Part shown: positions 1 through 64,000 of the stretch, in pieces | Layout: each line of letters opens with the position of its first letter | How positions within the stretch are numbered: the stretch's first letter is position 1 | Origin: an uncultured delta proteobacterium | Lineage (GTDB): Bacteria > Desulfobacterota > Desulfobulbia > Desulfobulbales > Desulfurivibrionaceae | Length of the DNA stretch: 64,000 bases | Direction of reading: 5' to 3' | Assembly (NCBI GenBank): GCA_903869265.1 | Contig: CAIPYE010000015.1 | Location: 186,001 to 250,000, forward strand | Made by a program: the position numbers and the translations under genes | Notes under the pieces: generated by a model | The model's database searches: none | Told to the model about the DNA's origin: nothing | What the model saw: the letters and a program-made list of their open reading frames with translations, nothing else

Positions 1-557
1 GTGAAATCGCCCATGAGCCAGAAAAGAATCTGGTGAACCTGTGAGGTTTGGCTCACGGAAATGAGAAACATGATAATGGCGCCGCAAAAGGCATTCATCA
101 TGACCCCGCCCAACAGCATCGAGTCCCGGTTGACCGCGCTTTGCCCGGAGACAAGGCCAAGGACAAGAACAAGGACAAGCATGCTGCCGGAAAAAGCCGC
201 CAGGGGCACGCCGGGAAACGGAGAAAGCCCCAGCAGCAGGCCGATAATCGCCCCCACCGCCGAGCCGCCGGAGATGCCAAGGATATAGGGTTCAGCCAGA
301 GGGTTGCGGAGCAGGGCCTGAAAGACCAGACCGCCCAAGGCAAGGGTTGCTCCAACCGTAGCAGCGAGAATTACCCGGGGCAACCGGATTTGCCAGACAA
401 TCGTACTGGTGATGGATTGGCTGCCTGCCTTTCCGGAAAAAATCGCCAGAACATCGCCGAAGCTGGCGCCGGACGGCCCTATGGCAATGCCAAGAAAACC
501 GCTTAGCGCAAGAAGAAGGCCAAGCCCTAGAGTTATCAGGACAAGGCGACCAATCAT
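1..557 (-). CDS. FecCD/BtuC-family ABC permease, N-terminal part (cut by left edge)
   Basis: Reading the minus strand from an ATG at 555-557 gives an open frame of 185 codons that runs off the left edge. It starts MIGRLVLITLGLGLLLALSG and contains WQIRLPRVILAATVGATLAL followed by FQALLRNPLAEPYILGISGG, the conserved opening of the FecCD inner-membrane permeases that import iron-siderophores or cobalamin. Several hydrophobic segments fit the family. The start lies 7 bases after the stop of the binding-protein gene, so the two are almost certainly co-transcribed. The riboswitch-led operon points to corrinoid rather than iron as substrate; the ATPase partner would lie beyond position 1. Confidence 0.88.
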   Translation of the reverse strand, partial: MIGRLVLITLGLGLLLALSGFLGIAIGPSGASFGDVLAIFSGKAGSQSITSTIVWQIRLPRVILAATVGATLALGGLVFQALLRNPLAEPYILGISGGSAVGAIIGLLLGLSPFPGVPLAAFSGSMLVLVLVLGLVSGQSAVNRDSMLLGGVMMNAFCGAIIMFLISVSQTSQVHQILFWLMGDF

Positions 558-564
558 GGTCCGC

Positions 565-1467
565 TCACTTGTCACTAGAACCCCCATAGAGTTCGGGATG
601 AACAATTCTGGCCAGGGCTTCAAGGCCTTCGACAAGCCGGGGGGTAGGGCGGTCAAAGAGCCCGGCATCCACCACATAAAGCCGGTTTTGCTGCACTGCG
701 GGCAACTGCTGCCATTTGCGCCACTGGGCTTTGAGACTTTCCGGGCTGTGCCCTCCGGCCATGGAGGTAATCACGACAATCTCAGGGCTCAAAGCCAGGG
801 CCTCTTCCCAACTGAGTCTCGGGTACGGCACCGGTCCGGCTCCGAGATTCACTCCGCCTGCCAGGGTGATCAGCTCATGGGTAAAGGTGCTGGTTCCGGC
901 GGTGATGATCGGCGCGGCGTCAACCTGAAAAAAAACCCGCGGCTTGGAGGTTGCCGTGTTCGCCAACCGGCTCACTTTATCAATGCGTCTGGCCATATCC
1001 CGGGCGAGCAAATCGGCCGGGCCAGAGGCACCCAGTGCCGCCCCCATTCCCTTGATGGCCTCCATGATTCCCCCGGTGTTGTGCGGATCAATAATATAAA
1101 CCGGTATACCAAGGGCCTCAATTTTTTCCACCTGATGTTTCGGATTACCCTCCCTGATGCCAAAGCAGATATCCGGTTTCAAGGCGACAATGCGTTCCAG
1201 ATCGAGCCGCACGTAAGAACCGATCTTGGGCAACCCTTTGGCCGCCTCGGGGTAATCGCTGTACTGGGTAACGCCCACCAGCCTTTTTTCCTGGCCCAAC
1301 GCGTAGATAATCTCGGTGACGCTGGGCGCGAGAGCAACAATCCGCGACACCGTGGTCGGCACCTTTACCAGGCGACCGGCTTGGTCGTGCAGTTCCAGGC
1401 CAAAGGCTGGCCCACTGAGGCACAGCAAGATGATAAGGGAGCAAACTATCCGTTTTGTTTGGTTCAT
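565..1467 (-). CDS. Periplasmic cobalamin/iron-complex ABC substrate-binding protein (BtuF-like)
   Basis: This 300-residue protein has a signal peptide (about residues 1-23, ending SGPAFG) and a type III periplasmic binding fold (cluster BtuF/FecB). The family opening VSRIVALAPSVTEIIYALG, the segment VGVTQYSDYPEAAKGLPKIG, and the later ERIVALKPDICFG are typical. Length matches BtuF-like proteins (about 260-300). It should capture corrinoid in the periplasm and hand it to the FecCD permease encoded 7 bases downstream. It is the second binding protein of the operon, since the CbiZ fusion upstream also carries one. Corrinoid specificity is inferred from the upstream cobalamin riboswitch and BtuB; an Fe(III) chelate remains possible. 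Confidence 0.88.
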   Translation of the reverse strand: MNQTKRIVCSLIILLCLSGPAFGLELHDQAGRLVKVPTTVSRIVALAPSVTEIIYALGQEKRLVGVTQYSDYPEAAKGLPKIGSYVRLDLERIVALKPDICFGIREGNPKHQVEKIEALGIPVYIIDPHNTGGIMEAIKGMGAALGASGPADLLARDMARRIDKVSRLANTATSKPRVFFQVDAAPIITAGTSTFTHELITLAGGVNLGAGPVPYPRLSWEEALALSPEIVVITSMAGGHSPESLKAQWRKWQQLPAVQQNRLYVVDAGLFDRPTPRLVEGLEALARIVHPELYGGSSDK

Positions 1468-1476
1468 TTTTTTAAT

Positions 1477-2340
1477 CTATTCGTGCAGTTCAAAACGCAC
1501 CGGTACTCTGACCCGCATGGCCGCAGGCTGGCCGTTGCGCAAGCCCGGTGAAAACCGCCAGTCACGCACGGTCTTAAGTGCCGTCTCGTCAAGTATTTGA
1601 TGACCACTGCCAGTGGCCACCTTTACCTCTTCCACCGCTCCCGAGGCGGAGACATACACCTCAAGCAGCACGACGCCCTCCTTGCCCAGCCGTCGGGCAA
1701 GCCGCGGGTAAAGAGGCGGCGGATTCACTGCGTACAGGGGACGGGCCAGGACTTCTGGCAGTGAGCCCTGTGGCAGGCCTGCCGCTTGTGCGTTTCCCTG
1801 TTCAAAACCTTGCTCTGTTGGCAGTCCGCGGGTTGGCGGGGATGAAAGCGAATCCCCGCCCGTCGGGGTTTGTGCCAAAGGAGTTTCGTTCGCTGCAAGC
1901 TTCCCATTCTCCCGTGAAAGACCTGCAGCGGTGGCTCCCTTGTTTGTCCTGCCCGAGGCGGAAACGCTCTTGTTTTCAGTCCCACTTTTTGCAAACAAAG
2001 CTGGTTTTTCCGGCAGGAGTGCCTCCTGCTTTCCAGCCTGTTCACCAGAGAGCCAGTGATCCAGGCTCACAGAAATAAACTGGGGCAGGTTCTGCCCTTG
2101 GACACCGGTTGTTGCACCGCCCAGCCAGAATCCCAGCAGCAGGAACATCGCGTGCATGAGTATGGTCAGGGTTGCGGCCGAATAATGCAGCCGTTTCAAA
2201 GCCGCCTCTGGCGCTGCCTCCTCCACGACCTGAGGCAGACAAACCCCTTGGACAGTGGTTCCATCCACTGCCCTGGCAACATAATCATGTGTGGCAACGG
2301 CCTGTGTCACTTCAGTGCACGCCTCCCGTTTCTCCTGCAC
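1477..2340 (-). CDS. tonB: TonB-like energy transducer
   Basis: The 287-residue protein has an unusually long cytoplasmic N-terminus (about 50 residues), one membrane helix near residues 53-73, a low-complexity periplasmic linker, and a C-terminal TonB domain. The domain begins near YPRLARRLGKEGVVLLEVYV and ends DWRFSPGLRNGQPAAMRVRV. TonB couples the proton-motive force, via ExbBD, to outer-membrane receptors; the partner here is presumably the BtuB-like receptor two genes upstream. The start overlaps the end of the BtuF-CbiZ gene by 29 bases, so a start further inside is possible. No exbB or exbD is in the window, so it must borrow ExbBD from elsewhere. Confidence 0.85.
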   Translation of the reverse strand: MQEKREACTEVTQAVATHDYVARAVDGTTVQGVCLPQVVEEAAPEAALKRLHYSAATLTILMHAMFLLLGFWLGGATTGVQGQNLPQFISVSLDHWLSGEQAGKQEALLPEKPALFAKSGTENKSVSASGRTNKGATAAGLSRENGKLAANETPLAQTPTGGDSLSSPPTRGLPTEQGFEQGNAQAAGLPQGSLPEVLARPLYAVNPPPLYPRLARRLGKEGVVLLEVYVSASGAVEEVKVATGSGHQILDETALKTVRDWRFSPGLRNGQPAAMRVRVPVRFELHE

Positions 2341-4306
2341 ATACGCCGTTCACCAGAGACTCAAAGGCCAGGGCGAGAACCGGCGGTAATTGCCCGGCGG
2401 TAAACCGATGCGTCCATGGCTCGATGGCATGACCTGCCAGGGTACCGGACACCGACCTGCCCCACATGGCATATCCCCGCAGATCGGTTAAGCTTCCAGC
2501 CTGCTCCGCATCGCTTACCGCAAAGGATCCCATCATGAAACTCGCATATTCCGATTGCAGGAGGATATTTTCTAGCGCGACGACCAATTGGGGTTTGTTC
2601 AAGGAGCAATTTTCCACTGTTGCTGGCAAGATCTCCCAAAGGTCTATCTTTCGTTCCTTGAGCCGGGTAAAAACGGAACGGTTCGCGGTGATCCCGTTCT
2701 GCTTGGCTATCGCCTCCCGAACCCCATCATACACAGCCCTGGCTATGAGTTCCCCCATTTTCGTATGACCGCCGCTGCTGCTGATGGGGACGCCCTCACC
2801 CTGCACCACTAGGATGTTGTCCGTGCCGGTCCCGGTTGCCTGTTGCTGGGGGGTATAGGTACTGCGAATATCCAGATCTGCGAGGGCCGCGCTTTTAGCC
2901 TCGGTGGCACTGATAACAGCCCTGGCCATGGCCCGTGGACTGAGCCGACTGTTGGTCAGCAGGATGATATTGATGGTGCCGGGTTCGTAATAATTGCCCG
3001 TATCCACAGCCATGCGCATGGCGTTTGTGGCAACCCCTGCGGTCACCAAAGCGTAGACCTCTATGTCGCGGAAGTTCTTCCGGCTGACCACCAGATTATC
3101 CATGTCCGCTCCGGTGAAAAGCAGACTGGTCGCATTTGGATCCTTGCCCAGAACAGCGCAGCTCCTTTCTTTGAGACCTTCGGCTCCGCTGCTGTGCCCT
3201 AATCTCCAAGCGGGGGGGGGATAATAATGATTCCCCACCGAAGTAATGCCCAGCTGTTCGCCTTCCAGAGTGGACAATACCCGTTGCGGAGAAATAAAAT
3301 CAATCACCAGGGTTTTATCTATAAAATCACGGACAAGGCTCTCCACCACCTTGGCTTGCTGCACATAACCAAGGGCAAGCGAAACCTCGCGGGAGCCGAT
3401 ACCGTGGTCCGGTGTGAGCTGCTGGGCCGGATCGGAAAATTCTTTTTCATAGATCCGGGCGGAGAGGGCGGATACGAAAGCGCCGATATGTGCTCCAGCT
3501 CTGCAGGTAAGGTCGCAAGGAAAGTCAAATACCCGCTTGTTTCTAACCGCGTCAATGGTTTGCAACTCTCTATTTGCCAGCACTGCGGCTTGGGCCTTGT
3601 CACCACAGACATAGATGCTCTGCGGGTTAAATTTTTTCAGCTCTTCGACACTTACGGTTATGGCATTGCCATTTCTGCCGAATTGAGGCGGCAATCCCCC
3701 GGCCGCCCGGATAAAATCATTTTGGAAAGAATCATCCCCCGGCACCATGAGTTGCTCAGTTCCCATGAGACGGATCACCCGCTGGTGTTCCTTTGCCGGG
3801 ATCCTCCCGGTCTTTTCCGCGATGATCGCGAGCTCCTCCCGGTTTTTTTCGATGAGCTTCCGGGCCGCATCCTCCTTGACAAAAATTACCCCCAACGCCT
3901 CAATGCGTGCAAACGCCTGATCAACAGAATGCACCGGCTGGTCAATCAGGACTTTGTCCTTTGGGAAATGCTCTCGTACCTGCTTGTGCAGGTCGGCAGT
4001 GATGATCAAATCAGGATCAAGCGCATCAATCCGTTCGATGGAGGGCGCAGAAAAACCGCCGACCAACGTCTTGTCGGCAACCGTAGCCGGAAAGCTGTTG
4101 TGATGGGTTAATCCTACCAGGGCGTTGTCGGCGCCAATGGCAGAAATTATTTCTGCAACAGCCGGAACCAGGCACACCACCCGCTGGGGATGATCGGCTG
4201 AGAACCTGTTGCGCGTGTCCTGCAGCAGGTCTGCCTGGGCTGGGGCAGTTGCCCCAGCCCAAAGCAGCACAAGTATAATAGTGAAAAAAACCGGCTTAGC
4301 CTGCAT
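2312..4306 (-). CDS. BtuF-like binding protein fused to adenosylcobinamide amidohydrolase (CbiZ)
   Basis: This two-domain protein has 664 residues from the ATG at 4306. A clear signal peptide (to about residue 25, PAQA) precedes a BtuF-type binding domain (about 38-290, VVCLVPAVAEIISAIGA). A CbiZ domain follows (about 335-535), with ALVTAGVATNAMR, GTINIILLTNSRLSPRAMAR, TGTGTDNILVV and SGGHTKMGELIARAV, all typical of CbiZ. About 125 residues of unassigned tail follow. CbiZ cleaves the aminopropanol arm of adenosylcobinamide or pseudocobalamin to give adenosylcobyric acid for re-synthesis. A TTG at 4318, overlapping the btuB stop, is an alternative start, but ATG 4306 begins an ideal signal peptide. 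An exported CbiZ is unexpected, because characterised CbiZ acts in the cytoplasm. Confidence 0.88.
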   Translation of the reverse strand: MQAKPVFFTIILVLLWAGATAPAQADLLQDTRNRFSADHPQRVVCLVPAVAEIISAIGADNALVGLTHHNSFPATVADKTLVGGFSAPSIERIDALDPDLIITADLHKQVREHFPKDKVLIDQPVHSVDQAFARIEALGVIFVKEDAARKLIEKNREELAIIAEKTGRIPAKEHQRVIRLMGTEQLMVPGDDSFQNDFIRAAGGLPPQFGRNGNAITVSVEELKKFNPQSIYVCGDKAQAAVLANRELQTIDAVRNKRVFDFPCDLTCRAGAHIGAFVSALSARIYEKEFSDPAQQLTPDHGIGSREVSLALGYVQQAKVVESLVRDFIDKTLVIDFISPQRVLSTLEGEQLGITSVGNHYYPPPAWRLGHSSGAEGLKERSCAVLGKDPNATSLLFTGADMDNLVVSRKNFRDIEVYALVTAGVATNAMRMAVDTGNYYEPGTINIILLTNSRLSPRAMARAVISATEAKSAALADLDIRSTYTPQQQATGTGTDNILVVQGEGVPISSSGGHTKMGELIARAVYDGVREAIAKQNGITANRSVFTRLKERKIDLWEILPATVENCSLNKPQLVVALENILLQSEYASFMMGSFAVSDAEQAGSLTDLRGYAMWGRSVSGTLAGHAIEPWTHRFTAGQLPPVLALAFESLVNGVCAGETGGVH

Positions 4307-4314
4307 ATGTTTTC

Positions 4315-6360
4315 TCAAAACTCGTAAGAAAGGGAGGCAAAGATCGAGCGGCCCGCACCAGGATATTTTTGATTCGTCATTAATCCAGTACCATCGACGA
4401 AGTAGCCCATATTGGTATCATACCCTGCGTTGAAAATATTATTGCAGTTGAAGGCCGCCAACCAGTGGTCCTTGAAGCGCTGGCTTATCCGAAAATCGGT
4501 GGTCATATAAGAGTCCAAGGTGTATTGGGGGTCGGTGGCCGTATCGGTGGCATAGGAAGCCGGACGATCGCCCACGTAACGGACCACCACACTGGTGGTC
4601 AACCCGGAAGGCAGGAAATAGTCAATCTGCCCCTTGAACAGATTGCTTGGCGTGTACCGGGCTTGCCGCCAGACCCCCATGCCTTTTTCCTCTTCCGCAT
4701 TGGTGTGGGTGTAGCTCAAGCCCACTCGCAGAAAATCGAAGGGTTTTGCCTCAAGCCCTAATTCCCAGCCGGTAGCCTCGTAGGTGTCAATATTGGATGG
4801 AGTCCATTTGTCCCCCCACGGACCCGGAAATGCAGGGTTAGGAGCCCAGTCGATTTTGTCATCGATGTTCCACTTGAAGCAGGAGACCGAGGCAATCAAT
4901 TTCTTTTCCAAAAAGGACTGCTCCACGGTGAGGTCGCTATGCCAGCCGGTTTCCGGCTTTAGATCTGGGTTTCCTCGCGCAAAGTCTGATTCCGGCCAGT
5001 AAAGATCATTCATGGTCGGGGCCTTGAAGTGCTTGCCATGGCCGAGCTTGATCGTGGTAGTCTCCTGGGGAGTCAGAACCATGCCGAAACGGGGCAAAGC
5101 TTCATGCCCAAACATGGAGTGCTCCTCGTAACGCATGCCGGTGAGCAGCTTCAGATACTGGTTGGCCTGCCACTGCGCCTCGCCATAGCTGCCCCGGGTG
5201 AAAACCGCATGTCGTTCCTCGGTGCGGGAGCCAGCAACTGCCACGCCGTAAGAATCCAGGTTGCCCACTTCATTGGTATAATCGTAATCGCGGTACTGGC
5301 TGCCCAGCAGTAGGGTGACACCCTCGGGCAGCCGCATCTCCGCCGTTCCCTCCAATCCCAGGACCTCGTTGGTAACCCAGGTCTCCTCTCCTTCGCCTGC
5401 CGCCTTGGGCCATGCTGGACCGTTATTACGCTGGTACAGATAGTTTTTCATGTTCACCGCGTCTCCGTGCAGGCCAAGGGTCAGCCAGGAAATGGGCTGA
5501 CTTTTCAGCTCCAGCGCCGAATAAAGATTCCGGTCGCTTCCTTCGTCAACCAGACTTGCGGCGTCACCGCTGTAAATCCGTGTTCCGTTGACAAAATGAT
5601 CCTGGGTGCCGGCGGGAGGCTTTACCCCTGGCACTCCGTACTCCCGATCGATCAAGGCACCATAGAGGCTGGCTGTCAGCAGTTTGTTCTTGTCATAGAC
5701 CAGTTTGAGAGAGGCATCGTTATGACGGAGATTGCTGTTGTCGCGAAAGCCATCAGTCTCCTTACGGGAGGCTGTGAGATAGTAGCCCAGACCATCGGCG
5801 ACATACATGCCTTGTTCTGCAGCCAACTCCAGCGCACCTTCGCTGCCAAAACCGCCTTTCACCTTGAGAACGGCCTTATCTTGCTGGGGGTTTTTGGTGA
5901 GAACATTTACCGTTCCAGCCATGGCTCCGCTGCCGTAAAGCAGGGAGCCAGGACCCTTGACCACTTCCACACGCTCGATGCTGCCCATCGGCAGCTGACT
6001 AAGATCGGCGGTGCCCAGCGAAGGAGAATTGATGCTGATGCCATTCAAGAAAACCTGAGTGGCATCCCCGCCCATACCGCGGATATGAATTTCCTCGGAT
6101 GCCCCCCCGTAATTGCCATAGGTCCGCCAGTCAAGTCCGGGTTCGTTGGCCAGCAGTTCGCCCAGACTCTTGGCCGGCGAGTCGTCGATATCCATGGCGT
6201 CTTTTATCACCACGGAATTCGGAATATCCCTTAGTTTCTCTGCCGTTTTGGTGGCGGTTACCACCACCTCGTCAAGGCGAGCCACCGACTCACCGGCCAC
6301 AACCGTTCCTGCCGCGCCCAACACCAACGCGGCCGTCATCATATACATTTTCGTTTTCAT
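4315..6360 (-). CDS. btuB: TonB-dependent outer-membrane receptor, BtuB-like
   Basis: The product is 681 residues. ATG 6360 was chosen because GGAGGG sits just upstream and a signal peptide (MKTKMYMMTAALVLGAAG...) starts there; longer reading would run into the riboswitch leader. After the signal, LDEVVVTATKTAEKLRDIPN is the TonB box and plug start. The plug continues to about residue 165 (GSIERVEVVKGPGSLLYG, GTVNVLTKNP). The remainder is beta-barrel strands and ends with the aromatic terminus SIFASLSYEF typical of outer-membrane proteins. The upstream cobalamin riboswitch and the downstream cbiZ and btu-like genes support corrinoid as the ligand. Length is near that of BtuB receptors (600-680). 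Confidence 0.92.
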   Translation of the reverse strand: MKTKMYMMTAALVLGAAGTVVAGESVARLDEVVVTATKTAEKLRDIPNSVVIKDAMDIDDSPAKSLGELLANEPGLDWRTYGNYGGASEEIHIRGMGGDATQVFLNGISINSPSLGTADLSQLPMGSIERVEVVKGPGSLLYGSGAMAGTVNVLTKNPQQDKAVLKVKGGFGSEGALELAAEQGMYVADGLGYYLTASRKETDGFRDNSNLRHNDASLKLVYDKNKLLTASLYGALIDREYGVPGVKPPAGTQDHFVNGTRIYSGDAASLVDEGSDRNLYSALELKSQPISWLTLGLHGDAVNMKNYLYQRNNGPAWPKAAGEGEETWVTNEVLGLEGTAEMRLPEGVTLLLGSQYRDYDYTNEVGNLDSYGVAVAGSRTEERHAVFTRGSYGEAQWQANQYLKLLTGMRYEEHSMFGHEALPRFGMVLTPQETTTIKLGHGKHFKAPTMNDLYWPESDFARGNPDLKPETGWHSDLTVEQSFLEKKLIASVSCFKWNIDDKIDWAPNPAFPGPWGDKWTPSNIDTYEATGWELGLEAKPFDFLRVGLSYTHTNAEEEKGMGVWRQARYTPSNLFKGQIDYFLPSGLTTSVVVRYVGDRPASYATDTATDPQYTLDSYMTTDFRISQRFKDHWLAAFNCNNIFNAGYDTNMGYFVDGTGLMTNQKYPGAGRSIFASLSYEF

Positions 6361-6421
6361 TCCGGTCGTCCCTCCAACCAAAGTTTTCTTTTTGATCCGG
6401 GGGCATCCAAAAAAAAAGGAT

Positions 6422-6462
6422 AAAAAAAATCCCCGGACCGATAGGTATCGATCAGGGGATTT
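6422..6462 (-). terminator. Rho-independent terminator in the btuB leader (riboswitch expression platform)
   Basis: On the minus strand AAATCCCC (6462-6455) pairs with GGGGATTT (6434-6427) and runs into eight T. It lies between the cobalamin aptamer and the btuB ribosome-binding site, where premature termination on ligand binding would shut off the operon. An anti-terminator pairing was not worked out. Confidence 0.8.
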
Positions 6463-6532
6463 CCCAAAATATCCACTGGACCAGCACTGCGCCTCACTGT
6501 CCACGAGAGGCGTGCGATACATCTATATCTCT

Positions 6533-6685
6533 AGGCAGGTCTTCTGACTTCCGGTTCGTCCTTGTTTCGCGCCTTCCCGTTCAAAAACAGTGGCGTGCTT
6601 GCGAAACTCGTCCCCGGTTACAGCGGCGGGCCCGTCCCCGATTCACACGGGGTTCCCTTTTAAGCTCTCTTCAGAGCACCTAAGA
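6533..6685 (-). promoter_or_regulatory. Cobalamin riboswitch
   Basis: Read on the minus strand, this leader has the conserved cobalamin aptamer blocks in order. These are TTAGGTGCTC at the 5' end (6685), AAAAGGGAA, GTGTGAATCGGGGACGG, CCCGCCGCTGTAACC, GCCACTG (near 6590-6596), GGGAAGGCGCGA, and the B12 box AGTCAGAAGACCTGCC (6549-6534). It sits about 170 bases upstream of btuB, with a terminator hairpin between. It should repress the corrinoid uptake operon when adenosylcobalamin or a related corrinoid is plentiful. Confidence 0.95.
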
Positions 6686-6773
6686 TATGAGCGTCAAACT
6701 TAGCGGATTTCCGGCTAAAGTCAACAAATTTATTGGTAGCCAAGGCTGTATTGACAGCTGTAGCTATCAGTTA

Positions 6774-7967
6774 TTAAGCGTCTTTAATCGCCAGCAACGG
6801 TTCCATCCGGGCCAGGCGCAGGATGGGGATGGCGGCGCCGATCAGACAAATGGCGATGCCGACGCCCATGGCGATGAGCCCGATACTGATGTTGCCCGTG
6901 TTTATGACCGAGACAGCGCCGAGCTTGCGGAGCAGGGTGAAGTCCTTGGCCAGATAATGGATCAGGGAATGGCCCATGATCACCCCGGCAACACCGCCCA
7001 TGCCGCTGATCAGCAACGCCTCGGCCAGGAAGATCTTCATGATGTGAATCTGATGGGCGCCGATGGCTCGCAGAATACCGACCTCGCGCCGCCGTTCGTT
7101 GGCCAGCACGGTGAAGGTTGACCAGGCGAGGAGCAGAGCGAGAAGCGAGGAGATAAGGATGGTTATGGAAAATACCCGAAGGATGTCCTTGAGGGTGTTG
7201 CGAACGTCGGCGCCGATGTCACCTCTGGTCATCACCCCGACCGTGGGGTTGACCTTGCGGATCTCGGCCACCACCTTGGACGGCAGCACCCCATCCTTGA
7301 CCTTGATGAAGATGATGGAAATTTTTCCTGGCTTATACCCCCCCGTTGCCTCGGGCGATATTTTGCTCAGATCGTCCATGCGCATGAACACCCCATGGTC
7401 AAGTCCGGTGCTGGTCTGCTTGAGATGTCCCACCACCTTGACCCCTTTGCCAAAGAGACTGGCCGTGTTGATCAGGCCGAGATACTCGTTGACATAGCTC
7501 CCCACATAGACCTGGCCTGGCTCCAAACGCTTGGGTCCTGTCTCCAACCAGGGGGCGATCACAAAATCCTTGTCCTGATCGAAAACAATGACCTGGCCCT
7601 CGTCGATACTGCAACAACCGGAGGAGAGGGTGTTGAGATAGATATGGTAGGTCGCCTGTTTGATGTCCGGCAACTCGCTGATGTCGTCGAAGACGAACTT
7701 ATCCATGTAAAAGCTCTTGACCTTGCTTTCCAGGATGAATTCCTCGGCGCTGCCCTTGGCCTCGACGGGCACGATGACAATATCCGCCCCCAGCCGTTTG
7801 CTTGCCGACTCGATATCCTCTTCCACCGCTTTATTAAAAAGCATGGCAAAGGTCAGCAGGGCGACGAGCAGGGCAACCGCCAGCATCAGGACAAGGTTAC
7901 GGAACATTTTTCGGGTGACGCCTTTCCAGGCGATGGCGACGATGGTATGAGCGTTGCGAGGTTTCAT
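6774..7967 (-). CDS. MacB/FtsX-family ABC transporter permease (permease A)
   Basis: This is a 397-residue permease of the type VII (MacB/LolC/FtsX) group. It has an N-terminal membrane helix (about 16-37), a large periplasmic domain (about 40-270), then three C-terminal helices with the FtsX signature FTVLANERRREVGILRAIGA before the second. The periplasmic domain carries a Cys-Cys pair in LSSGCCSIDEGQVIVFD, suggesting metal or thiol chemistry. The ATG at 7967 starts MKPRNAHTIVAIAWKGV; an in-frame ATG at 8006 would add 13 residues but lies directly against the upstream terminator. It lies downstream of the propeller-cytochrome gene. Its ATPase is probably the LolD-like protein encoded divergently at 9553. 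Confidence 0.85.
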   Translation of the reverse strand: MKPRNAHTIVAIAWKGVTRKMFRNLVLMLAVALLVALLTFAMLFNKAVEEDIESASKRLGADIVIVPVEAKGSAEEFILESKVKSFYMDKFVFDDISELPDIKQATYHIYLNTLSSGCCSIDEGQVIVFDQDKDFVIAPWLETGPKRLEPGQVYVGSYVNEYLGLINTASLFGKGVKVVGHLKQTSTGLDHGVFMRMDDLSKISPEATGGYKPGKISIIFIKVKDGVLPSKVVAEIRKVNPTVGVMTRGDIGADVRNTLKDILRVFSITILISSLLALLLAWSTFTVLANERRREVGILRAIGAHQIHIMKIFLAEALLISGMGGVAGVIMGHSLIHYLAKDFTLLRKLGAVSVINTGNISIGLIAMGVGIAICLIGAAIPILRLARMEPLLAIKDA

Positions 7968-8014
7968 AGGTCTTTGGACTATTGAGGGAATTTTCCCCGG
8001 GTTCATTAAACAGG

Positions 8015-8044
8015 AAAACCGGAGGGCTGATGCCCCCCGGTTTT
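8015..8044 (-). terminator. Hairpin terminator after the propeller-cytochrome gene
   Basis: AAAACCGG-A-GGG (8015-8026) pairs with CCC-C-CCGGTTTT (8033-8044), with one mismatch and a short loop. The T run on the minus strand makes it a rho-independent terminator for the gene ending at 8075. Read-through would be needed to reach permease A at 7967. Confidence 0.75.
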
Positions 8045-8074
8045 CTATAGAACTAAAAAGCTGAAGAAGAAAGC

Positions 8075-9244
8075 TTATTTTTTCTTCGCGGCTTTCTTTG
8101 CCCAGTTTACATCAAGCCCGCAGAGTACGGCATGCGGCGCATCATCGCCTGTGCCGAGCTGCTCGTCATGACATTTGAGGCAGGTGGAGGTCGGCTTGCC
8201 AACCAGTTTTTTGGCAGCAACGTCAAAGAGACGAACCTGACCGTCCATGCGCCACTCGTTGTCAGAAGGCTTGGTGGGATCAACACAACCAGGCAGGATG
8301 GTCTTGGTGCGGGTGGTGATCATCACATACTTGCTGTCCGGGGTGAAGATGGCGTCGTGGGTCTCTTCCATCTTATCCATGGTCACGGAAGCAATGGTCT
8401 TCAGAGTCTTGGCGTCGACCAGGAAAAGGATGTCGCCGGTGGCGTTGGCGATGTACTTGCCATCCGGAGAGTAGTATTGACGGAAGCTCACGGTGGATTT
8501 GAAGTTGCCGTCTGCCACGCCTTTGCGCAGAACCTTGATCTTGCCCTGCTCAAGCGCCTTGGCGTCCAACACAAACATGTGCATCTTGCCGATAACCTCG
8601 CCCATCTCCTTATTGTTCGGAGCGGAGTTGGACTCGTTCATGGTGATCAGAATTTCCTTCATGTCCGGGGAGTTGACGCCGTGGGTGTATTTAACGCCGC
8701 CCTTGACATCGGCCTCGGAGCCATCAAAGAAGAGGTTGTGCTTGATCTTCATGGTCTTCTTGTCGATGATGGTGATGTAGCCCGGCTTGTTCATGGAGAT
8801 GGGCATGTAGAAGTCTTTGGTCTGGGCGGAAGCGCAGTAGCCTGACTTGGTGTTCATAACCTCCTTAGGAACCGGGAAGGTATTGTCAACCAGGACCTTC
8901 TCTGTCTTCAGGTCGCTTTTGCCATAGTGATAAGACTCGTTGGAATGATCCGGCTTGTAGGTGGACCAGTAGATGATGTTACGGTCCTTGTTGTCGATAC
9001 GGGCATCATGGAAGGCATGGCTCTTGGCCTCGCCGATGTCGATCTTGTCCAGAGAGTCAAGGGTGATGGGGGTCTCTGCCTTGGGGTCGATCTTGAACAC
9101 GGCCTTGGCAAAATGGCCGCCCATGCCGGCGATGTAAGCGGTGCCCGCATAGTCAGCCGCATTGGCAGTTGCGGCGCCCAACAGGCCAAGGGCGATAGTG
9201 CCGGTGATCAGAGAGTTGCGCCAGGTAGCTTTGGTGAATCGCAT
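8075..9244 (-). CDS. Exported beta-propeller protein with one heme c motif
   Basis: The product is 389 residues. ATG 9244 follows GAGGAG at good spacing. A signal peptide (to about residue 29, TANA) is followed by repeats typical of YVTN/NirF-like propellers, for example YSPDGKYIANATGDILFLVD and FTPDSKYVMITTRTK. A single CLKCH motif (residues 355-359) near the lysine-rich C-terminus should bind one heme c in the periplasm. The combination suggests a redox or cofactor-carrying role. It is transcribed away from the lolD-tlpA-nosL genes across a repeat-rich intergenic region and is flanked by FtsX-type ABC genes. I do not recognise a named family, and no substrate can be assigned. Confidence 0.8.
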   Translation of the reverse strand: MRFTKATWRNSLITGTIALGLLGAATANAADYAGTAYIAGMGGHFAKAVFKIDPKAETPITLDSLDKIDIGEAKSHAFHDARIDNKDRNIIYWSTYKPDHSNESYHYGKSDLKTEKVLVDNTFPVPKEVMNTKSGYCASAQTKDFYMPISMNKPGYITIIDKKTMKIKHNLFFDGSEADVKGGVKYTHGVNSPDMKEILITMNESNSAPNNKEMGEVIGKMHMFVLDAKALEQGKIKVLRKGVADGNFKSTVSFRQYYSPDGKYIANATGDILFLVDAKTLKTIASVTMDKMEETHDAIFTPDSKYVMITTRTKTILPGCVDPTKPSDNEWRMDGQVRLFDVAAKKLVGKPTSTCLKCHDEQLGTGDDAPHAVLCGLDVNWAKKAAKKK

Positions 9245-9330
9245 TGTTTTCTCCTCATTGTAAATGCCCGTAAGTCGTTGGATCATTCAGGCATCCGACA
9301 GCCAGTGGCTGTCTGTTCACTTATAATAAC

Positions 9331-9369
9331 CTTGGCCAAGGCGGTCAGTTCTCCGATCTTGGCCAAGGC
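9331..9369. promoter_or_regulatory. Two CTTGGCCAAGGC repeats, probable operator
   Basis: The 12-mer CTTGGCCAAGGC, whose first ten bases are a perfect palindrome, occurs at 9331-9342 and 9358-9369, a period of 27 bases. The first copy ends just upstream (in the minus-strand sense) of a TATTATAA element at about 9321-9328. A dimeric regulator could therefore bind inside the promoter of the propeller gene. Protein and function are inferred only. Confidence 0.45.
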
Positions 9370-9381
9370 TGATTTCGCTGG

Positions 9382-9410
9382 TGCGACAAATTGCCATGCG
9401 ACAAATTGCC
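9382..9410. repeat. Tandem 14-bp repeat TGCGACAAATTGCC
   Basis: TGCGACAAATTGCC occurs at 9382-9395 and again at 9397-9410, separated by one base. It lies between the divergent propeller and lolD-like genes and may be a regulator site or a small duplication. Confidence 0.6.
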
Positions 9411-9419
9411 GCATTGAGC

Positions 9420-9448
9420 TTTACGATATTACCACTCGGTGGTATATT
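9420..9448 (+). promoter_or_regulatory. Candidate promoter with an inverted repeat in the spacer, for the lolD-tlpA-nosL genes
   Basis: TTTACG (9420-9425) and TATATT (9443-9448) are spaced by 17 bases and resemble sigma-70 -35 and -10 boxes. The spacer carries the perfect inverted repeat TACCAC-TCG-GTGGTA (9430-9444), which would let a repressor or a MerR-like activator act directly on this promoter. The lolD-like gene starts about 100 bases downstream. Confidence 0.4.
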
Positions 9449-9552
9449 GGCAACCTCATTTTTAAGCAGAGGCAAATAAATTTGCAGGAGATTATTTTCA
9501 TTGGTTTTTTCGCTTTTTTGACCTCCTGCCATGACCGCATACTCAATTTACA

Positions 9553-10242
9553 ATGGGGAAAACCGTGATCATCGAATGCAAGGATCTCACCAAGACCTAC
9601 CCTGTGGAAGACACCATGGTTCACGCCGTAAACACCGTGAACCTTTCCGTTAATAAAGGCGATTTTCTTGTCATTTTGGGACATTCCGGTTCTGGTAAGA
9701 CAACGCTTTTGAGCCTGATCGGCGGGTTGACCGCCCCCAACCAGGGGCAGGTATATATTGATGGGGTTGAAAACTGGCAGCAATCCGACCGGGCCCTTTC
9801 CACCATGCGCAACAGCAAGATCGGTTTTATTTTTCAGTTTGCCAGCCTGATTCCCACTCTTTCGGTCATGGAAAACATCCTGTTGCCCTTGAGTTTCGGC
9901 CAAAATCCCGCAGGCAGTCGTGATCTTGCCTTGGATATCCTTGCCCAGGTCGGCCTGGCGGACAAGGCCAACGCCTTTCCCTCCCAACTTTCCGGCGGCC
10001 AGCAACGGCGGGTCGCCATTGCCCGCTCCTTTATCAACTGTCCGGATATTATCCTGGCCGACGAACCCACCGGGGATTTGGACGAGGAAACGGAAAAGGA
10101 TATCCTGTCCCTGTTCAGACGATACAACGAACAGGGCACAACCTTTGTGGTCGTAACCCATAACAGCGATCTCGCCGCTACCCAGAAGGGAGCCAGGGTT
10201 TTCTCCATGCGCCAGGGTGTTCTTTCCGCGCAACCATCCTGA
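9553..10242 (+). CDS. LolD/MacB-type ABC transporter ATPase (ATPase A)
   Basis: The 229-residue nucleotide-binding subunit has Walker A GHSGSGKT (43-50), the signature LSGGQQRR, Walker B IILADEPTGDLD and the H-loop VVVTHNS. FQFASLIPTLSVMENILLP is the Q-loop region typical of the LolD/MacB group, which energises FtsX-type permeases. It starts the rightward run of genes (tlpA-like, nosL, small protein, permease B, ATPase B, CPFC membrane protein). Because the run carries its own second permease/ATPase pair, ATPase A most likely serves permease A on the other side of the divergent region; this pairing is inferred. Confidence 0.88.
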   Translation: MGKTVIIECKDLTKTYPVEDTMVHAVNTVNLSVNKGDFLVILGHSGSGKTTLLSLIGGLTAPNQGQVYIDGVENWQQSDRALSTMRNSKIGFIFQFASLIPTLSVMENILLPLSFGQNPAGSRDLALDILAQVGLADKANAFPSQLSGGQQRRVAIARSFINCPDIILADEPTGDLDEETEKDILSLFRRYNEQGTTFVVVTHNSDLAATQKGARVFSMRQGVLSAQPS

Positions 10243-10278
10243 TACTTTTAAATTCTCCAGCCTGAGCCAGCTCTTACA

Positions 10279-10806
10279 ATGTTAAAAAGAATCCTCCCCA
10301 TATTTCTACTCTGCTCCGTATTCTTCGCCATTGCGGCCTGTTCCGGCAGCGATCAGGCCGCAAAGAAGCTGAAACTCGGCGATCCGGCCCCGGATTTTTC
10401 CGGGAATGATCTGAACGGGCAGCCTCTATCCCTGGCTGCTTACCAAGGGCACCCGGTCATTCTTCGTTTCTGGTCCACGGATTGCAAATTCTGCCGGGCC
10501 GACACCCCGATCTTCAACCAGTATTTTGAAAAATACAAGGAAGCAGGACTGCGGGTGGTTTATGTCAACCGGCATTCCGACGAGGCAACGGTGCGCAAGT
10601 TCGTGGCGGACCTGGAGATCGGCTTTCCTGTGCTCATCGATAAGGATGGGGCGATTTCAAGCCGTTACAATATCAAGGTGGAGCCGCAGACCATTATCAT
10701 CAGCCCGGACCACAAGATTATTGCCGCCATCCTGGGAGGGGTCAGCGAGGCAGAGTTGAAAAATATGCTGGGTGGATACTTTAATAAAAGCACAAAAAAA
10801 CAGTAG
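10279..10806 (+). CDS. TlpA/ResA-like thiol-disulfide lipoprotein
   Basis: The 175-residue protein has a lipoprotein signal (lipobox AIAA-C21) and a thioredoxin-like AhpC-TSA/TlpA domain. Key segments are GDPAPDFSGNDLNGQPLSL, WSTDCKFC with the active-site pair C69/C72, and the cis-proline region VEPQTIIISPDHKI. Anchored in the periplasm, it probably reduces protein thiols or metal-site cysteines. The next gene is nosL, and a CPFC membrane protein ends the same run, so a thiol-redox relay for a copper or heme site is plausible. The direction of electron flow cannot be read from the sequence. Confidence 0.85.
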   Translation: MLKRILPIFLLCSVFFAIAACSGSDQAAKKLKLGDPAPDFSGNDLNGQPLSLAAYQGHPVILRFWSTDCKFCRADTPIFNQYFEKYKEAGLRVVYVNRHSDEATVRKFVADLEIGFPVLIDKDGAISSRYNIKVEPQTIIISPDHKIIAAILGGVSEAELKNMLGGYFNKSTKKQ

Positions 10807-10817
10807 GTTGTGTAAAA

Positions 10818-11333
10818 ATGATAAATCTATTTTTCAAGATTGGTCCTATCAGAAAGAGTGTGCTTCTTGTGTGCCTCGTTTCCTGCCTCTTGATGGCAAA
10901 TCCGTTGCTGGCCCAGCCCAGCAAGGAAATCTCCCCCCAGGAGCGCTGTTCGGTCTGCGGGATGTTCGTAGCCAAATATCCGGACTGGATAACCCAGGTC
11001 CGGTTGAGCAACGGGACGGTGAAGTTTTTTGACGGGGTTAAAGACCTGATGGCCTTCTCCTTCAATCCGGCCTCTTTTGGCGCGTCTGGGCAGACAATCC
11101 AGGAAATCTGGGTCAAAGACTACTATACCCTCGCCTGGCTTGATGGCCGCTCGGCCTGGTATGTCATCGGCAGTAATGTCTACGGACCCATGGGCCACGA
11201 GTTTATTCCCTTCAGCTCCGCGGCGGCGGCGGAAAATTTCCGCAAGGATCATAACGGAACCAAGGTGGTGCGTTTTGACGAAATAACCGAGCCGCTGGTG
11301 CAGTCCATGCGCCACGGCCAGAAGATGCGTTGA
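10818..11333 (+). CDS. nosL: NosL-family copper-binding periplasmic protein
   Basis: The 171-residue protein has an N-terminal signal/anchor segment (about 13-32) and the NosL signature ERCSVCGMFVAKYPDW, with Cys44, Cys47 and Met49. KFFDGVKDLMAF and YGPMGHEFIPFSSAAAAENF are further family segments. Known NosL is a Cu(I)-binding lipoprotein that delivers copper for nitrous-oxide reductase assembly. Here the signal lacks a clear lipobox cysteine and no nosZ, nosD, nosF or nosY lies in the window, so the target is probably a different metalloprotein. The start is 11 bases after the tlpA-like stop; the following small gene begins 4 bases after its stop. Confidence 0.88.
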   Translation: MINLFFKIGPIRKSVLLVCLVSCLLMANPLLAQPSKEISPQERCSVCGMFVAKYPDWITQVRLSNGTVKFFDGVKDLMAFSFNPASFGASGQTIQEIWVKDYYTLAWLDGRSAWYVIGSNVYGPMGHEFIPFSSAAAAENFRKDHNGTKVVRFDEITEPLVQSMRHGQKMR

Positions 11334-11337
11334 GCCG

Positions 11338-11619
11338 ATGCGGCCCGCTCTTGTTTTCAGCCTGTTCCTCTGTCTGCTGCTGGCCCTTGACGGTGCGCTC
11401 TTCGTCGATGGCTTAAACCGGCGCAAGGCAGAGGATGCGACCCTTGCCCAATTGGAGGTGGCCACCAGCGGTCTGGGGCTCACCGATCTGGCCGTGGCCA
11501 CCGAGGCCCGCTACACCCGGCATCCGGCGGTGAGCGACGCAGTGGCCCCCTTCATGGATCATCCAGGGGCCATCGAACATTTTCCCACCGGCGCCTTCTG
11601 GCTGCCGCCGCAACGCTGA
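11338..11619 (+). CDS. Small conserved-looking protein with TEARYTRHP motif
   Basis: This 93-residue product has one N-terminal hydrophobic segment (about 3-22), a probable signal or anchor, and a short periplasmic part. The C-terminal half reads ATEARYTRHPAVSDAVAPFM and then DHPGAIEHFPTGAFWLPP, dense in His, Arg and aromatic residues. It begins 4 bases after nosL and ends 5 bases before the FtsX permease, so it is translated as part of this unit. I recall similar TEARYTRH proteins in comparable gene sets but cannot name a family. Metal or heme contact by its histidines is possible but unproven. Confidence 0.7.
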   Translation: MRPALVFSLFLCLLLALDGALFVDGLNRRKAEDATLAQLEVATSGLGLTDLAVATEARYTRHPAVSDAVAPFMDHPGAIEHFPTGAFWLPPQR

Positions 11620-11624
11620 ACGCC

Positions 11625-12821
11625 ATGGCGCAAACAAACTTCGAAAAACAGATCAACATCCTGGACTATGCCCTGTCTTCCCTGTGGCGGCACCGGATGA
11701 AAAGCCTCAGCATCCTGCTGGTTTTTGCTGCGGTCATCTTTCTGCTCGCCTCCTTCCAGATGGTGACCCAGGCCTTGTCCGACAAGGCCAAGCAGGTGCT
11801 GGCCTACACCCCGGAGATCACCCTGCAAAAAATGTCCGCCGGCCGCCAGGAAGCCATCCCCCTGGCCTACAAGGACAAACTTGCCGGAATCTTCGGCATC
11901 CGCAGGGTAGTGCCCCGAATCTGGGGCTACTATTTTGACGAGGTTCTCCTGGCCAATTACACGGTCATGGGCATGGATGTTGAAGAAATGCCGGAAGGCA
12001 GCCGCCTCGACACGGCCCTGGCCAGCGGCAAGATGCCAACCCCTGACGAACAGGGCAGGGTGGTGATCGGGCATTCCGTAAAAAAAGCCCTGGACCTTGA
12101 AGGGCGTACTACCTTCTCCTTCTTCCGACCGGATCTTTCCCTGAAAACCTTTACGGTCAGCGGCGAGTTCTCGCGCTCCACCGATATCCTGACCAATGAC
12201 CTCATCGTCATGAATTTGCCTGACGCCCGTGATCTCTACAGTATCCCAGCGGGAAAGGTCACGGACCTCTGCGTCTACGTGGCCAATCCCAAAGAGATCG
12301 ACACCATTGCCAGAAAAATCTCCGAGGCCCTGCCTGGAGTTCGGGTGCTGACCCGGCCCCAGATCCAGAAAACCTATCAGGTCGTGTTCGGCTGGCGCAG
12401 CGGCTTCGGCTCCATCTGCCTGCTTTCCGCCCTGGCGGCCTTTGTTATTCTGGCCTGGGACAAGGCGTCCGGCCTTTCCCCGGAAGAGCGGCGGGAAATT
12501 GCCATCCTCAAGGTGCTGGGCTGGGAAACCAGCGACATCCTGGCGGTCCGTTTCTGGGAGTCGGTGATTGTCTCCGGCCTGGCCTGCATGGTGGGGATGA
12601 CCGCAGCCCACATCCATGTGGTCTACTTTGCCGCCTCCCTCTTCAGGCCGGTGCTCATGGGCTGGTCCGTGCTCCGGCCTGACCTGCATCTTTTGCCCAG
12701 AATGGAGGCTGGGGACATCCTGTTGATCCTGGCCTTCACCGTGATTCCCTATCTCGCGGCCACGGTGATTCCAGCCTGGCGCAGCGCCACGGTTCCCGCC
12801 GATTCGGCGCTGGGAGGCTGA
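11625..12821 (+). CDS. MacB/FtsX-family ABC transporter permease (permease B)
   Basis: The 398-residue permease has a helix near residues 25-45, a periplasmic domain (about 47-260), and three C-terminal helices. The FtsX-type loop SPEERREIAILKVLGWETSD follows the second helix. The periplasmic domain contains AYTPEITLQKMSAGRQEAIP and no Cys-Cys pair, unlike permease A. Its gene is followed after 4 bases by a matching LolD-type ATPase, so these two form one transporter. Such transporters move lipoproteins or act as mechanotransmitters rather than classical importers. Position in the nosL run suggests a role in assembling or supplying a periplasmic metalloprotein. Confidence 0.85.
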   Translation: MAQTNFEKQINILDYALSSLWRHRMKSLSILLVFAAVIFLLASFQMVTQALSDKAKQVLAYTPEITLQKMSAGRQEAIPLAYKDKLAGIFGIRRVVPRIWGYYFDEVLLANYTVMGMDVEEMPEGSRLDTALASGKMPTPDEQGRVVIGHSVKKALDLEGRTTFSFFRPDLSLKTFTVSGEFSRSTDILTNDLIVMNLPDARDLYSIPAGKVTDLCVYVANPKEIDTIARKISEALPGVRVLTRPQIQKTYQVVFGWRSGFGSICLLSALAAFVILAWDKASGLSPEERREIAILKVLGWETSDILAVRFWESVIVSGLACMVGMTAAHIHVVYFAASLFRPVLMGWSVLRPDLHLLPRMEAGDILLILAFTVIPYLAATVIPAWRSATVPADSALGG

Positions 12822-12825
12822 TGAG

Positions 12826-13503
12826 ATGCTGATCGAACTTTCCGGGGTGAGCAAGATTTACAACCAAAGCAGAGCCAACGAAGTGCGGGCGCTGACCGAC
12901 ATCGATCTTGGCGTGGAACAGGGGAGCATGGTCTGCCTCAAGGGGCCGAGCGGCTCGGGCAAGTCCACCCTGTTGGCCATCATCGGCTGCATCTTTCCGC
13001 CCACCAGCGGCAAAGCCGCCATTGCCGAGAGGCAACTGGCCCGGCTGCCGGACCGTTTTCTCACCCTGCACCGACGGGAGACCATCGGCTTTATCTTTCA
13101 GCGCTTCAATATTCTCCCCGAACTGACGGTGCTGGACAACATCACCCTGCCCCTGCTGCCGTTGGGTGTGGGGCCCAAAGAACGCAAACAGCGAGCCCAA
13201 GAACTGCTGGAGCGCTTTGGCATCAGCCATCGGGCCCAGTTTCCGGCCGGGCAAATCTCCGGCGGCGAGCTACAGCGGGTGGCCATTGCCAGGGCTTTGA
13301 TCAATAACCAGCCCATCATCCTGGCCGATGAGCCCACAGCCCATCTCGACACGGCCCTGAGCCGGGAATTCATGGGGATCATGCAGCAGCTCAAGGCAAC
13401 GGGCAAAACCATTGTCATCGCCTCCCACGACCCCCTGGTCTTTGAGCATCCGGCCATTGACCGGACGGTCACCATCAAGGACGGCAGAATCCATGTTCCT
13501 TAA
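12826..13503 (+). CDS. LolD/MacB-type ABC transporter ATPase (ATPase B)
   Basis: The 225-residue ATPase has Walker A GPSGSGKST (40-48), FQRFNILPELTVLDNITLP in the Q-loop region, the signature ISGGELQRV, Walker B IILADEPTAHLD and H-loop IASHD. It begins right after permease B (TGATGAGATG junction) and its end overlaps the start of the next membrane-protein gene by 11 bases, so translation of the three is coupled. It should power permease B. Confidence 0.88.
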   Translation: MLIELSGVSKIYNQSRANEVRALTDIDLGVEQGSMVCLKGPSGSGKSTLLAIIGCIFPPTSGKAAIAERQLARLPDRFLTLHRRETIGFIFQRFNILPELTVLDNITLPLLPLGVGPKERKQRAQELLERFGISHRAQFPAGQISGGELQRVAIARALINNQPIILADEPTAHLDTALSREFMGIMQQLKATGKTIVIASHDPLVFEHPAIDRTVTIKDGRIHVP

Positions 13504-14500
13504 TCCCTGGAGCCTGGCCCTCACTCTTTGCAGCTTAGTGATACTGGTGCTTGGCGCGGTGGCCGGAAAAACTGCAGTGCGGGTCCTGCGTTTCTGGGAA
13601 CCGGGCAGCGACAGCAACCGCCAGATCAAGCTGGAAAACGAGATCTGGCTTTCCTCCACCCTGGTTGCCTACGGCCTGGGCTTTCAGATCATTACTCTGA
13701 TCCTCTTTGTTCTGGCAGCCGACCAGTTCTGCCAGGTCATTGTCGGAGCCATGTGCGCCACCGGCGCTCTGCTGGCAAATTCCTACGGCATGCCCGCGCT
13801 GCTGGTCAAGCTGTTCGGGGTTTTCTTCTACGGCTTCTGGATTCTTATCCACCAACTGGACATCCGCTCGGAACACTACCCCCTGGTGCGGATCAAATAC
13901 CTGGCCCTGCTCCTGCTCCTGCCGCTGCTGGTTCTCGATGCCACCCTGCAAACCCTGTACATCGCCGGGATCAAGCCGGACATCATCACCTCCTGCTGCG
14001 CCGTGGTCTTTAGCGACAGCACCGGCGGCTCCACCAATCTGATGACCGGCTATTCGCAACAGGGCTTGCTCATAGCCTTTATCGGTTCCATTGTCGGACT
14101 CATGGCGATGGGATTGGTCTTGTTGCGGCGGTGGCAGGCTTGGCTGGTGGGCCTCTATGCAGCAGGCTGGCTCTGGTTTTTCGGGCTTTCCCTGGTGGTG
14201 ATCACCACCGTGATTTCATCCTATGTCTACGCCATGCCCTACCATAAATGCCCGTTCTGTATCCTCAAACCGGAGTATCATTATTTCGGCTTTGCCCTGT
14301 ATGGGACCTTGATCCCCGCAACTTTCTTCGGAGCAAGCGCGGCGCTGGCCGGTCTGATGCGGGGCAAGGTTGGATTGGGTGAGATGGTTGATCGCTATCA
14401 GCGGTTGGCGGTGAAGCTTTCGCTGATCCTACTCGTCATTTTTTCAGGGTTGTCATTTTATCACTATCTCAAATATTTGATCAGCGGTGGGGAAGGGTAG
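13493..14500 (+). CDS. Polytopic membrane protein with CPFC motif, NosL-cluster associated
   Basis: This is a 335-residue integral membrane protein with about eight hydrophobic helices. ATG 13493 was chosen because it starts MFLNPWSLALTLCSLVILVL, a membrane helix, and overlaps the ATPase stop. YHKCPFCILKPEYHYFGFAL carries a redox-like CPFC (C253, C256) beside histidines, and SCCAVVFS gives a further Cys pair in a loop near residue 168. Such motifs fit a thiol exchanger or a metal-transfer protein, perhaps communicating with the TlpA-like lipoprotein and NosL of the same run. I do not recognise a named family. No terminator is evident after it. Confidence 0.75.
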   Translation: MFLNPWSLALTLCSLVILVLGAVAGKTAVRVLRFWEPGSDSNRQIKLENEIWLSSTLVAYGLGFQIITLILFVLAADQFCQVIVGAMCATGALLANSYGMPALLVKLFGVFFYGFWILIHQLDIRSEHYPLVRIKYLALLLLLPLLVLDATLQTLYIAGIKPDIITSCCAVVFSDSTGGSTNLMTGYSQQGLLIAFIGSIVGLMAMGLVLLRRWQAWLVGLYAAGWLWFFGLSLVVITTVISSYVYAMPYHKCPFCILKPEYHYFGFALYGTLIPATFFGASAALAGLMRGKVGLGEMVDRYQRLAVKLSLILLVIFSGLSFYHYLKYLISGGEG

Positions 14501-14542
14501 AGAGGCTGAAAATCAATACGGAAGGCCAATAATATTCAATAA

Positions 14543-14971
14543 TCACAAATAATTAGTTAATGCATGAATGAGTTTCTGGTTGAAATTCTTTTGAAGCGAC
14601 AAACACATGCTTGCCCCTTCATGCAGGTAGTCATCAATGCCTTCCATGTAACTGTTGTTGTCAATGGGGCTTGGGCAACTCAAGCTATTATAGGTTATGA
14701 TAATTGGAGTTGTTTGATTTACCGAATCAGTTCTAACAAATTTGATGCCATTCAAAATAAAATTTTGTTTTTTTGCAATGGATTGAAGCGTATCTTTGGG
14801 AGAGAGAGTTTCATTAATTATTATCAATAAATATTTTGTGGATCTCAAAATATTGAATCCCTTAACAAGGTGGGGAATAACTTCGCATTCCTGCTGGAAT
14901 TTTTTTTCTATAGTACGCTTGATTAAGGCATTCTCAGGTATTTCTTCAAGAATAACTACTTTGTCCGCCAT
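14543..14971 (-). CDS. Degenerate response-regulator receiver-like protein
   Basis: The product is 142 residues. ATG 14971 follows TTGGAGATAAT, a better ribosome site than that of the ATG at 14989. MADKVVILEEIPENALIKRT, LLIIINETLSP, TPIIITYN and GIDDYLHEG follow the beta-alpha order of receiver domains. The usual acidic pair is EE, the phospho-acceptor Asp position reads Asn, and the Lys of the last strand is absent, so phosphorylation is unlikely. The region is AT-rich compared with its neighbours. It lies 28 bases after the end of the HEPN-candidate gene and is probably co-transcribed. The receiver assignment rests on pattern only. Confidence 0.55.
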   Translation of the reverse strand: MADKVVILEEIPENALIKRTIEKKFQQECEVIPHLVKGFNILRSTKYLLIIINETLSPKDTLQSIAKKQNFILNGIKFVRTDSVNQTTPIIITYNSLSCPSPIDNNSYMEGIDDYLHEGASMCLSLQKNFNQKLIHALTNYL

Positions 14972-14998
14972 ATTATCTCCAATTTCCATCTGTCCGAC

Positions 14999-15973
14999 TT
15001 ATATCCCAAGGTCTGACCCCAAGTTTTCCACACCAAATAATCTGTATAGTTTCTCCCGAAGCGTGTGATCGCAAGCATTATGTATATCCACAAAAGAGAT
15101 TAGTTTGTCGACTCTCTCTTTACTCTTTGGAGGGAAGGACAGAACAACGTCAATCTGCTCATTTGTCAAAAATCTATCCAAATACATATCCGGATTCGCT
15201 TTTGCGTCTGACGTAAGATGAGATACGAGCAGATTGACGCCATAATATTCCCGAAATCCGTCAGTTATATTTTTGTAGTATAAATATTCTTGATAGTTAT
15301 CCTCTTCAAATTTTCTTATTTTGTGCCGCAACCATCGGTTGAACTCGGCGATTTGTTTTGCGTATTCCACAAACGTCGCCTCTACATCGATACCATTGGC
15401 TAATTCATTTATTAACTGCTTGGCGCGAGCCCCCCATTTATCCCACTCCAATAGACGTTTTTTGCTTATCAGAAAGAGAACCGTCTTGGTCTTGCTCTCG
15501 AAGTTAAAATTTACCTGCCAATCGGTATCCGCAATCACACGATGAAGCGAATAATTCCTAAGTCCTTGAACGAAGTTATGAAGTTTGGAATTGGCAAACC
15601 TAGACTGAATTTCGTCGTTGTAACCTTGAACATCTAAAGACTTGGTAATTCGACGAGTGTGGTCAACTAAAGCCATTGATGCGGAGCACGCTGCAAATAT
15701 CCCGCGACGTACAGCTGTTATGGAATCTTCTACGTTCACACGAGAATGTCTGTCATACAGTTTGCTTCGACCTTCAAGAAACTTGAATTTATGGATGGAC
15801 TCAAATAAATCATCAGTGGCGCTCACGAAGATAGAATATGAAGCAGCCATCTCCTCTAGCTTTTGGACGACATGAAATCCTGGCATCTCGCGAAGAATTA
15901 ATTCTAACTCTTCCTGATCGTGGAAATATGCATGGAGTAGTTCTTGTCGAGACCACGGAGGAATGCGCTTCAT
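14999..15973 (-). CDS. Uncharacterised protein with an R-N-Y-S-L-H (HEPN-like) motif
   Basis: The 324-residue, probably cytoplasmic, mostly helical protein has no signal peptide or membrane segment. Residues 139-144 read RNYSLH within FVQGLRNYSLHRVIAD, matching the R-polar-x3-H consensus of HEPN-type RNases; the surrounding region is predicted helical by eye. The C-terminal part (YLDRFLTNEQIDVVLSFPPK) is unassigned. Base composition is AT-richer than the flanking core genes and the gene is followed by a degenerate receiver-like gene, so the pair looks acquired. I do not recognise a family; HEPN membership is a hypothesis. Confidence 0.6.
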   Translation of the reverse strand: MKRIPPWSRQELLHAYFHDQEELELILREMPGFHVVQKLEEMAASYSIFVSATDDLFESIHKFKFLEGRSKLYDRHSRVNVEDSITAVRRGIFAACSASMALVDHTRRITKSLDVQGYNDEIQSRFANSKLHNFVQGLRNYSLHRVIADTDWQVNFNFESKTKTVLFLISKKRLLEWDKWGARAKQLINELANGIDVEATFVEYAKQIAEFNRWLRHKIRKFEEDNYQEYLYYKNITDGFREYYGVNLLVSHLTSDAKANPDMYLDRFLTNEQIDVVLSFPPKSKERVDKLISFVDIHNACDHTLREKLYRLFGVENLGSDLGI

Positions 15974-16081
15974 GTCTTAATAAACCACGTATTAATTTTC
16001 ATAGTACCGCGTTACGTCGCCCGCCCTCGGCCTGTTTGCTGGCATGTCCAAAGGCAATTGTCGCATTCTGTCTCAGAGCAA

Positions 16082-16507
16082 CTATCTGCCTGCGCCGATT
16101 TTTTCCTCCCGAACCCTGAGGCACTTGCGGTTGTTGTCATCGAACTCTGTGCAGGTTTTCAGGACAAAGGCTTCCTGCCGGGGATAAAAGGTGCATTTGC
16201 TTTTGTAGTCGCAGGTGTTGCTGAACGAATCCCAATACTGGCATTCTTCGACACATTCCAGATCGCCATAACTGTAGATGGTTTTTTCAAAGAGGCATTT
16301 TTTGGCAAAATCATCCCAGTACTGACACTCACGCACTGCTATGGGCTGGCCAAGGTCAGAAGTCCCGGCCTGCCCCCCTTCGCAGGTCACGGAAAGATCC
16401 CGGTCGCGGTAAACCTCTCCTTTGTTGAGCCGTATCTCTCTGGCCCCGATGGTGCCAGGAAGGGAAACAAGGAAAACAGCCAACAGGAGCAGTAGGCGCA
16501 GATTCAT
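16082..16507 (-). CDS. Exported cysteine-rich protein with an internal CQYWD repeat
   Basis: The 141-residue protein starts at an ATG preceded by AAAAGGAGACGAAT and has a signal peptide ending near SLPGTIGA. The mature part has nine cysteines and a duplicated motif: ECQYWDDFAKKC and, about 30 residues later, ECQYWDSFSNTC. The pattern suggests a small disulfide-stabilised periplasmic or secreted domain. It is encoded 42 bases after the cyclophilin gene on the same strand, so the foldase may share its transcript. No known family was recognised. Confidence 0.65.
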   Translation of the reverse strand: MNLRLLLLLAVFLVSLPGTIGAREIRLNKGEVYRDRDLSVTCEGGQAGTSDLGQPIAVRECQYWDDFAKKCLFEKTIYSYGDLECVEECQYWDSFSNTCDYKSKCTFYPRQEAFVLKTCTEFDDNNRKCLRVREEKIGAGR

Positions 16508-16549
16508 ATTCGTCTCCTTTTTATGGGCAACAAATAAAGCGGGAATGGC

Positions 16550-17146
16550 TTATTGTTCCAGCTGGCCACAATTTACTATCACCACTTTTTTCTTCGGTTG
16601 GCCGCTGCGCGACCCCACCTCTTCAATTCTTTTTACCACAGCCATGCCTTCAATCACCTTGCCGAAAACCACATGCTTGCCGTCGAGCCATGGCGTTTTG
16701 ACTGTGGTTATGAAAAACTGTGAACCGTTGGTGTTTGGGCCGGCATTGGCCATGGACAGCGTTCCCGGCTCCAGGTGCTTGCGGATGAAATTCTCATCGG
16801 CAAAGGTGCGGCCATAGATAGATTTGCCGCCGGTGCCGTCGCTGTTGGTGATATCGCCGCCCTGGAGCATGAACTGTGGGATAATGCGATGGAAGATACT
16901 GCCCTTGAACCCGAAGCCCTTTTCATGGGTGGCCAGTTGCCGGAAATTCTCCGCTGTTTTCGGCACCACATCGGCAAACAGTTCCATCACAATCCGCTCG
17001 GCTTTTTCATCGCCGATGGAGACATCAAAAAATACCTTGGGATTGGCCGCTGCCGCTGCTTTTTCCGGCATCGCGAGAACTCCAACCAGAAATAGACACA
17101 CCATTACCGCCCCGCCAATAAACAGTTTTATTCCGTGTTCTTTCAC
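16550..17146 (-). CDS. Exported cyclophilin-type peptidyl-prolyl isomerase
   Basis: The product is about 198 residues. The GTG at 17146 follows AAGGAG at ideal distance; an upstream ATG at 17176 would add ten charged residues before the signal peptide. The signal/anchor ([20 protein letters not shown]) is followed by a complete cyclophilin domain. Diagnostic segments are [17 protein letters not shown], containing the catalytic Arg and Phe-x-x-x-Gln, and [21 protein letters not shown]. It catalyses cis-trans isomerisation of prolyl bonds during folding of exported proteins. It lies 57 bases downstream of yejF. Confidence 0.93.
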
Positions 17147-17203
17147 TTCTTTCTCCTTGTGTTGGTTGTTCCTCATTTTTTATTCCATCAAAGTTTGATC
17201 GAT

Positions 17204-18793
17204 TCAGGCTGGCGCCAGATCAAAGGCCGCGGAAAAAAGCTTCCTGGTGTAGGGGTGGGAAGGGTTGGCAAAGAGCTGCGCCGCAGGGCCGGACTCGACA
17301 ATGCGGCCATTTTGCATCACTGCCATCTCATCGGCCATGGCCTTGATTACCCGCAGATCGTGGGAGATGAAGAAGTAGGTGATCCCGTGCCTGGCTTGCA
17401 GGTTTTTGAGCAGCTCGATGATCTGGGCCTGGATGGTCATGTCCAGGGCGCTGGTGGGCTCGTCCAACACCAGAAAACGGGGCTTGAGCACCACGGCCCT
17501 GGCAATGGCGATGCGCTGCCGCTGGCCGCCGGAAAACTCGTGGGGATAGCGCTCGATCATCTCCGGTTCCAGGCCGACCTCGATCAATACCTCTGCCACC
17601 CGTTTTTGCCGCTCCTCCCGGTTGCCCAGACCATGCACGCTCAACCCCTCACCCACGATCTGCCCCACATTGAGCCGGGGCGACAGGGAGGAGAAGGGGT
17701 CTTGAAACACCATCTGCAGATCGCGGCGCAGGGGCCGCCACTGGCTGTTGGACAGGGTCAGCAGATCGCGCCCCTCATAGAGCAAGCTGCCCCGGCTGTT
17801 GACCAGCTTCAAGAGGCACATGCCCAGGGTGCTTTTCCCCGAGCCAGATTCGCCGACCACGCCGAAGGTGGTGCCCTGGTGGATGGTGAGGCTCACCTCG
17901 TCCACCGCCTTGATGGTGTTCACCGTGCGCCTGAGGAAACCGGCCTTGATCGGGAAATGGCAGGAGAGGTTGGCGGCGGTGAGAAGCGGGGGCGGGTTGT
18001 CTTTGGGGGTAGGGGCCTCGTGGGGTACACTGTTGAGCAGATGTATGGTGTAAGGGTTGTGCGGATTGCGGAACACCTCCACAGTGGGGCCGCTTTCCAC
18101 GATCCTCCCCCCATGCATGATATGGACCTGTTGGGCGATCTTTTCCACCATGTTGAGATCGTGGGTGATCAACAGCAGGGCCATGCCCAGTTCCTGCTGG
18201 ACTTCCTTGATCAGGGCCAGGATCTGTGCCTGGATGGTGACATCCAGGGCCGTGGTCGGCTCATCGGCGATCAACAGATCCGGGCGGCAGGCCAGGGCCA
18301 TGGCGATCATCACCCGCTGGCGCTGGCCGCCGGACAGCTGGTGGGGAAAGCTGTTCAGCCGTTGGGCCGCGTCAGGAATCCCGCAACGCTCAAGGAGATT
18401 CTCAGCTTTTTCCGCTGCTTCTTTTTTGCCAAGATTTTGATGCAACATCAACGGTTCCACCAACTGGGCGCCGATGGAGTAGACCGGGTTGAGCGAGGTC
18501 ATGGGCTCCTGAAAGATCATGGCAATCCGGTTGCCGCGAATTTGGCGCAGCCGTTTCTCCGGGCAAACTACCAGATTTTCCCCATTGAAGAGGATTTCCC
18601 CCGCGATCTTGGCCGCGTCTTTTTCCAGCAACCCCAGGATGGAAAGGGCAGTCACCGATTTGCCGGACCCGGATTCGCCCACCAGGGCTGCGGTTTCTCC
18701 CGCTGCAATGGCGAAAGAGACCTTGTCCAGCACCGGCGCAAAGCCGCGGTCCGTATAAAAACCGGCGGAAAGATTTTTCAGCTCAAGCAGCAT
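17204..18793 (-). CDS. yejF: Peptide ABC transporter duplicated ATPase YejF
   Basis: The 529-residue protein has two full ATPase domains in tandem. Walker A motifs are GESGSGKS (39-46) and GESGSGKST (314-322). Signatures are LSGGQRQRV and FSGGQRQRI; Walker B segments are [12 protein letters not shown] and [12 protein letters not shown]. Fusion of the two oligopeptide-transporter ATPases is the hallmark of YejF (and DppDF-like fusions). With YejA, YejB and YejE encoded upstream on the same strand, it should energise import of peptides, including microcin-C-like compounds in known systems. A 184-base repeat-bearing gap separates it from yejE. Confidence 0.92.
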
Positions 18794-18808
18794 GGATCAT
18801 CCTTTGTG

Positions 18809-18972
18809 AAATCCCCCTCAATCCCCCTTTTGCAAAGGGGGAGGTAAAAAAGATACGTCCCTTCCCTCAATCCACTTTTTGCAACGGTGGAAGCGAAAAA
18901 CAACCTTCCCCTCGAATTCATCTTTTTTGCATAATCCCCACTTTGAAAAAGGGGGGCGAGGGGGGATTTTTT
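18809..18972. repeat. Cluster of three REP-like hairpin repeats between yejE and yejF
   Basis: Copy 1 (18809-18843) reads AAATCCCCCTC then ATCCCCCTTTTGCAAAGGGG, and folds on its own. Copy 2 (18858-18893) is a degenerate direct copy containing CTCAATCCACTTTTTGCAAC and GGTGGAAG. Copy 3 (18934-18972) is an inverted copy with CTTTGAAAAAGGGGGGCGAG and GGGGGATTTTTT. Each can form a CCCC/GGGG stem. They resemble repetitive extragenic palindromes and may stabilise or attenuate the yej transcript. Genome-wide copy number cannot be seen here. Confidence 0.7.
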
Positions 18973-18977
18973 ATAAG

Positions 18978-20006
18978 CTACACCTTCCTCGGATCAAATG
19001 TTTCCCGCAACGCTTCTCCGATAAAGATCAGCAGAATCAGGGTGCCGACCAGCACCCCGAAGGTTGTCAGGGAAAGCCACCACGCTTCGATGTTGTTCTT
19101 GCCCTGCGCCAGCAGTTCGCCGAGGCTTGGGGTGGGCGGCGGCACGCCGAGGCCCAGGAAATCGAGGCTGGTGAGGGCCAGAATAGAACCGCTCACGCGG
19201 AAGGGCAGGAAGGTGATCACCGGGGTCATGCCGTTTGGGAGCAGGTGGCGGAACATGATGGTGATGTTGCCCACGCCCAGGGCCTTGGCCGCCTTGACAT
19301 AGTCGAGATTACGGCCTTTAAGAAACTCGGCCCGCACGTAATCGGCCAGCCCCATCCAGCCGAAGATCGAGAGCAGGATCAGGAGCAGCAGCACACTGGG
19401 CTTGAAGATCGAGGCAAAGATGATCAGCAGGTACAGTTCGGGCATGGCGCTCCATATCTCGATGAAGCGCTGCATAAAAAGATCGGTGCGTCCACCGAGA
19501 TAGCCCTGCACCGCCCCGGTGATGATGCCGATGACCGTGCCGATGAAGGTGAGGATAAAGGCGAAAATCACCGAAAGGCGAAAGCCGTAGAGCAGCCGGG
19601 CCAGGACATCTCTCCCCCGGTCATCGGTACCCAGATAGTTGGTGCTATCGGGCGGGGAGGGGACAGGTTGCCGAATTTGCAGGTTGATGGAGTCGTAACT
19701 ATGCTGGTTGGGCGGGAATAGGACAAAGTTTCCCCCGGTGGCGAGCCGCTGGCGGATAAAGGGATCCTGGTAATCGGTTTCGGTCTCAAACACCCCGCCA
19801 AAGGTGGTTTCCGGGTACGCCTTGAGCAAAGGGAAATATACGCTCCCCTGATAGGAAACAAAGAGCGGTTTATCGTTGCTGAGAATCTCCGCGCCCAGAC
19901 TGAGAAAAAAACAGATGGAAAAGACGATCAGGCTGTAATAGCCGCGCTTGTTGGCCTTGAAGCGTCGCCAGCGCCGGGAGGAGAGTTTCTGTGGTTTTGC
20001 CTGCAT
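18978..20006 (-). CDS. yejE: Peptide ABC transporter permease YejE
   Basis: The 342-residue permease starts with a cytoplasmic basic stretch, then a helix (about 23-42), a periplasmic insert, and five further helices. LGTDDRGRDVLARLLYGFRL is the conserved DppC/YejE entry segment. The EAA-loop region reads EFLKGRNLDYVKAAKALGVG and leads into MFRHLLPNGMTPVITFLPF. The periplasmic stretch with TYLP-like aromatic residues (FGGVFETETDYQDPFIRQRL) is typical of YejE rather than DppC. Its start is 2 bases from the yejB stop. It forms the transmembrane channel with YejB. Confidence 0.92.
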   Translation of the reverse strand: MQAKPQKLSSRRWRRFKANKRGYYSLIVFSICFFLSLGAEILSNDKPLFVSYQGSVYFPLLKAYPETTFGGVFETETDYQDPFIRQRLATGGNFVLFPPNQHSYDSINLQIRQPVPSPPDSTNYLGTDDRGRDVLARLLYGFRLSVIFAFILTFIGTVIGIITGAVQGYLGGRTDLFMQRFIEIWSAMPELYLLIIFASIFKPSVLLLLILLSIFGWMGLADYVRAEFLKGRNLDYVKAAKALGVGNITIMFRHLLPNGMTPVITFLPFRVSGSILALTSLDFLGLGVPPPTPSLGELLAQGKNNIEAWWLSLTTFGVLVGTLILLIFIGEALRETFDPRKV

Positions 20007-20008
20007 GT

Positions 20009-21070
20009 TCAGCGGGACTCCACGCTTTCAAAGCTGATGCGTGGGTCCACCACCACATAGCTTAGGTCAGACAACAACCGGGAGATCAAGCCGATGATGG
20101 TGAAAAAATAGAGGGTGCCCAGCACCACCGGATAATCGCGGTTGAGGATGGATTCGTAGGCCAGGAGCCCCATGCCGTCCAGGGAAAAGATGGTTTCAAT
20201 CAACAGGCTGCCGGTGAAAAAGGCGGTGATGAAGGAGCCGGGGAACCCGGTGATGATGGGGATAATGGCGTTGCGAAACACATGGTGATACAATACCTGG
20301 TTTTCGCTCAACCCCTTGGCCCTGGCGGTGAGCACGTACTGCTTGCGAATTTCCTCCAGAAAGCTGTTCTTGGTCAGCAGGGTCATGACCGCCAGGCTGC
20401 CCACCGCGCTGGAGAGCACGGGCAGGACCATGTGCCAGAGGTAATCCGCCACCTTGGCGGCAAGACCCATCTCAGCCCAATTATCGGAGACCAGACCGCG
20501 CAACGGGAAGATGCTGAAAAAACTCCCGCCGCCGAAGAGAACGATCAGGGCGATGGCCAGGACAAAACCGGGGATGGCGTAGCCGATGAGGATGGCGGTG
20601 CTGGTGATGACATCAAAACGGGAGCCTTCCCGCATGGCCTTGGCGATGCCTAAGGGGATACAGACCCCGTAGACGATGAGAAAAGACCACAGGCCAAGGG
20701 ACATGGAAACGGGCAGTTTGGAAATGACCAGGGCAACCACGCTGCTGTGGTGGTAATAGCTTGTGCCAAAATCAAAGACCAGATAGTTTTTCATCATGGT
20801 CAGGAAGCGCTCGATCGGCGGCTTGTCAAAGCCGTACAGCTTGGTAAGCTGCGCCACCCGCTCCTCGTCGAGCCCCTTGTTGCCCTGGTACAGGTCCATG
20901 CTGCGGCTGGCGTGGACCTCGCCGCCGGCGCGGTCCGAACCCTGCAACTGGGCGAGCATCCGTTCCACCGGTCCGCCCGGCACAAACTGGGTGACGGCAA
21001 AGGTGACCAGCATGATCCCGAAGATGGTGGGGATCATGAGCAAGAGGCGTCTTACAATATAGGCTGCCAT
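20009..21070 (-). CDS. yejB: Peptide ABC transporter permease YejB
   Basis: The 353-residue DppB-family permease opens MAAYIVRRLLLMIPTIFGIM and has six predicted helices. The insert GPVERMLAQLQGSDRAGGEV and the segment YGFDKPPIERFLTMMKNYLV are typical of YejB. The EAA loop reads EEIRKQYVLTARAKGLSENQ. It starts directly against the stop of the upstream histidine-kinase gene (stop 21071-21073, start 21068-21070), so the sensor and transporter genes are tightly coupled. Partner of YejE. Confidence 0.92.
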   Translation of the reverse strand: MAAYIVRRLLLMIPTIFGIMLVTFAVTQFVPGGPVERMLAQLQGSDRAGGEVHASRSMDLYQGNKGLDEERVAQLTKLYGFDKPPIERFLTMMKNYLVFDFGTSYYHHSSVVALVISKLPVSMSLGLWSFLIVYGVCIPLGIAKAMREGSRFDVITSTAILIGYAIPGFVLAIALIVLFGGGSFFSIFPLRGLVSDNWAEMGLAAKVADYLWHMVLPVLSSAVGSLAVMTLLTKNSFLEEIRKQYVLTARAKGLSENQVLYHHVFRNAIIPIITGFPGSFITAFFTGSLLIETIFSLDGMGLLAYESILNRDYPVVLGTLYFFTIIGLISRLLSDLSYVVVDPRISFESVESR

Positions 21071-23383
21071 CTACGCCGGATTGTTCAGCAGGGCAAGGGT
21101 TTCTTCGATGATCCCGAAAAGTTCCTGCATACGGAAGGGCTTGGCCAGATAGTTATCCATGCCCGCGTTGAGGCATTCTTCCTTGTAGCCCGGCATGACA
21201 TGGGCGGTAACGGCAATGATCGGCACATGCTTGCCGGTATCTTTTTCAAGTTCCCGGATAGTGGTCGTTGCCTCAAAACCGTTCATCCCAGGCATCTGCA
21301 CATCCATCAGGACGAGGTCGATTTCTTCGCTCTGGTAGACAGCAACCGCCTCGGTGCCATCGGCGGTTACCTGCACATGATGGCCATGCATCTCCAACAT
21401 GAGGCGCAACAGTTTTTGGTTTACCGGGTTATCTTCCGCGACAAGTATATTCATACCTTTCCCCATGCTGTGTTGATCGGTTGCCCCATTCGCGGACCCT
21501 GTCGCGCTTATGCCCGAAATCTTTGGGTCTGCCCCTTCCTTGGCCACCGGCAGGTCCATATCCACAAAAAAGGTGCTCCCCTTGCCTGGCTCGCTTTTCA
21601 TGCCGATTGTTCCGTGCATGAGTTCGATAAGCTGCCGGGAGAGGGTCAGACCAATCCCGAGCCCGCCTGATTTTCTGGTGGCATAGGATTCAAACTGCTT
21701 GAACGACTCGAACATGGCCGCTTGCTGCTCCAAGGGAATGCCGCATCCTGTGTCGACTACCTCAAAACGAAGATGAATGATGTGCTTGTCGTCAATGGCC
21801 TTGAGGCCAAGCGGCCGGACTCGCAGGGAAATCTCCCCCTGTTCCGTGAATTTGATGGCGTTGTCCAGCAGATTTTCCAAAACCTGGAAAATCCTGGCCT
21901 CATCCCCGACAACCGTGGTGGGCACCGCCACCGGTTCCTCATAAAAAAGTGCAATTCCCTTTGCCTTGGCGCTGGGTTCGTATTTCTTCTTCAGCCTGCC
22001 AAGAATGGCGTAGAGATCAAAGGGAACAGGGGTGAGGCTCATGGTCCCGTTTTCCAGGCGTGAAAAATCGAGGATGCCATTGATGAGCTGGAGCAGGTTC
22101 TGGCCGGCCTCCTTGATGGCTGCAAGTTCTGGCTGCGGTTTCCCGGGCAGGGCGCGATCTTCAAGCAGTTCAGCCATGCCCAGAACGATGTTGAGCGGGG
22201 TTCGCAGTTCGTGGCTGATCTTGGAAAGAAATTCCGTCTTGTGCTGGTCTGCAAGTTCGGCGTTCAGCCGGGCGGAGGCTTCGGCAGCCAGGAGTTGCTT
22301 CTCCCGGTTGATGGCGCCCCCAAGTTTCTCCGCCATGGTATTGAAGGACTCGGCCAGATCGCCGATTTCGTCGTTGCTCGCAGCAACCTTTTGCTCAAAA
22401 TTTCCTTTGGCAAAAGCAGCGCTGGCCTGGCCAAGTTTCTGGATTGGAGAAACGATACCCTTTGCGAGAAGAAAGGAGGAGATGCTCGCCAGGAGCAAAA
22501 GACCAAAAAAGAGGAGGATGGAAAAATTCCGAAACAATATGGGCACGGCATTGTATTGCTGGGAGGTCAGCACCGACATCGTCAGCCAGGGGGTATTCGG
22601 GATCAGGGCGGCGGCAAAATAGCAATCCACGCCATTGAGCATGGCGTGATAGATCTGGCCACGTGGCTCTGCCGCGGCTTTGGCAAAAATCTGGCCAAGA
22701 TTTTGATCTTTGATGACCAGTTGTTGCATCACATTTTTTGGCTCGGGATCGCCCATGATCTTGCCGTCAGGGGCCACAACCCGACAGTAGCCGGTTTTTT
22801 GGTTAACACAACAGCTCGCAGGGACAATAAGCTGGTTCAAAGGCGTTTGGCCCAGAATCAAGCCAAGGAACTGGTCGCCGAAATAATCAACTCTGGCATA
22901 GGCAAACTGCAGTGTCTGGGTTTGCAGAATGGGGTCAAAGACAACCTCGCCGAGAATTGCCTGATTCGGGGCAGAAAGGGCGGCCCGAAACACCTCCTGG
23001 CCGGCAAGGTTGTCGGGAGCCTCGCTGGCATGGCCATTGACCAGGCGGAACTCCTGGGTTCCTTCTTTGTCCACATAGCCGAGGACCGGGAACTGCTCCT
23101 GATAACGGGCCAGGTGCTTGGCAAGGAGGAGTTCCTGATATTTCTGGGCATAGAGGGCGACTTCCCTTGCTTCCGCGATTTCCCTAAGGGTGGCCCTGTG
23201 CTGGGCTATGTTGGTTGCGACCTTCATGGCCGTTGCCGAGGAAATAACCCGCAATGTGTCGTTTTGGGATTCGTTGTACAGCCGGACCATGAAAAAATAG
23301 CTGGCCAGGGAAATAACGCCCGAAGCGAAGATAATCAGAGCAAGCTGGCTGATAAAGATTTTCTTGAATATGGAGATGCGCAT
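21071..23383 (-). CDS. Membrane hybrid histidine kinase with C-terminal receiver
   Basis: The 770-residue protein starts at ATG 23383 (MRISIFKKIFISQLALIIFA); a longer in-frame extension lacks sense as it overlaps the upstream gene. Order: helix 1 (13-33), a periplasmic Cache-like sensor (about 40-280) holding SCCVNQKTGYC (190-200), helix 2 (285-307), HAMP (306-358), HisKA with phospho-His391 in SHELRTPLN, and HATPase (N-box ENLLDNAIKFT near 503-513, G1 DTGCGIP, G2 GGLGIGL). A receiver (645-760) with Asp694 in LMDVQMPGMNG ends it. It follows a PstS-like gene by 13 bases and precedes yejB without a gap, suggesting it senses the transported ligand or the binding protein. No separate response regulator is adjacent. 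Confidence 0.92.
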   Translation of the reverse strand: MRISIFKKIFISQLALIIFASGVISLASYFFMVRLYNESQNDTLRVISSATAMKVATNIAQHRATLREIAEAREVALYAQKYQELLLAKHLARYQEQFPVLGYVDKEGTQEFRLVNGHASEAPDNLAGQEVFRAALSAPNQAILGEVVFDPILQTQTLQFAYARVDYFGDQFLGLILGQTPLNQLIVPASCCVNQKTGYCRVVAPDGKIMGDPEPKNVMQQLVIKDQNLGQIFAKAAAEPRGQIYHAMLNGVDCYFAAALIPNTPWLTMSVLTSQQYNAVPILFRNFSILLFFGLLLLASISSFLLAKGIVSPIQKLGQASAAFAKGNFEQKVAASNDEIGDLAESFNTMAEKLGGAINREKQLLAAEASARLNAELADQHKTEFLSKISHELRTPLNIVLGMAELLEDRALPGKPQPELAAIKEAGQNLLQLINGILDFSRLENGTMSLTPVPFDLYAILGRLKKKYEPSAKAKGIALFYEEPVAVPTTVVGDEARIFQVLENLLDNAIKFTEQGEISLRVRPLGLKAIDDKHIIHLRFEVVDTGCGIPLEQQAAMFESFKQFESYATRKSGGLGIGLTLSRQLIELMHGTIGMKSEPGKGSTFFVDMDLPVAKEGADPKISGISATGSANGATDQHSMGKGMNILVAEDNPVNQKLLRLMLEMHGHHVQVTADGTEAVAVYQSEEIDLVLMDVQMPGMNGFEATTTIRELEKDTGKHVPIIAVTAHVMPGYKEECLNAGMDNYLAKPFRMQELFGIIEETLALLNNPA

Positions 23384-23396
23384 TGGTCGGATAATC

Positions 23397-24236
23397 TCAC
23401 TCAACAGGGATGGCGCCATTTTCCAGCATGAATTTTCTGGCGGCAGGGCTTGAAAGAAAATCAAGAAAATCCTTGGCCAGCGGCGAGAGGGTCTCCTTCC
23501 ACACCAGGGCAAAAGGAACAACAAGCTGGTATTTTTTCTGCCGGACATTTGCGGCGGATGGGGCCACATCCTGAACCCGCAACATCTTGAGGCCGGTGCC
23601 GATTATCGCGGACATGGGCAGATAGCCGATGGTGTTTGGCGAGGTAAGCAGGGTTTGCACGGCCTCCGGGGTGGAATACACCGTTGACCCGGCAGGGACG
23701 GAAATTTCTTTAAAACCTGGGATAAGTTTTTCCAGCACAGTGCGGGAGGAATCGCCCTCTTCCCTGTTCATCGCATAGATCTTGCCGACACCGCCCAGTC
23801 CATCCCACTGCTGTATTTTGCCTGAATATATCCCGATTATCTGCTCAAAAGAAAGGTTCGCCGCTTCGGCAACTCCCGGATTGACCGCAAAAACAATGGG
23901 CGCATGGGCAAAAATATGGGATTTGAGCCCTTGAACGCTTTCTTTTTCCGTTAATGGGCGGGCCACCCTGGCAATTTCGTTTTTTCCGGTAATGACAGAT
24001 TTGACACCGCCGCCGCTGCCGATGCTTTCCGGAATTTCCACGGTGATCCCGGGCCGGTTTTTTGCATAGAGCTGGGCGAGGTTGTGCAGGAGAACCTGGC
24101 TGTCGCCGGTGCCGGGGATTACCAGAACATGTGAACTATCAGGATTTTTTTGCGCCACAGGCTGCCGAGCCTGGGCAGAGAAAGGAAAAACAACAAGAAA
24201 AAATAGGAGTGCAAAGAGAATCTCTTTTTTCTTCAT
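23397..24236 (-). CDS. PstS-like periplasmic binding protein
   Basis: The 279-residue protein has a signal peptide (to about residue 23, SAQA) and a PstS-like binding fold. Segments VLVIPGTGDSQVLLHNLAQL, SIGSGGGVKSVITGKNEIAR, IIGIYSGKIQQWDGLGG, NREEGDSSRTVLEKLIPG and NTIGYLPMSAI match phosphate-binding-protein relatives. No pstC, pstA or pstB is near, and the gene is 13 bases from the hybrid kinase start. It may therefore act as a ligand-presenting partner of the kinase rather than as a transporter subunit. The ligand could be phosphate or another oxyanion. Confidence 0.82.
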   Translation of the reverse strand: MKKKEILFALLFFLVVFPFSAQARQPVAQKNPDSSHVLVIPGTGDSQVLLHNLAQLYAKNRPGITVEIPESIGSGGGVKSVITGKNEIARVARPLTEKESVQGLKSHIFAHAPIVFAVNPGVAEAANLSFEQIIGIYSGKIQQWDGLGGVGKIYAMNREEGDSSRTVLEKLIPGFKEISVPAGSTVYSTPEAVQTLLTSPNTIGYLPMSAIIGTGLKMLRVQDVAPSAANVRQKKYQLVVPFALVWKETLSPLAKDFLDFLSSPAARKFMLENGAIPVE

Positions 24237-24329
24237 AGAGTGACAATTAAGGCCCTACAAAAAGTTAATAATAAAGAAACCTGTTTTAAATTTACCCCAC
24301 CACCGCTCAATACGCTTTTAAAAAAATGA

Positions 24330-26129
24330 CTATCTGCGCTGCCGGTTTTCCGGCACGAACCACCAGGTCATCAGGACCTGGGAAGGCGAGTAATACAGGG
24401 GTAGGGTTTCAGGCCGGGCAAAGATGGTGCGGTAGGCAATCCGATGCTGGGCCAGATACCAGTTGGGGACCACATAATACCCATACCAGAGAACCCGGTC
24501 CAATGCCTTGCAGGCGGCGGTAAGTTCCTCCTGGGTCTGGGCGTAGATGATCCGATCTACCAGACGGTCCACCGCCGAATCCTTGATGCCAATGAGATTC
24601 CGTGAGCCTTTGCGGTCCGCCGCTGCTGAATGCCAGTAATTGCGCTGTTCATTGCCAGGGGATTGGGCTTGACCAAAGACATTGACCGTCATATCAAAAT
24701 CAAAATTGTCCATCCTCCGGATGCACAGAGCCGGGTCGATGACCCGCGAATGAACGCGCACCCCGAGCTTTTTCAGGTTGTTGATGTAGGGCTCCATCAC
24801 CCGCTCAAACCCCGCGCCGACCAGGAGAATCTCAAATTCCAGCGGTTGCCCTGCGCTGTTGGTGAGCACGCCGTTCTTCACCACCCAACCCGCCTGGTCG
24901 AGAATCTTCTTGGCCTGGAGCAGATTAGCGCGCAGGCTGGCTGGAGGCTTGGTACTGAAGGGCGCGGGGGGCGTGGTAAATACCTCGTGGGGCAGGGTGG
25001 CGCGGAATGGCTCAAGATAGGAAAGCTCAAGGCCGGAAGGTAGCCCCTGGGCACGCATGGTCGAGTTGCTGAAAAAACTGTCGCACCGGGTGTATTGACC
25101 AAAAAAGAGGGCGGCATTGGTCCACTCAAAATCAAAGGCCAAGGAAAGGGCCTTACGAACCAGACGGTCCTTAAAAACCGGCTTGCGCAGGTTGAAGACA
25201 AAGGCCTGCATCCCGGCGTTATTCTTGTGGGGCAGAGTTTCCTTGGCAAGTTCGCCGTGCTTGAATTTAGGCCCGTTTAGATCGCGGGCCCATTGCTTGG
25301 CAATGTTGACCGGCATAAAATCGAACTCTCCGGCCTTGAAGGCCTCCACCGCCACGATCTGGTCCTTGTAATACTTGTAGGTGATGGTGTCGAAGTTGAA
25401 CATCCCGCGCCGCACGTTGAGCTCTCTGGCCCAATATTCTGGATTCCGGGCATAAGTAATGGCTTTGCCGGGAATGACCTCCTTGACCAAATAGGGGCCG
25501 GAGCCGACCGGGGGGGTCATGTCCGTGGCGTCAAAGGGATGGGCGGTGTAGAATTTCTTGGAGAAGACCGGAAGCTGGCTGGCGATCATGTGCAATTCGC
25601 GGTTGCGCTGGGAAAAATTGAACCGGATGCGGTGCTGATCAAGAATCTCGGCGGAGGTGATGTCCTGAAAATAGATCTGGTACGAGGGACTTGCCGCCGG
25701 ACTTTTCAGGGTGTCCAGGGAAAATTTTACATCCTCCGGGGTAATCGCGGTGCCGTCGGAAAACCTGGCGTCTTCGTTGATGGTGAAGGTGACGGACAAT
25801 TTGTCTTCCGCCAGGACGATATCCTTGGCGATCAGGCCGTAGGAGGCAAAGGGTTCATCCAGGCTCGGTACCGCAAGGGTTTCAAAGACAAGTTCGTCAA
25901 GCCCGGCAGGGGCAGTGCCCTTAAGGGTAAAGGGGTTGAGTTTATCATAGCTGCCCAGATCGTAGAGCACCAGATGACCGCCTTTCTGTGCCTTATCAGA
26001 GGCATAGTCGAACTTGCTGAACCCCGGGCCGTATTTCACCTTGCCGTCAATGCTGATCCCCTGGGCGCCAAGGGCGGAGATAGGCAGGGTGACAAGGATG
26101 GCCAGCAGCATGGAAAAAAATATTTTCAT
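24330..26129 (-). CDS. yejA: Extracellular peptide-binding protein YejA-like
   Basis: The 599-residue family-5 solute-binding protein starts at ATG 26129 with signal peptide MKIFFSMLLAILVTLPISAL. GGHLVLYDLGSYDKLNPFTL, ETLAVPSLDEPFASYGLIAK, FTINEDARFSDGTAITPEDV and YLVKEVIPGKAITYARNPEY are the usual YejA segments. RNYWHSAAADRKGSRNLIGI near the C-terminus is also typical of this subgroup. Length agrees with YejA (about 600). It supplies peptides to YejB/YejE/YejF, whose genes lie downstream beyond the PstS-like and kinase genes. It begins 13 bases after the HD/GAF gene ends. Confidence 0.92.
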   Translation of the reverse strand: MKIFFSMLLAILVTLPISALGAQGISIDGKVKYGPGFSKFDYASDKAQKGGHLVLYDLGSYDKLNPFTLKGTAPAGLDELVFETLAVPSLDEPFASYGLIAKDIVLAEDKLSVTFTINEDARFSDGTAITPEDVKFSLDTLKSPAASPSYQIYFQDITSAEILDQHRIRFNFSQRNRELHMIASQLPVFSKKFYTAHPFDATDMTPPVGSGPYLVKEVIPGKAITYARNPEYWARELNVRRGMFNFDTITYKYYKDQIVAVEAFKAGEFDFMPVNIAKQWARDLNGPKFKHGELAKETLPHKNNAGMQAFVFNLRKPVFKDRLVRKALSLAFDFEWTNAALFFGQYTRCDSFFSNSTMRAQGLPSGLELSYLEPFRATLPHEVFTTPPAPFSTKPPASLRANLLQAKKILDQAGWVVKNGVLTNSAGQPLEFEILLVGAGFERVMEPYINNLKKLGVRVHSRVIDPALCIRRMDNFDFDMTVNVFGQAQSPGNEQRNYWHSAAADRKGSRNLIGIKDSAVDRLVDRIIYAQTQEELTAACKALDRVLWYGYYVVPNWYLAQHRIAYRTIFARPETLPLYYSPSQVLMTWWFVPENRQRR

Positions 26130-26142
26130 TGAAAAAGGACGC

Positions 26143-27936
26143 TCAAGGGCTCTGGATGCATAATACCCCGACCATGACATTGGCCAGCATATTGGCCAGG
26201 ATGGCAAGCACATTCATGTCGTGATTGGTGAAATTGTTATCGCTTTTGTTCAGCGCCTCAACCGCGCCGATACATTCCCCGTTCACATGCAGGGGCACGG
26301 CGAGGATGGAGCGGGTTACGAAATCGATATTCTTGTCCATGCCGGGGTCAAAGCGGGTGTCGGCGCTGACATTGCTCACCCGCGCCGGCTGACCGTTGCG
26401 GTAGACCCAGCCGGAGAGCCCTTTGTCCATGGCAATTCCCTTGCCGTAGACCACGTTTTTCTTGGGGCCGGTGGGCAGGGCCACCAGCATCTCTTTTTCG
26501 TCAAGATCGGCGATCAGGATTGAGCTGGCTTCGCAGTCGAGGATATCATTGGCCATTTCCAACACCACCCCCAGAATCCACGGGCCTTTGCAGATATTCT
26601 GCAAAAGGATCGCGGCCTGAAGCAGGAAATGCAGCTCCCGAGGAGAAAGCGACTCGTACAGGGAATCGGGCAGCATCTGGGCCAGCAGCCCCTTGGCCAG
26701 GGATTTTGGCTCCACCGTCTGCATTTCCATGAGAATATCGCCCAGGCAGCGGCCTTCCTGGGAACGGGCTGCAAACCAGGGCAGAAGGTGTTCACGGATA
26801 AGGACGTTGAAGCTTTTTGATGAATCAGGCTTCTTCCCGGCAAGAGTCTGTTGTTTGGCCAGGGCGCTGGTAATTTGGTCATTTGTGGCCAGTCCTAGCT
26901 CTGTAAGGATATCGCCCAACCGCCGCCACTGGGAACGGACATCCATGAGGTGCCCGGAAAGATTGGCTGCGATGTTTTCCTGATACGGGTTTCTGCCGTC
27001 GCCAAAAAAATTGGTCAGGTAACGGTCCATGCGGCCAAGCTTGCCCAGGGTGGGCACGACAAACTGCTCGTAAAAGTCAATGGTGCCGTCCTTGATCTCC
27101 TGCACACTCTTGTAAACCTTGGTCCCTTTTTTGACCAAGTCCGCACGTTTTTCAAACTTATAGACCTCCTTGAACTCGGCAAACAGGTCGTCGATCCGCT
27201 GAACATAGTCGGTGTCCGCCATCTGGGCCACCAGATCGGCGGTACCCACCATCTGGGCCAGAGCTTTGAGTTTGAGGTCCGTAAACAGAGGGGCGAGGTC
27301 CGGCAGCTTGGTGTAGTCGGTGATGGAAATTATCCGGCAGACAGCATCCACCTCCTCGGGCGGCCACTGCTTTCTGCTCAGGTATTCGCGGGCAATCTCC
27401 ATGCCCCGCCCGACATGAACCAGGGTGAATTTCCCGCCTGCCCCGGCATGGTCGCCCTTGTCTTTGATATACCCGGCGTCATGGAAGAGGCCTGCGGCCA
27501 TGCCGAGCTGAAAGTATTTCGCCTCCAGGGACTGGGCCTGTTCCGCCTTGTTCCAGCCGGAAAGCATGCGGGCCGTGGCAAGGCAGACATCCAAGGAGTG
27601 GCTGAAATTATGATAGGTGACGGCGCAGGCTTCGTGGCTGGCCCAGCGACCGGCGTACAGATCGGCCACATCGGAAAAAAGCCCGGCAAGGCTGGGGGAA
27701 ATTTTCCCGTATTCATCGCGATAAATGGCGAGAATCAGCGCGATGGTCTGCTGGTTGGCGACTTGGTGCGCAGGCATGTGCCGGTCAGTTTCTTTGGTCT
27801 TCTTTCGTGTCATGTGCCTGCTGTATTCTGAAATGAAATGCGTGCGTCCGGCGACAAAATATCCAGTTTGCGACATGATATACAGCCTGGGAACTCCGGT
27901 CAAACGCAAAGTATGAAAAATCAGTGTTTCCTTCAT
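26143..27936 (-). CDS. HD-domain phosphodiesterase-like protein with C-terminal GAF domain
   Basis: The product is up to 597 residues. The start is uncertain; ATG 27813 (MTRKKTKETDRHMPAH) is a good alternative. The N-terminal HD domain (about 55-290) shows TYHNFSHSLDVCLATARM with His109, His113 and Asp116, then GLFHDAGY with His152-Asp153, and His163. The YHN-x2-H-x2-DV arrangement recalls class I cyclic-nucleotide phosphodiesterases. A middle segment (GDILTELGLATNDQITSALA, GDILMEMQTVEPKSLAKGLL) is MshEN-like. A GAF domain (about 440-595; GLSGWVYRNGQPARVSNVSA) ends the protein. It is soluble. Position ahead of yejA suggests nucleotide signalling connected to this locus; the substrate is unknown. 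Confidence 0.8.
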   Translation of the reverse strand: MKETLIFHTLRLTGVPRLYIMSQTGYFVAGRTHFISEYSRHMTRKKTKETDRHMPAHQVANQQTIALILAIYRDEYGKISPSLAGLFSDVADLYAGRWASHEACAVTYHNFSHSLDVCLATARMLSGWNKAEQAQSLEAKYFQLGMAAGLFHDAGYIKDKGDHAGAGGKFTLVHVGRGMEIAREYLSRKQWPPEEVDAVCRIISITDYTKLPDLAPLFTDLKLKALAQMVGTADLVAQMADTDYVQRIDDLFAEFKEVYKFEKRADLVKKGTKVYKSVQEIKDGTIDFYEQFVVPTLGKLGRMDRYLTNFFGDGRNPYQENIAANLSGHLMDVRSQWRRLGDILTELGLATNDQITSALAKQQTLAGKKPDSSKSFNVLIREHLLPWFAARSQEGRCLGDILMEMQTVEPKSLAKGLLAQMLPDSLYESLSPRELHFLLQAAILLQNICKGPWILGVVLEMANDILDCEASSILIADLDEKEMLVALPTGPKKNVVYGKGIAMDKGLSGWVYRNGQPARVSNVSADTRFDPGMDKNIDFVTRSILAVPLHVNGECIGAVEALNKSDNNFTNHDMNVLAILANMLANVMVGVLCIQSP

Positions 27937-28044
27937 TTCTCGTGGCTAAGACCTGTTGGTATATGGTAAAAACTTTTCTTTACCGTGGGCGCGATCCCGC
28001 AAAAAAATATTCAAACAATCCCCCTGCACGGAGGCTCATGAACA

Positions 28045-29328
28045 ATGGGTAAAACCATAGCTGAAAAGATTTTCGCCGCGCATCTGCGCGACACTCCCAC
28101 CCCTGAAAATGTCATCCTGGATATCGATGTGGTCATGTGCCACGAAATCACCACACCCATCGCTATCACCGATCTCGAGGCCCGCGGCATGGACCGGGTC
28201 TTTGACACCAGCAAGATTAAGGCGGTCATCGACCATGTCACGCCATCCAAGGATTCCAAGACCGCGACCCAGGGCAAGATCATCCGCGACTGGGCACGGC
28301 GGCACAAGATTGTAGATTTTTTCGACATCGGCGCCAACGGGGTCTGCCATGCGCTCTTCCCGGAAAAGGGCTTTGTCCGCCCCGGCTATACGGTGATCAT
28401 GGGTGATTCGCACACCTGCACCCACGGCGCCTTCGGCGCCTTTGCCGCAGGTATCGGCACCACCGACCTGGAGGTGGGCATCCTCAAAGGTGTCTGCTCC
28501 TTCCGCACCCCGGAAACCATGCGGATCACCATCAGCGGCACCTTGCAGGACGGCGTCTTCGCCAAGGACGTGATCCTGTTCATCATCAAGGAACTGACCG
28601 TGAACGGGGCCACCGACAAAATCATGGAGTTTGTCGGTCCGGTGGTGGAGGGTATGAGCATGGAATCCCGGATGACCCTGTGCAACATGGCCATTGAGGC
28701 CGGAGCCACCTGCGGCATCTGCCTGCCCGATCGGGTGACCGCCAAATACCTCTGGCCGTTTATTAAGGATCAGTATGAATCCATTGATCTGGCGGTGGAG
28801 GACTTTGTCAGATGGCATTCCGACCCCGATGCCGAATACGTCAAGGAGATGAGCCTGGACGTGTCCAAGCTGGCGCCCCAGGTGACCTTCGGCTACAAGC
28901 CCGACGAGGTGAAAGACGTCACCGAGATGGACGGCACCCCGGTGGATCAAGTATACATCGGCTCCTGCACCAATGGCCGCATCGAGGATTTGCGCTCCGC
29001 CGCCCGGATACTCAAAGGGAAAAAGATCGCCGCCAATGTGCGCGGCATCCTTTCCCCGGCCACGCCCAAGGTGTATTCCCAGGCCATGGAAGAGGGGATC
29101 ATAGCTATTTTCATGGAAGCTGGTTTTTGCGTTACCAACCCCACCTGCGGCGCTTGCCTGGGCATGAGCAACGGGGTTTTGGCCGAAGGCGAGATCTGCG
29201 CCTCCACCACCAATCGAAATTTCAATGGCCGGATGGGCAAGGGCGGCATCGTCCACCTGATGAGCCCGCTCACCGCTGCGGCCACTGCGGTGCAGGGCCA
29301 TATCACCGACCCGCGGAAGCTCCTGTAA
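28045..29328 (+). CDS. leuC: 3-isopropylmalate dehydratase large subunit
   Basis: The 427-residue aconitase-family protein has the three [4Fe-4S] ligands in SCTNGR (Cys308) and NPTCGAC (Cys368, Cys371). DSHTCTHGAFGAFAAGIGTT and AGATCGICLPD are conserved active-site segments. Length (about 420) indicates the bacterial/archaeal short LeuC type. With LeuD it isomerises 2-isopropylmalate to 3-isopropylmalate in leucine synthesis and, in organisms with CimA, citramalate to methylmalate in isoleucine synthesis. cimA is present at 58.2 kb. leuD follows after 40 bases. Confidence 0.94.
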   Translation: MGKTIAEKIFAAHLRDTPTPENVILDIDVVMCHEITTPIAITDLEARGMDRVFDTSKIKAVIDHVTPSKDSKTATQGKIIRDWARRHKIVDFFDIGANGVCHALFPEKGFVRPGYTVIMGDSHTCTHGAFGAFAAGIGTTDLEVGILKGVCSFRTPETMRITISGTLQDGVFAKDVILFIIKELTVNGATDKIMEFVGPVVEGMSMESRMTLCNMAIEAGATCGICLPDRVTAKYLWPFIKDQYESIDLAVEDFVRWHSDPDAEYVKEMSLDVSKLAPQVTFGYKPDEVKDVTEMDGTPVDQVYIGSCTNGRIEDLRSAARILKGKKIAANVRGILSPATPKVYSQAMEEGIIAIFMEAGFCVTNPTCGACLGMSNGVLAEGEICASTTNRNFNGRMGKGGIVHLMSPLTAAATAVQGHITDPRKLL

Positions 29329-29368
29329 CACAGACTACTGAAATCCAACCACATTGGAGTGAACGATA

Positions 29369-29884
29369 ATGAAAGAGTTTGGCGGCAAAGCGCTGTTTCT
29401 TGACAGAAGCGATATCAATACCGATGAGATCATCCCGGCCAAGTACCTGACCGAAAACACCAAGCTGGCCCTCCAGCCCTTTATCCTGGAAGATCTCAAG
29501 CTCGGGGGCTTTGACCCGCGCAAGGACATCGAGGGCAAGGGGGTTATCATCACCCGGGCCAATTTCGGCTGCGGCTCTTCTCGGGAACATGCGGTATGGG
29601 TCTTTGAGGTCAACGACATCAACGTGGTCATCGCCGAAAGTTTTGCCCGCATCTTCCGGCAGAACATGTACAACTGCGGCATGCTGGCCATAGAGTTGCC
29701 GAAAAAGGATATCGAGACCCTTTTTGGTCTTGGTGATGCGGTCACAATTAGCGTGGATCTGGCCGGTTGTAAGCTTACGGCCCAAGGCAGCAAGAAGGTA
29801 GTTATCTCCTTCAACCTGAACGAGTTTGATAAAAATCTCGTGGAAGCAGGCGGTTGGCTCGCCTATGCGGACAAAAACTATTAG
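29369..29884 (+). CDS. leuD: 3-isopropylmalate dehydratase small subunit
   Basis: The 171-residue swivel-domain protein starts MKEFGGKALFLDRSDINTDE and has IIPAKYLT, GSSREHAVW and ESFARIFRQNMYNCG, the standard LeuD substrate-recognition segments. Length matches the short LeuD type that pairs with 420-residue LeuC. A rho-independent terminator follows it after about 30 bases, closing a two-gene leuCD unit. Confidence 0.94.
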   Translation: MKEFGGKALFLDRSDINTDEIIPAKYLTENTKLALQPFILEDLKLGGFDPRKDIEGKGVIITRANFGCGSSREHAVWVFEVNDINVVIAESFARIFRQNMYNCGMLAIELPKKDIETLFGLGDAVTISVDLAGCKLTAQGSKKVVISFNLNEFDKNLVEAGGWLAYADKNY

Positions 29885-29910
29885 GTTGTAACGGGGAGGA
29901 TTGCCCCTCA

Positions 29911-29952
29911 AATGCCGGTATGGGGCTCTGGCCTTGTAACCGGCATTTTTTT
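29911..29952 (+). terminator. Rho-independent terminator after leuD
   Basis: AATGCCGGT (29911-29919) pairs with ACCGGCATT (29939-29947) and is followed by a run of T. Confidence 0.85.
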
Positions 29953-29995
29953 GTTTATCAGGAAAATAGCGATATCCTTATCTGTTGTTTCCCTC

Positions 29996-30304
29996 TTTCT
30001 TCTTTTGCGTGCCCAAAAGAAGAAACATGAAAAAGGCACCCCAACCAGTCCTGGCCCTGCGGGCTTCCCTTACTTCCCGCCCCCGTCTGCGAGGCGCGGC
30101 AGGACAAATGGGGGAAAGAAAAATCCCATTGGCACGCAGCCGAGCACCGGAGAGGCTGCCGAAAAGGGGATTTGCACTGTCTGAGCGTAGCGAGTTTGCA
30201 AAGCCCCGGCAGCATTGAGGAGCACAGGGCATCCCGCCTTCGGCGGGACAAGGGACACAGGGTGCCTTTTCTTTGGTTCGTTTCTTTGGGCAAGCAAAGA
30301 AATG
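29996..30304. repeat. Repetitive extragenic element with long imperfect terminal inverted repeats
   Basis: The left end has TTCTTCTTTTGCGTGCCCAA, AAGAAGAAAC and AAAAAGGCACC; the right end, in inverted orientation, has GGTGCCTTTTCTTTGG, GTTTCTTTGGGCAAGCAAAG and AAATGAAC. The reverse complement of the right end matches the left over roughly 45 bases with mismatches. The interior has a CCCGCCTTCGGCGGG hairpin (near 30234-30248). No transposase is encoded and open frames inside are not convincing. It resembles MITE-like or long-hairpin repeats scattered in proteobacterial genomes. Confidence 0.6.
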
Positions 30305-30326
30305 AACATATTATGTGGAGCAGCCG

Positions 30327-31670
30327 ATGAACAAATCCGTGGAACTCACGGTTGACAAGGTAATCAAAGGGGGACTTGGCCTGGGGCGGTTGTCCGATGG
30401 CCAGGTAGTCATGGTGCCGCGTGTGCTGCCTGGAGAACGGGTACGGGTGCAACTACGCCGTAGCCACAAGCAGTATCAGGAAGCGGACTTGCTGAAAGTG
30501 CTTCAGTCCTCGGACCAGCGGATAACCCCGGCCTGCCCGGTGTACAACACCTGCGGCGGCTGCGATTTCCAGCACGCCACCTACGACGAACAGCTCCGCT
30601 TGAAAAACGGTATTCTGGGGGAAACCCTTTGCCGGGCCGGGCTATGCCGGGAGGAGGAGCTTCCCGCTCTTATGGGAGCCCCCCTGGCCTCGCCCAAACC
30701 CTTTGGTTATCGGCAGCGGATCAGATTACAGGTGGCGCAGGGGGTGGTGGGGTATTTCGGCCGCCAGAGCCACAGCCTGGTCCCTGTTTCCCGATGCCCC
30801 CTGGCCGGGGAGGGTATCAATTCGGTGCTTGCCGAGCTTTTAAAGAGCAGACCGTTCCAGAGCCTTATGGACTTGGCCTCGGCCATAGAGCTGCTCGAAA
30901 ATCCCGTCCACAACTCGGTTATCCTGCTCATCCACTACACCAGAAAAACCCGACCCGCCGAGCACCAGGGTGCCAAACTCTTATGCCAGGCGTTGCCCAA
31001 GCTTGCGGCGGTGATCTTCAGTGTGGAAGGCCAGGCCAAGGGGCCGTATTTCACCGAGAGGGGAGAGATTCAGCCAAACGAGCTGCGGGTGGAGTTTTCC
31101 CTGCCTGGTGAGCTGTGCGGTCAGTCCTTGACCCTTGGCCTGGAACCAGGGGGGTTCTGTCAGGTAAATCTTGGGCAGAACGAGAACTGCATCAAGCTGT
31201 TGCTGGTGTGGACACGGGAGATGAAGCCCACCAAGGCGCTGGACCTGTTTTGCGGCATGGGCAATTTTTCTCTTCCCCTGGCCATGCAGGGTTGGGAGGT
31301 GACCGGCATGGACATGCAGCGTTCCACCATCCGTAGCGCCGTGCGCAATGCCGAGGCAGCCGGGCTTGCCGACCGCTGCCGATTCAGCCAGGAAAGCGCC
31401 ACCAAGGCAGCCAGACGTCTGCAGGTCGAAAAGGCCACCTTTGATTGCCTCCTGCTCGACCCGCCCCGTTCCGGCTGCGCCGAACTCATCCCCCTGCTAC
31501 CCGGCCTTGCGGCCCGGCAGATCATCTACATCTCCTGCGACCCGGCCACCCTGGCCCGCGATCTGGTTGGGCTTACCCAGGCCGGCTACCGGCTGGCCTG
31601 GGTAAGCCTGGTGGACATGTTCCCGCAAACCGCCCACCAGGAAACCATGGTGAAACTGGAGCGGGAATAA
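30327..31670 (+). CDS. rlmD: 23S rRNA (uracil-5)-methyltransferase, RlmD/RumA type
   Basis: The product is 447 residues from the ATG at 30327, preceded by TGTGGAG; a GTG at 30315 is an alternative. It has an N-terminal TRAM domain (about 1-57) and an iron-sulfur cluster motif CPVYNTCGGC (Cys70, Cys76, Cys79). The SAM-dependent methyltransferase domain has LDLFCGMGNFSLPLA, LLLDPPRSG and YISCDPATLARDL with the catalytic Cys. It methylates a uracil of 23S rRNA (U1939 in E. coli) or, in paralogues, another RNA site. Family membership is firm; the exact target nucleotide is inferred. Confidence 0.88.
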   Translation: MNKSVELTVDKVIKGGLGLGRLSDGQVVMVPRVLPGERVRVQLRRSHKQYQEADLLKVLQSSDQRITPACPVYNTCGGCDFQHATYDEQLRLKNGILGETLCRAGLCREEELPALMGAPLASPKPFGYRQRIRLQVAQGVVGYFGRQSHSLVPVSRCPLAGEGINSVLAELLKSRPFQSLMDLASAIELLENPVHNSVILLIHYTRKTRPAEHQGAKLLCQALPKLAAVIFSVEGQAKGPYFTERGEIQPNELRVEFSLPGELCGQSLTLGLEPGGFCQVNLGQNENCIKLLLVWTREMKPTKALDLFCGMGNFSLPLAMQGWEVTGMDMQRSTIRSAVRNAEAAGLADRCRFSQESATKAARRLQVEKATFDCLLLDPPRSGCAELIPLLPGLAARQIIYISCDPATLARDLVGLTQAGYRLAWVSLVDMFPQTAHQETMVKLERE

Positions 31671-31731
31671 GGTGGTATGAAAAGGATAGCTTTGGTTCCC
31701 ATTGATTTGTTACAGCCGGATCTGTGTCAGA

Positions 31732-32286
31732 TTATTTGGGATTTGTCGCAAGCAGCTTGTCGGCTGTTGCTTTGTCACAATAAATCCCGCAGCCTACAAC
31801 ATAATCCCTGTCAGCTTTTACAAGTTTCACATAGGAAATTTTCTGTACCGGCTTGTCTGAGCCGGGCTTGGGCCACATATAACCGACCCAACCAGCGCCG
31901 CTTTTTTTAACAAGATCGTTCATATCGCTAAAAAGGGGCTTGCCGTCCGGGTCTTTCATCCCCAATATCTGTCTTCCATCAAGAGTGTATTTCATAGGAT
32001 GCACGACCATTTTTCCTTTTAAATCATGAATCCAAATATAAGTGCCATTGCCGATAAATTCACTGTTGCCTTTGAACTTATCAATGGATCCACTTCCTTC
32101 AGCCATTAGTAGTTTGGCAGCCTTTTCAACCCGCGCAATAATTTGGTCCGGAGTGATCGGGGCACCCACCTCAGCTTTTTTAGCGGCCTGCTCGCCCAAT
32201 TCTTCCGGGGACGCTGCAAAAACATTGCCTACGACGCACACTCCCACAAGAGACATGAAAATCATAATGCCAATAAATCTTTTCAT
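31732..32286 (-). CDS. Exported single-Cache-domain protein
   Basis: The product is 184 residues. ATG 32286 follows AAAGGATCTGCA and starts a signal peptide (MKRFIGIMIFMSLVGVCVVG, cut near VFAA). The rest is a Cache_2-like sensor fold: GNGTYIWIHDLKGKMVVHPM, LDGRQILGMKDPDGKPLF and VGYMWPKPGSDKPVQKISYV. Cache domains normally form the extracellular part of chemoreceptors or kinases, but here the domain stands alone in the periplasm. It may bind small organic acids as a scavenger or co-sensor. It is convergent with rlmD. Confidence 0.82.
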   Translation of the reverse strand: MKRFIGIMIFMSLVGVCVVGNVFAASPEELGEQAAKKAEVGAPITPDQIIARVEKAAKLLMAEGSGSIDKFKGNSEFIGNGTYIWIHDLKGKMVVHPMKYTLDGRQILGMKDPDGKPLFSDMNDLVKKSGAGWVGYMWPKPGSDKPVQKISYVKLVKADRDYVVGCGIYCDKATADKLLATNPK

Positions 32287-32711
32287 TGCAGATCCTTTTT
32301 CGTTGAATGAAGTAATAAGGAAAACTATGCACAAACCCGACTGGGAATAATAGTCTCAAAAAAATGGGGTGGAAATCAAGTGATTATTAGAAGAAATCAT
32401 TTTTTAAAGTTTTTTTTGTGTTCTCAAAGAATTCCTGGGACAGCTTACTTGTGAGCTGCTCTCGGCAACTTAAGGTTTCAAGTTGCCCCAATCCATAAGC
32501 CTTCCTTTAATCTACTTCCTCGGAGATCATGTACAATTCTTGCGTTTCCCCTTTGGAGCAGGCCATTGGGATGATAACTGATCACACCGTGGATTGTTTA
32601 CGCAGACAGAAGATTATTGCCCTGCCTAAGCGGGGAGGGGTCTCTGATTATTTAGGGGGGAGCCACAGGTGGGCGCATTTCAGGTTATAAGTTGCACCGC
32701 GCCAAATATTT
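32287..32711. other. Non-coding stretch with two adjacent hairpins
   Basis: No credible gene lies here. CAGCT (32441-32445) pairs with AGCTG (32454-32458), and GGCAACTT (32464-32471) pairs perfectly with AAGTTGCC (32480-32487). No T run follows on the plus strand, but a T-rich run lies on the left, so terminator, leader or small-RNA roles are all open. The remainder shows nothing recognisable. Confidence 0.4.
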
Positions 32712-32739
32712 TTTACAGATTAGAATTTTAGATTATAAT
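32712..32739 (+). promoter_or_regulatory. Sigma-70-like promoter of the 94-residue protein gene
   Basis: TTTACA (32712-32717) and TATAAT (32734-32739) are spaced by 16 bases. The -10 box lies inside the perfect palindrome AGATTATAATCT (32730-32741). The gene starts at 32792 after AAAAAGGAG. Confidence 0.55.
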
Positions 32740-32791
32740 CTGAAGGATCCTATTGTCTCCCCTTGAATGTTAACCAGCAAAAAGGAGCAAG

Positions 32792-33076
32792 ATGAAAGTC
32801 CAAATTGAATCAATCTTCCCGTCAAGTGAATCACCGCGCTACCTGTTCGGCAAGATCGGCAAGAAAAGCACCGATGAATACGTGGTGTTCTCGCCAATGG
32901 ATAATGGATCGGCTTTTTGCTTTGATCTGAACGATATCGTTAAATTTGGCAAAGTATCCCAAGGTCCGGTTGAAGCAATAAATGAAACCAAAAATAAAAC
33001 TGCCTTGGTTGGTATCCACGACATTTGTATTAACAAAGACGTAATCAGGGTGCGATACGATTCGCAATTCCCCTGA
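32792..33076 (+). CDS. Small protein of unknown function (94 residues)
   Basis: The ATG follows AAAAAGGAGCAAG, an excellent ribosome site, and a sigma-70-like promoter lies 50 bases upstream, so this is probably a real monocistronic gene. The protein has no signal peptide or membrane helix. SSESPRYLFGKIGKKSTDEY and FSPMDNGSAFCFDLNDIVKF suggest a small beta-rich fold. I do not recognise a family. It is convergent with the downstream dacB-like gene, 23 bases apart. Confidence 0.6.
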   Translation: MKVQIESIFPSSESPRYLFGKIGKKSTDEYVVFSPMDNGSAFCFDLNDIVKFGKVSQGPVEAINETKNKTALVGIHDICINKDVIRVRYDSQFP

Positions 33077-33099
33077 AATCGGCCTGTAACAACCTATTT

Positions 33100-34356
33100 T
33101 CAGTTCTTGCGCCTCCCCTTGGCATCGTGCAGGGCGCCAAGCAGTTCCAGCACCTGATTCCGGTTGTTTTTCGGCTGATTGAGGATGAGGACAAAGCTGT
33201 CCAGCCCACGCTCTCCGGCAAAATATCCGGCATAGGCATACACCCCGGTCATGGTGCCGGACTTGCGGAGGCAGTTGTTCTCAAAGGGCAGCAGTCCGGC
33301 ATGGGGCTTGAACGCCTCCAGTATGGCGAGCATCGCCCTCGGTGTCACCCGGTTCTGCCGGGAGAGGCCGGAACCTTCGCGGACCACGATGTCTTTTTCC
33401 GAAAGCCCGACCTCGTTGCGGTAAAATCCGGTCATGGCCCGTTGGCCCTTGTCCCAGGTCGCGGGCCAGCCGTACTGTTTTGCGCCTATGGCCAGGAAAA
33501 TCTGGTTGGCTGTAAAGTTGTTGGAATACTTGAGCAGCTTGGTCAGCACCTCGTCCAGGGTCTTGCTTGAGGCATGCTCGTACACCGGCTTAAGCCCCTC
33601 CGGCACCGGACCAGAAATGATCCCGCCGCTCACTGTTATCCCTTGTTTCTTGCATATGGCGGAAAACAACTCCCCAACATAACGCAGGCTTTCGTTGCCG
33701 GTGGCTGTGGCGTTGATCCGGTGGCTGCCGGACGGTAGCCCTTGCGCCAGTTCCCGCATGAGCGGAAGGGCAGGGGTCTGCTCCTCGCCGGAACGCACGT
33801 CGCCGTTCGAACCCTTGACAAGACTGATGGTGTTGAAGTTCACCGCCAGGCAGCTGTTCTGGGCATCGTAGGGATTGAGGGTATTGCTGGACCCATCGGT
33901 TGAGTTTTCAAGCTGGCAAGCGCTGTCATCGACATGGATGTTGCGGATCGCGGAAACCCCACGACTGCGGAGTGCTGTTACAATCTGAGCCACCTCTTCT
34001 GAAACCAGCATGGGATCACCCAGGCCCCGGATGTACAGATCGCGCTCACCGCTAAAATAAAACCGGGTGGCAAAGCGATAGTCTTTGCCAAGGATATGGA
34101 TGGCAGCCAGGGCCATGCCGATTTTCTGCACGCTGGCTGGCATGAACTGGCTGTCTGCGTTGCGTTCGTAGATGGTATCCCCGTTTCTGGTAACGATGAT
34201 ACCGCCGTTTTCCACCAGATTTTCAAGACTCTGGCCTGCTCCGGCCCAGACCGAACCGGGCAGGACGAGACTAACCGCCAGGCCAAGAAAAAAAATGCGC
34301 CGCATTCTCCTCTGTTTCCAGAGCAGGGATGCGGCGCGAAAGATACCCATGGGCAT
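33100..34356 (-). CDS. dacB: D-alanyl-D-alanine carboxypeptidase/endopeptidase, PBP4 type
   Basis: The product is up to 418 residues; an inner ATG at 34305 (MRRIFFLGLAVSLVLPGSVW) with GAGGAG just ahead begins the signal peptide and may be the true start. Peptidase S13 motifs are SxxK as SVQK (Ser75, Lys78 in the long form), SxN as YSNN, and KTG-like KSGTMTG near the C-terminus. It trims or cuts peptidoglycan stem peptides in the periplasm. It begins 8 bases after the trpB2 stop, so the two are probably co-transcribed although functionally unrelated. Confidence 0.88.
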   Translation of the reverse strand: MPMGIFRAASLLWKQRRMRRIFFLGLAVSLVLPGSVWAGAGQSLENLVENGGIIVTRNGDTIYERNADSQFMPASVQKIGMALAAIHILGKDYRFATRFYFSGERDLYIRGLGDPMLVSEEVAQIVTALRSRGVSAIRNIHVDDSACQLENSTDGSSNTLNPYDAQNSCLAVNFNTISLVKGSNGDVRSGEEQTPALPLMRELAQGLPSGSHRINATATGNESLRYVGELFSAICKKQGITVSGGIISGPVPEGLKPVYEHASSKTLDEVLTKLLKYSNNFTANQIFLAIGAKQYGWPATWDKGQRAMTGFYRNEVGLSEKDIVVREGSGLSRQNRVTPRAMLAILEAFKPHAGLLPFENNCLRKSGTMTGVYAYAGYFAGERGLDSFVLILNQPKNNRNQVLELLGALHDAKGRRKN

Positions 34357-34364
34357 AGTCAGAC

Positions 34365-35708
34365 TCAGATCTTCGGCAAGTGCTTTTTCGCCTCTGCCAC
34401 CGCCTCGGCAGGGTACTCGAAGTTGTGCAACTCTCCGGCGAAGAACTTGTCGTAGCTGGAAAGATCAAGAAGGCCGTGGCCGGAAAGATTGAAGAGGATG
34501 GTCTTGGGTTCCTTCAGGTCTTTGGTGGCCTCAATGATGGCCGCCCGGACCGCATGGCAGGACTCGGGCGCCGGGATAATCCCCTCGGTCTGGGCGAAAA
34601 GCACCCCGGCCTCAAAGCATTCCACCTGATTAAGAGCCATGGCCTCCATCAGGTTTTCCCGAAGCAGGGCGCTGACAATGGGGGCCATGCCGTGATACCG
34701 CAAGCCTCCGGCATGGATGCCAGGCGGCATGAAATCGTGGCCCAGAGTGTACATGTACAGCAGCGGGGTGCGCTCGGAAACATCGCCGAAGTCATAGGCA
34801 TAGATGCCCTTGGTGAGCGAGGGACAGGAGGCCGGCTCCACTCCGATCAACCGGATATTTTTGCCGTTCAGTTTGTCGGGCAGGAAGGGCGCGGCCAGGC
34901 CGGCAAAGTTGGAGCCGCCGCCGCAGCAGCCGATCACCACATCCGGGGTCTCGCCGATCATGGCCAACTGCTTTTTGGCTTCCAGACCGATCACGGTCTG
35001 GTGCAGACAAACATGATTGAGAACCGAACCCAGAGCGTACTTGGTATCCCCGCGGGACACCGCATCTTCCAGGGCCTCGCTGATGGCGATTCCCAGGGAG
35101 CCATTGCTGTTGGGATCCTTGGCCAAAATGGCCCGGCCGGTGGGAGTATCCGGGCTGGGGCTGGGCACGATCTCGGCACCGTAGGTGTTCATCATGGATT
35201 TGCGATACGGCTTCTGGTCGTAGGAAACCCGCACCATGTACACCTTGCACTCAAGCCCGAACTTGTGGGTGGCAAAGGCCAAGGCGCTGCCCCACTGACC
35301 GGCCCCGGTTTCGGTGGCCAACCGCTTGACGCCTTCCCGCTTATTGTAATAGGCCTGAACCACGGCGCTGTTGGTTTTATGGCTGCCGGAAGGGGAGACC
35401 CCTTCGTGCTTGAAATAGATCTTTGCCTTGGTGCCCAGTTTTTCTTCAAGAAAATTGGCGCGCACCAGGGGAGAGGGCCGCCAGATGGACCAGATATCCT
35501 GGATTTCCTCGGGAATATCGATCCAGCGCTTGTCGCTCATCTCCTGTTCCAGCAACCCCATGGGGAAGATGGGCGCCATCAGATCCGGGGTCAGCGGCTC
35601 TTTGGTGGCGGGATTCAGGGGAGGAGGCATGCCGCCGGGCATGTCGGTCATGACGTTGTACCATTGGGTGACGCGATCTTCATCGGGAAGAAGGATCATT
35701 TTTTTCAT
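34365..35708 (-). CDS. trpB2: Tryptophan synthase beta chain-like PLP enzyme (TrpB2)
   Basis: The 447-residue protein is of the TrpB2 group, longer than TrpB1 (about 400). The PLP lysine is Lys111 in [29 protein letters not shown] is the phosphate-binding loop; [20 protein letters not shown] and [20 protein letters not shown] are TrpB2-typical. TrpB2 makes tryptophan from indole and serine or salvages indole; a separate TrpA is not adjacent. AAGGAAAATACC precedes the ATG. Confidence 0.9.
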
Positions 35709-35874
35709 GGTATTTTCCTTGATTTTGGCGGATAGTTAGTAGGTAAGGACAGCTCCACAGCCAGGCTCTGTCTTTTGGAAAATTGTACGTATTTACCCAT
35801 GAATAGTGTTTTTTTAAAAGCCTTTTTTTGTCAGTCCCACACAAACAGTACCATTAGAAAAATGGAGGAGTCCT

Positions 35875-36369
35875 ATGACTAAAACCGAGAAGAATCTTTG
35901 GGAAGCATTTGCCGGGGAATCCCAGGCAAACCGCAAGTATCTGGCCTTTGCCGACAAGGCAGACAAAGAGGGGCATAAGCAGGTGGCCAGACTGTTCCGC
36001 GCCGCGGCCCATGCGGAAACCATCCACGCCCACGCCCATCTCCGGGCGCTCAAGGCCATCGGCGATACCGCCGCCAACCTGAAAGAGGCCATCGGCGGCG
36101 AGACCGAGGAATTTCAGAATATGTATCCGGGGATGATTGCCGCAGCCAAGGAGGAAGGGCACAAGGCAGGTGAGCGCAGTTTCAGCTACGCCAATGAGGT
36201 GGAGAAGATCCATGCCGCCCTGTACCAGAAGGCTCTGGATAGCCTGGGCAGCAAGGAGGAAACAGACTTCCATGTCTGCTCGGTGTGCGGCTATACCTGC
36301 GAGGGCGAGGCCCCGGAGAAATGTCCGGTGTGCGGGGCCAGCAAAAAAGCCTTTGACAAGATCGACTAA
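35875..36369 (+). CDS. Rubrerythrin
   Basis: The 164-residue protein starts after AAATGGAGGAG. The N-terminal ferritin-like domain carries diiron ligands in EKNLWEAFAGESQANRKYL and HAETIHAHAH. The C-terminal rubredoxin domain has CSVCGYTC and CPVCGAS (iron ligands Cys135, Cys138, Cys150, Cys153). It reduces hydrogen peroxide in the cytoplasm of anaerobes. It stands alone between trpB2 (divergent) and cobA-hemD (convergent). Confidence 0.95.
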   Translation: MTKTEKNLWEAFAGESQANRKYLAFADKADKEGHKQVARLFRAAAHAETIHAHAHLRALKAIGDTAANLKEAIGGETEEFQNMYPGMIAAAKEEGHKAGERSFSYANEVEKIHAALYQKALDSLGSKEETDFHVCSVCGYTCEGEAPEKCPVCGASKKAFDKID

Positions 36370-36375
36370 AAACTG

Positions 36376-36413
36376 GCCAAGCCTTCTCCTGCTTCGAGCG
36401 GGGAGGGCTTGGC
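36376..36413. terminator. Stem-loop between rubrerythrin and cobA-hemD
   Basis: GCCAAGCCTTCTCC (36376-36389) pairs with GGGGAGGGCTTGGC (36400-36413), a 14-bp stem with two G-U pairs. No immediate T run follows on either strand, but its place between convergent stops suggests a bidirectional terminator. Confidence 0.5.
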
Positions 36414-36421
36414 TGGACTAG

Positions 36422-37981
36422 TTATTTTTCGTAAAAATCCAGGATGCTTTCCACCAGGGCCGGGATGGTGTAGGTCTTTGGCTGCACATCGATGCTCAGT
36501 CCGGCCTTTTCCGCGGTTCTGGCGGTGATCGGACCAATGGTCGCCACCTTGACCCCGGCCAGCAGTGCTTCGCGATCCGGCCCCAGCATTTCAAGAAAGT
36601 TTGTCACTGTGGACGAACTGGTGAAGGTGACCATGTCGATGCCGCCTTCGGCCAGTTCCTGGCGCACCAAGTCGTAATCCTTGGGCCGGACATTCTGATA
36701 CACCGGCACCACCGCAACCTCGGCCCCGTTCTCCGCAAGAATCTCCGGCAGAACCTCCCGTGCTTTCTTGGCGCGGGGCAGCAGAACCTTGCAGCCCTTC
36801 ACCCCTCTGGCCACCATGCTGGCAGCCAGACCCTCGCCGGTGAATTCCTCAGGCACCAGATCGGCGACGAGTCCGTACTCTTTCAAAACTTCTGCCGTAG
36901 ACGTGCCGACCACGGCGATCTTCGGCCCTGCCATGGCCCGGCAGTCAAGGCCCCGCTCAAAGAGCCGGGTGAAGAAGAAGCGGATGGCGTTGATGCTGGT
37001 GAACACCAGCCACTGGTAATCGCCAAGCCGGTTCAACTCGGCGTCCAACTCGTCCCAATTGTCCGGCGGCGCTAAGGCAATGGTGGCGCCTTCCACGCAA
37101 TCCGCCCCCTGATCTTCCAGCAGGCGGACCAGCTCGCTGGCCTGTTCCCGGGTCCGGGTCACCAGGATGCGTTTGCCGAACAGCGGCCTTTTCTCGAACC
37201 AGTTGATGGTGTCGCGCAGCTTGACCACCTCGCCCACCACGATGAGCGCAGGCGGTTTGATTTTTTCCTGTTTGACCACCTCGGCGATGGTGGCAAGGGT
37301 GCCCACCACCGAGCGCTGAATCGGAGTGGAGGCCCAGCGCACCACAACCACCGGGGTTTCCGGGTCGCGGCCATGCTTGATCAGGTTTTCGGTGATAAAG
37401 GAGAGATTCTTGATCCCCATGTAAAAAACCAGGGTGCCGATGCCGGTGGAAATCTTATCCCAGGCGATATTGGAAACTTCCTTGGTTGGGTCTTCATGGC
37501 CGGTGATGAAAGCCACGGAGGCGGTGTAATCCCGATGGGTGATAGGCACGCCAGCGTACGTGGCCGCAGCGGTGGCAGAGGTGACGCCCGGCACCACCTC
37601 AAAGGCAACACCGTGTTTGGCCAGCTCTTCGATCTCCTCCCCCCCCCGGCCAAAGATAAAGGGGTCGCCGCCCTTGAGCCGCACCACGATCTTCCCGGCG
37701 GTGGCATGATCCACCAACATCTGGTTGATCTCCTCCTGGGTGTGGGCGTGGCACTGTCCGCCTTTTTTTCCGGCGTAGATCAGCTCGGCGTCCTTGGGTA
37801 CGTATTTGAGAAGCTTGGGAGTGGCCAGGTAGTCATATACCACCACCTCGGCCCTCTTGATGAGTTCCAGCCCCTTCACCGTGATCAGGGTGGGGTCGCC
37901 AGGGCCTGCGCCGATGAGGTAGACCTTGCCCCTGGAACGTGTTGTTTTGTTGTCGCTGTGTGTTGTCATAATTTTTCTCAT
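36422..37981 (-). CDS. cobA-hemD: Uroporphyrinogen-III C-methyltransferase / uroporphyrinogen-III synthase fusion
   Basis: The product is about 519 residues from the ATG at 37981 (a second ATG at 37969 is equally possible). The N-terminal SUMT domain (about 20-265) has VYLIGAGPGDPTLITVKG, VVRLKGGDPFIFGRGGEE and VVPGVTSATAAATYAGVPIT. The C-terminal HemD domain (about 265-515) has GKRILVTRTREQASELVRLL and MVTFTSSSTVTNFLEMLG. One polypeptide thus closes hydroxymethylbilane to uroporphyrinogen III and methylates it twice to precorrin-2, feeding siroheme, alternative heme and cobalamin. hemC lies just upstream. Confidence 0.93.
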   Translation of the reverse strand: MRKIMTTHSDNKTTRSRGKVYLIGAGPGDPTLITVKGLELIKRAEVVVYDYLATPKLLKYVPKDAELIYAGKKGGQCHAHTQEEINQMLVDHATAGKIVVRLKGGDPFIFGRGGEEIEELAKHGVAFEVVPGVTSATAAATYAGVPITHRDYTASVAFITGHEDPTKEVSNIAWDKISTGIGTLVFYMGIKNLSFITENLIKHGRDPETPVVVVRWASTPIQRSVVGTLATIAEVVKQEKIKPPALIVVGEVVKLRDTINWFEKRPLFGKRILVTRTREQASELVRLLEDQGADCVEGATIALAPPDNWDELDAELNRLGDYQWLVFTSINAIRFFFTRLFERGLDCRAMAGPKIAVVGTSTAEVLKEYGLVADLVPEEFTGEGLAASMVARGVKGCKVLLPRAKKAREVLPEILAENGAEVAVVPVYQNVRPKDYDLVRQELAEGGIDMVTFTSSSTVTNFLEMLGPDREALLAGVKVATIGPITARTAEKAGLSIDVQPKTYTIPALVESILDFYEK

Positions 37982-37986
37982 GAACA

Positions 37987-38012
37987 AAAAACCGGCCTGT
38001 CTGGCCGGTTTT
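37987..38012 (-). terminator. Rho-independent terminator/attenuator between hemC and cobA-hemD
   Basis: On the minus strand AACCGGCC pairs with GGCCGGTT around a short loop and is followed by T6. It lies between hemC (ending 38052) and the cobA-hemD start, so much hemC transcription may stop here. Confidence 0.75.
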
Positions 38013-38051
38013 GATTCTTAAGCTGTCCGTCCGAAAGGCCCGGATTCGCCC

Positions 38052-38987
38052 TCAGTGCATCTCGTGACCGTACACCTCGGAAAGAATGGCCCTGCCGCCT
38101 TCGGCCAGCAGCTTTTCCGCCAACCGGATTCCTAAACCTTCCGGATCGGTGGTGCCGGCGCTCAGGTCGAGCCGGATCATTTTATCCCCGGTTACCGAAG
38201 CAACCAACCCAGTCATCTGTATCGTATTCTCGACAATCTTGGCAAACCCGGCGATGGGCACTTGGCAGCCGCCCTGGAGGCGATGAAGAAAACCGCGTTC
38301 AGCCCGGACGGCCAAGGAGGTTTCCTGATGATCCATAAACAACAGCCCGGACAGCAGCTCCGCATCGCTGGTGCGCAGCTCGATGCCCACCGCACCTTGA
38401 GCCACGGCAGGGAGCATCTCTGCTTCCGTGAAATAGGACTTGGCCCGGTCGCTGAGCGACAAGCGGTTCAGGCCGGCGGCAGCCAGGATGATCGCATCGT
38501 ACTGCCCCTCGTCGAGCTTGCGCAAACGGGTGTCCAGATTGCCCCGAAGGTCTTCAATGACAAGATCGGGCCGGATGTTGGCTAACTGGGATTTGCGCCG
38601 CAGGCTGCTGGTGCCCACCTTCGCGCCTTGGGGCAGCTCGCGGCAGGTGGCGCAGGTGTTCGAGATAAAAGCGTCAAACGGGTTTTCCCGCTTGGTGATG
38701 ATGCCGATGTGCAGTCCTTCGGGCAGTTCGGCAGGCACGTCCTTCATGCTGTGCACGGCGATGTCCACCTCGTCTTTGAGCAAAGCCTCTTCGATTTCCT
38801 TAACGAACAAGCCCTTGCCGCCCACCTTGGCCAGGGGCACGTCGAGAATCTTATCGCCCTTGGTGATGATCTTCACCAGTTCCACCGTGGTATCCGGATA
38901 GCGGGCCTCGATCAGTCCCTTGATCCAGGTGGATTGGGTCAGGGCCAGCAGGCTTGCCCGGGTGCCGATTCTGATTATTTTCTGCAT
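38052..38987 (-). CDS. hemC: Porphobilinogen deaminase (hydroxymethylbilane synthase)
   Basis: The 311-residue protein starts at ATG 38987 after AAGGGGAACAG. IRIGTRASLLALTQS is the N-terminal signature and LRRKSQLANIRPDL and LRGNLDTRL are substrate-binding segments. Cys241 in RLQGGCQVPI carries the dipyrromethane cofactor. It polymerises four porphobilinogens to hydroxymethylbilane, the substrate of the HemD domain encoded next downstream. Confidence 0.95.
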   Translation of the reverse strand: MQKIIRIGTRASLLALTQSTWIKGLIEARYPDTTVELVKIITKGDKILDVPLAKVGGKGLFVKEIEEALLKDEVDIAVHSMKDVPAELPEGLHIGIITKRENPFDAFISNTCATCRELPQGAKVGTSSLRRKSQLANIRPDLVIEDLRGNLDTRLRKLDEGQYDAIILAAAGLNRLSLSDRAKSYFTEAEMLPAVAQGAVGIELRTSDAELLSGLLFMDHQETSLAVRAERGFLHRLQGGCQVPIAGFAKIVENTIQMTGLVASVTGDKMIRLDLSAGTTDPEGLGIRLAEKLLAEGGRAILSEVYGHEMH

Positions 38988-39131
38988 CAACTGTTCCCCT
39001 TATGTTGATTATCTAACAGACTGGTCCGTTCTTTATCTTTTTTCCGCAAATTGCGCAAGATAAAGCTAAGTTGAGCAGCTTGCCTGCTCGTACGAAACTT
39101 ATACCCTTTGGGTGCAAGTCGTTCGCCAGGC
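38988..39131. other. Gap between hemC and the deoxyhypusine-synthase-like gene, with inverted repeats
   Basis: CTTTATCTT (39031-39039) is inverted at 39057-39065 as AAGATAAAG, and GAGCAG (39073-39078) at 39084-39089 as CTGCTC. Neither is followed by a clear T run on the minus strand, so neither is a standard terminator. The hemC promoter probably lies here but I could not place it. Confidence 0.35.
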
Positions 39132-40082
39132 TCATTTTTGTTGGAGCCGATCAAGCAGGGTCGCGGCCAGAAGCGGAATCAAAAGCTCGTGGTGGCCGAT
39201 GATATTGTAGCCCTTGCCGCCGCCCATGGTGGGCCGGTTCACCACGTTGGTCATGGTCCGGTAATGGCGGATGAAATCAAAATTTGCCGTGGTGAAGTTG
39301 TTCACCACATGCCCCAGGTTGCGAGCCAGGGTGAGAGCCTTGAGAAAGACCTCGGGCAGGAGCACGGCGGAACCGAAGTTGAGGTAGGCTCCGCCCTCCA
39401 AATCGGCAACCAGACCGCAGAAAAGCCGGAAATCCTGGTGGCTGGTCTGGCCGATGGCCGCGCCGTTGGCGGAAGGGTGGATATGGACGATATCCGTACC
39501 CATGGCCACATGCACAGTGAGCGGAATCCCCAGCCGTTTGGCCGTGGCCAGCAGGCTCATGTTGTTGTAAGGGAAATTCTGGGCAAGCAAGTACTCGCCC
39601 AAAGCCTCGCCCAAGCCAAGGCCTTTTTCCGCGCCCTGGTTGATCCCGGCATTGACCACCTCGCCGGTTTCCTTGGCCGCGCCAAAAGCGCCGCTGCCCA
39701 GCACGTCGCCCACCTCTTCCGAGGTGCGGCCCACCATGGCGATCTCGGTGTCGTGGACGATGCCCGCGCCGTTGAGGGCAATGGCGTTGATGATCCCCCG
39801 CTCCATAAGGTCGATGAGGATGGGGTTCAAGCCCACCTTGATCACATGGGCGCCCATGCCGACGACAATGGGCCGATCATTCAAGTGGCTTGCGGCCAGC
39901 CGGTCGACCAGCTCGGGAAAATCCAAGCCCAAAAGCTGTTCCGGCAGGGAGGCCATAAATTCCTTGAGCGTGGAGCCGGGGATAAGCGGCTTGGCAAAAT
40001 TCTCCACCGTGACCTTGCTGTAACGATCAAGAATCGAATAGGTGTTGAGTCTGGAGAAATCCAGGGGCTGATATTTTTTCAT
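39132..40082 (-). CDS. Deoxyhypusine-synthase-like Rossmann-fold protein
   Basis: The 316-residue cytoplasmic protein has NAIALNGAGIVHDTEIAMVG, RTSEEVGDVLGSGAFGAAKE and TGEVVNAGINQGAEKGLGLG, a pattern reminiscent of NAD-binding deoxyhypusine/homospermidine synthase relatives. Bacteria normally lack hypusine, so this is not a true deoxyhypusine synthase function. HVAMGTDIVHIHPSANGAAI and NRPTMGGGKGYNIIGHHELL look like active-site segments. The stop of the upstream gmhA is 17 bases before its start, pointing to a link with heptose or envelope sugar metabolism or to chance pairing. The family placement is tentative. Confidence 0.55.
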   Translation of the reverse strand: MKKYQPLDFSRLNTYSILDRYSKVTVENFAKPLIPGSTLKEFMASLPEQLLGLDFPELVDRLAASHLNDRPIVVGMGAHVIKVGLNPILIDLMERGIINAIALNGAGIVHDTEIAMVGRTSEEVGDVLGSGAFGAAKETGEVVNAGINQGAEKGLGLGEALGEYLLAQNFPYNNMSLLATAKRLGIPLTVHVAMGTDIVHIHPSANGAAIGQTSHQDFRLFCGLVADLEGGAYLNFGSAVLLPEVFLKALTLARNLGHVVNNFTTANFDFIRHYRTMTNVVNRPTMGGGKGYNIIGHHELLIPLLAATLLDRLQQK

Positions 40083-40099
40083 CAGGAGTGTCCAGGGAA

Positions 40100-40684
40100 T
40101 CAGGCGGAAACGCCGCGTCCGTACAAGGCCTCGTCCACGATCTGGCAGAGCAGATGCTCCACCCAGAGATGCGCTTCCTGGATAGCCGAGGTCACCGGCG
40201 AAGGGACATTAATGGTCAAATCGGCCAGACCGATGAGCCTGCCGCCGTCCCTGCCGGTGAGCACTGCGGTTTGCATGCCGAGATTCTTGGCCGCTTCCAC
40301 CGCCTTGATGACGTTGGGCGAGTTGCCACTGGTGGAGATGCCCAGGGCCAGATCGCCTTCCTTGCCCAGGGCGAGGATCTGCTTGCTGAAGATATCGTCA
40401 AAGGAAAAGTCGTTGCCGATACTGGTGAGGATGGAGCTGTCCGTGGTCAGGGCAATGGCGGCCAGGGGCGGTCGATCGATCATGAAGCGGTTGACGAACT
40501 CGGCCGCCATGTGCTGGGCATCGGCAGCGCTGCCTCCGTTGCCGAAAATCATCAGCTTGTTACCCCGCTTGATGGTGTCGATCATCGCCTGGGCCAGCTG
40601 CTTGATGGCGGCCATCTGGGTGGCAACCAGCGCTTCCTTGGCGGCAATGGAGTGCTTCAGGCTTTCGCGGATAAGCTGGTCCAT
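40100..40684 (-). CDS. gmhA: Phosphoheptose isomerase (sedoheptulose-7-phosphate isomerase)
   Basis: The 194-residue SIS-domain protein starts at ATG 40684 after AGAGGTATCC. KLMIFGNGGSAADAQHMAAE, LTTDSSILTSIGNDFSFDDI and GISTSGNSPNVIKAVEAAK are the GmhA hallmarks, and EAHLWVEHLLCQIVDE ends it. It converts sedoheptulose 7-phosphate to glycero-manno-heptose 7-phosphate for lipopolysaccharide inner core. Length matches the family (about 190). Confidence 0.93.
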   Translation of the reverse strand: MDQLIRESLKHSIAAKEALVATQMAAIKQLAQAMIDTIKRGNKLMIFGNGGSAADAQHMAAEFVNRFMIDRPPLAAIALTTDSSILTSIGNDFSFDDIFSKQILALGKEGDLALGISTSGNSPNVIKAVEAAKNLGMQTAVLTGRDGGRLIGLADLTINVPSPVTSAIQEAHLWVEHLLCQIVDEALYGRGVSA

Positions 40685-40816
40685 GGATACCTCTAAAAAT
40701 AAGTGGACTGGGAACAAAAAAGTTCGCGGAAGCTTAGTATAGAAGAGATTCTTTGTCAACACAGTCGGGAAAAATTGCGTTGCATCAATGAGTCACGGAG
40801 GGGGAGAATTGTTGAT

Positions 40817-41650
40817 TCAGACGCTCAGGCGCATGCTGATATCCACGGCCTTAGCGGAATGGGTGAGCGCTCCCACGGAAATGAGATCGACCCCGGTCTC
40901 GGCAATCTCCCGGACATTGGCGAGATTCACCCCGCCGGAGGCCTCCACCAAAGCCCTGCCCGCAATCAAGGTCACGGCCTGACGCATCAAAGCCGGAGCC
41001 ATGTTGTCCAGCATGATGATCTCGACCCCACAGGCCAGGCACTCCGCAACTTGGGCGAGGTTTTCGGTTTCGACCTCGATCTTCAGGGTATGGGGCGCCT
41101 TGTCCCGAAGGGTCTGCACCGCCTGAGTAATGGAGCCGCAGGCCGCGATATGGTTGTCCTTGAGCAGGAGGCCATCGGCCAGACTGAATCGGTGGTTATG
41201 CCCGCCGCCCACCCGGACCGCATATTTCTCAAAAGCCCTGAGGCCGGGCGTGGTCTTGCGGGTGTCGATGATCCTGACCGGCAACCCCTCGATCTCATGG
41301 ACAAAAGCGGCGGTCAGGGTGGCGATGCCGCTCAGCCGCTGCACCAGATTGAGGGCCAGACGCTCGGCGCTGAGCAGATCCCGCACCGGACCCTGCGCGG
41401 AAAAGATGTGCTCGCCAGGGTGGACTGCTTCGCCGTCTTTTTTCATGGCTGCGCAGACAATCCGGGGATTGCGCGTGGTGAAAACCAGGGGAACGATCTC
41501 GTCGAGCCCCGCCACCACGAAGTCTTCCTTGGCGACAAATACGGCCTTGCCTTCTTGCTTGGGCGAAAACACCGAATCGGTGGTGATGTCGCCCAGGCCG
41601 ATGTCTTCCTCCAGAAACTGCTGTAACTGTCTTGTCACCTGTGTATCCAT
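40817..41650 (-). CDS. nadC: Nicotinate-nucleotide pyrophosphorylase (quinolinate phosphoribosyltransferase)
   Basis: The 277-residue enzyme starts after AAGGAGAGATTT. EEDIGLGDITTDSVF is the N-terminal signature; LNLVQRLSGIATLTAAFV, IIDTRKTTPGLRAFEKYAVR and VGGGHNHRFSLADGLLLKDN form the phosphoribosyl site, and EVETENLAQVAECLACGVEI the barrel. It makes nicotinate mononucleotide from quinolinate and PRPP in NAD synthesis. nadA and nadB are not in the window. Confidence 0.94.
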   Translation of the reverse strand: MDTQVTRQLQQFLEEDIGLGDITTDSVFSPKQEGKAVFVAKEDFVVAGLDEIVPLVFTTRNPRIVCAAMKKDGEAVHPGEHIFSAQGPVRDLLSAERLALNLVQRLSGIATLTAAFVHEIEGLPVRIIDTRKTTPGLRAFEKYAVRVGGGHNHRFSLADGLLLKDNHIAACGSITQAVQTLRDKAPHTLKIEVETENLAQVAECLACGVEIIMLDNMAPALMRQAVTLIAGRALVEASGGVNLANVREIAETGVDLISVGALTHSAKAVDISMRLSV

Positions 41651-41830
41651 AAATCTCTCCTTGAACCGCTCTTGTCTGCCCTACGAGGAAACCTCTTGAT
41701 ATCTGCCCGGCAGGCCCCATGTCAAGAAGAAAGGATACTCAAACAGGTTCAATGTTTGCTGGCATATTGGCAAGGCCTGTGGTACAGAGAGAAGCTGTAA
41801 GGGTTAAAGTCAATGACTTCGGGAGGTTGG

Positions 41831-41953
41831 ATGCAGGGTTTTTCCGTGCTCAATATTTTTCTGCTGGTTCTTGGCGGGAACCTGGCCGGGTTTATCAATA
41901 CCCTGGCTGGCGGCTGCTCCTTTCTCACCATCCCCCTGCTTATGGTCAAATAA
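41831..41953 (+). pseudogene. Truncated TauE/SafE-family permease relic (40 codons)
   Basis: ATG 41831 follows GGGAGGTTGG and opens a 40-codon frame. It contains NIFLLVLGGNLAGFINTLAG and then GGCSFLTIPLLMVK before a TAA. FxAGFxNTLAGGGSFLTxPLL is the first-helix signature of TauE/SafE (DUF81) sulfite or sulfonate exporters, normally about 250 residues. The frame stops exactly 3 bases before the sbcD start, consistent with a deletion that removed the rest of the gene. The surviving ribosome site may now help sbcD translation. Confidence 0.65.
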
Positions 41954-41956
41954 GCC

Positions 41957-43216
41957 ATGTTCACCTTTCTCCATGCCGCAGATATCCATCTCGACAGCCC
42001 GCTGCGCGGTCTGGAAGGGTATGTTGACGCCCCGGTGGCACAGCTTCGCCAGGCAACGAGAAGGGCATTCGACAACCTGATCGATCTGGCCATTGAAGAG
42101 CAGGTCGCCTTTGTTCTTCTGGCCGGGGATATCTACGACGGAGACTGGAAGGATTACAATACCGGCCTGTATTTCATCGACCGGCTTTCCCGGCTGCGCA
42201 AAGCAAATATCCAGGTGTTCCTGGCCTCGGGCAACCACGATGCGGCAAGCCAGATCACCAAGTCGTTGCGCCTGCCGGACAATGTCCACCTCTTTTCTGC
42301 AAAACAGCCCGAGACTGTTACCATCGAGGCATTGGGAGTTGCGCTGCATGGTCAAGGCTACCACACCAGAGCTCTGGTAGAAAATATTGCCAGAAATTAT
42401 CCCCACGCCCTCCCGCACCATCTGAACATCGGCCTGCTTCATACCTCCCTTACCGGCAGACAGGGCCATGAACCCTATGCCCCGTGCTCCCTCGATGATC
42501 TTAAAGCAAAAGGCTACGATTACTGGGCCCTTGGCCATGTCCACACGCGGGAGGAGGTGAGCCACTCACCCTGGATCGTTTTCCCCGGCAATATCCAAGG
42601 CAGACATATCCATGAGGCCGGAGCAAAGGGAGCCACCCTGGTACGGGTAGAGGAGGGGCGCATCGTTGCGGTCGAGCACCGCGATCTTGATGTGTTGCGC
42701 TGGTCCCTGTGCCGAGTTGATTTCACAGACTGCGCCACAGTGGATTTAGCCATTGAAGCCGTCCGGCACGCCATGGAGGCACAACAGGTCGGTGCCGAGG
42801 GAAGGCCCCTGGCGATTCGCTTGCAACTGGTGGGTAAAACCCACATTCATGCCGAACTCCACCGGGACGCTGCAACCCTGACCGAAGAATTCCGCGGGCT
42901 TGCCGCAGGACTCGGCGAGCTATGGCTGGAAAAGGTGCAGTTTGCCACCCAACGGTCCGTGGCGCTTACCGAAAGCCTCGGTGCGGAAACGCCCATGACG
43001 GATCTGATCCGAGCCATTGACAATCTGGACTTTCAGCCAGCGGCGCTCATGGAGTTGGTGCCGGAGATCGGCGTTTTGCAGAGCAAATTGCCGCCGGAAC
43101 TCCTGCACGAAGACGGCCTTGTCCCCGGTGATGTCCTGCGCTGGACTGACGGCATCCGCGAAGAAGTCAAGGAAATGCTCATCGCCAGACTGCTGGGTCA
43201 AGGGGAAAGCCGATGA
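41957..43216 (+). CDS. SbcD/YhaO-like DNA repair exonuclease subunit
   Basis: The 419-residue metallophosphoesterase has all calcineurin-type nuclease motifs: FLHAADIHLDSPLRG, LLAGDIYDGDW, LASGNHDA, LLHTSL and LGHVHTRE. It belongs to the Mre11/SbcD superfamily and is closest in layout to YhaO. It should form a complex with the large ATPase encoded next, whose start overlaps its stop by 4 bases (ATGA). Likely role is processing of DNA ends or hairpins. Confidence 0.88.
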   Translation: MFTFLHAADIHLDSPLRGLEGYVDAPVAQLRQATRRAFDNLIDLAIEEQVAFVLLAGDIYDGDWKDYNTGLYFIDRLSRLRKANIQVFLASGNHDAASQITKSLRLPDNVHLFSAKQPETVTIEALGVALHGQGYHTRALVENIARNYPHALPHHLNIGLLHTSLTGRQGHEPYAPCSLDDLKAKGYDYWALGHVHTREEVSHSPWIVFPGNIQGRHIHEAGAKGATLVRVEEGRIVAVEHRDLDVLRWSLCRVDFTDCATVDLAIEAVRHAMEAQQVGAEGRPLAIRLQLVGKTHIHAELHRDAATLTEEFRGLAAGLGELWLEKVQFATQRSVALTESLGAETPMTDLIRAIDNLDFQPAALMELVPEIGVLQSKLPPELLHEDGLVPGDVLRWTDGIREEVKEMLIARLLGQGESR

Positions 43217-46200
43217 GAATTACCCGGCTCGAACTCAAGGCCTTTGGCCGATTCACCGACCGCACCCTGGAGCTGGGCCCTGGCCTGCACATCGTGCACG
43301 GCCCAAACGAGGCAGGAAAAAGCACAACCCTCAGGGCGCTCAAAGCGTGGCTTTTTGGCTTTCCCGAAAGAACCCTTGATAATTTCCTCCATGCCAACGA
43401 CCAGTTATCGGTGGGCGGATGCTTGCAAACGGAAGAGGGCAGGGAGCTTGTCTTTTCCCGGCGCAAGAAGAGAAAGGCCGACATTCTTGACCCGCAAGGT
43501 AACCCGCTGGCCGCCGAAGCGGTGGCTGCCTTTCTGCCCATAACCGAGCAGGCTGTTTTTGAATCGCTTTATGGCTTGAGCCACGAGGATCTTATCCGGG
43601 GCGGGGAGGATATCCTGGCCCAAAAGGGCGAGGTGGGCCAGTCCCTGTTCTCGGCAGGGGCCGGAATCTCTTCCCTGCGCGGGGTTCTCGCCGAACTGGA
43701 GAGCGAGGCCGAGGCACTGTTCACTGCGCGTGGAACAAAACGGGAGATCAATGAGACCCTGGCTGCCTACAAGGAAACTCAGAAAATCGTGAGAGAGGCC
43801 TCTCTTTCCAGCCGGGACTGGCACGAACTGAACAATGCATTGAATGAGTCGCAGATCGCTCTTAAGGCGATTGAAGAGCAACATGGGGGAAAAGACCGAA
43901 GTCGGCGGCAACTGGAGCGCATCCGGCAACTGCTGCCCCAGCTTGCCCTGCGCAATGCGCTCCGGCAGCAACTTGGTGAGTTGGGCCAGGTCGTGGAACT
44001 GCCCGATGATTTTCCCCCCCGGCGTCAGGAGATCGAAAGAGCGCTCCACACCTTGGCCCACAAGGAAACCGTTGTTACGGCCAAACTCAAGGAGATGCAG
44101 GGAAAAATAGCGGCTGTTTCCGCCCATCGACCGGTGCTCGAGGCGGAGGAAGCCATTGAGGAACTGCACCAACGTCTGGGTGAATACAAAAAGGGCAGGG
44201 AAGACCGTCCCCGTCTTGAAGGCATGCGCATAAGCAACAAGGGGGAGGCTGCCGATTTCCTCAAGCTGGTGCGGCAGGATATCGCTTTGGAGCAGGTGGA
44301 GACCCTCCGCGCTGTTTCCGGCAAGAGAAAGATCATCGGGCATCTGGCAGCCAAACATGAAGGCTTGCAGCAGGGCCTGAGCCAGACAAAAAAACGGCTG
44401 CTGGAGATTAACGGGGAACTGGAGAAGATCAACAGAGAGGCGGCCGGATTGCCGTTAGCCAAAAACGCGACGGGACTGAGCCAGGCCTTGCGGATTGCCA
44501 GAAAAGCCGGAGAAGTCGATGCGGATCTGGCTGACAAGGCCCGAAGCATAGAAGAAAAAAGGCGCAACTGCCTTCAGACCCTGGAGAGGATGCCCCTCTG
44601 GTCCGGCAGCCTCGCGGATTTCCTTGTCCTGCCTCTCCCTCTGCCGGAAACGGTGCGAAAATACGAAGCGATTTTTAATGAGCAGGCGGTGCGACAGAGG
44701 GATATCCAGCAGGAAAGGGAGCGGTTGCACAGAAGGCTAGCAGAGGTGCAAGCCGACATCCGGCAGCGGGAAATCTCTGGAAACGCGCCCACGGAAGAAG
44801 AGCTTGTCCTGATCCGGACCCAGCGCGACAGGGGCTGGGAGCTTATCCGCCGTCAGTGGCTCAAGGGCGAAGACCTTGCCGGAGAAGATGCCGCCTTCGG
44901 CAAGGATCTGCCCCTGCCCGAGGCCTACGAAAAAAAGGTGACTCTGGCGGATACGCTGGCGGATCGTCTCCGGCACGAGGCTGATCGGGTCCAAGCCTTC
45001 GCGGCATTGCGGGCAGAGCAGCAGAACCTCAACGAGGCTCTGGCTGAACTGGAGAACAACGCGGCCCAGCTTGGTCTAACTTTTACGGCCATGGATACGG
45101 AGTGGCGCAGCCTGTGGCAGCCCTGCGCAATCAGCCCCCTTTCTCCGGCAGAGATGCTGGCCTGGCTCAGCGGGGCCGCCACTCTCCGACTCAGCGCGGA
45201 GGAGTTGCAGTCAAGGGAAGGTGAGCTGGAAAGAAAAAACTCGGATCGGAAGAAAATCAGCGGTGCATTGCTACGGGAACTTGCCGAGCTTGGGGAGCAC
45301 ACCTCCCCCCAAGCCAAGGAGCTTGAGCCGCTCCTGCTCCAAGCTGAGGATGCTCTGGAACGACTCACGGCCATTGAAGGCAGGCGGCAAAGGCTCCTGG
45401 AAAAGAAAGCGGCCCTGGAAGGGGAACGCATCCCGACGGAAAATGAGAAAACCCGTTTTACGGAAGAGCTCCGTCTCTGGCGGCAGGAGTGGCAGGATGT
45501 GATTGGCAGCCTCGGCGGCGACCGGCAGATCCACCCTGCCGAGGCCGGGGATGTGCTGGAAAATCTGCACAACTGTTTTTCCAGGCTGAAAGAAGTCGAT
45601 GAGCTTCGCAAACGGATTGAGGGGATTGATCGTGACGCCGGGCGATTCGAGAAGGCGGCTCTGGCCCTGGCCCGAGAAATCGCGCCGCCACTCATGGAAC
45701 AGCCGACAGGACAGATCGTGGCACAGCTCAAGGCCCTGCTCAATCAGGCGAGAAACGACCGAACCCTCCACGCCCGGTATGCCCAGGAAATGCAAGAGGC
45801 CACTGAGGAGAAGCTTCGGCTGGCGGAAGAAACGATTCTGTCCCGGCATCAGCTTGCGGAGCTCTGCCGCCTGGCCGGAAAAATTTTGCCGGAAGAACTG
45901 GAAGCAGCGGAAAAACGTTCGGCCCAATACCGCAGTCTTGCGGATCGCCTCAGGCAAACCGAGAAAATCCTGATCGATGGCGCGGGCGGCCTTTCCCTTG
46001 CCGATCTGGAGGCCCAGGCCGCAAAGATCGACCCGGATGCACTTCCTGAAGAAATCGCCCGGCTGAGCCAGGAAATCGAGCAGGAATTGACCCCGGAAAC
46101 CAAGCGACTCTCCGTGCTCATCGGAGAAAAAAGAAACCAGCTCCGCCAGATGGATGGCAATGCCAAGGCCGCCGAGGCGGCGGAGCAGGGCGCCCAGCTG

Positions 46201-46713
46201 CTGGCCAAGCTCCGGCGGCTGGCGGAGCGCTATATCCAGATCAAGGTGGCCGGGCACGTCCTGAAAAGCGAGATCGAGCGGTTTCGCAGCGAAAACCAGA
46301 CTCCGATCTTGACCATCACCTCCCGGTATTTCAGCGAACTCACCCTGGGTTCCTTTGCCGGATTATTAACCGATGAAAATGACCAGGGCGAGCCGGTATT
46401 GGTCGGGGCACGGCCAAACGGCGCCAGGGTTTTAGTGGAACGGATGAGCTCCGGCACCCGGGACCAACTCTACCTCGCCCTTCGGTTGGCCTCATTGGAG
46501 TGGCGTTTAGCCAACCATGAACCCATGCCCTTTATTCTTGATGATATCCTGGTGAACGCCGACGATGCCCGTTCCCTGGCCGCCCTGAAGATCTTGGCAG
46601 AGCTGGCCACCAAAACCCAGGTTATCCTCTTTACCCATCACCAACGGATCGTTGACGAGGCGCTCCAACTCGCCCCGATCTCCGGGCTCCAGGTGCATGC
46701 GCTGGATGCGTAA
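43213..46713 (+). CDS. SbcC/YhaN-like SMC-type ATPase
   Basis: The 1166-residue protein starts MRITRLELKAFGRFTDRTLE with Walker A GPNEAGKST (30-38). A long charged coiled-coil middle (about 190-1000) follows, then the C-terminal ABC signature RMSSGTRDQLYLALRLA and Walker B PFILDDILVNAD. A short conserved block ESLYGLSHEDLIRGGEDILA near residue 116 is typical of the YhaN/AAA_27 group rather than classic SbcC, and no zinc-hook CxxC is visible in the coiled coil. It should act with the nuclease encoded upstream in DNA end processing. Confidence 0.85.
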   Translation: MRITRLELKAFGRFTDRTLELGPGLHIVHGPNEAGKSTTLRALKAWLFGFPERTLDNFLHANDQLSVGGCLQTEEGRELVFSRRKKRKADILDPQGNPLAAEAVAAFLPITEQAVFESLYGLSHEDLIRGGEDILAQKGEVGQSLFSAGAGISSLRGVLAELESEAEALFTARGTKREINETLAAYKETQKIVREASLSSRDWHELNNALNESQIALKAIEEQHGGKDRSRRQLERIRQLLPQLALRNALRQQLGELGQVVELPDDFPPRRQEIERALHTLAHKETVVTAKLKEMQGKIAAVSAHRPVLEAEEAIEELHQRLGEYKKGREDRPRLEGMRISNKGEAADFLKLVRQDIALEQVETLRAVSGKRKIIGHLAAKHEGLQQGLSQTKKRLLEINGELEKINREAAGLPLAKNATGLSQALRIARKAGEVDADLADKARSIEEKRRNCLQTLERMPLWSGSLADFLVLPLPLPETVRKYEAIFNEQAVRQRDIQQERERLHRRLAEVQADIRQREISGNAPTEEELVLIRTQRDRGWELIRRQWLKGEDLAGEDAAFGKDLPLPEAYEKKVTLADTLADRLRHEADRVQAFAALRAEQQNLNEALAELENNAAQLGLTFTAMDTEWRSLWQPCAISPLSPAEMLAWLSGAATLRLSAEELQSREGELERKNSDRKKISGALLRELAELGEHTSPQAKELEPLLLQAEDALERLTAIEGRRQRLLEKKAALEGERIPTENEKTRFTEELRLWRQEWQDVIGSLGGDRQIHPAEAGDVLENLHNCFSRLKEVDELRKRIEGIDRDAGRFEKAALALAREIAPPLMEQPTGQIVAQLKALLNQARNDRTLHARYAQEMQEATEEKLRLAEETILSRHQLAELCRLAGKILPEELEAAEKRSAQYRSLADRLRQTEKILIDGAGGLSLADLEAQAAKIDPDALPEEIARLSQEIEQELTPETKRLSVLIGEKRNQLRQMDGNAKAAEAAEQGAQLLAKLRRLAERYIQIKVAGHVLKSEIERFRSENQTPILTITSRYFSELTLGSFAGLLTDENDQGEPVLVGARPNGARVLVERMSSGTRDQLYLALRLASLEWRLANHEPMPFILDDILVNADDARSLAALKILAELATKTQVILFTHHQRIVDEALQLAPISGLQVHALDA

Positions 46714-46827
46714 CGAAATCATGCGTTTTTCAGGAACTTTTATCCTGCCGCGCGTGTCAGACAAACGTGACAGGGTGTAACCTTGTCGAAAGTATTCAAC
46801 CCCAATCCAGGAAGGAGGCTTCACATC

Positions 46828-47451
46828 ATGGCATCACAACCCGAGCAATCTCCCGCAGGCGGCTATAAAAAAGAAATCGTGCTTGTCATCGGCCTCTGCT
46901 GCCTGATCATTGGCTTCCTCTCCGGGATCATTTTCAGTATCTACAAGACCCCGGCAGGCGGGGGGGCGACCAAAGTTGCCACAGGCCAGCAGGAAGCCCA
47001 AGCCGGGAAACTCACGGACGAACAGGCCCAACACCTGTTGCAGCTTGAACTCGAGGTTCAGAAAAACCCAAAAAATATTGAGGCCTGGACCAATCTCGGC
47101 CACCTGTACTTTGACTCCGACCAGGCGGAGAAGGCGATCGCCGCCTATAATAAATCCCTGGATCTGGCTCCGAATAATGCCGACGTGCTCACCGATCTCG
47201 GGGTCATGTACCGACGGGCAGGCAATCCGCAGCAGGCCGTCGCTTCCTTTGATCGAGCCATTCAGGCAAACGCCAAGCATGAAACAGCCAGGTTCAACAA
47301 AGGGATTGTCCTGCTTTACGACCTCAAGGATCAACCCGGCGCCATTGCCGCCTGGCAAGGACTGGTCAATCTCAACCCAATGGCCACAGCACCCAACGGC
47401 CAGTTGATCAGCGAGATGCTCAAGGAAATGCAGGACAAAAAAATGAAATGA
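46828..47451 (+). CDS. Membrane-anchored TPR protein
   Basis: The product is 207 residues. ATG 46828 has GGAAGGAGG upstream. One membrane helix (about residues 18-38, IVLVIGLCCLIIGFLSGIIF) is followed by a periplasmic part with three tetratricopeptide repeats, for example AWTNLGHLYFDSDQAEKAIA, YNKSLDLAPNNADVLTDLGV and FDRAIQANAKHETARFNKG. The layout resembles CcmH/NrfG-like or envelope-assembly scaffolds, but no cytochrome-maturation genes are adjacent, so the partner is unknown. Confidence 0.82.
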   Translation: MASQPEQSPAGGYKKEIVLVIGLCCLIIGFLSGIIFSIYKTPAGGGATKVATGQQEAQAGKLTDEQAQHLLQLELEVQKNPKNIEAWTNLGHLYFDSDQAEKAIAAYNKSLDLAPNNADVLTDLGVMYRRAGNPQQAVASFDRAIQANAKHETARFNKGIVLLYDLKDQPGAIAAWQGLVNLNPMATAPNGQLISEMLKEMQDKKMK

Positions 47452-47596
47452 TGGGCTTTTTGGAGTGCGTCTTATCTGGATGGAAAAAATTCTTTGACAT
47501 CAACGTGTTACAGGAATATTCTATAAGCAGAATTTCAGGGGAGGACAAGAGGCATTACACGACAAGGGGGGAAACTTCCCTCTGGGATAAATCTAT

Positions 47597-48034
47597 ATGG
47601 GCCAAGAACATCGGCGGGCAAAACGATTCAACGTCAGCATGGCGGTTACGCTTGTCCTGCGTGACACGAAAAACAGATTGGCTCTTGCCGACCCTGTCCC
47701 GGGTGCCTTGGTGGACCCCTCCCTCTACGGCGCCCGCCTGTCCGTTCCCCACATCCGCACCGGCAGCTATCATCTTTTTTATGCCTGCAACGATGATCCC
47801 CACATGGTCATCCATCTTGAAGTGATCGACAGGGAAGAGGGGGACAGGCTTGTTATTCCCGCCCATCCCGTCTGGTTCGACCATGTTCTTTCCAGCCCAA
47901 CCAAGCACTTTGAGCTGGGGCTAGAATTTCTCGTCCCCCCGGAAGACCCCAATATAACACGGTTGCACGCCTTTCTTGCCATCCATCCTTCCCTCAATGG
48001 CGGCTGGCTGAAAAAACTTTTCCGGCTTGGCTAG
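47597..48034 (+). CDS. PilZ-like domain protein
   Basis: The 145-residue soluble protein starts MGQEHRRAKRFNVSMAVTLV; the RRxxR-like basic cluster followed by a beta-rich core and LYGARLSVPHI (a D/N-x-S-x-x-G-like block) resembles PilZ c-di-GMP receptors. The canonical DxSxxG motif reads DPSLYG, so binding is plausible but not certain. The stop overlaps the convergent arsR-like stop by 4 bases. Confidence 0.55.
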   Translation: MGQEHRRAKRFNVSMAVTLVLRDTKNRLALADPVPGALVDPSLYGARLSVPHIRTGSYHLFYACNDDPHMVIHLEVIDREEGDRLVIPAHPVWFDHVLSSPTKHFELGLEFLVPPEDPNITRLHAFLAIHPSLNGGWLKKLFRLG

Positions 48035-48369
48035 ACCACAATCCTCCGCAGATGCTGCACCTCCGGCAACCTCTGCCGCAGCCCTTCAATTTCAGGGGCT
48101 TTGCCCAACCACTGGCCGACAAGGCCAAGCATGGTCCGGGCCTGGTCCTGATCCGCATTCAATCGATAGATGATCCAGTTTCCCTCCTTGCGGAAGGAAA
48201 CAAGCCCGGCATCCTCCAGAATACGAAGATGCTTGGATACCGTAGGCTGGGCCACGCCAAGGAGCGCGGTCAACTCACAGACGCACAACTCCCGCACTCC
48301 CAGCATCGTGATGATCTTGACCCGGTTCGGATCAGACAGCGCCTTCATCAGCCGGACAAATTCCTTCAT
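48031..48369 (-). CDS. ArsR-family transcriptional regulator
   Basis: The 112-residue winged-helix protein has LMKALSDPNRVKIITMLGVR, ELCVCELTALLGVAQPTVSK and HLRILEDAGLVSFRKEGNWI, the ArsR/SmtB fold. CVCEL in the recognition-helix region is the metal-binding box of ArsR-type arsenic or antimony sensors (Cys-Val-Cys). No arsenic transporter is next to it, so its regulon is elsewhere or it controls itself. The 3' end overlaps the PilZ-like gene by 4 bases on the other strand. Confidence 0.9.
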   Translation of the reverse strand: MKEFVRLMKALSDPNRVKIITMLGVRELCVCELTALLGVAQPTVSKHLRILEDAGLVSFRKEGNWIIYRLNADQDQARTMLGLVGQWLGKAPEIEGLRQRLPEVQHLRRIVV

Positions 48370-48434
48370 GGATATCCCCTTATTTCTTGTAACTATCCCA
48401 CTTGATGCCGGAATTGAGGAAAAACCACGGAATG

Positions 48435-48538
48435 TAACTGCTTAGCAGTGCCGCAGATGCGCGAAAGAGGTCTGCGAAGTGTGCTATTGCACATGAGCAG
48501 GCCGATGACAAAGCAGATGTGGTGCTGCTAAGCAGTTA
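48435..48538. repeat. Structured inverted-repeat segment after the AsmA-like gene
   Basis: Perfect 14-bp arms TAACTGCTTAGCAG (48435-48448) and CTGCTAAGCAGTTA (48525-48538) enclose nested hairpins: CGCAGA (48452-48457) with TCTGCG (48471-48476), and GTGC-TATT-GCAC (48481-48492). It abuts the stop codon of the AsmA-like gene and could be a repeat element, a terminator-like 3' structure or a small RNA. Confidence 0.55.
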
Positions 48539-51500
48539 TTATTTCTTTTCAGGCTCCGTGGCCCCATCGGGCAAGACCGGGGAAAAAATATGGAAGGGCA
48601 ATAGTAGTGTTCTTTTCACGATGTTCATCAACCCCTCACCCACCGCGCTAGACGGCAAGAGCGTAACCTGGGGGTCGTTTGCCTTGCCGGTAACCCCGAC
48701 CGGGAAGGTGACCAAAGTGGCGGTGTCCCCGCCGATGATCCTGCCCACCAGCGGCACCTTGCTGACAATGGCGTCAAGGGTTTTAAACGGAGAGATCAGG
48801 ACCACGACATCCAGCTCAAAGGTGCTGAGATTCATCTTGCCCCTGGCGAAAAGATTCAGCCCTTCGCCACGCACTACAGCCTCATCGATGATCAGTTCAT
48901 TATCCTTCACATGCGTCTTAAAAAGAAGATCCGTGTAGGGGAAACCCTTGGTAGACGCCTCGGGCCCATTCCCCGTCCCCACGCTAAAAAGATCCGTGAT
49001 GTTGACAACACTAAAAATTTTTGAAAGAAGCTTCATCCGCAGAATCCGCCCCTGGTGCGATTCTATCTGCAGATGTCCGTCCTTCCAGTTGTCCAGCACC
49101 CCGTCCAGGCGGCCATCGAGGGAAAATTCCCCTTCAATGAGATCCTGCGGATAACCAAGACAGGGCAGAACCGTTTCAAACCTTGGCGGGGTAGGGCACG
49201 CGCTTTTCAGGAAAAAATGACTTTGCCCCAGCTCGGGAGTGGAGAACCATTCGCCGGTGGTGTCCAAACAACAGAGACGACCATTATTGATGAGCGCGGA
49301 CATCCGCCACTGGGGATGAATTTTTATTTCCCCCTTGAGCGGTTGCCAGACAAGGGTGGGAGAAGCACTGTCCCCCGTTTTGGGGCCGGAGATGAATTTA
49401 TCCACGTCAAAGGCCACAGTACCGGTAATATTCCAGGGCGACTCCTGTTGGGGTTCACCGGGAGAAGAGGTTTTGGCGCTGTGATCCTTGAATCGTTTGA
49501 GACTTTCCTTTAAATCCAGCAGGGTTTTCCTGGAAAGCGCTGGGGAGACAAGATCGAGCTTCATGGTGAGTCCGCTGGCCACCCGCGAAATCAGTCCGTT
49601 AACCACTGCTGATTCCGTCTCGTTAAAGGCGCAGGCCAACCGCTTTACTTTAAGATCCTTACCGACCCCGGCAAGCCGAAGCTCCTGAATATCAACAAAG
49701 CGTTCCGCCTCCTCGTCCAGGAACCAGCGCAAATCCTTGGCCTCCAGCTGTCCGGTAAAGGCCACCTTATTGGGATCCAGAGGCAGATATATCTGAAAAT
49801 CCCCGGCGATCTTGCCGTTTAATAAGTTCTTTCTTTCCAGAAGCTGATCAACGGTTTTCTTGGATAATTCCCCTTTCCAGGAAAAGAGAAAGGTCTCCTT
49901 GGCTTTATCAAGAAAAGTCAGGGTGATCGCGGCGTCTTCCTTGCCGCCATAAACATGCGCCGACATTTTCTCCGGCGCGTCTTTGCTGAATTCCAGGGAA
50001 ATATCTGCCCTTGGGGGGCTGAACAGTATGCCCTCCGGCCGGATCACGCCCCTGGCCTGGATTTTCTCCTCCAACAGGTCGATCTGCAAGGATTCCACCA
50101 GGCAGGGGAGGTGCGGAAACAGCGAGGGCGCAACAAGATGCTTATCCTTGAGCCATTGCCCAAAGCCTTGTCCGACCCTGCCCTGCAAGGATATCTTACC
50201 GCGCAACGCGGTAAAACTCTGGTGGGTCAAGGAAGCGCCCAAGGTGAACGAATCGCCCATGATGATTCCGCTGGCGTCGGAAACGGTAACCGCAGTGTTC
50301 GACAGATGCGCCTTGCCCTCTTTAAACAGAACAGGTTCCGGAAAAGACGGGGTTTCCACGGCGAGATTTTTCACAACAAGATCAGCGTCCGCCTTCCACA
50401 GCTTGGGCTCTGAGGCTTTACCCGAGATTGTTGTGTTGCGCAGTTCGATTCTGCCACTGGCCCGGGTAATATATTCATGCAACCCCCCGCTGATCTCCTT
50501 GAAATAGGAAAGATCCTCCTTTTCCAGTTCTTTGGCAGCCAGCACCGCGTCAAGCTGGGTTACATCGAGAAAGATGTCATCATCCGGCCAGCGCACCTGC
50601 CCGGCGGAATTTTTCACCACATGGGGACCATAGGTTCCACGGACGTTGCGCCATTGCACCATGGGCGGGGCAATGGTCATCCCTCCTCCATCGACGACAA
50701 AATCCTGGGCCAACGGAGCATAATGCCCCTTGCCCTGCATGGTGGCGACTTCAACCGCTACCTTGAATTTCCTCAGATGATCGCCGAGGTGCAGATGCCC
50801 GGTCGCCCGGCCCGATACTCCGCTGAAACGGGCCAATTCGTCCTGAAAAGGCTGGTGGTCGACCAGTCGCGCCAAAACCCCGGGAAGTTCGGCCAGATCG
50901 GCGTCAAGATCGACATCGAGTTTGAAGGTGAAATCATCATCCGGCAGACCCAGAACAAGATGGCCGTTCTTGCCGCGGCTGTTGCCCATCCGCGCCTGAT
51001 CCCCATCCACGATGAGCAGCCCTTTTTCGACTCGCATCTTGCCCGTGACATTGTCCAGAAGCAGGTCAACCTCCGGGATCATGATAGATGCGTCAATATC
51101 TTCGGCAGTAATGTGCATATTGCGGGCATATTGAAATTCATCGTCCGTGCCTTTGAAGCTGTAGCTGGCCTTGCCTGCCTTGCCGCTCTGCACGATCCTC
51201 CCGAGTTCTTTGGCAATGAAGGTATCGCCCCACAAGGAGAGAACCGCCCCGCGAATCCGGGTCAGATTGAGATCCTCTCCCTTGAGATCGATCTGCCACA
51301 CCGGCGCGGGTTTTCCTTCCCCTCCGCCTGAACGCCTCACACTCCCGGAGAGTTTCAGCCCCGGATCCCGCATTTCAAATTCATTCAGGGTCAACTGCAG
51401 ATCATCGCCATCCTTGGCAAAGGCGAGGTCCACCACGCCGCAGTCCACGAGGATCTTCTTATCCTTGGGAAACGCCAGCAGGCACGAGGAGTCGCCGGTG

Positions 51501-52264
51501 ATCTTGCCGTTGATTTTTTCAAACCCGCGGCCTTCAAAGCTGCCTTTAAGATTCAAGGGAGAATCGGCCGGCGCCAAAGAGCCATGGGCAAAAGAGAGCA
51601 GTACCTTCTTCAGATTGAAGTTGCGGCAAGAAAAGTTAAACCGGTAGGATTCGTCCTCCCGCAGGTACTTGCCCGACGCGGCAAGATGCTCCCCCTCGGC
51701 AGGGTTCCCACCAAGATCAAAAGCTATGTCGTCAAGGCTTATGGCGAGACTGCCGTTCAGGGATTTTAGGGTAAAGTCCCTGCTTTGCAGGGCGGTCCAC
51801 TGACTGTTGGCGGCAACGTGCAGTGTGCCGTTGCGGATCACCACCTTCAACCCGGACAGCTCAGGATCAGGGGGTTCGGACAACGCGGTAGGCAGCTGCT
51901 TGACGCTAATATCCGGGTTCACCAACACGACCTTGCCGATCCGGACCTGGCCGCGGAACAAAGACCACCAGTCAGGATACACCTTGGCTGTGGGAGCAAC
52001 CAGAGTCGTTTCCTCGCTGGCAAAACGGGTGTTGCGCAGGTTCAGATGGGGCAGGGGCAACCAGGCCCATTCCAGACGGTCGGTTTGCAGCTTACCCTCC
52101 AGTCTGGCGTTTACCTGGGTACTCATCTGTGCCTTGAGAGCCTCAAGGTCAATGAACCGTGGAAGCAGCAAGGCCGGAGCAAGGATCGCCAGTAATCCAA
52201 AAACAGCGCAGGCAAGAATAATCCTGGTTCTGATGCGGAGGTCGAAAATTCGTGGCAATTTCAT
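48539..52264 (-). CDS. Very large AsmA/TamB-like envelope protein
   Basis: The 1241-residue protein has one N-terminal membrane helix (about 14-34, IILACAVFGLLAILAPALLL) and a long periplasmic beta-rich body. The N-terminal part (LEALKAQMSTQVNARLEGKL, VYPDWWSLFRGQVRIGKVVL) is the AsmA domain. The C-terminal part (NGRLCCLDTTGEWFSTPELG, LFARGKMNLSTFELDVVVLI, VTFPVGVTGKANDPQVTLLP) is AsmA_2/DUF3971-like as in YhdP. Such proteins act as bridge-like conduits for phospholipid transport between inner and outer membrane. It stands as a single minus-strand gene. Confidence 0.82.
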   Translation of the reverse strand: MKLPRIFDLRIRTRIILACAVFGLLAILAPALLLPRFIDLEALKAQMSTQVNARLEGKLQTDRLEWAWLPLPHLNLRNTRFASEETTLVAPTAKVYPDWWSLFRGQVRIGKVVLVNPDISVKQLPTALSEPPDPELSGLKVVIRNGTLHVAANSQWTALQSRDFTLKSLNGSLAISLDDIAFDLGGNPAEGEHLAASGKYLREDESYRFNFSCRNFNLKKVLLSFAHGSLAPADSPLNLKGSFEGRGFEKINGKITGDSSCLLAFPKDKKILVDCGVVDLAFAKDGDDLQLTLNEFEMRDPGLKLSGSVRRSGGGEGKPAPVWQIDLKGEDLNLTRIRGAVLSLWGDTFIAKELGRIVQSGKAGKASYSFKGTDDEFQYARNMHITAEDIDASIMIPEVDLLLDNVTGKMRVEKGLLIVDGDQARMGNSRGKNGHLVLGLPDDDFTFKLDVDLDADLAELPGVLARLVDHQPFQDELARFSGVSGRATGHLHLGDHLRKFKVAVEVATMQGKGHYAPLAQDFVVDGGGMTIAPPMVQWRNVRGTYGPHVVKNSAGQVRWPDDDIFLDVTQLDAVLAAKELEKEDLSYFKEISGGLHEYITRASGRIELRNTTISGKASEPKLWKADADLVVKNLAVETPSFPEPVLFKEGKAHLSNTAVTVSDASGIIMGDSFTLGASLTHQSFTALRGKISLQGRVGQGFGQWLKDKHLVAPSLFPHLPCLVESLQIDLLEEKIQARGVIRPEGILFSPPRADISLEFSKDAPEKMSAHVYGGKEDAAITLTFLDKAKETFLFSWKGELSKKTVDQLLERKNLLNGKIAGDFQIYLPLDPNKVAFTGQLEAKDLRWFLDEEAERFVDIQELRLAGVGKDLKVKRLACAFNETESAVVNGLISRVASGLTMKLDLVSPALSRKTLLDLKESLKRFKDHSAKTSSPGEPQQESPWNITGTVAFDVDKFISGPKTGDSASPTLVWQPLKGEIKIHPQWRMSALINNGRLCCLDTTGEWFSTPELGQSHFFLKSACPTPPRFETVLPCLGYPQDLIEGEFSLDGRLDGVLDNWKDGHLQIESHQGRILRMKLLSKIFSVVNITDLFSVGTGNGPEASTKGFPYTDLLFKTHVKDNELIIDEAVVRGEGLNLFARGKMNLSTFELDVVVLISPFKTLDAIVSKVPLVGRIIGGDTATLVTFPVGVTGKANDPQVTLLPSSAVGEGLMNIVKRTLLLPFHIFSPVLPDGATEPEKK

Positions 52265-52395
52265 AGAGTATCAAAGGCTGGGCCGCTGGCGGCCGGCATA
52301 TTTCTGGGATTGGCTGCGGGCTGGAACAAAAAACCGCGCCGGAAAACTCCTTAAAACATCATGGGGATACTAGCACAACTTGTCACCCCTATAAA

Positions 52396-52425
52396 TTGAT
52401 TTCCTCGGATTTGCCAAACTATATT
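52396..52425 (+). promoter_or_regulatory. Possible promoter upstream of the Gfo/Idh/MocA gene
   Basis: TTGATT (52396-52401) and TATATT (52420-52425) are 18 bases apart. The oxidoreductase gene starts 134 bases downstream. Confidence 0.3.
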
Positions 52426-52559
52426 CACGAAAAGCGTTCCCTTGTTGTTCTGCCGGGAACCATGCCAGCGCAAGACGGATTTTTCGGCAGATTTACCTTG
52501 TCAGTTCCAGCGTAATGGCGTAATTTCTCAGGAAATTCAAGCTCACAGGCAGAAAAAAT

Positions 52560-53528
52560 ATGGCACAGACACGCATCGGGGTTATCGGGGTAGGGTATCT
52601 CGGCAAGTTTCACGCCCAGAAATACATGGCCAACCCGGAGGTGGAACTGGTGGGGGTGGCGGATCTCAACCCGGCCTACGCCGCCGAGGTCGCCGCAACC
52701 TGCAAGACCACCGCTTTTGGTGATTATCAGGCGCTGCTCGATCAGGTCGATGCGGTGAGCGTGGTGGTGCCCACCAGTCTGCATCACGAGGTGGCGTCCG
52801 TCTGCCTGAAAGTCGGCAAGGATGTCATGCTGGAAAAACCCATGACCACCACGCTGGCCGAGGCAGACGACCTCATCGCCTTGGCCGATCATGGGCAGCG
52901 CATCCTGCAGGTCGGCCATATCGAGCAGTACAATCCCGCCGTTCTGGCCATGGCCGAACACCTCACCCAGCCGCTTTTCATCGAGTCGCACCGGATTCAT
53001 GTCTTCAAGCCCAGGGGTCTCGATGTCGACGTGGTGCTCGATCTGATGATCCACGACATCGACATTATCCTGAGCATCGTCAAGTCGCCCATCGCCTCCA
53101 TGCACCCGGTGGGCATGCCGGTTTTCACCAAAACCACGGATATTGCCAATGTCCGTCTGATTTTTGAGAACGGCTGCACCGCCAATCTCACCGTAAGTCG
53201 CGTTTCCCGGGAAAATATCCGGCGGCTTCGGGTTTTCCAGCCCAATTCATTCGTGGCGGTTGACTACGGCAAAAAAGAGATCACCGTGATCAAACCAGGC
53301 AAGGAGTTGGATGCAAACTCCATGCCCCAGGAAGAGGTCATCTCCTCCTGCTACCTGCATCAGGACGCCCTGGAGATGGAGCTAAAGGATTTTGTCAAGA
53401 ATGTCCGCAACCGGACCCAGCCAAAGGTCTCCGGCCGGGAAGGGCGGCTGGCCCTGGCCGTGGCCCAGGAAATCATGGCCAAGATCAAAGACCATGCCGA
53501 CACCCATCGCCAGTTGTTCAATGGCTGA
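52560..53528 (+). CDS. Gfo/Idh/MocA-family oxidoreductase
   Basis: The 322-residue protein has the N-terminal Rossmann motif RIGVIGVGYLGKFHAQKYMA and VMLEKPMTTTLAEADDLIAL with the conserved EKP lysine. The C-terminal alpha/beta domain begins near GHIEQYNPAVLAMAEHL. Such NAD(P)-dependent enzymes oxidise or reduce sugars and UDP-sugars. Adjacent lpxB, with which it overlaps by 8 bases, suggests a place in lipid A or LPS biosynthesis (as in many bacteria with a lpx-linked member of this family). Confidence 0.85.
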   Translation: MAQTRIGVIGVGYLGKFHAQKYMANPEVELVGVADLNPAYAAEVAATCKTTAFGDYQALLDQVDAVSVVVPTSLHHEVASVCLKVGKDVMLEKPMTTTLAEADDLIALADHGQRILQVGHIEQYNPAVLAMAEHLTQPLFIESHRIHVFKPRGLDVDVVLDLMIHDIDIILSIVKSPIASMHPVGMPVFTKTTDIANVRLIFENGCTANLTVSRVSRENIRRLRVFQPNSFVAVDYGKKEITVIKPGKELDANSMPQEEVISSCYLHQDALEMELKDFVKNVRNRTQPKVSGREGRLALAVAQEIMAKIKDHADTHRQLFNG

Positions 53529-54693
53529 CCTCCCAATGGACGCCCCCTTACAGATCATGATCGTGGCTGGCGAGGCCTCCGGCGACATGCACGGAGCAAA
53601 ACTCGTCGCTGCCATGCGGGAACAGGCCCCGAATCTTGCGGTCTGCGGCATCGGCGGCCCTGCCTTGACCGAGCAGGGGGTGGAGATCCTCTACGATTCC
53701 TCCCGCCTGGCCGTGGTGGGCATCATCGAGGTCATCAGCCATTTTCGCTTCATCCGCGAGGCCATGCACGCCCTTGAAAAACGTCTCCGGGAACAACCGC
53801 CCCGCTTGTTGATTCTCATCGACTATCCCGACTTCAACCTGATCCTGGCCAAAAAGGCCAGGCGGCTCGGCATCCCGGTGTTCTATTACATCAGCCCGCA
53901 GGTTTGGGCCTGGCGTAGCGGTCGGGTCAAGACCATCAAGAAGCTGGTGGACCGCATGGCCGTGATCCTGCCTTTTGAAAAAGAGTTCTACCAAAAACGC
54001 GGGATGGCGGTGGAGTATGTGGGCCACCCCCTCATGGACACGGTGCGCGCCGCCATGCCCCGGGCGGAGTTTCTGCAATCCCTGGGGATTGCCCAGGAGA
54101 GCACGGTGATCGGCATCCTGCCGGGCAGTCGGAAACGAGAGATAGCCGGGATGCTGCCGCTCTTCCTGGCGGCAGCACAACTGATGCAAGCGCAACTGGT
54201 CAAACCGGTCTTTCTCCTGCCCCTGGCCCCGACCCTGAGCGAGGATGATCTTCTGGCCAATGGCTTAGGGGAGGCGGGGATCGAGGTGCGGGTGATCCGG
54301 GAGAACCGCTACGAACTCATGGCCGCCTGCAACGCAGTGATGGCGGCCTCGGGCACCGTCTCTCTGGAACTAGCCATCCTGGATGTGCCCATGGTTATTT
54401 CCTACCGGGTTTCGCCTCTCACCTATTTTCTAGGGCGCCGCCTGATTAAGGTACAATACGCCTCCTTGGTCAATCTGGTGGCTGGGCGGGAAGTGGTGCC
54501 GGAGTTGTTGCAGGATGAGGCGATGCCGGAAAAAATCGCCGAAGCCACCGTACGCATTGTTGCGAACCAGGCGGAACGCGCCATCATGCTGGCAGGTCTT
54601 GCCGAAGTCAGGGAACTGCTTGGCGGGGCAGGAGCCTCGACACGGACGGCCAGACTGGCCCTTGAAACGATTACCCCAAATCCCGCTGCCTGA
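53521..54693 (+). CDS. lpxB: Lipid-A-disaccharide synthase
   Basis: The product is 390 residues from ATG 53521 (MADLPMDAPLQIMIVAGEAS); an ATG at 53536 is possible. VAGEASGDMHGAKLVAAM, FYYISPQVWAWRSGRVKTIK, YVGHPLMDT, GILPGSRKREIAGMLPLFL and AASGTVSLELAILDVPMVIS are all LpxB signatures. It joins UDP-diacylglucosamine and lipid X to the lipid A disaccharide. The upstream Gfo/Idh/MocA gene overlaps it; trmL is convergent and overlaps its 3' end by 23 bases. Confidence 0.94.
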   Translation: MADLPMDAPLQIMIVAGEASGDMHGAKLVAAMREQAPNLAVCGIGGPALTEQGVEILYDSSRLAVVGIIEVISHFRFIREAMHALEKRLREQPPRLLILIDYPDFNLILAKKARRLGIPVFYYISPQVWAWRSGRVKTIKKLVDRMAVILPFEKEFYQKRGMAVEYVGHPLMDTVRAAMPRAEFLQSLGIAQESTVIGILPGSRKREIAGMLPLFLAAAQLMQAQLVKPVFLLPLAPTLSEDDLLANGLGEAGIEVRVIRENRYELMAACNAVMAASGTVSLELAILDVPMVISYRVSPLTYFLGRRLIKVQYASLVNLVAGREVVPELLQDEAMPEKIAEATVRIVANQAERAIMLAGLAEVRELLGGAGASTRTARLALETITPNPAA

Positions 54694-55141
54694 TCGCCTC
54701 GTAGAGCACCACCGACGCGGCCATGCCTAAATTGATGCTGCGGATATTGGGGTTGGACATGGGGATGGTGGCGCACCGTTCCCGATACAGGGTTATGATT
54801 TCCTCGGGCAACCCTTTGGTCTCGCGGCCAAAAACCAGATAATCTCCGGGCTGGTAGGCCACCTCGGTGTACGACCGCTCCACCTTGGTGGTGAAGAAGT
54901 GCAGACGCAGCTCATCCTGGGCTGCGAGAAACTCCTCAAAACTATCCCAGTAACGAATATCGACAAACTTCCAGTAATCAAGGCCAGCCCGTTTCAGATG
55001 CTTGTCGTCGGTGGAAAAGCCCAGAGGCCGGACCAGATGCAGGATCGTGTCCGTGGCCCCGCACAGCCGGGAGATGCTCCCGGTGTTGGGAGGAATCTCC
55101 GGCTCGACCAGAACGATATTAAAAGGAGCAGGGCAGGGCAA
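54671..55141 (-). CDS. trmL: tRNA (cytidine/uridine-34-2'-O)-methyltransferase
   Basis: The 156-residue SpoU/SPOUT enzyme has FNIVLVEPEIPPNTGSISRL, DYWKFVDIRYWDSFEEFLAA, VFGRETKGLPEEII and SINLGMAASVVLYEAIRQ, the knotted SAM site. It 2'-O-methylates the wobble base of certain leucine tRNAs. The only workable start is TTG 55141, since no ATG or GTG precedes the conserved FNIVLVEPE. It lies 6 bases after the M23 gene stop, so the two are probably co-transcribed. Confidence 0.9.
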   Translation of the reverse strand: MPCPAPFNIVLVEPEIPPNTGSISRLCGATDTILHLVRPLGFSTDDKHLKRAGLDYWKFVDIRYWDSFEEFLAAQDELRLHFFTTKVERSYTEVAYQPGDYLVFGRETKGLPEEIITLYRERCATIPMSNPNIRSINLGMAASVVLYEAIRQRDLG

Positions 55142-55147
55142 GGATGA

Positions 55148-56608
55148 TTAGAGCATGGAAATCGGGTTGGCCGGGGTCACCACCACGTTTTTAACCACCA
55201 CGATCTTGGGATCATCAAGACTTTTGGCCAACTGGGTGATCGACTGCAATCCCTGGCGGAAAAGGACGAGCTGGGTTCCTGCCAGTTGAGAGCGCGGGCG
55301 AAACTTGACATTGAAGGGATTGGTGAAGGTGCCGTTCTGCGCCATCCGGTAATCAAGATGCGGCCCGGTGGCTATGCCCGTGGAACCGACATAGCCGATA
55401 ATCTGTTTCTGCTGCACCTTGGCTCCGGCGGCAATATTCTTGGCAAAACCGGAAAGATGACCGTAATAGGTCTTGTAACCGCCGCCATGATCAAGAATGA
55501 TCTGCTTGCCAAAGCCACCTTTCCAGCCGGCATACTCCACCCGGCCGTCGGAAGCAGCCATGATCGGAGTACCCGCTGGCGCGGCAAGATCAACACCCAG
55601 ATGGGGGCGAACAATTTCCAGAACCGGGTGATACCGGTGGTAGCTAAAACCGGATGAAACCCTGGCCATGGGGATTGGAGAGCGGATAAATGATTCGCCC
55701 AGCTCGAAACCACGGCGATCGAAATAGGCCGTCTCGTTTTGGCCCTTATCAAAATAAAAGCCCTCTAGAGGGCCTACTTCCTTGCTGTTATAGCGCGCCA
55801 CCAGAATCTTGCCGTAGCCGACAAACTGGCTGTTTTTGTAATATTTTTCAAAAACCAACTCAAAGGTGTCGCCAAACCGGGTCTCGGTGTTGAAATCGAT
55901 CTTGGAGGCAAAGATGTCGGCAAAGCTGTAGATCAGTTTGGGATCCTCATGAAAGGCCGAAAGGGCGGCAAAAAGGGAGGATTCAATCTTGCCATGCAAC
56001 TTCACCGTACGGCAATCAAGGGGAACATCAAGCTTCTTGGCCTTGAACGATCCCTCGGGCGTGCGCTCGATGGCGTGGATCTCAAGAGGACCTGATTCGT
56101 AGAGGCATTTAACCAGGCTGCCATCATCATCGAGGGTCAGGGTGTATCGGTCATTGGGCTTCATCTCCCGGAAATTGACCTGGCCGGAAAAGGCGGAGAT
56201 CACCGACTGCTGGACCTCTTCATCAACTCCGTTGGATCGGAAAGAAGAGGTCAGTGAATCTCCGGGACGAATTTCTCCGACAATCTCCCGGACGTTGGGC
56301 AGAAATTCTTCCGTTTCGTTGGCCGCAGATTTCGCCAGCATGGCTTTTCCATTCACGGCATAGAGAAAAAAGGCGACAACCAGCGCGAGGGATATGCCTA
56401 CAGTGAGAAAATGGGTGGTGTTTAAGAAGATAGCCAGATGTCTTTTCGTGTGATTGCGAAAGCGGGCCAATCCTCTGGAAAAAGCGACGAGGCACAACGG
56501 GCATAACCGGGAAAGAAAAGCATTGCACGCATTGGAAACAAGAGCTGATATGTTGATTTTTTCTGCCATTAATACTTTTTCCCACAGAGGTTTCAGCGAA
56601 TACGCCAT
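55148..56608 (-). CDS. M23-family peptidoglycan endopeptidase, membrane-anchored
   Basis: The product is up to 486 residues; an inner ATG at 56569 (MAEKINISALVSN) is possible. A helix near 66-86 anchors it. The periplasmic part has an OapA/LysM-like region (EIVGEIRPGDSLTSSFRSNG, 108-127) and a C-terminal M23 (LytM) domain. Zinc ligands include His336 and Asp340 in PHLGVDLAAPAG and the later HLDYRM; DGRVEYAGWKGGFGKQIILD and YKTYYGHLSG are family segments. It cuts peptide cross-links in peptidoglycan, as YebA/MepM does. Confidence 0.9.
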   Translation of the reverse strand: MAYSLKPLWEKVLMAEKINISALVSNACNAFLSRLCPLCLVAFSRGLARFRNHTKRHLAIFLNTTHFLTVGISLALVVAFFLYAVNGKAMLAKSAANETEEFLPNVREIVGEIRPGDSLTSSFRSNGVDEEVQQSVISAFSGQVNFREMKPNDRYTLTLDDDGSLVKCLYESGPLEIHAIERTPEGSFKAKKLDVPLDCRTVKLHGKIESSLFAALSAFHEDPKLIYSFADIFASKIDFNTETRFGDTFELVFEKYYKNSQFVGYGKILVARYNSKEVGPLEGFYFDKGQNETAYFDRRGFELGESFIRSPIPMARVSSGFSYHRYHPVLEIVRPHLGVDLAAPAGTPIMAASDGRVEYAGWKGGFGKQIILDHGGGYKTYYGHLSGFAKNIAAGAKVQQKQIIGYVGSTGIATGPHLDYRMAQNGTFTNPFNVKFRPRSQLAGTQLVLFRQGLQSITQLAKSLDDPKIVVVKNVVVTPANPISML

Positions 56609-56867
56609 GCATCCGTCTGGGTGCTGAATTCAGATAACCACATATTATGTAGCAAAACAGAGCGATTAATACAAGTTTCTTTTGCCCTTACCCCTCGGGA
56701 AAATCCTGCCCCAAACAATTTGTTCGGTTGAAAAAAAAATAAAATTGTTGCACACTGCATTTTCGAAATTTTTCCGGCTTCAACAGAAGATGGGGAGCCG
56801 GATACGTTTATGGGCTCTCGCCTTCCGGCAGATTTTTCAACATACATATCAGGAGCAACAGGCAGCA

Positions 56868-58154
56868 ATGGCGTTAATCGTGCAGAAATTCGGCGGGACC
56901 TCGGTGGCAAACCCGCAAAAAATCAAAGCGGTGGCCGAACGGGTCATGGGCTACCGTCGCAAGGGGCACCGAATGGTGGTGGTGCTCTCGGCCATGGCCG
57001 GCGAAACCAACCGTTTCGTCGATCTGGCCAACCAGATGCAGGCTATCCCCGACCCCCGGGAGATGGACGTACTCCTGGCCACCGGCGAGCAGGCAACCAT
57101 CGCCCTCTTCGCCATGGCAGTGAAGGACGCAGGCCTCGATGCCATCTCGCTCCTGGGTGATCAGGTCAAAATCACCACCGACCGGATGCACACCAAGGCC
57201 AGAATCAAGACCATCGATGCAAAGCTGATCAACCGACACCTGGACGCGGGCAAAATCGTGGTGGTGGCCGGTTTTCAGGGAGTCACCGAGGACGGCGACC
57301 TGACCACCTTGGGCCGGGGCGGTTCCGACACCACGGCCGTGGCCTTGGCCGCAGCGCTCAAAGCGGACGAGTGTGAGATCTACACCGACGTGGAAGGGGT
57401 GTACACCACCGACCCCAACATCTGCAAAAATGCCCGCAAGATTAATCGCATCTCCTATGATGAAATGCTGGAACTGGCCAGTCTCGGCGCCAAGGTGCTG
57501 GACATCCGCTCGGTCGGTTTTGCCAAACGCTATAAAGTTCCTGTCCATGTTCGTTCCACCTTCACGGATACCGAAGGAACATGGGTGGTAGAGGAGGATA
57601 AAGAAATGGAATCGAATCCCGTATCCGGAGTAACCTGCAGCAAAAACGAAGCCCGCATCACCATCAGCAAGGTTCCCGACGTTCCGGGTACTGCGGCCGG
57701 GGTTTTCAACCCGATCACCAGCCAGGGCATCGTGGTGGACATGATCATCCAGAACACCCGCGAGGGCGAACTGACTGATATGACCTTTACCGTGCCCCGC
57801 ACTGACTACAAGAAAACCATGCAGATCATGAAAAAGGTCGTGACGGATGTCGGAGCCGAAGGGGTGACCGGTTCGGACAACATCGCCAAGGTTTCCATTG
57901 TCGGGGTCGGCATGCGCAACCACGCAGGCATCGCCTCCACCATGTTCAAAGTGCTCTCCGACGAGGGGATCAACATTTTGATGATCTCCACCTCGGAGAT
58001 CAAGGTCTCCTGCGTCATCGAGGAAAAGTACACCGAACTGGCGGTTCGGGCGTTGCATGATGCCTTTGGTCTGGACAAGAAACGGCCGACCAAGAACCCT
58101 GCCCCGGCAAAGGCCAAAGCGGCAACTAAGCCGAAAGCCAAAAGCAAAAAATAA
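56868..58154 (+). CDS. lysC: Aspartate kinase
   Basis: The 428-residue protein starts at ATG 56868 (MALIVQKFGGTSVANPQKIK), the invariant KFGGTS start; ATGs upstream give no family residues. FVVVAG-like IVVVAGFQGVTEDGDLTTLG and GRGGSDTTAVALAAALKADE form the kinase core; two ACT domains follow (about 265-405). The C-terminus is a lysine/proline/alanine tail (residues 408-428) absent from most aspartate kinases. It phosphorylates aspartate for Lys, Met, Thr and Ile synthesis. cimA follows after 9 bases, suggesting a branched-chain/aspartate-family operon. Confidence 0.94.
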   Translation: MALIVQKFGGTSVANPQKIKAVAERVMGYRRKGHRMVVVLSAMAGETNRFVDLANQMQAIPDPREMDVLLATGEQATIALFAMAVKDAGLDAISLLGDQVKITTDRMHTKARIKTIDAKLINRHLDAGKIVVVAGFQGVTEDGDLTTLGRGGSDTTAVALAAALKADECEIYTDVEGVYTTDPNICKNARKINRISYDEMLELASLGAKVLDIRSVGFAKRYKVPVHVRSTFTDTEGTWVVEEDKEMESNPVSGVTCSKNEARITISKVPDVPGTAAGVFNPITSQGIVVDMIIQNTREGELTDMTFTVPRTDYKKTMQIMKKVVTDVGAEGVTGSDNIAKVSIVGVGMRNHAGIASTMFKVLSDEGINILMISTSEIKVSCVIEEKYTELAVRALHDAFGLDKKRPTKNPAPAKAKAATKPKAKSKK

Positions 58155-58163
58155 GGAAACAGA

Positions 58164-59756
58164 ATGGCCCCAAAAGTCGCCATCTACGACACCACCCTGC
58201 GGGACGGTACCCAGGCCGAGAATTTCAACCTCTCGCTGGAAGACAAACTGCGCATCACCCTCAAGTTCGACGAACTGGGGATCGACTATGTCGAAGGCGG
58301 CTGGCCGGGCTCCAACCCAAAGGATGTCGAGTACTTCAAGGAAATCCAGAAGTACGAACTCAAGCACACCAGGGTTACGGCCTTTGGCTCCACCCGGCTG
58401 TTTGCCAACCCGGCGGAGCAGGACGGCAACCTCAATGCTCTGATCGCCGCGAAAACCCCGGGGATCACCATCTTCGGCAAGACCTGGGATATCCATGTCC
58501 ACGATGCCCTGCGCATCGAGCTTGACGACAACCTGCTGATCATCGAGGAGTCGCTGAAGTATCTGCGGCCCCATGTCCAGCATCTATTTTATGATGCCGA
58601 GCATTTTTTCGACGGTTTCAAGGCCAACCCGGAATACGCCCTGGCCACTCTGGACCGGGCCATTGCCGGTGGGGCTGATTGCCTGGCGCTCTGCGAAACC
58701 AACGGCGGCGTCCTGCCCACCGAGCTTGCCGCGATCATCGAAGCGGTTAAGGCACACCTGGCGGCGAAAAAATCCACGATTGAGTTCGGCATCCACGCCC
58801 ACAACGATTCCGAGTGCGCGGTGGCCAACTCCCTGATCGCCGTTTCCATGGGCGCCACCCAGGTACAGGGTACGGCCAACGGCTTTGGCGAGCGGTGCGG
58901 CAACGCCAATCTTACCTCGATCATGCCGGCCCTGGCCCTGAAGATGGGTTATACCTTTACCGCCGCCGCCAACCTGCACCGGCTCACCGAGGTTTCCCGC
59001 TTTGTTTCCGAGCTGGCCAACCTCTCGCCCAACAAGTACCAGCCCTACGTTGGGCAGTCCGCCTTTGCCCACAAGGGCGGCATCCATGTGAGCGCCGTAC
59101 AGCGCAACCCCCTGACCTACGAGCACCTGGAGCCGGAAAAGGTGGGCAATGTCCGGCGGGTGCTGATTTCGGATCTCTCCGGCAAAAGCAACGTGCTGGT
59201 CAAGGCCAAGAAGTTCGGCCTGGACCTGGACAGCAAGGACCCGGTGGTGAGCGCCATCGTCAAGGAGCTGAAGGACTTGGAAAATCAGGGCTTCCAATAC
59301 GAAGGGGCCGAGGCGTCCTTTGAACTCCTCATGCGCCGCGCCATGGGAACCCCGAAGAAGTATTTCGACCTGCACGGTTTTCGGGTGATGAGCCAGAAGG
59401 CCCCGGACGGCACGCTGCAGGAGGAGGCCACCATTCGGCTGGCCGTGGGTGGAGAGGAGGTGCACACCGCAGCCCTGGGCAACGGCCCGGTCAACGCCCT
59501 GGACAAGTCGCTGCGCAAGGCGTTGACCCGGTTCTATCCCAATCTCAAGGAGATGGAGCTGCGGGATTACAAGGTGCGGGTGCTGGCCAGCGAACACGGC
59601 ACCGAAGCCAGGGTACGGGTGCTCATCGAATCCCGCGACCAGGACTCCATGTGGGGTACGGTGGGGGTTTCCCCGGACATCATCGAGGCAAGCTGGCAAG
59701 CCCTGGTGGACAGCATCACCTACAAGCTCATGAAGGATGAACAGCACAAGCAATGA
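58164..59756 (+). CDS. cimA: (R)-citramalate synthase
   Basis: The 530-residue HMGL/LeuA-family enzyme starts [31 protein letters not shown] and [19 protein letters not shown] and [20 protein letters not shown] are catalytic-barrel segments with the metal ligands. The C-terminal LeuA_dimer regulatory domain (about 380-520) completes it. [10 protein letters not shown] and EGGWPGSN are typical of CimA rather than LeuA. It condenses pyruvate and acetyl-CoA to citramalate, entering 2-oxobutanoate synthesis, with LeuC/LeuD (28-30 kb) taking the next step. Confidence 0.93.
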
Positions 59757-60234
59757 TACCGGGAAAAAGGACCTGCGCCCACTGGTGCTGGTCCTTTTCG
59801 CCCTGTGCATCCTGGGCGTTACCGCTATCCGCAACGGCTGGCTGCCTTATTTTTCCAAACCCATTTCCGCCCCCTCAAAACTTGCCTGGTGCGATGGTTC
59901 TGTCGCCACGGGTCTCTATCGGGTGCCCACCGATGCCCCTTACCCGGCTGCGGAGGAACAGCCACAGGCCGAAACAGCTTCCGGCCAGGAGCACAAAGCC
60001 TCGCGAAGACCCCCGGCCAAACTGGCCCCCCTGTTTTTCAAGCCCATTCCCATCAATCAGGCCGACGAAGAACTGTTGATCACCATTCCAGGGATCGGCC
60101 CAGTCCTGGCCAAAAGAATCATCGAATTTCGCGGACAGCACGGCAGAATCAACGCCATTGAGGAACTGGACGAGGTGAAGGGCATCGGCCCGGCCAAATT
60201 GGAAAAACTCAAGGCCCATCTGACTGTTGACTGA
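59737..60234 (+). CDS. ComEA-like helix-hairpin-helix protein
   Basis: The 165-residue protein has an N-terminal membrane helix (about 15-33, [20 protein letters not shown]), a proline/alanine-rich linker and a C-terminal double HhH domain: [17 protein letters not shown] and [19 protein letters not shown]. This layout matches ComEA DNA-binding proteins, which capture DNA during natural transformation, but here it may serve another DNA-binding role. The start overlaps the end of cimA by 20 bases. Confidence 0.85.
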
Positions 60235-60342
60235 TTCAGATACCGCACCTTGGCCGCAGGGCAGGGAATCCCCATGGTAAAAAGCAAAAGAAGTCCAGGC
60301 CAAGGTTAGACCGGTGAACAATTTTATTCATGGAGAGTCGGC

Positions 60343-61134
60343 ATGATCCGGCGTTTTTTTACGACAGCCCTGCCATTTCTGCTTTTTCTCCTCATCTGGC
60401 AGACTGTGGCGTTTCTGGTTGAAGCGATACGGGAGATCCCCTTTCCCACCCCCTGGCAGACCTTTGTCAAGCTGGGGCGACTCCTTGCCGGCGAACCGCT
60501 CTCGGACACTTTGCTCTATCGACACATCGGTGACAGCATGCTCCGCTGGCTGGCCGGTTTTGGGAGCGCAACCGTCATCGGCCTGATGTACGGTCTCGCC
60601 GCCGGGGTCAGCCGCCGCCTTGAACTGGCCACGGGCCAGATTGTTCATCTGCTGCAGTTGATTCCTGGATTGGCCTGGATTCCCATTGCCCTTCTGATCT
60701 TCGGTCTCGGAGAGTCGGCCACCATCTTCATGATCGCCATGGCTGCTTTTCCTCCCGTTGCCATTACCGTGTTGGCTGGAGTCAAACACCTGGACGGCAC
60801 TTACCTCCGTGCGGCCAGAATGCTGGGGGCCGGAAGAAGAGCCCTCTTTTTTCAAGTATTGTTGCCCGGAGCCCTGCCCGCAACCATCAGCGGTCTGCGG
60901 CTTGGCCTGGGAAACAGCTGGCGGGTGTTGCTGGCGGCAGAAATGGTGGTCGGCACCGGCACCGGCCTTGGCTATTCAATTGTCGAGTCCCGCTGGAACC
61001 TGGATTATCCCGGGGCCTTTGCCTGTCTTACGATTATCGCCTTGATAGGCATCCTCCTCGAATACGGCCTGTTCCGGCCGCTTGAACGCACAACCCTGAA
61101 ACACTACCACCTTGAAGGCAGCCCCCGGCAATGA
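60343..61134 (+). CDS. SsuC/TauC-family ABC transporter permease
   Basis: The 263-residue permease starts after ATGGAGAGTCGGC. It has about six helices and the EAA-loop TYLRAARMLGAGRRALFFQV followed by LLPGALPATISGLRLGLGNS. The group imports sulfonates, taurine, nitrate-like anions or pyrimidine precursors. ATP-binding and binding-protein genes follow in the same strand, with 4-base overlaps, so the three form one transporter. Substrate cannot be fixed from sequence. An inverted repeat ACCTTGGCC/GGCCAAGGT lies upstream (60247-60306). Confidence 0.87.
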   Translation: MIRRFFTTALPFLLFLLIWQTVAFLVEAIREIPFPTPWQTFVKLGRLLAGEPLSDTLLYRHIGDSMLRWLAGFGSATVIGLMYGLAAGVSRRLELATGQIVHLLQLIPGLAWIPIALLIFGLGESATIFMIAMAAFPPVAITVLAGVKHLDGTYLRAARMLGAGRRALFFQVLLPGALPATISGLRLGLGNSWRVLLAAEMVVGTGTGLGYSIVESRWNLDYPGAFACLTIIALIGILLEYGLFRPLERTTLKHYHLEGSPRQ

Positions 61135-61916
61135 TTCGGCTCGATCAGGTCAGTAAACAGTATAACCCCGGCAGGGCAAACGGGCTGTTCGTCCTGCGGG
61201 ACGTTTCCCTTGCCTTTGCGGAAAACCGGTTTACCTGCCTGCTGGGGCCAAGCGGCTGCGGCAAGACCACCCTGTTGAACCTGATCGCCGGGTTCATCGC
61301 TCCCACCTCAGGCCGGGTGCTGTTGCAAAACGTGCCAATAGACAAGCCGGGGCCGGATAGAGGGGTGGTCTTTCAGGACGCCACCCTGTTTCCGTGGATG
61401 ACGGTGCTCGACAATGTCCGGTTTGGCCTCTCTCAGCAAGGCCTGGATCAGGAGCACTGCACGGCCGTTGCCCAAGAATACCTCGACCTGGTGGGAATGC
61501 TACCCCACGCCGCGGCCTGGCCCATCAGCCTGTCCGGCGGCATGCGGCAACGGGTCGCCATTGCCCGGATTCTGGCCCTGCAACCCAAGGTCATGCTGAT
61601 GGACGAACCGTTCAGCGCCCTTGACGCAAAAAGCAGGGAACGGCTGCAGGATGAGCTGCTGAGGATTTGCGAGAATCGTCCGGTTACGGTTATCTACATT
61701 ACCCACAACGTGGAAGAAGCAGCCTTTCTGGCGGAACGGGTCATTGTCATGGGACCGGCCCCCGACACGATCCACGCAGACATGCAGCTTCCCTCAAGGC
61801 GGCCTCGCCTCCGCCTATCACCGGAGTTCGCCGACACCACCGCAATGCTGCGCGCCGAACTTGACACCCTACCGTGCTGCATTGCAGCATCAAAGCAAAG
61901 AGAGGATGGGCTATGA
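61131..61916 (+). CDS. SsuB/TauB-family ABC transporter ATPase
   Basis: The 261-residue ATPase has Walker A GPSGCGKTT, Q-loop FQDATLFPWMTVLDN, signature LSGGMRQRV, Walker B VMLMDEPFSALD and H-loop YITHNVEEA. FPWMTVLDNVRFGL and AKSRERLQDELLRICE are typical of the nitrate/sulfonate/taurine group. It overlaps the permease gene by 4 bases and the binding-protein gene by 4 bases (ATGA). Confidence 0.9.
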   Translation: MIRLDQVSKQYNPGRANGLFVLRDVSLAFAENRFTCLLGPSGCGKTTLLNLIAGFIAPTSGRVLLQNVPIDKPGPDRGVVFQDATLFPWMTVLDNVRFGLSQQGLDQEHCTAVAQEYLDLVGMLPHAAAWPISLSGGMRQRVAIARILALQPKVMLMDEPFSALDAKSRERLQDELLRICENRPVTVIYITHNVEEAAFLAERVIVMGPAPDTIHADMQLPSRRPRLRLSPEFADTTAMLRAELDTLPCCIAASKQREDGL

Positions 61917-62887
61917 CTCCGTTGCGCCTGACAGTGACAATGTTCTTGTTATTTCTGGTTCACTTGCCAATGGCTCCCGCGGCTGTAGCTGCAGAGCCGC
62001 TCCGCTTTGCCTATCAGAACCGGATCGGCGACGCTGTTTCGATCATCGCGGTCAACAGGGATTTTTTTGCAGAGGAAGGGCTTCAGGTCAAGGGACTGCT
62101 GTTCAACAACGGAGCCGCCTGTGCCGAGGCGATCTTTACCGGGGCCGTTGATGTCGCCACCATGGGCGACACCGCCGCCCTCTTGGCTGTATCGCGGGAA
62201 CCCACCCTGCGCATCATCGCCAGCCATGGAGCCGGGGAAAAACGGCACCGGATCATCGTGCCCCAGGCCAGTCCGATCCGCAGTCTGAACGATTTGAAGG
62301 GGAAACGAATCGGGGTCAAGAAAGGCACCTCCACCCACGGCGGTTTTCTGGCTCTGCTGGCGGCCAAGGGAATCAATTCCCTAGAGCTGAGGATCATTGA
62401 CCTTGATCCGGCCATTATGCCCGATGCCCTGGCAGCAGGTTCGCTGGATGCCTTTGTGGCCAGCGAACCAACCCCTTCCCTGGCGGAACAAAAGGGAGGC
62501 CGTGAGTTGGCCGACCTGGGCGGTTTGGGCAATAACTATCCGCTGCTGATTCTGGTAAAAAACAGCCTGATGAACAAGCGGGATGAGGAACTGCACCGTT
62601 TTATGCGCGCCCTGGCTCGGGCTGAACAGTTTATCCACCGCTACCCTGAAGAAACCGCACGGCTGCTCAGCAAGGAAACCGGGCTGTCTCCCGAAATGAC
62701 CGGCAAGGCCATGCAGCGGCATAGCTACCGTCTGCAGCTTGACGGTGTCACGGCGGCAAGTCTCGTTCAAACCGCGAAGTTTCTTAAGGAAGAGAATAAA
62801 ATCAACCGGGTGCCGGAGCTGTCCAGGGTCATTACCACGCAATACCTGCAACAACTTGGACCGCCGCCGCCCAGCCTGGCCCGGTGA
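61913..62887 (+). CDS. SsuA/NMT1-like ABC substrate-binding protein
   Basis: The product is 324 residues from ATG 61913, preceded by AGAGAGGAT and overlapping the ATPase stop. A signal peptide ends near AAVAA. LRFAYQNRIGDAVSIIAVNR, FTGAVDVATMGDTAALLAVS, LNDLKGKRIGVKKGTSTHGG and LDAFVASEPTPSLAEQ are the usual SsuA/NMT1 layout. The ligand is a small anion or sulfonate-like molecule; sequence alone does not say which. Confidence 0.88.
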   Translation: MTPLRLTVTMFLLFLVHLPMAPAAVAAEPLRFAYQNRIGDAVSIIAVNRDFFAEEGLQVKGLLFNNGAACAEAIFTGAVDVATMGDTAALLAVSREPTLRIIASHGAGEKRHRIIVPQASPIRSLNDLKGKRIGVKKGTSTHGGFLALLAAKGINSLELRIIDLDPAIMPDALAAGSLDAFVASEPTPSLAEQKGGRELADLGGLGNNYPLLILVKNSLMNKRDEELHRFMRALARAEQFIHRYPEETARLLSKETGLSPEMTGKAMQRHSYRLQLDGVTAASLVQTAKFLKEENKINRVPELSRVITTQYLQQLGPPPPSLAR

Positions 62888-62896
62888 GATCCGAGC

Positions 62897-64000
62897 CTAT
62901 TGCAAAAAGAGCCGCCCCTGGGCCAGACATTGACCCAACTCGCGATACACTCCCAGGAACCGCTCCCGGTCTGGCTTGACGCCAAGCGCCCGGATAATCC
63001 GCCGGGACAACGGCCCCTGCGCAAGAATGGTCCCCACACTCTGCTTTATCCCTTGCCCAGCTGCGGCCAACTCCGGGGTGCAGTCCGCAGCCAGCTCCTG
63101 CCAAAGCTCCCCCGCAGTCATGGCCGCCTTATCCCCTTTGTCAAACAGGGAAAGGTAGCGCCTATCGTCGATCACCGCCTCTTCGCCATCCTTGACCGTG
63201 CCGACAAAAATCTCCGCCAACTTCCCGGTTTCCGCCGCCTCCTGCTTTTCCACCCCGGACCAGCGCTCGGCAATCAAAGTTTTCAACACCGCACAGATCA
63301 GCACAGCCAGGGACACATCGGCCAGCGGGCACTCCTGGATATCCAGCACCCGGATCTCAATGGCGTTGCGGTCGAAACGGGCAATGGCCCCACGGGAGTT
63401 AAGCCATTCCGGTTCCAGCACCCCGTCCGGATCAAAGGGGGCGATCTCGCGGCGTAGACGCTGGTAGATCTCCTGCTCATAGGCTGCTTCGCTAAAAACC
63501 GGCTCCGGGATGACCTGACCGGTGATGAAGGGAATCAGCTTTTGGTTGTTTCGATAATAATTCAGCCGGGTGTCCAGCCAGCCGGTGAGCGCGCCATCCG
63601 CGGCAGGCGAACTGGCGGCTATGGCCGGAAGGATGGGCAACAGCACCCGGATCGCCGCATGCAACCGGCCAAACTCATCGTCCGTGGTAAAGCCCAGGTT
63701 GAGATGGGTGGACTGCACGTTGGACCAGCCGTGGCCCTGGCAGTTGAAGATTCGGTTGTAGGTGTTGTAGATTTCCTTACTGCCGTGGGGCCAGAGCCTG
63801 GTTTCGCTATGGGGGTCCATCCAGGGATGCATGGCAGTGGGCAAGAGAATCGCCCCCTGTTCTGCTGCCACCAGGCCAAGCGCCTCAACCTCTTTCTGAA
63901 GTTTTTCCGCCAGCATGGGCAGTCCAGGGGCCGGGGTGCTGTTCTTGATCTCAATCACATGCAGGGCCAGTTCGTTGGACCAGGCCATGATGCCTCGTTC
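62897..64000 (-). CDS. GCS2-family glutamate-cysteine ligase-like protein (cut by right edge)
   Basis: At least 367 residues; reading upstream of 63988 keeps an open frame to the window edge (E-R-G-I-M-A-W-S-N-E-L), so the N-terminus lies outside. HPWMDPHSETRLWPHGSKEI, FNCQGHGWSNVQSTHLNLGF and AIEIRVLDIQECPLADVSLA are the GCS2 (YbdK/GshA-related) ATP-grasp segments. These enzymes ligate glutamate to cysteine or a similar amine; the exact product is unknown. It is convergent with the SsuA-like gene, 9 bases apart. Confidence 0.85.
   Translation of the reverse strand, partial: ERGIMAWSNELALHVIEIKNSTPAPGLPMLAEKLQKEVEALGLVAAEQGAILLPTAMHPWMDPHSETRLWPHGSKEIYNTYNRIFNCQGHGWSNVQSTHLNLGFTTDDEFGRLHAAIRVLLPILPAIAASSPAADGALTGWLDTRLNYYRNNQKLIPFITGQVIPEPVFSEAAYEQEIYQRLRREIAPFDPDGVLEPEWLNSRGAIARFDRNAIEIRVLDIQECPLADVSLAVLICAVLKTLIAERWSGVEKQEAAETGKLAEIFVGTVKDGEEAVIDDRRYLSLFDKGDKAAMTAGELWQELAADCTPELAAAGQGIKQSVGTILAQGPLSRRIIRALGVKPDRERFLGVYRELGQCLAQGRLFLQ

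Follow-up and report, generated by a model that had tools for sequence, protein, structure and literature searches.

NosL is almost everywhere taken to indicate that nitrous oxide is reduced; it is the Cu(I) chaperone for N2OR, and binding of Cu(I) is known for NosL from denitrifiers (PMC6530538). We asked what NosL might do in an uncultured member of Desulfurivibrionaceae, where a NosL gene lies among genes for two FtsX/LolD-type ABC transporters on a stretch of 64,000 nucleotides, referred to here as the window. A preliminary description of this DNA proposed that these genes form a dedicated metal or thiol-redox route in the cell envelope. Based on sequence and gene context, we consider it moderately probable that the locus encodes a NosL- and NosDFY-like envelope system for copper delivery that uses FtsX/LolD (type VII) ABC transporters.

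Gene content of the NosL locus

Nine open reading frames in a divergent layout were confirmed at positions 6774-14500 of the window, and both the reading frames and their Pfam matches agree with the gene content first described, i.e., two FtsX/LolD-type transporters, NosL, a TlpA-like protein, the membrane protein CPFC, the 93-residue protein P93, and a propeller. The minus strand carries FtsX1 (6774-8006), a MacB/FtsX-type permease of 410 amino acids (Pfam FtsX, E 3.5e-19, and MacB_PCD), and a secreted seven-bladed beta-propeller with one CxxCH, a c-type heme motif (8075-9286). On the plus strand, LolD1 (9553-10242), a LolD/MacB-type ATPase of 229 amino acids (ABC_tran, E 4.6e-33) that pairs with FtsX1 and the propeller in other genomes, is followed by TlpA (10279-10806), a TlpA/ResA-like thiol-disulfide lipoprotein of 175 amino acids with the active site CKFC. 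TlpA matches Pfam AhpC-TSA/Redoxin (AhpC-TSA, E 1.4e-27), and its match to the ResA subfamily is under the cut-off. NosL (10818-11333; 171 amino acids; Pfam NosL, E 4e-34) contains the motifs CSVCGM and GPMG and has a profile score of 118 bits compared to a curated cut-off of 24. The remaining genes encode P93 (11338-11619), with an N-terminal hydrophobic segment, a conserved tail, and no Pfam family; FtsX2 (11625-12821), a LolC/MacB-type permease of 398 amino acids (Pfam MacB_PCD and FtsX); LolD2 (12826-13503), a MacB/LolD-type ATPase of 225 amino acids (ABC_tran, E 1.6e-31); and CPFC (13499-14500), a membrane protein of about eight helices with no Pfam family, for which ATG at 13499 is a better start than the listed TTG at 13412.

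Alignments of 18 and 45 homologs revealed that CPFC has the invariant motifs GAMCA.G, (T)SCC, and P.H.CPF, with invariant cysteines. Its AlphaFold model (pLDDT 88.9) contains about eight long helices. Its fold has no clear counterpart in the PDB, with nothing at E<0.001 and weak matches to helical bundles. In alignments of P93 the tail is conserved as TDL..TEARYTRHP..D...F..HP...HFP.G, and the periplasmic domain of FtsX1 contains a Cys-Cys pair (C131-C132) that is invariant in 19 homologs. In the open-access literature we found no account of a cluster in which NosL is joined with FtsX, nor a description of this gene combination, CPFC, P93, or the propeller family. The recognizable parts of the locus are from known superfamilies. 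Copper biology would gain from the NosL module an FtsX/LolD route as well as two protein families that are still unnamed.

The locus consists of two conserved modules

A profile scan of named genomes with CPFC returned at least 574 relatives, and 80 loci were kept for reading gene order. Among the matches listed, the closest relatives are from Desulfobulbaceae and Desulfurivibrio-like MAGs, with further relatives in Geobacter, Pelotalea, Nitrospira, other Nitrospirae, Competibacteraceae, and others. The exact order and orientation of the nine genes recurs in 26 other loci, mostly from Desulfobulbales MAGs, and this layout is far beyond chance. The run from TlpA to CPFC is present in 46 of the 80 loci and the core, NosL-P93-FtsX2-LolD2-CPFC, in 60, so that conservation extends past close relatives and reaches Geobacter and Nitrospira. 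FtsX2 comes after P93 in nearly all of these loci, while TlpA is absent from most of the distant ones. The nine genes are two modules: module A, (TlpA)-NosL-P93-FtsX2-LolD2-CPFC, and module B, propeller-FtsX1-LolD1. The counts of nine-gene, TlpA-to-CPFC, and core loci indicate that module A is widespread and that, within the closest order-level group, it is commonly joined to module B. The preliminary description treated the genes as one set, but the modules also occur apart: in two genomes (G088 and G195) the propeller lies with FtsX1 and LolD1 away from module A.

Of the 198 Desulfobacterota genomes sampled, 20 have P93, with NosL, FtsX2, LolD2, and CPFC as neighbors in the core order and TlpA in some, and 3 have the propeller, two of these being G088 and G195. 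Within Nitrospirota the propeller is present in 58 of 296 genomes, and 17 of the 20 regions read there contain propeller-FtsX1-LolD1. Modules A and B are linked in Nitrospirota too, with a different arrangement. NosL lies close to the propeller unit at three loci (L220, L229, and L232), where further partners are FtrD-like or CPFC-LolD2; L122 has the same pairing of the propeller unit with NosL and partners, and at L237 a paralogous propeller unit includes a gene of the NosL family. Since the Desulfobulbales and Nitrospirota data are mostly MAGs, these neighborhoods rest on assembly.

Module A is mostly found without nosZ

No NosZ above the cut-off was found in the source genome, which contains six NosL genes rather than one and a single heme-copper oxidase, with a weak CuA-type match at the oxidase locus. 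Across the 198 sampled Desulfobacterota, full-length nosZ above the cut-off is present in one genome (G050). The absence of nosZ noted earlier thus holds for the source genome and nearly all of the phylum sample but not for G050, in which the module-A core comes after nosZ, nosD, several NosL genes, and genes for a NosY-like permease and an ABC ATPase (contig C145; L144 and L052); NosD lies beside module A in this genome alone. A place beside nosZ in relatives was one of the observations that the preliminary description named as counting against its reading. Given that module A sits inside a nosZ-nosDFYL cluster in G050, NosZ can be one client of the system. This does not make NosZ the specific client, since NosZ did not exceed the cut-off in any of the remaining 19 sampled genomes with P93. 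Indeed, since the module is conserved in hundreds of genomes (at least 574 CPFC relatives) and is nearly always without nosZ in the sampled phylum, NosL is unfit as a denitrification marker there.

The locus resembles NosDFY with NosL in that a NosL copper chaperone lies beside a periplasm-facing ABC transporter. However, FtsX/LolD (MacB fold) takes the place of NosFY, no NosD match was found by Pfam among the nine genes, CPFC and P93 are added, and NosZ is absent from nearly all carriers.

Neighboring genes point to copper

We found SCO1 in a run of genes with the core at L041 (Pfam), with look-alikes identified by eye at L044, L037, and L042. CusB and CusA follow CPFC in an operon-like arrangement at four loci (L120, L153, and L155 by Pfam; L152 from sequence), and L153 additionally contains multicopper oxidase domains (Pfam Cu-oxidase). 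PCuAC is encoded just upstream of the propeller in six Nitrospirota loci (L186, L219, and L235 by Pfam; L224, L225, and L233 by tblastn). The propeller unit therefore lies beside copper chaperones, NosL or PCuAC, in differing arrangements in two phyla. Together, the SCO1, CusBA, PCuAC, extra NosL, and multicopper oxidase neighbors support copper handling well, while iron uptake and lipoprotein export are not well supported by gene context. The invariant cysteine motifs of CPFC and FtsX1 and the invariant histidines and CxxCH of the propeller also count in favor of copper. The dedicated envelope route proposed earlier is conserved, and its context (SCO1, CusB/RND, PCuAC, and NosL paralogs) points to copper as the metal, although the route comprises two modules rather than one set.

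The preliminary description suggested looking for a consistently adjacent enzyme; among the loci examined no single cuproenzyme is a constant neighbor. COX1, the heme-copper oxidase family, is present in 16 of 22 module-A genomes compared to 48 of 176 others (Fisher p 4.5e-5, kinship ignored; counted by PF00115, a family that also catches NO reductases), which counts in favor of copper delivery. We rejected heme-copper oxidase as the universal client since, despite this enrichment, it is missing from several carriers. Some CPFC-positive genomes, e.g., G006 and G139, have neither a COX1 nor a NosZ match, and no known copper client is therefore present in every carrier.

An alternative is that the system exports or detoxifies copper, with NosL as a scavenger rather than a delivery chaperone and Cu(I) either leaving the inner membrane or being handed on to CusCBA. 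The operon-like CusB-CusA loci agree with this explanation, as does an excess of RND pumps: 8 of the 22 genomes with module A have one no more than 12 kb away, compared to 0.87 expected from pump counts and genome sizes with pumps taken as randomly placed (two of these pumps are fragmentary and lie where a contig ends). FtrD-FtsX-LolD units elsewhere adjoin HMA proteins. We nonetheless consider export unlikely: by Pfam the set in the window includes no Cus gene, the RND pumps of the source genome sit on contigs other than that of the locus, and SCO1, PCuAC, and nosZ, which neighbor the modules in other genomes, are genes of delivery rather than efflux, making delivery the more likely function.

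Other metals and substrates

Outside copper biology, the locus resembles the FetMP-FetABCDEF iron system of Campylobacter jejuni (PMC10783030), which shares FtsX-type permeases, a LolD-type ATPase, a multi-TM protein, and thioredoxins with the locus. If the locus were an iron-uptake helper of this kind, the ABC and thioredoxin parts would provide redox power for iron reduction or oxidation. FtrD-like and TlpA partners occur in Fet too, which counts against the copper reading, and FtrD-like partners are found in Nitrospirota relatives of the locus. However, the multi-TM protein of Fet carries FtrD-like (DUF2318) and YHS domains, and CPFC has neither by Pfam; FtrD-like is instead a separate neighboring gene in some Nitrospirota. 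Neither FTR1 (FetM) nor a P19-type protein (FetP) was matched by Pfam when the cluster and its flank were scanned (565-14500 of the window), and in their place are NosL and other copper genes, with the NosL, PCuAC, SCO1, and nosZ neighbors indicating copper. An iron-uptake function is thus improbable. Since the defining features of nos and fet were tested and are absent, the locus appears to belong with copper-chaperone and ABC maturation systems without being a member of either.

We give a somewhat lower probability still to the view that the locus is a conventional MacB/LolCDE-type exporter, whether of a drug, a peptide, or a lipoprotein, and has NosL and TlpA nearby by chance. The locus and MacAB/LolCDE (type VII) share the fold class of their permeases and ATPases, and the proteins of the locus score to MacB, LolCDE, and FtsE models, but every NCBIfam score for MacB, LolC/E, and LolD is well below the curated cut-off. 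No MacA-type adaptor or TolC was matched by Pfam among the nine genes, there are two separate permease-ATPase pairs tied to NosL, and the linkage to NosL is kept across phyla. Least probable of all is maturation of c-type heme or thiol proteins (cytochrome assembly) rather than copper handling, a role to which the TlpA/ResA-like protein, the CxxCH propeller, and a five-heme cytochrome gene often found downstream in Nitrospirota would be suited, but TlpA is not constant, no Ccm or Ccs gene was found among the genes examined, and we know of no role for NosL or PCuAC in heme lyase pathways.

A proposed route for copper

Type VII ABC transporters of the FtsX/LolD class often perform mechanical work on periplasmic partners. 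In a copper-delivery system built on them, NosL would take up Cu(I) in the periplasm while TlpA would hold cysteine ligands in a reduced state. FtsX2-LolD2 probably moves no solute; it may instead perform conformational work on periplasmic partners and, with the membrane protein CPFC and anchored P93, transfer copper to the client. A further unit, FtsX1-LolD1, would be reserved for the heme-c propeller. Elsewhere, the core may serve NosZ or SCO1-linked proteins or join Cus export. Sulfate reducers and Nitrospirota would thus gain a candidate copper-delivery system with a client open to direct search.

The propeller as a candidate client

Within the locus, the propeller is the most likely client of the NosL/FtsX/LolD copper route, or a carrier of copper; this is plausible and is the weakest step of our interpretation. 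Alignments of 25 and 19 homologs indicate that CxxCH, H58, H120, C151, H310-D311, and C389 are invariant, and CxxCH, H58, H120, C151, H310, and C389 are kept even in a paralog of 24% identity in the same genome. A paralogous unit on contig C4 of this genome (L056:6667-15948) comprises a second CxxCH propeller, an FtsX1-like permease, a TPR lipoprotein, and a LolD1-like ATPase, and two NosL genes and a multiheme cytochrome lie on the opposite strand. Paralogous units in Nitrospirota (L223, L236, and L237) represent a sub-type that includes a TPR lipoprotein, with the order propeller-FtsX-(NosL, DUF4418)-TPR-LolD.

By Pfam the propeller has a weak propeller match alone, and cytochrome cd1 and hydrazine synthase were rejected as identities on weak or no matches. 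Its AlphaFold model (pLDDT 83, pTM 0.81) shares the beta-propeller fold class with NosZ and the tri-copper thiocyanate dehydrogenase (TcDH), aligning to NosZ (5i5m) over 281 residues (Z 19.9, rmsd 3.9) and to TcDH (8yu5) over 289 residues (Z 19.2, rmsd 4.8). More residues align than for most other propellers, but these Z-scores are tied with those of many unrelated propellers, and the likeness is therefore a hint only. Over the 283-289 residues of the TcDH fold alignment, identity is 13-17%. The sequence profile of the propeller recovered no TcDH or NosZ at E<=1. Several invariant histidines are present in the propeller; the active-site residues of TcDH are given in PMC6504805.

In the TcDH operon of Thioalkalivibrio, genes for two ATPases and two ABC permeases come after that for the propeller enzyme, and copCD is close by (PMC5328954). 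Gene order and fold alignment hint at what may be a striking parallel to our locus, one to be read with the equal scores of other propellers in mind. TcDH differs in that it is exported by Tat and has a multi-copper site, and neither a heme motif nor NosL is reported for it (PMC5328954, PMC6504805). A search for FtsX1 orthologs in 369 gammaproteobacteria, intended to reach the TcDH operon, returned nothing at E<=1e-40; as the sample contained no positive control, this result carries no weight. It is conceivable, though we regard it as unlikely, that the propeller is a new periplasmic oxidoreductase of sulfur-cycling Desulfobulbales and Nitrospirota with one c-type heme and a multi-copper hub site, a distant functional counterpart of NosZ/TcDH whose maturation would depend on either NosL or PCuAC together with the new membrane family CPFC and a dedicated pair of FtsX/LolD machines.

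Other observations

Several further arrangements were observed. A second recurrent one places a YVTN-type propeller, SCO1-like proteins, and a fused cytochrome c/periplasmic-binding protein before module A (L041:3142-9220 and L044:8436-13191). Units of FtrD-like, FtsX, and LolD genes are widespread in Desulfobacterota (L158-L181), some beside HMA heavy-metal proteins, and look like a related metal system. One NosL gene of the source genome is divergent from a gene for cytochrome c552 nitrite reductase (NrfA-type) on contig C17 (L058:9212-12137).

In the window, the nine genes adjoin a minus-strand operon (565-6522) that encodes a BtuB-like TonB receptor, a CbiZ-BtuF fusion, TonB, and a BtuF-like protein. 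We considered the receptor (4315-6522) as a copper entry gate and rejected this because its operon mates assign it to cobalamin uptake; by content the operon is unrelated in function to the locus. At 16082-16507, also on the minus strand, the window encodes a secreted cysteine-rich protein of 141 amino acids in which the motif CQYWD is repeated and for which there is no Pfam family.
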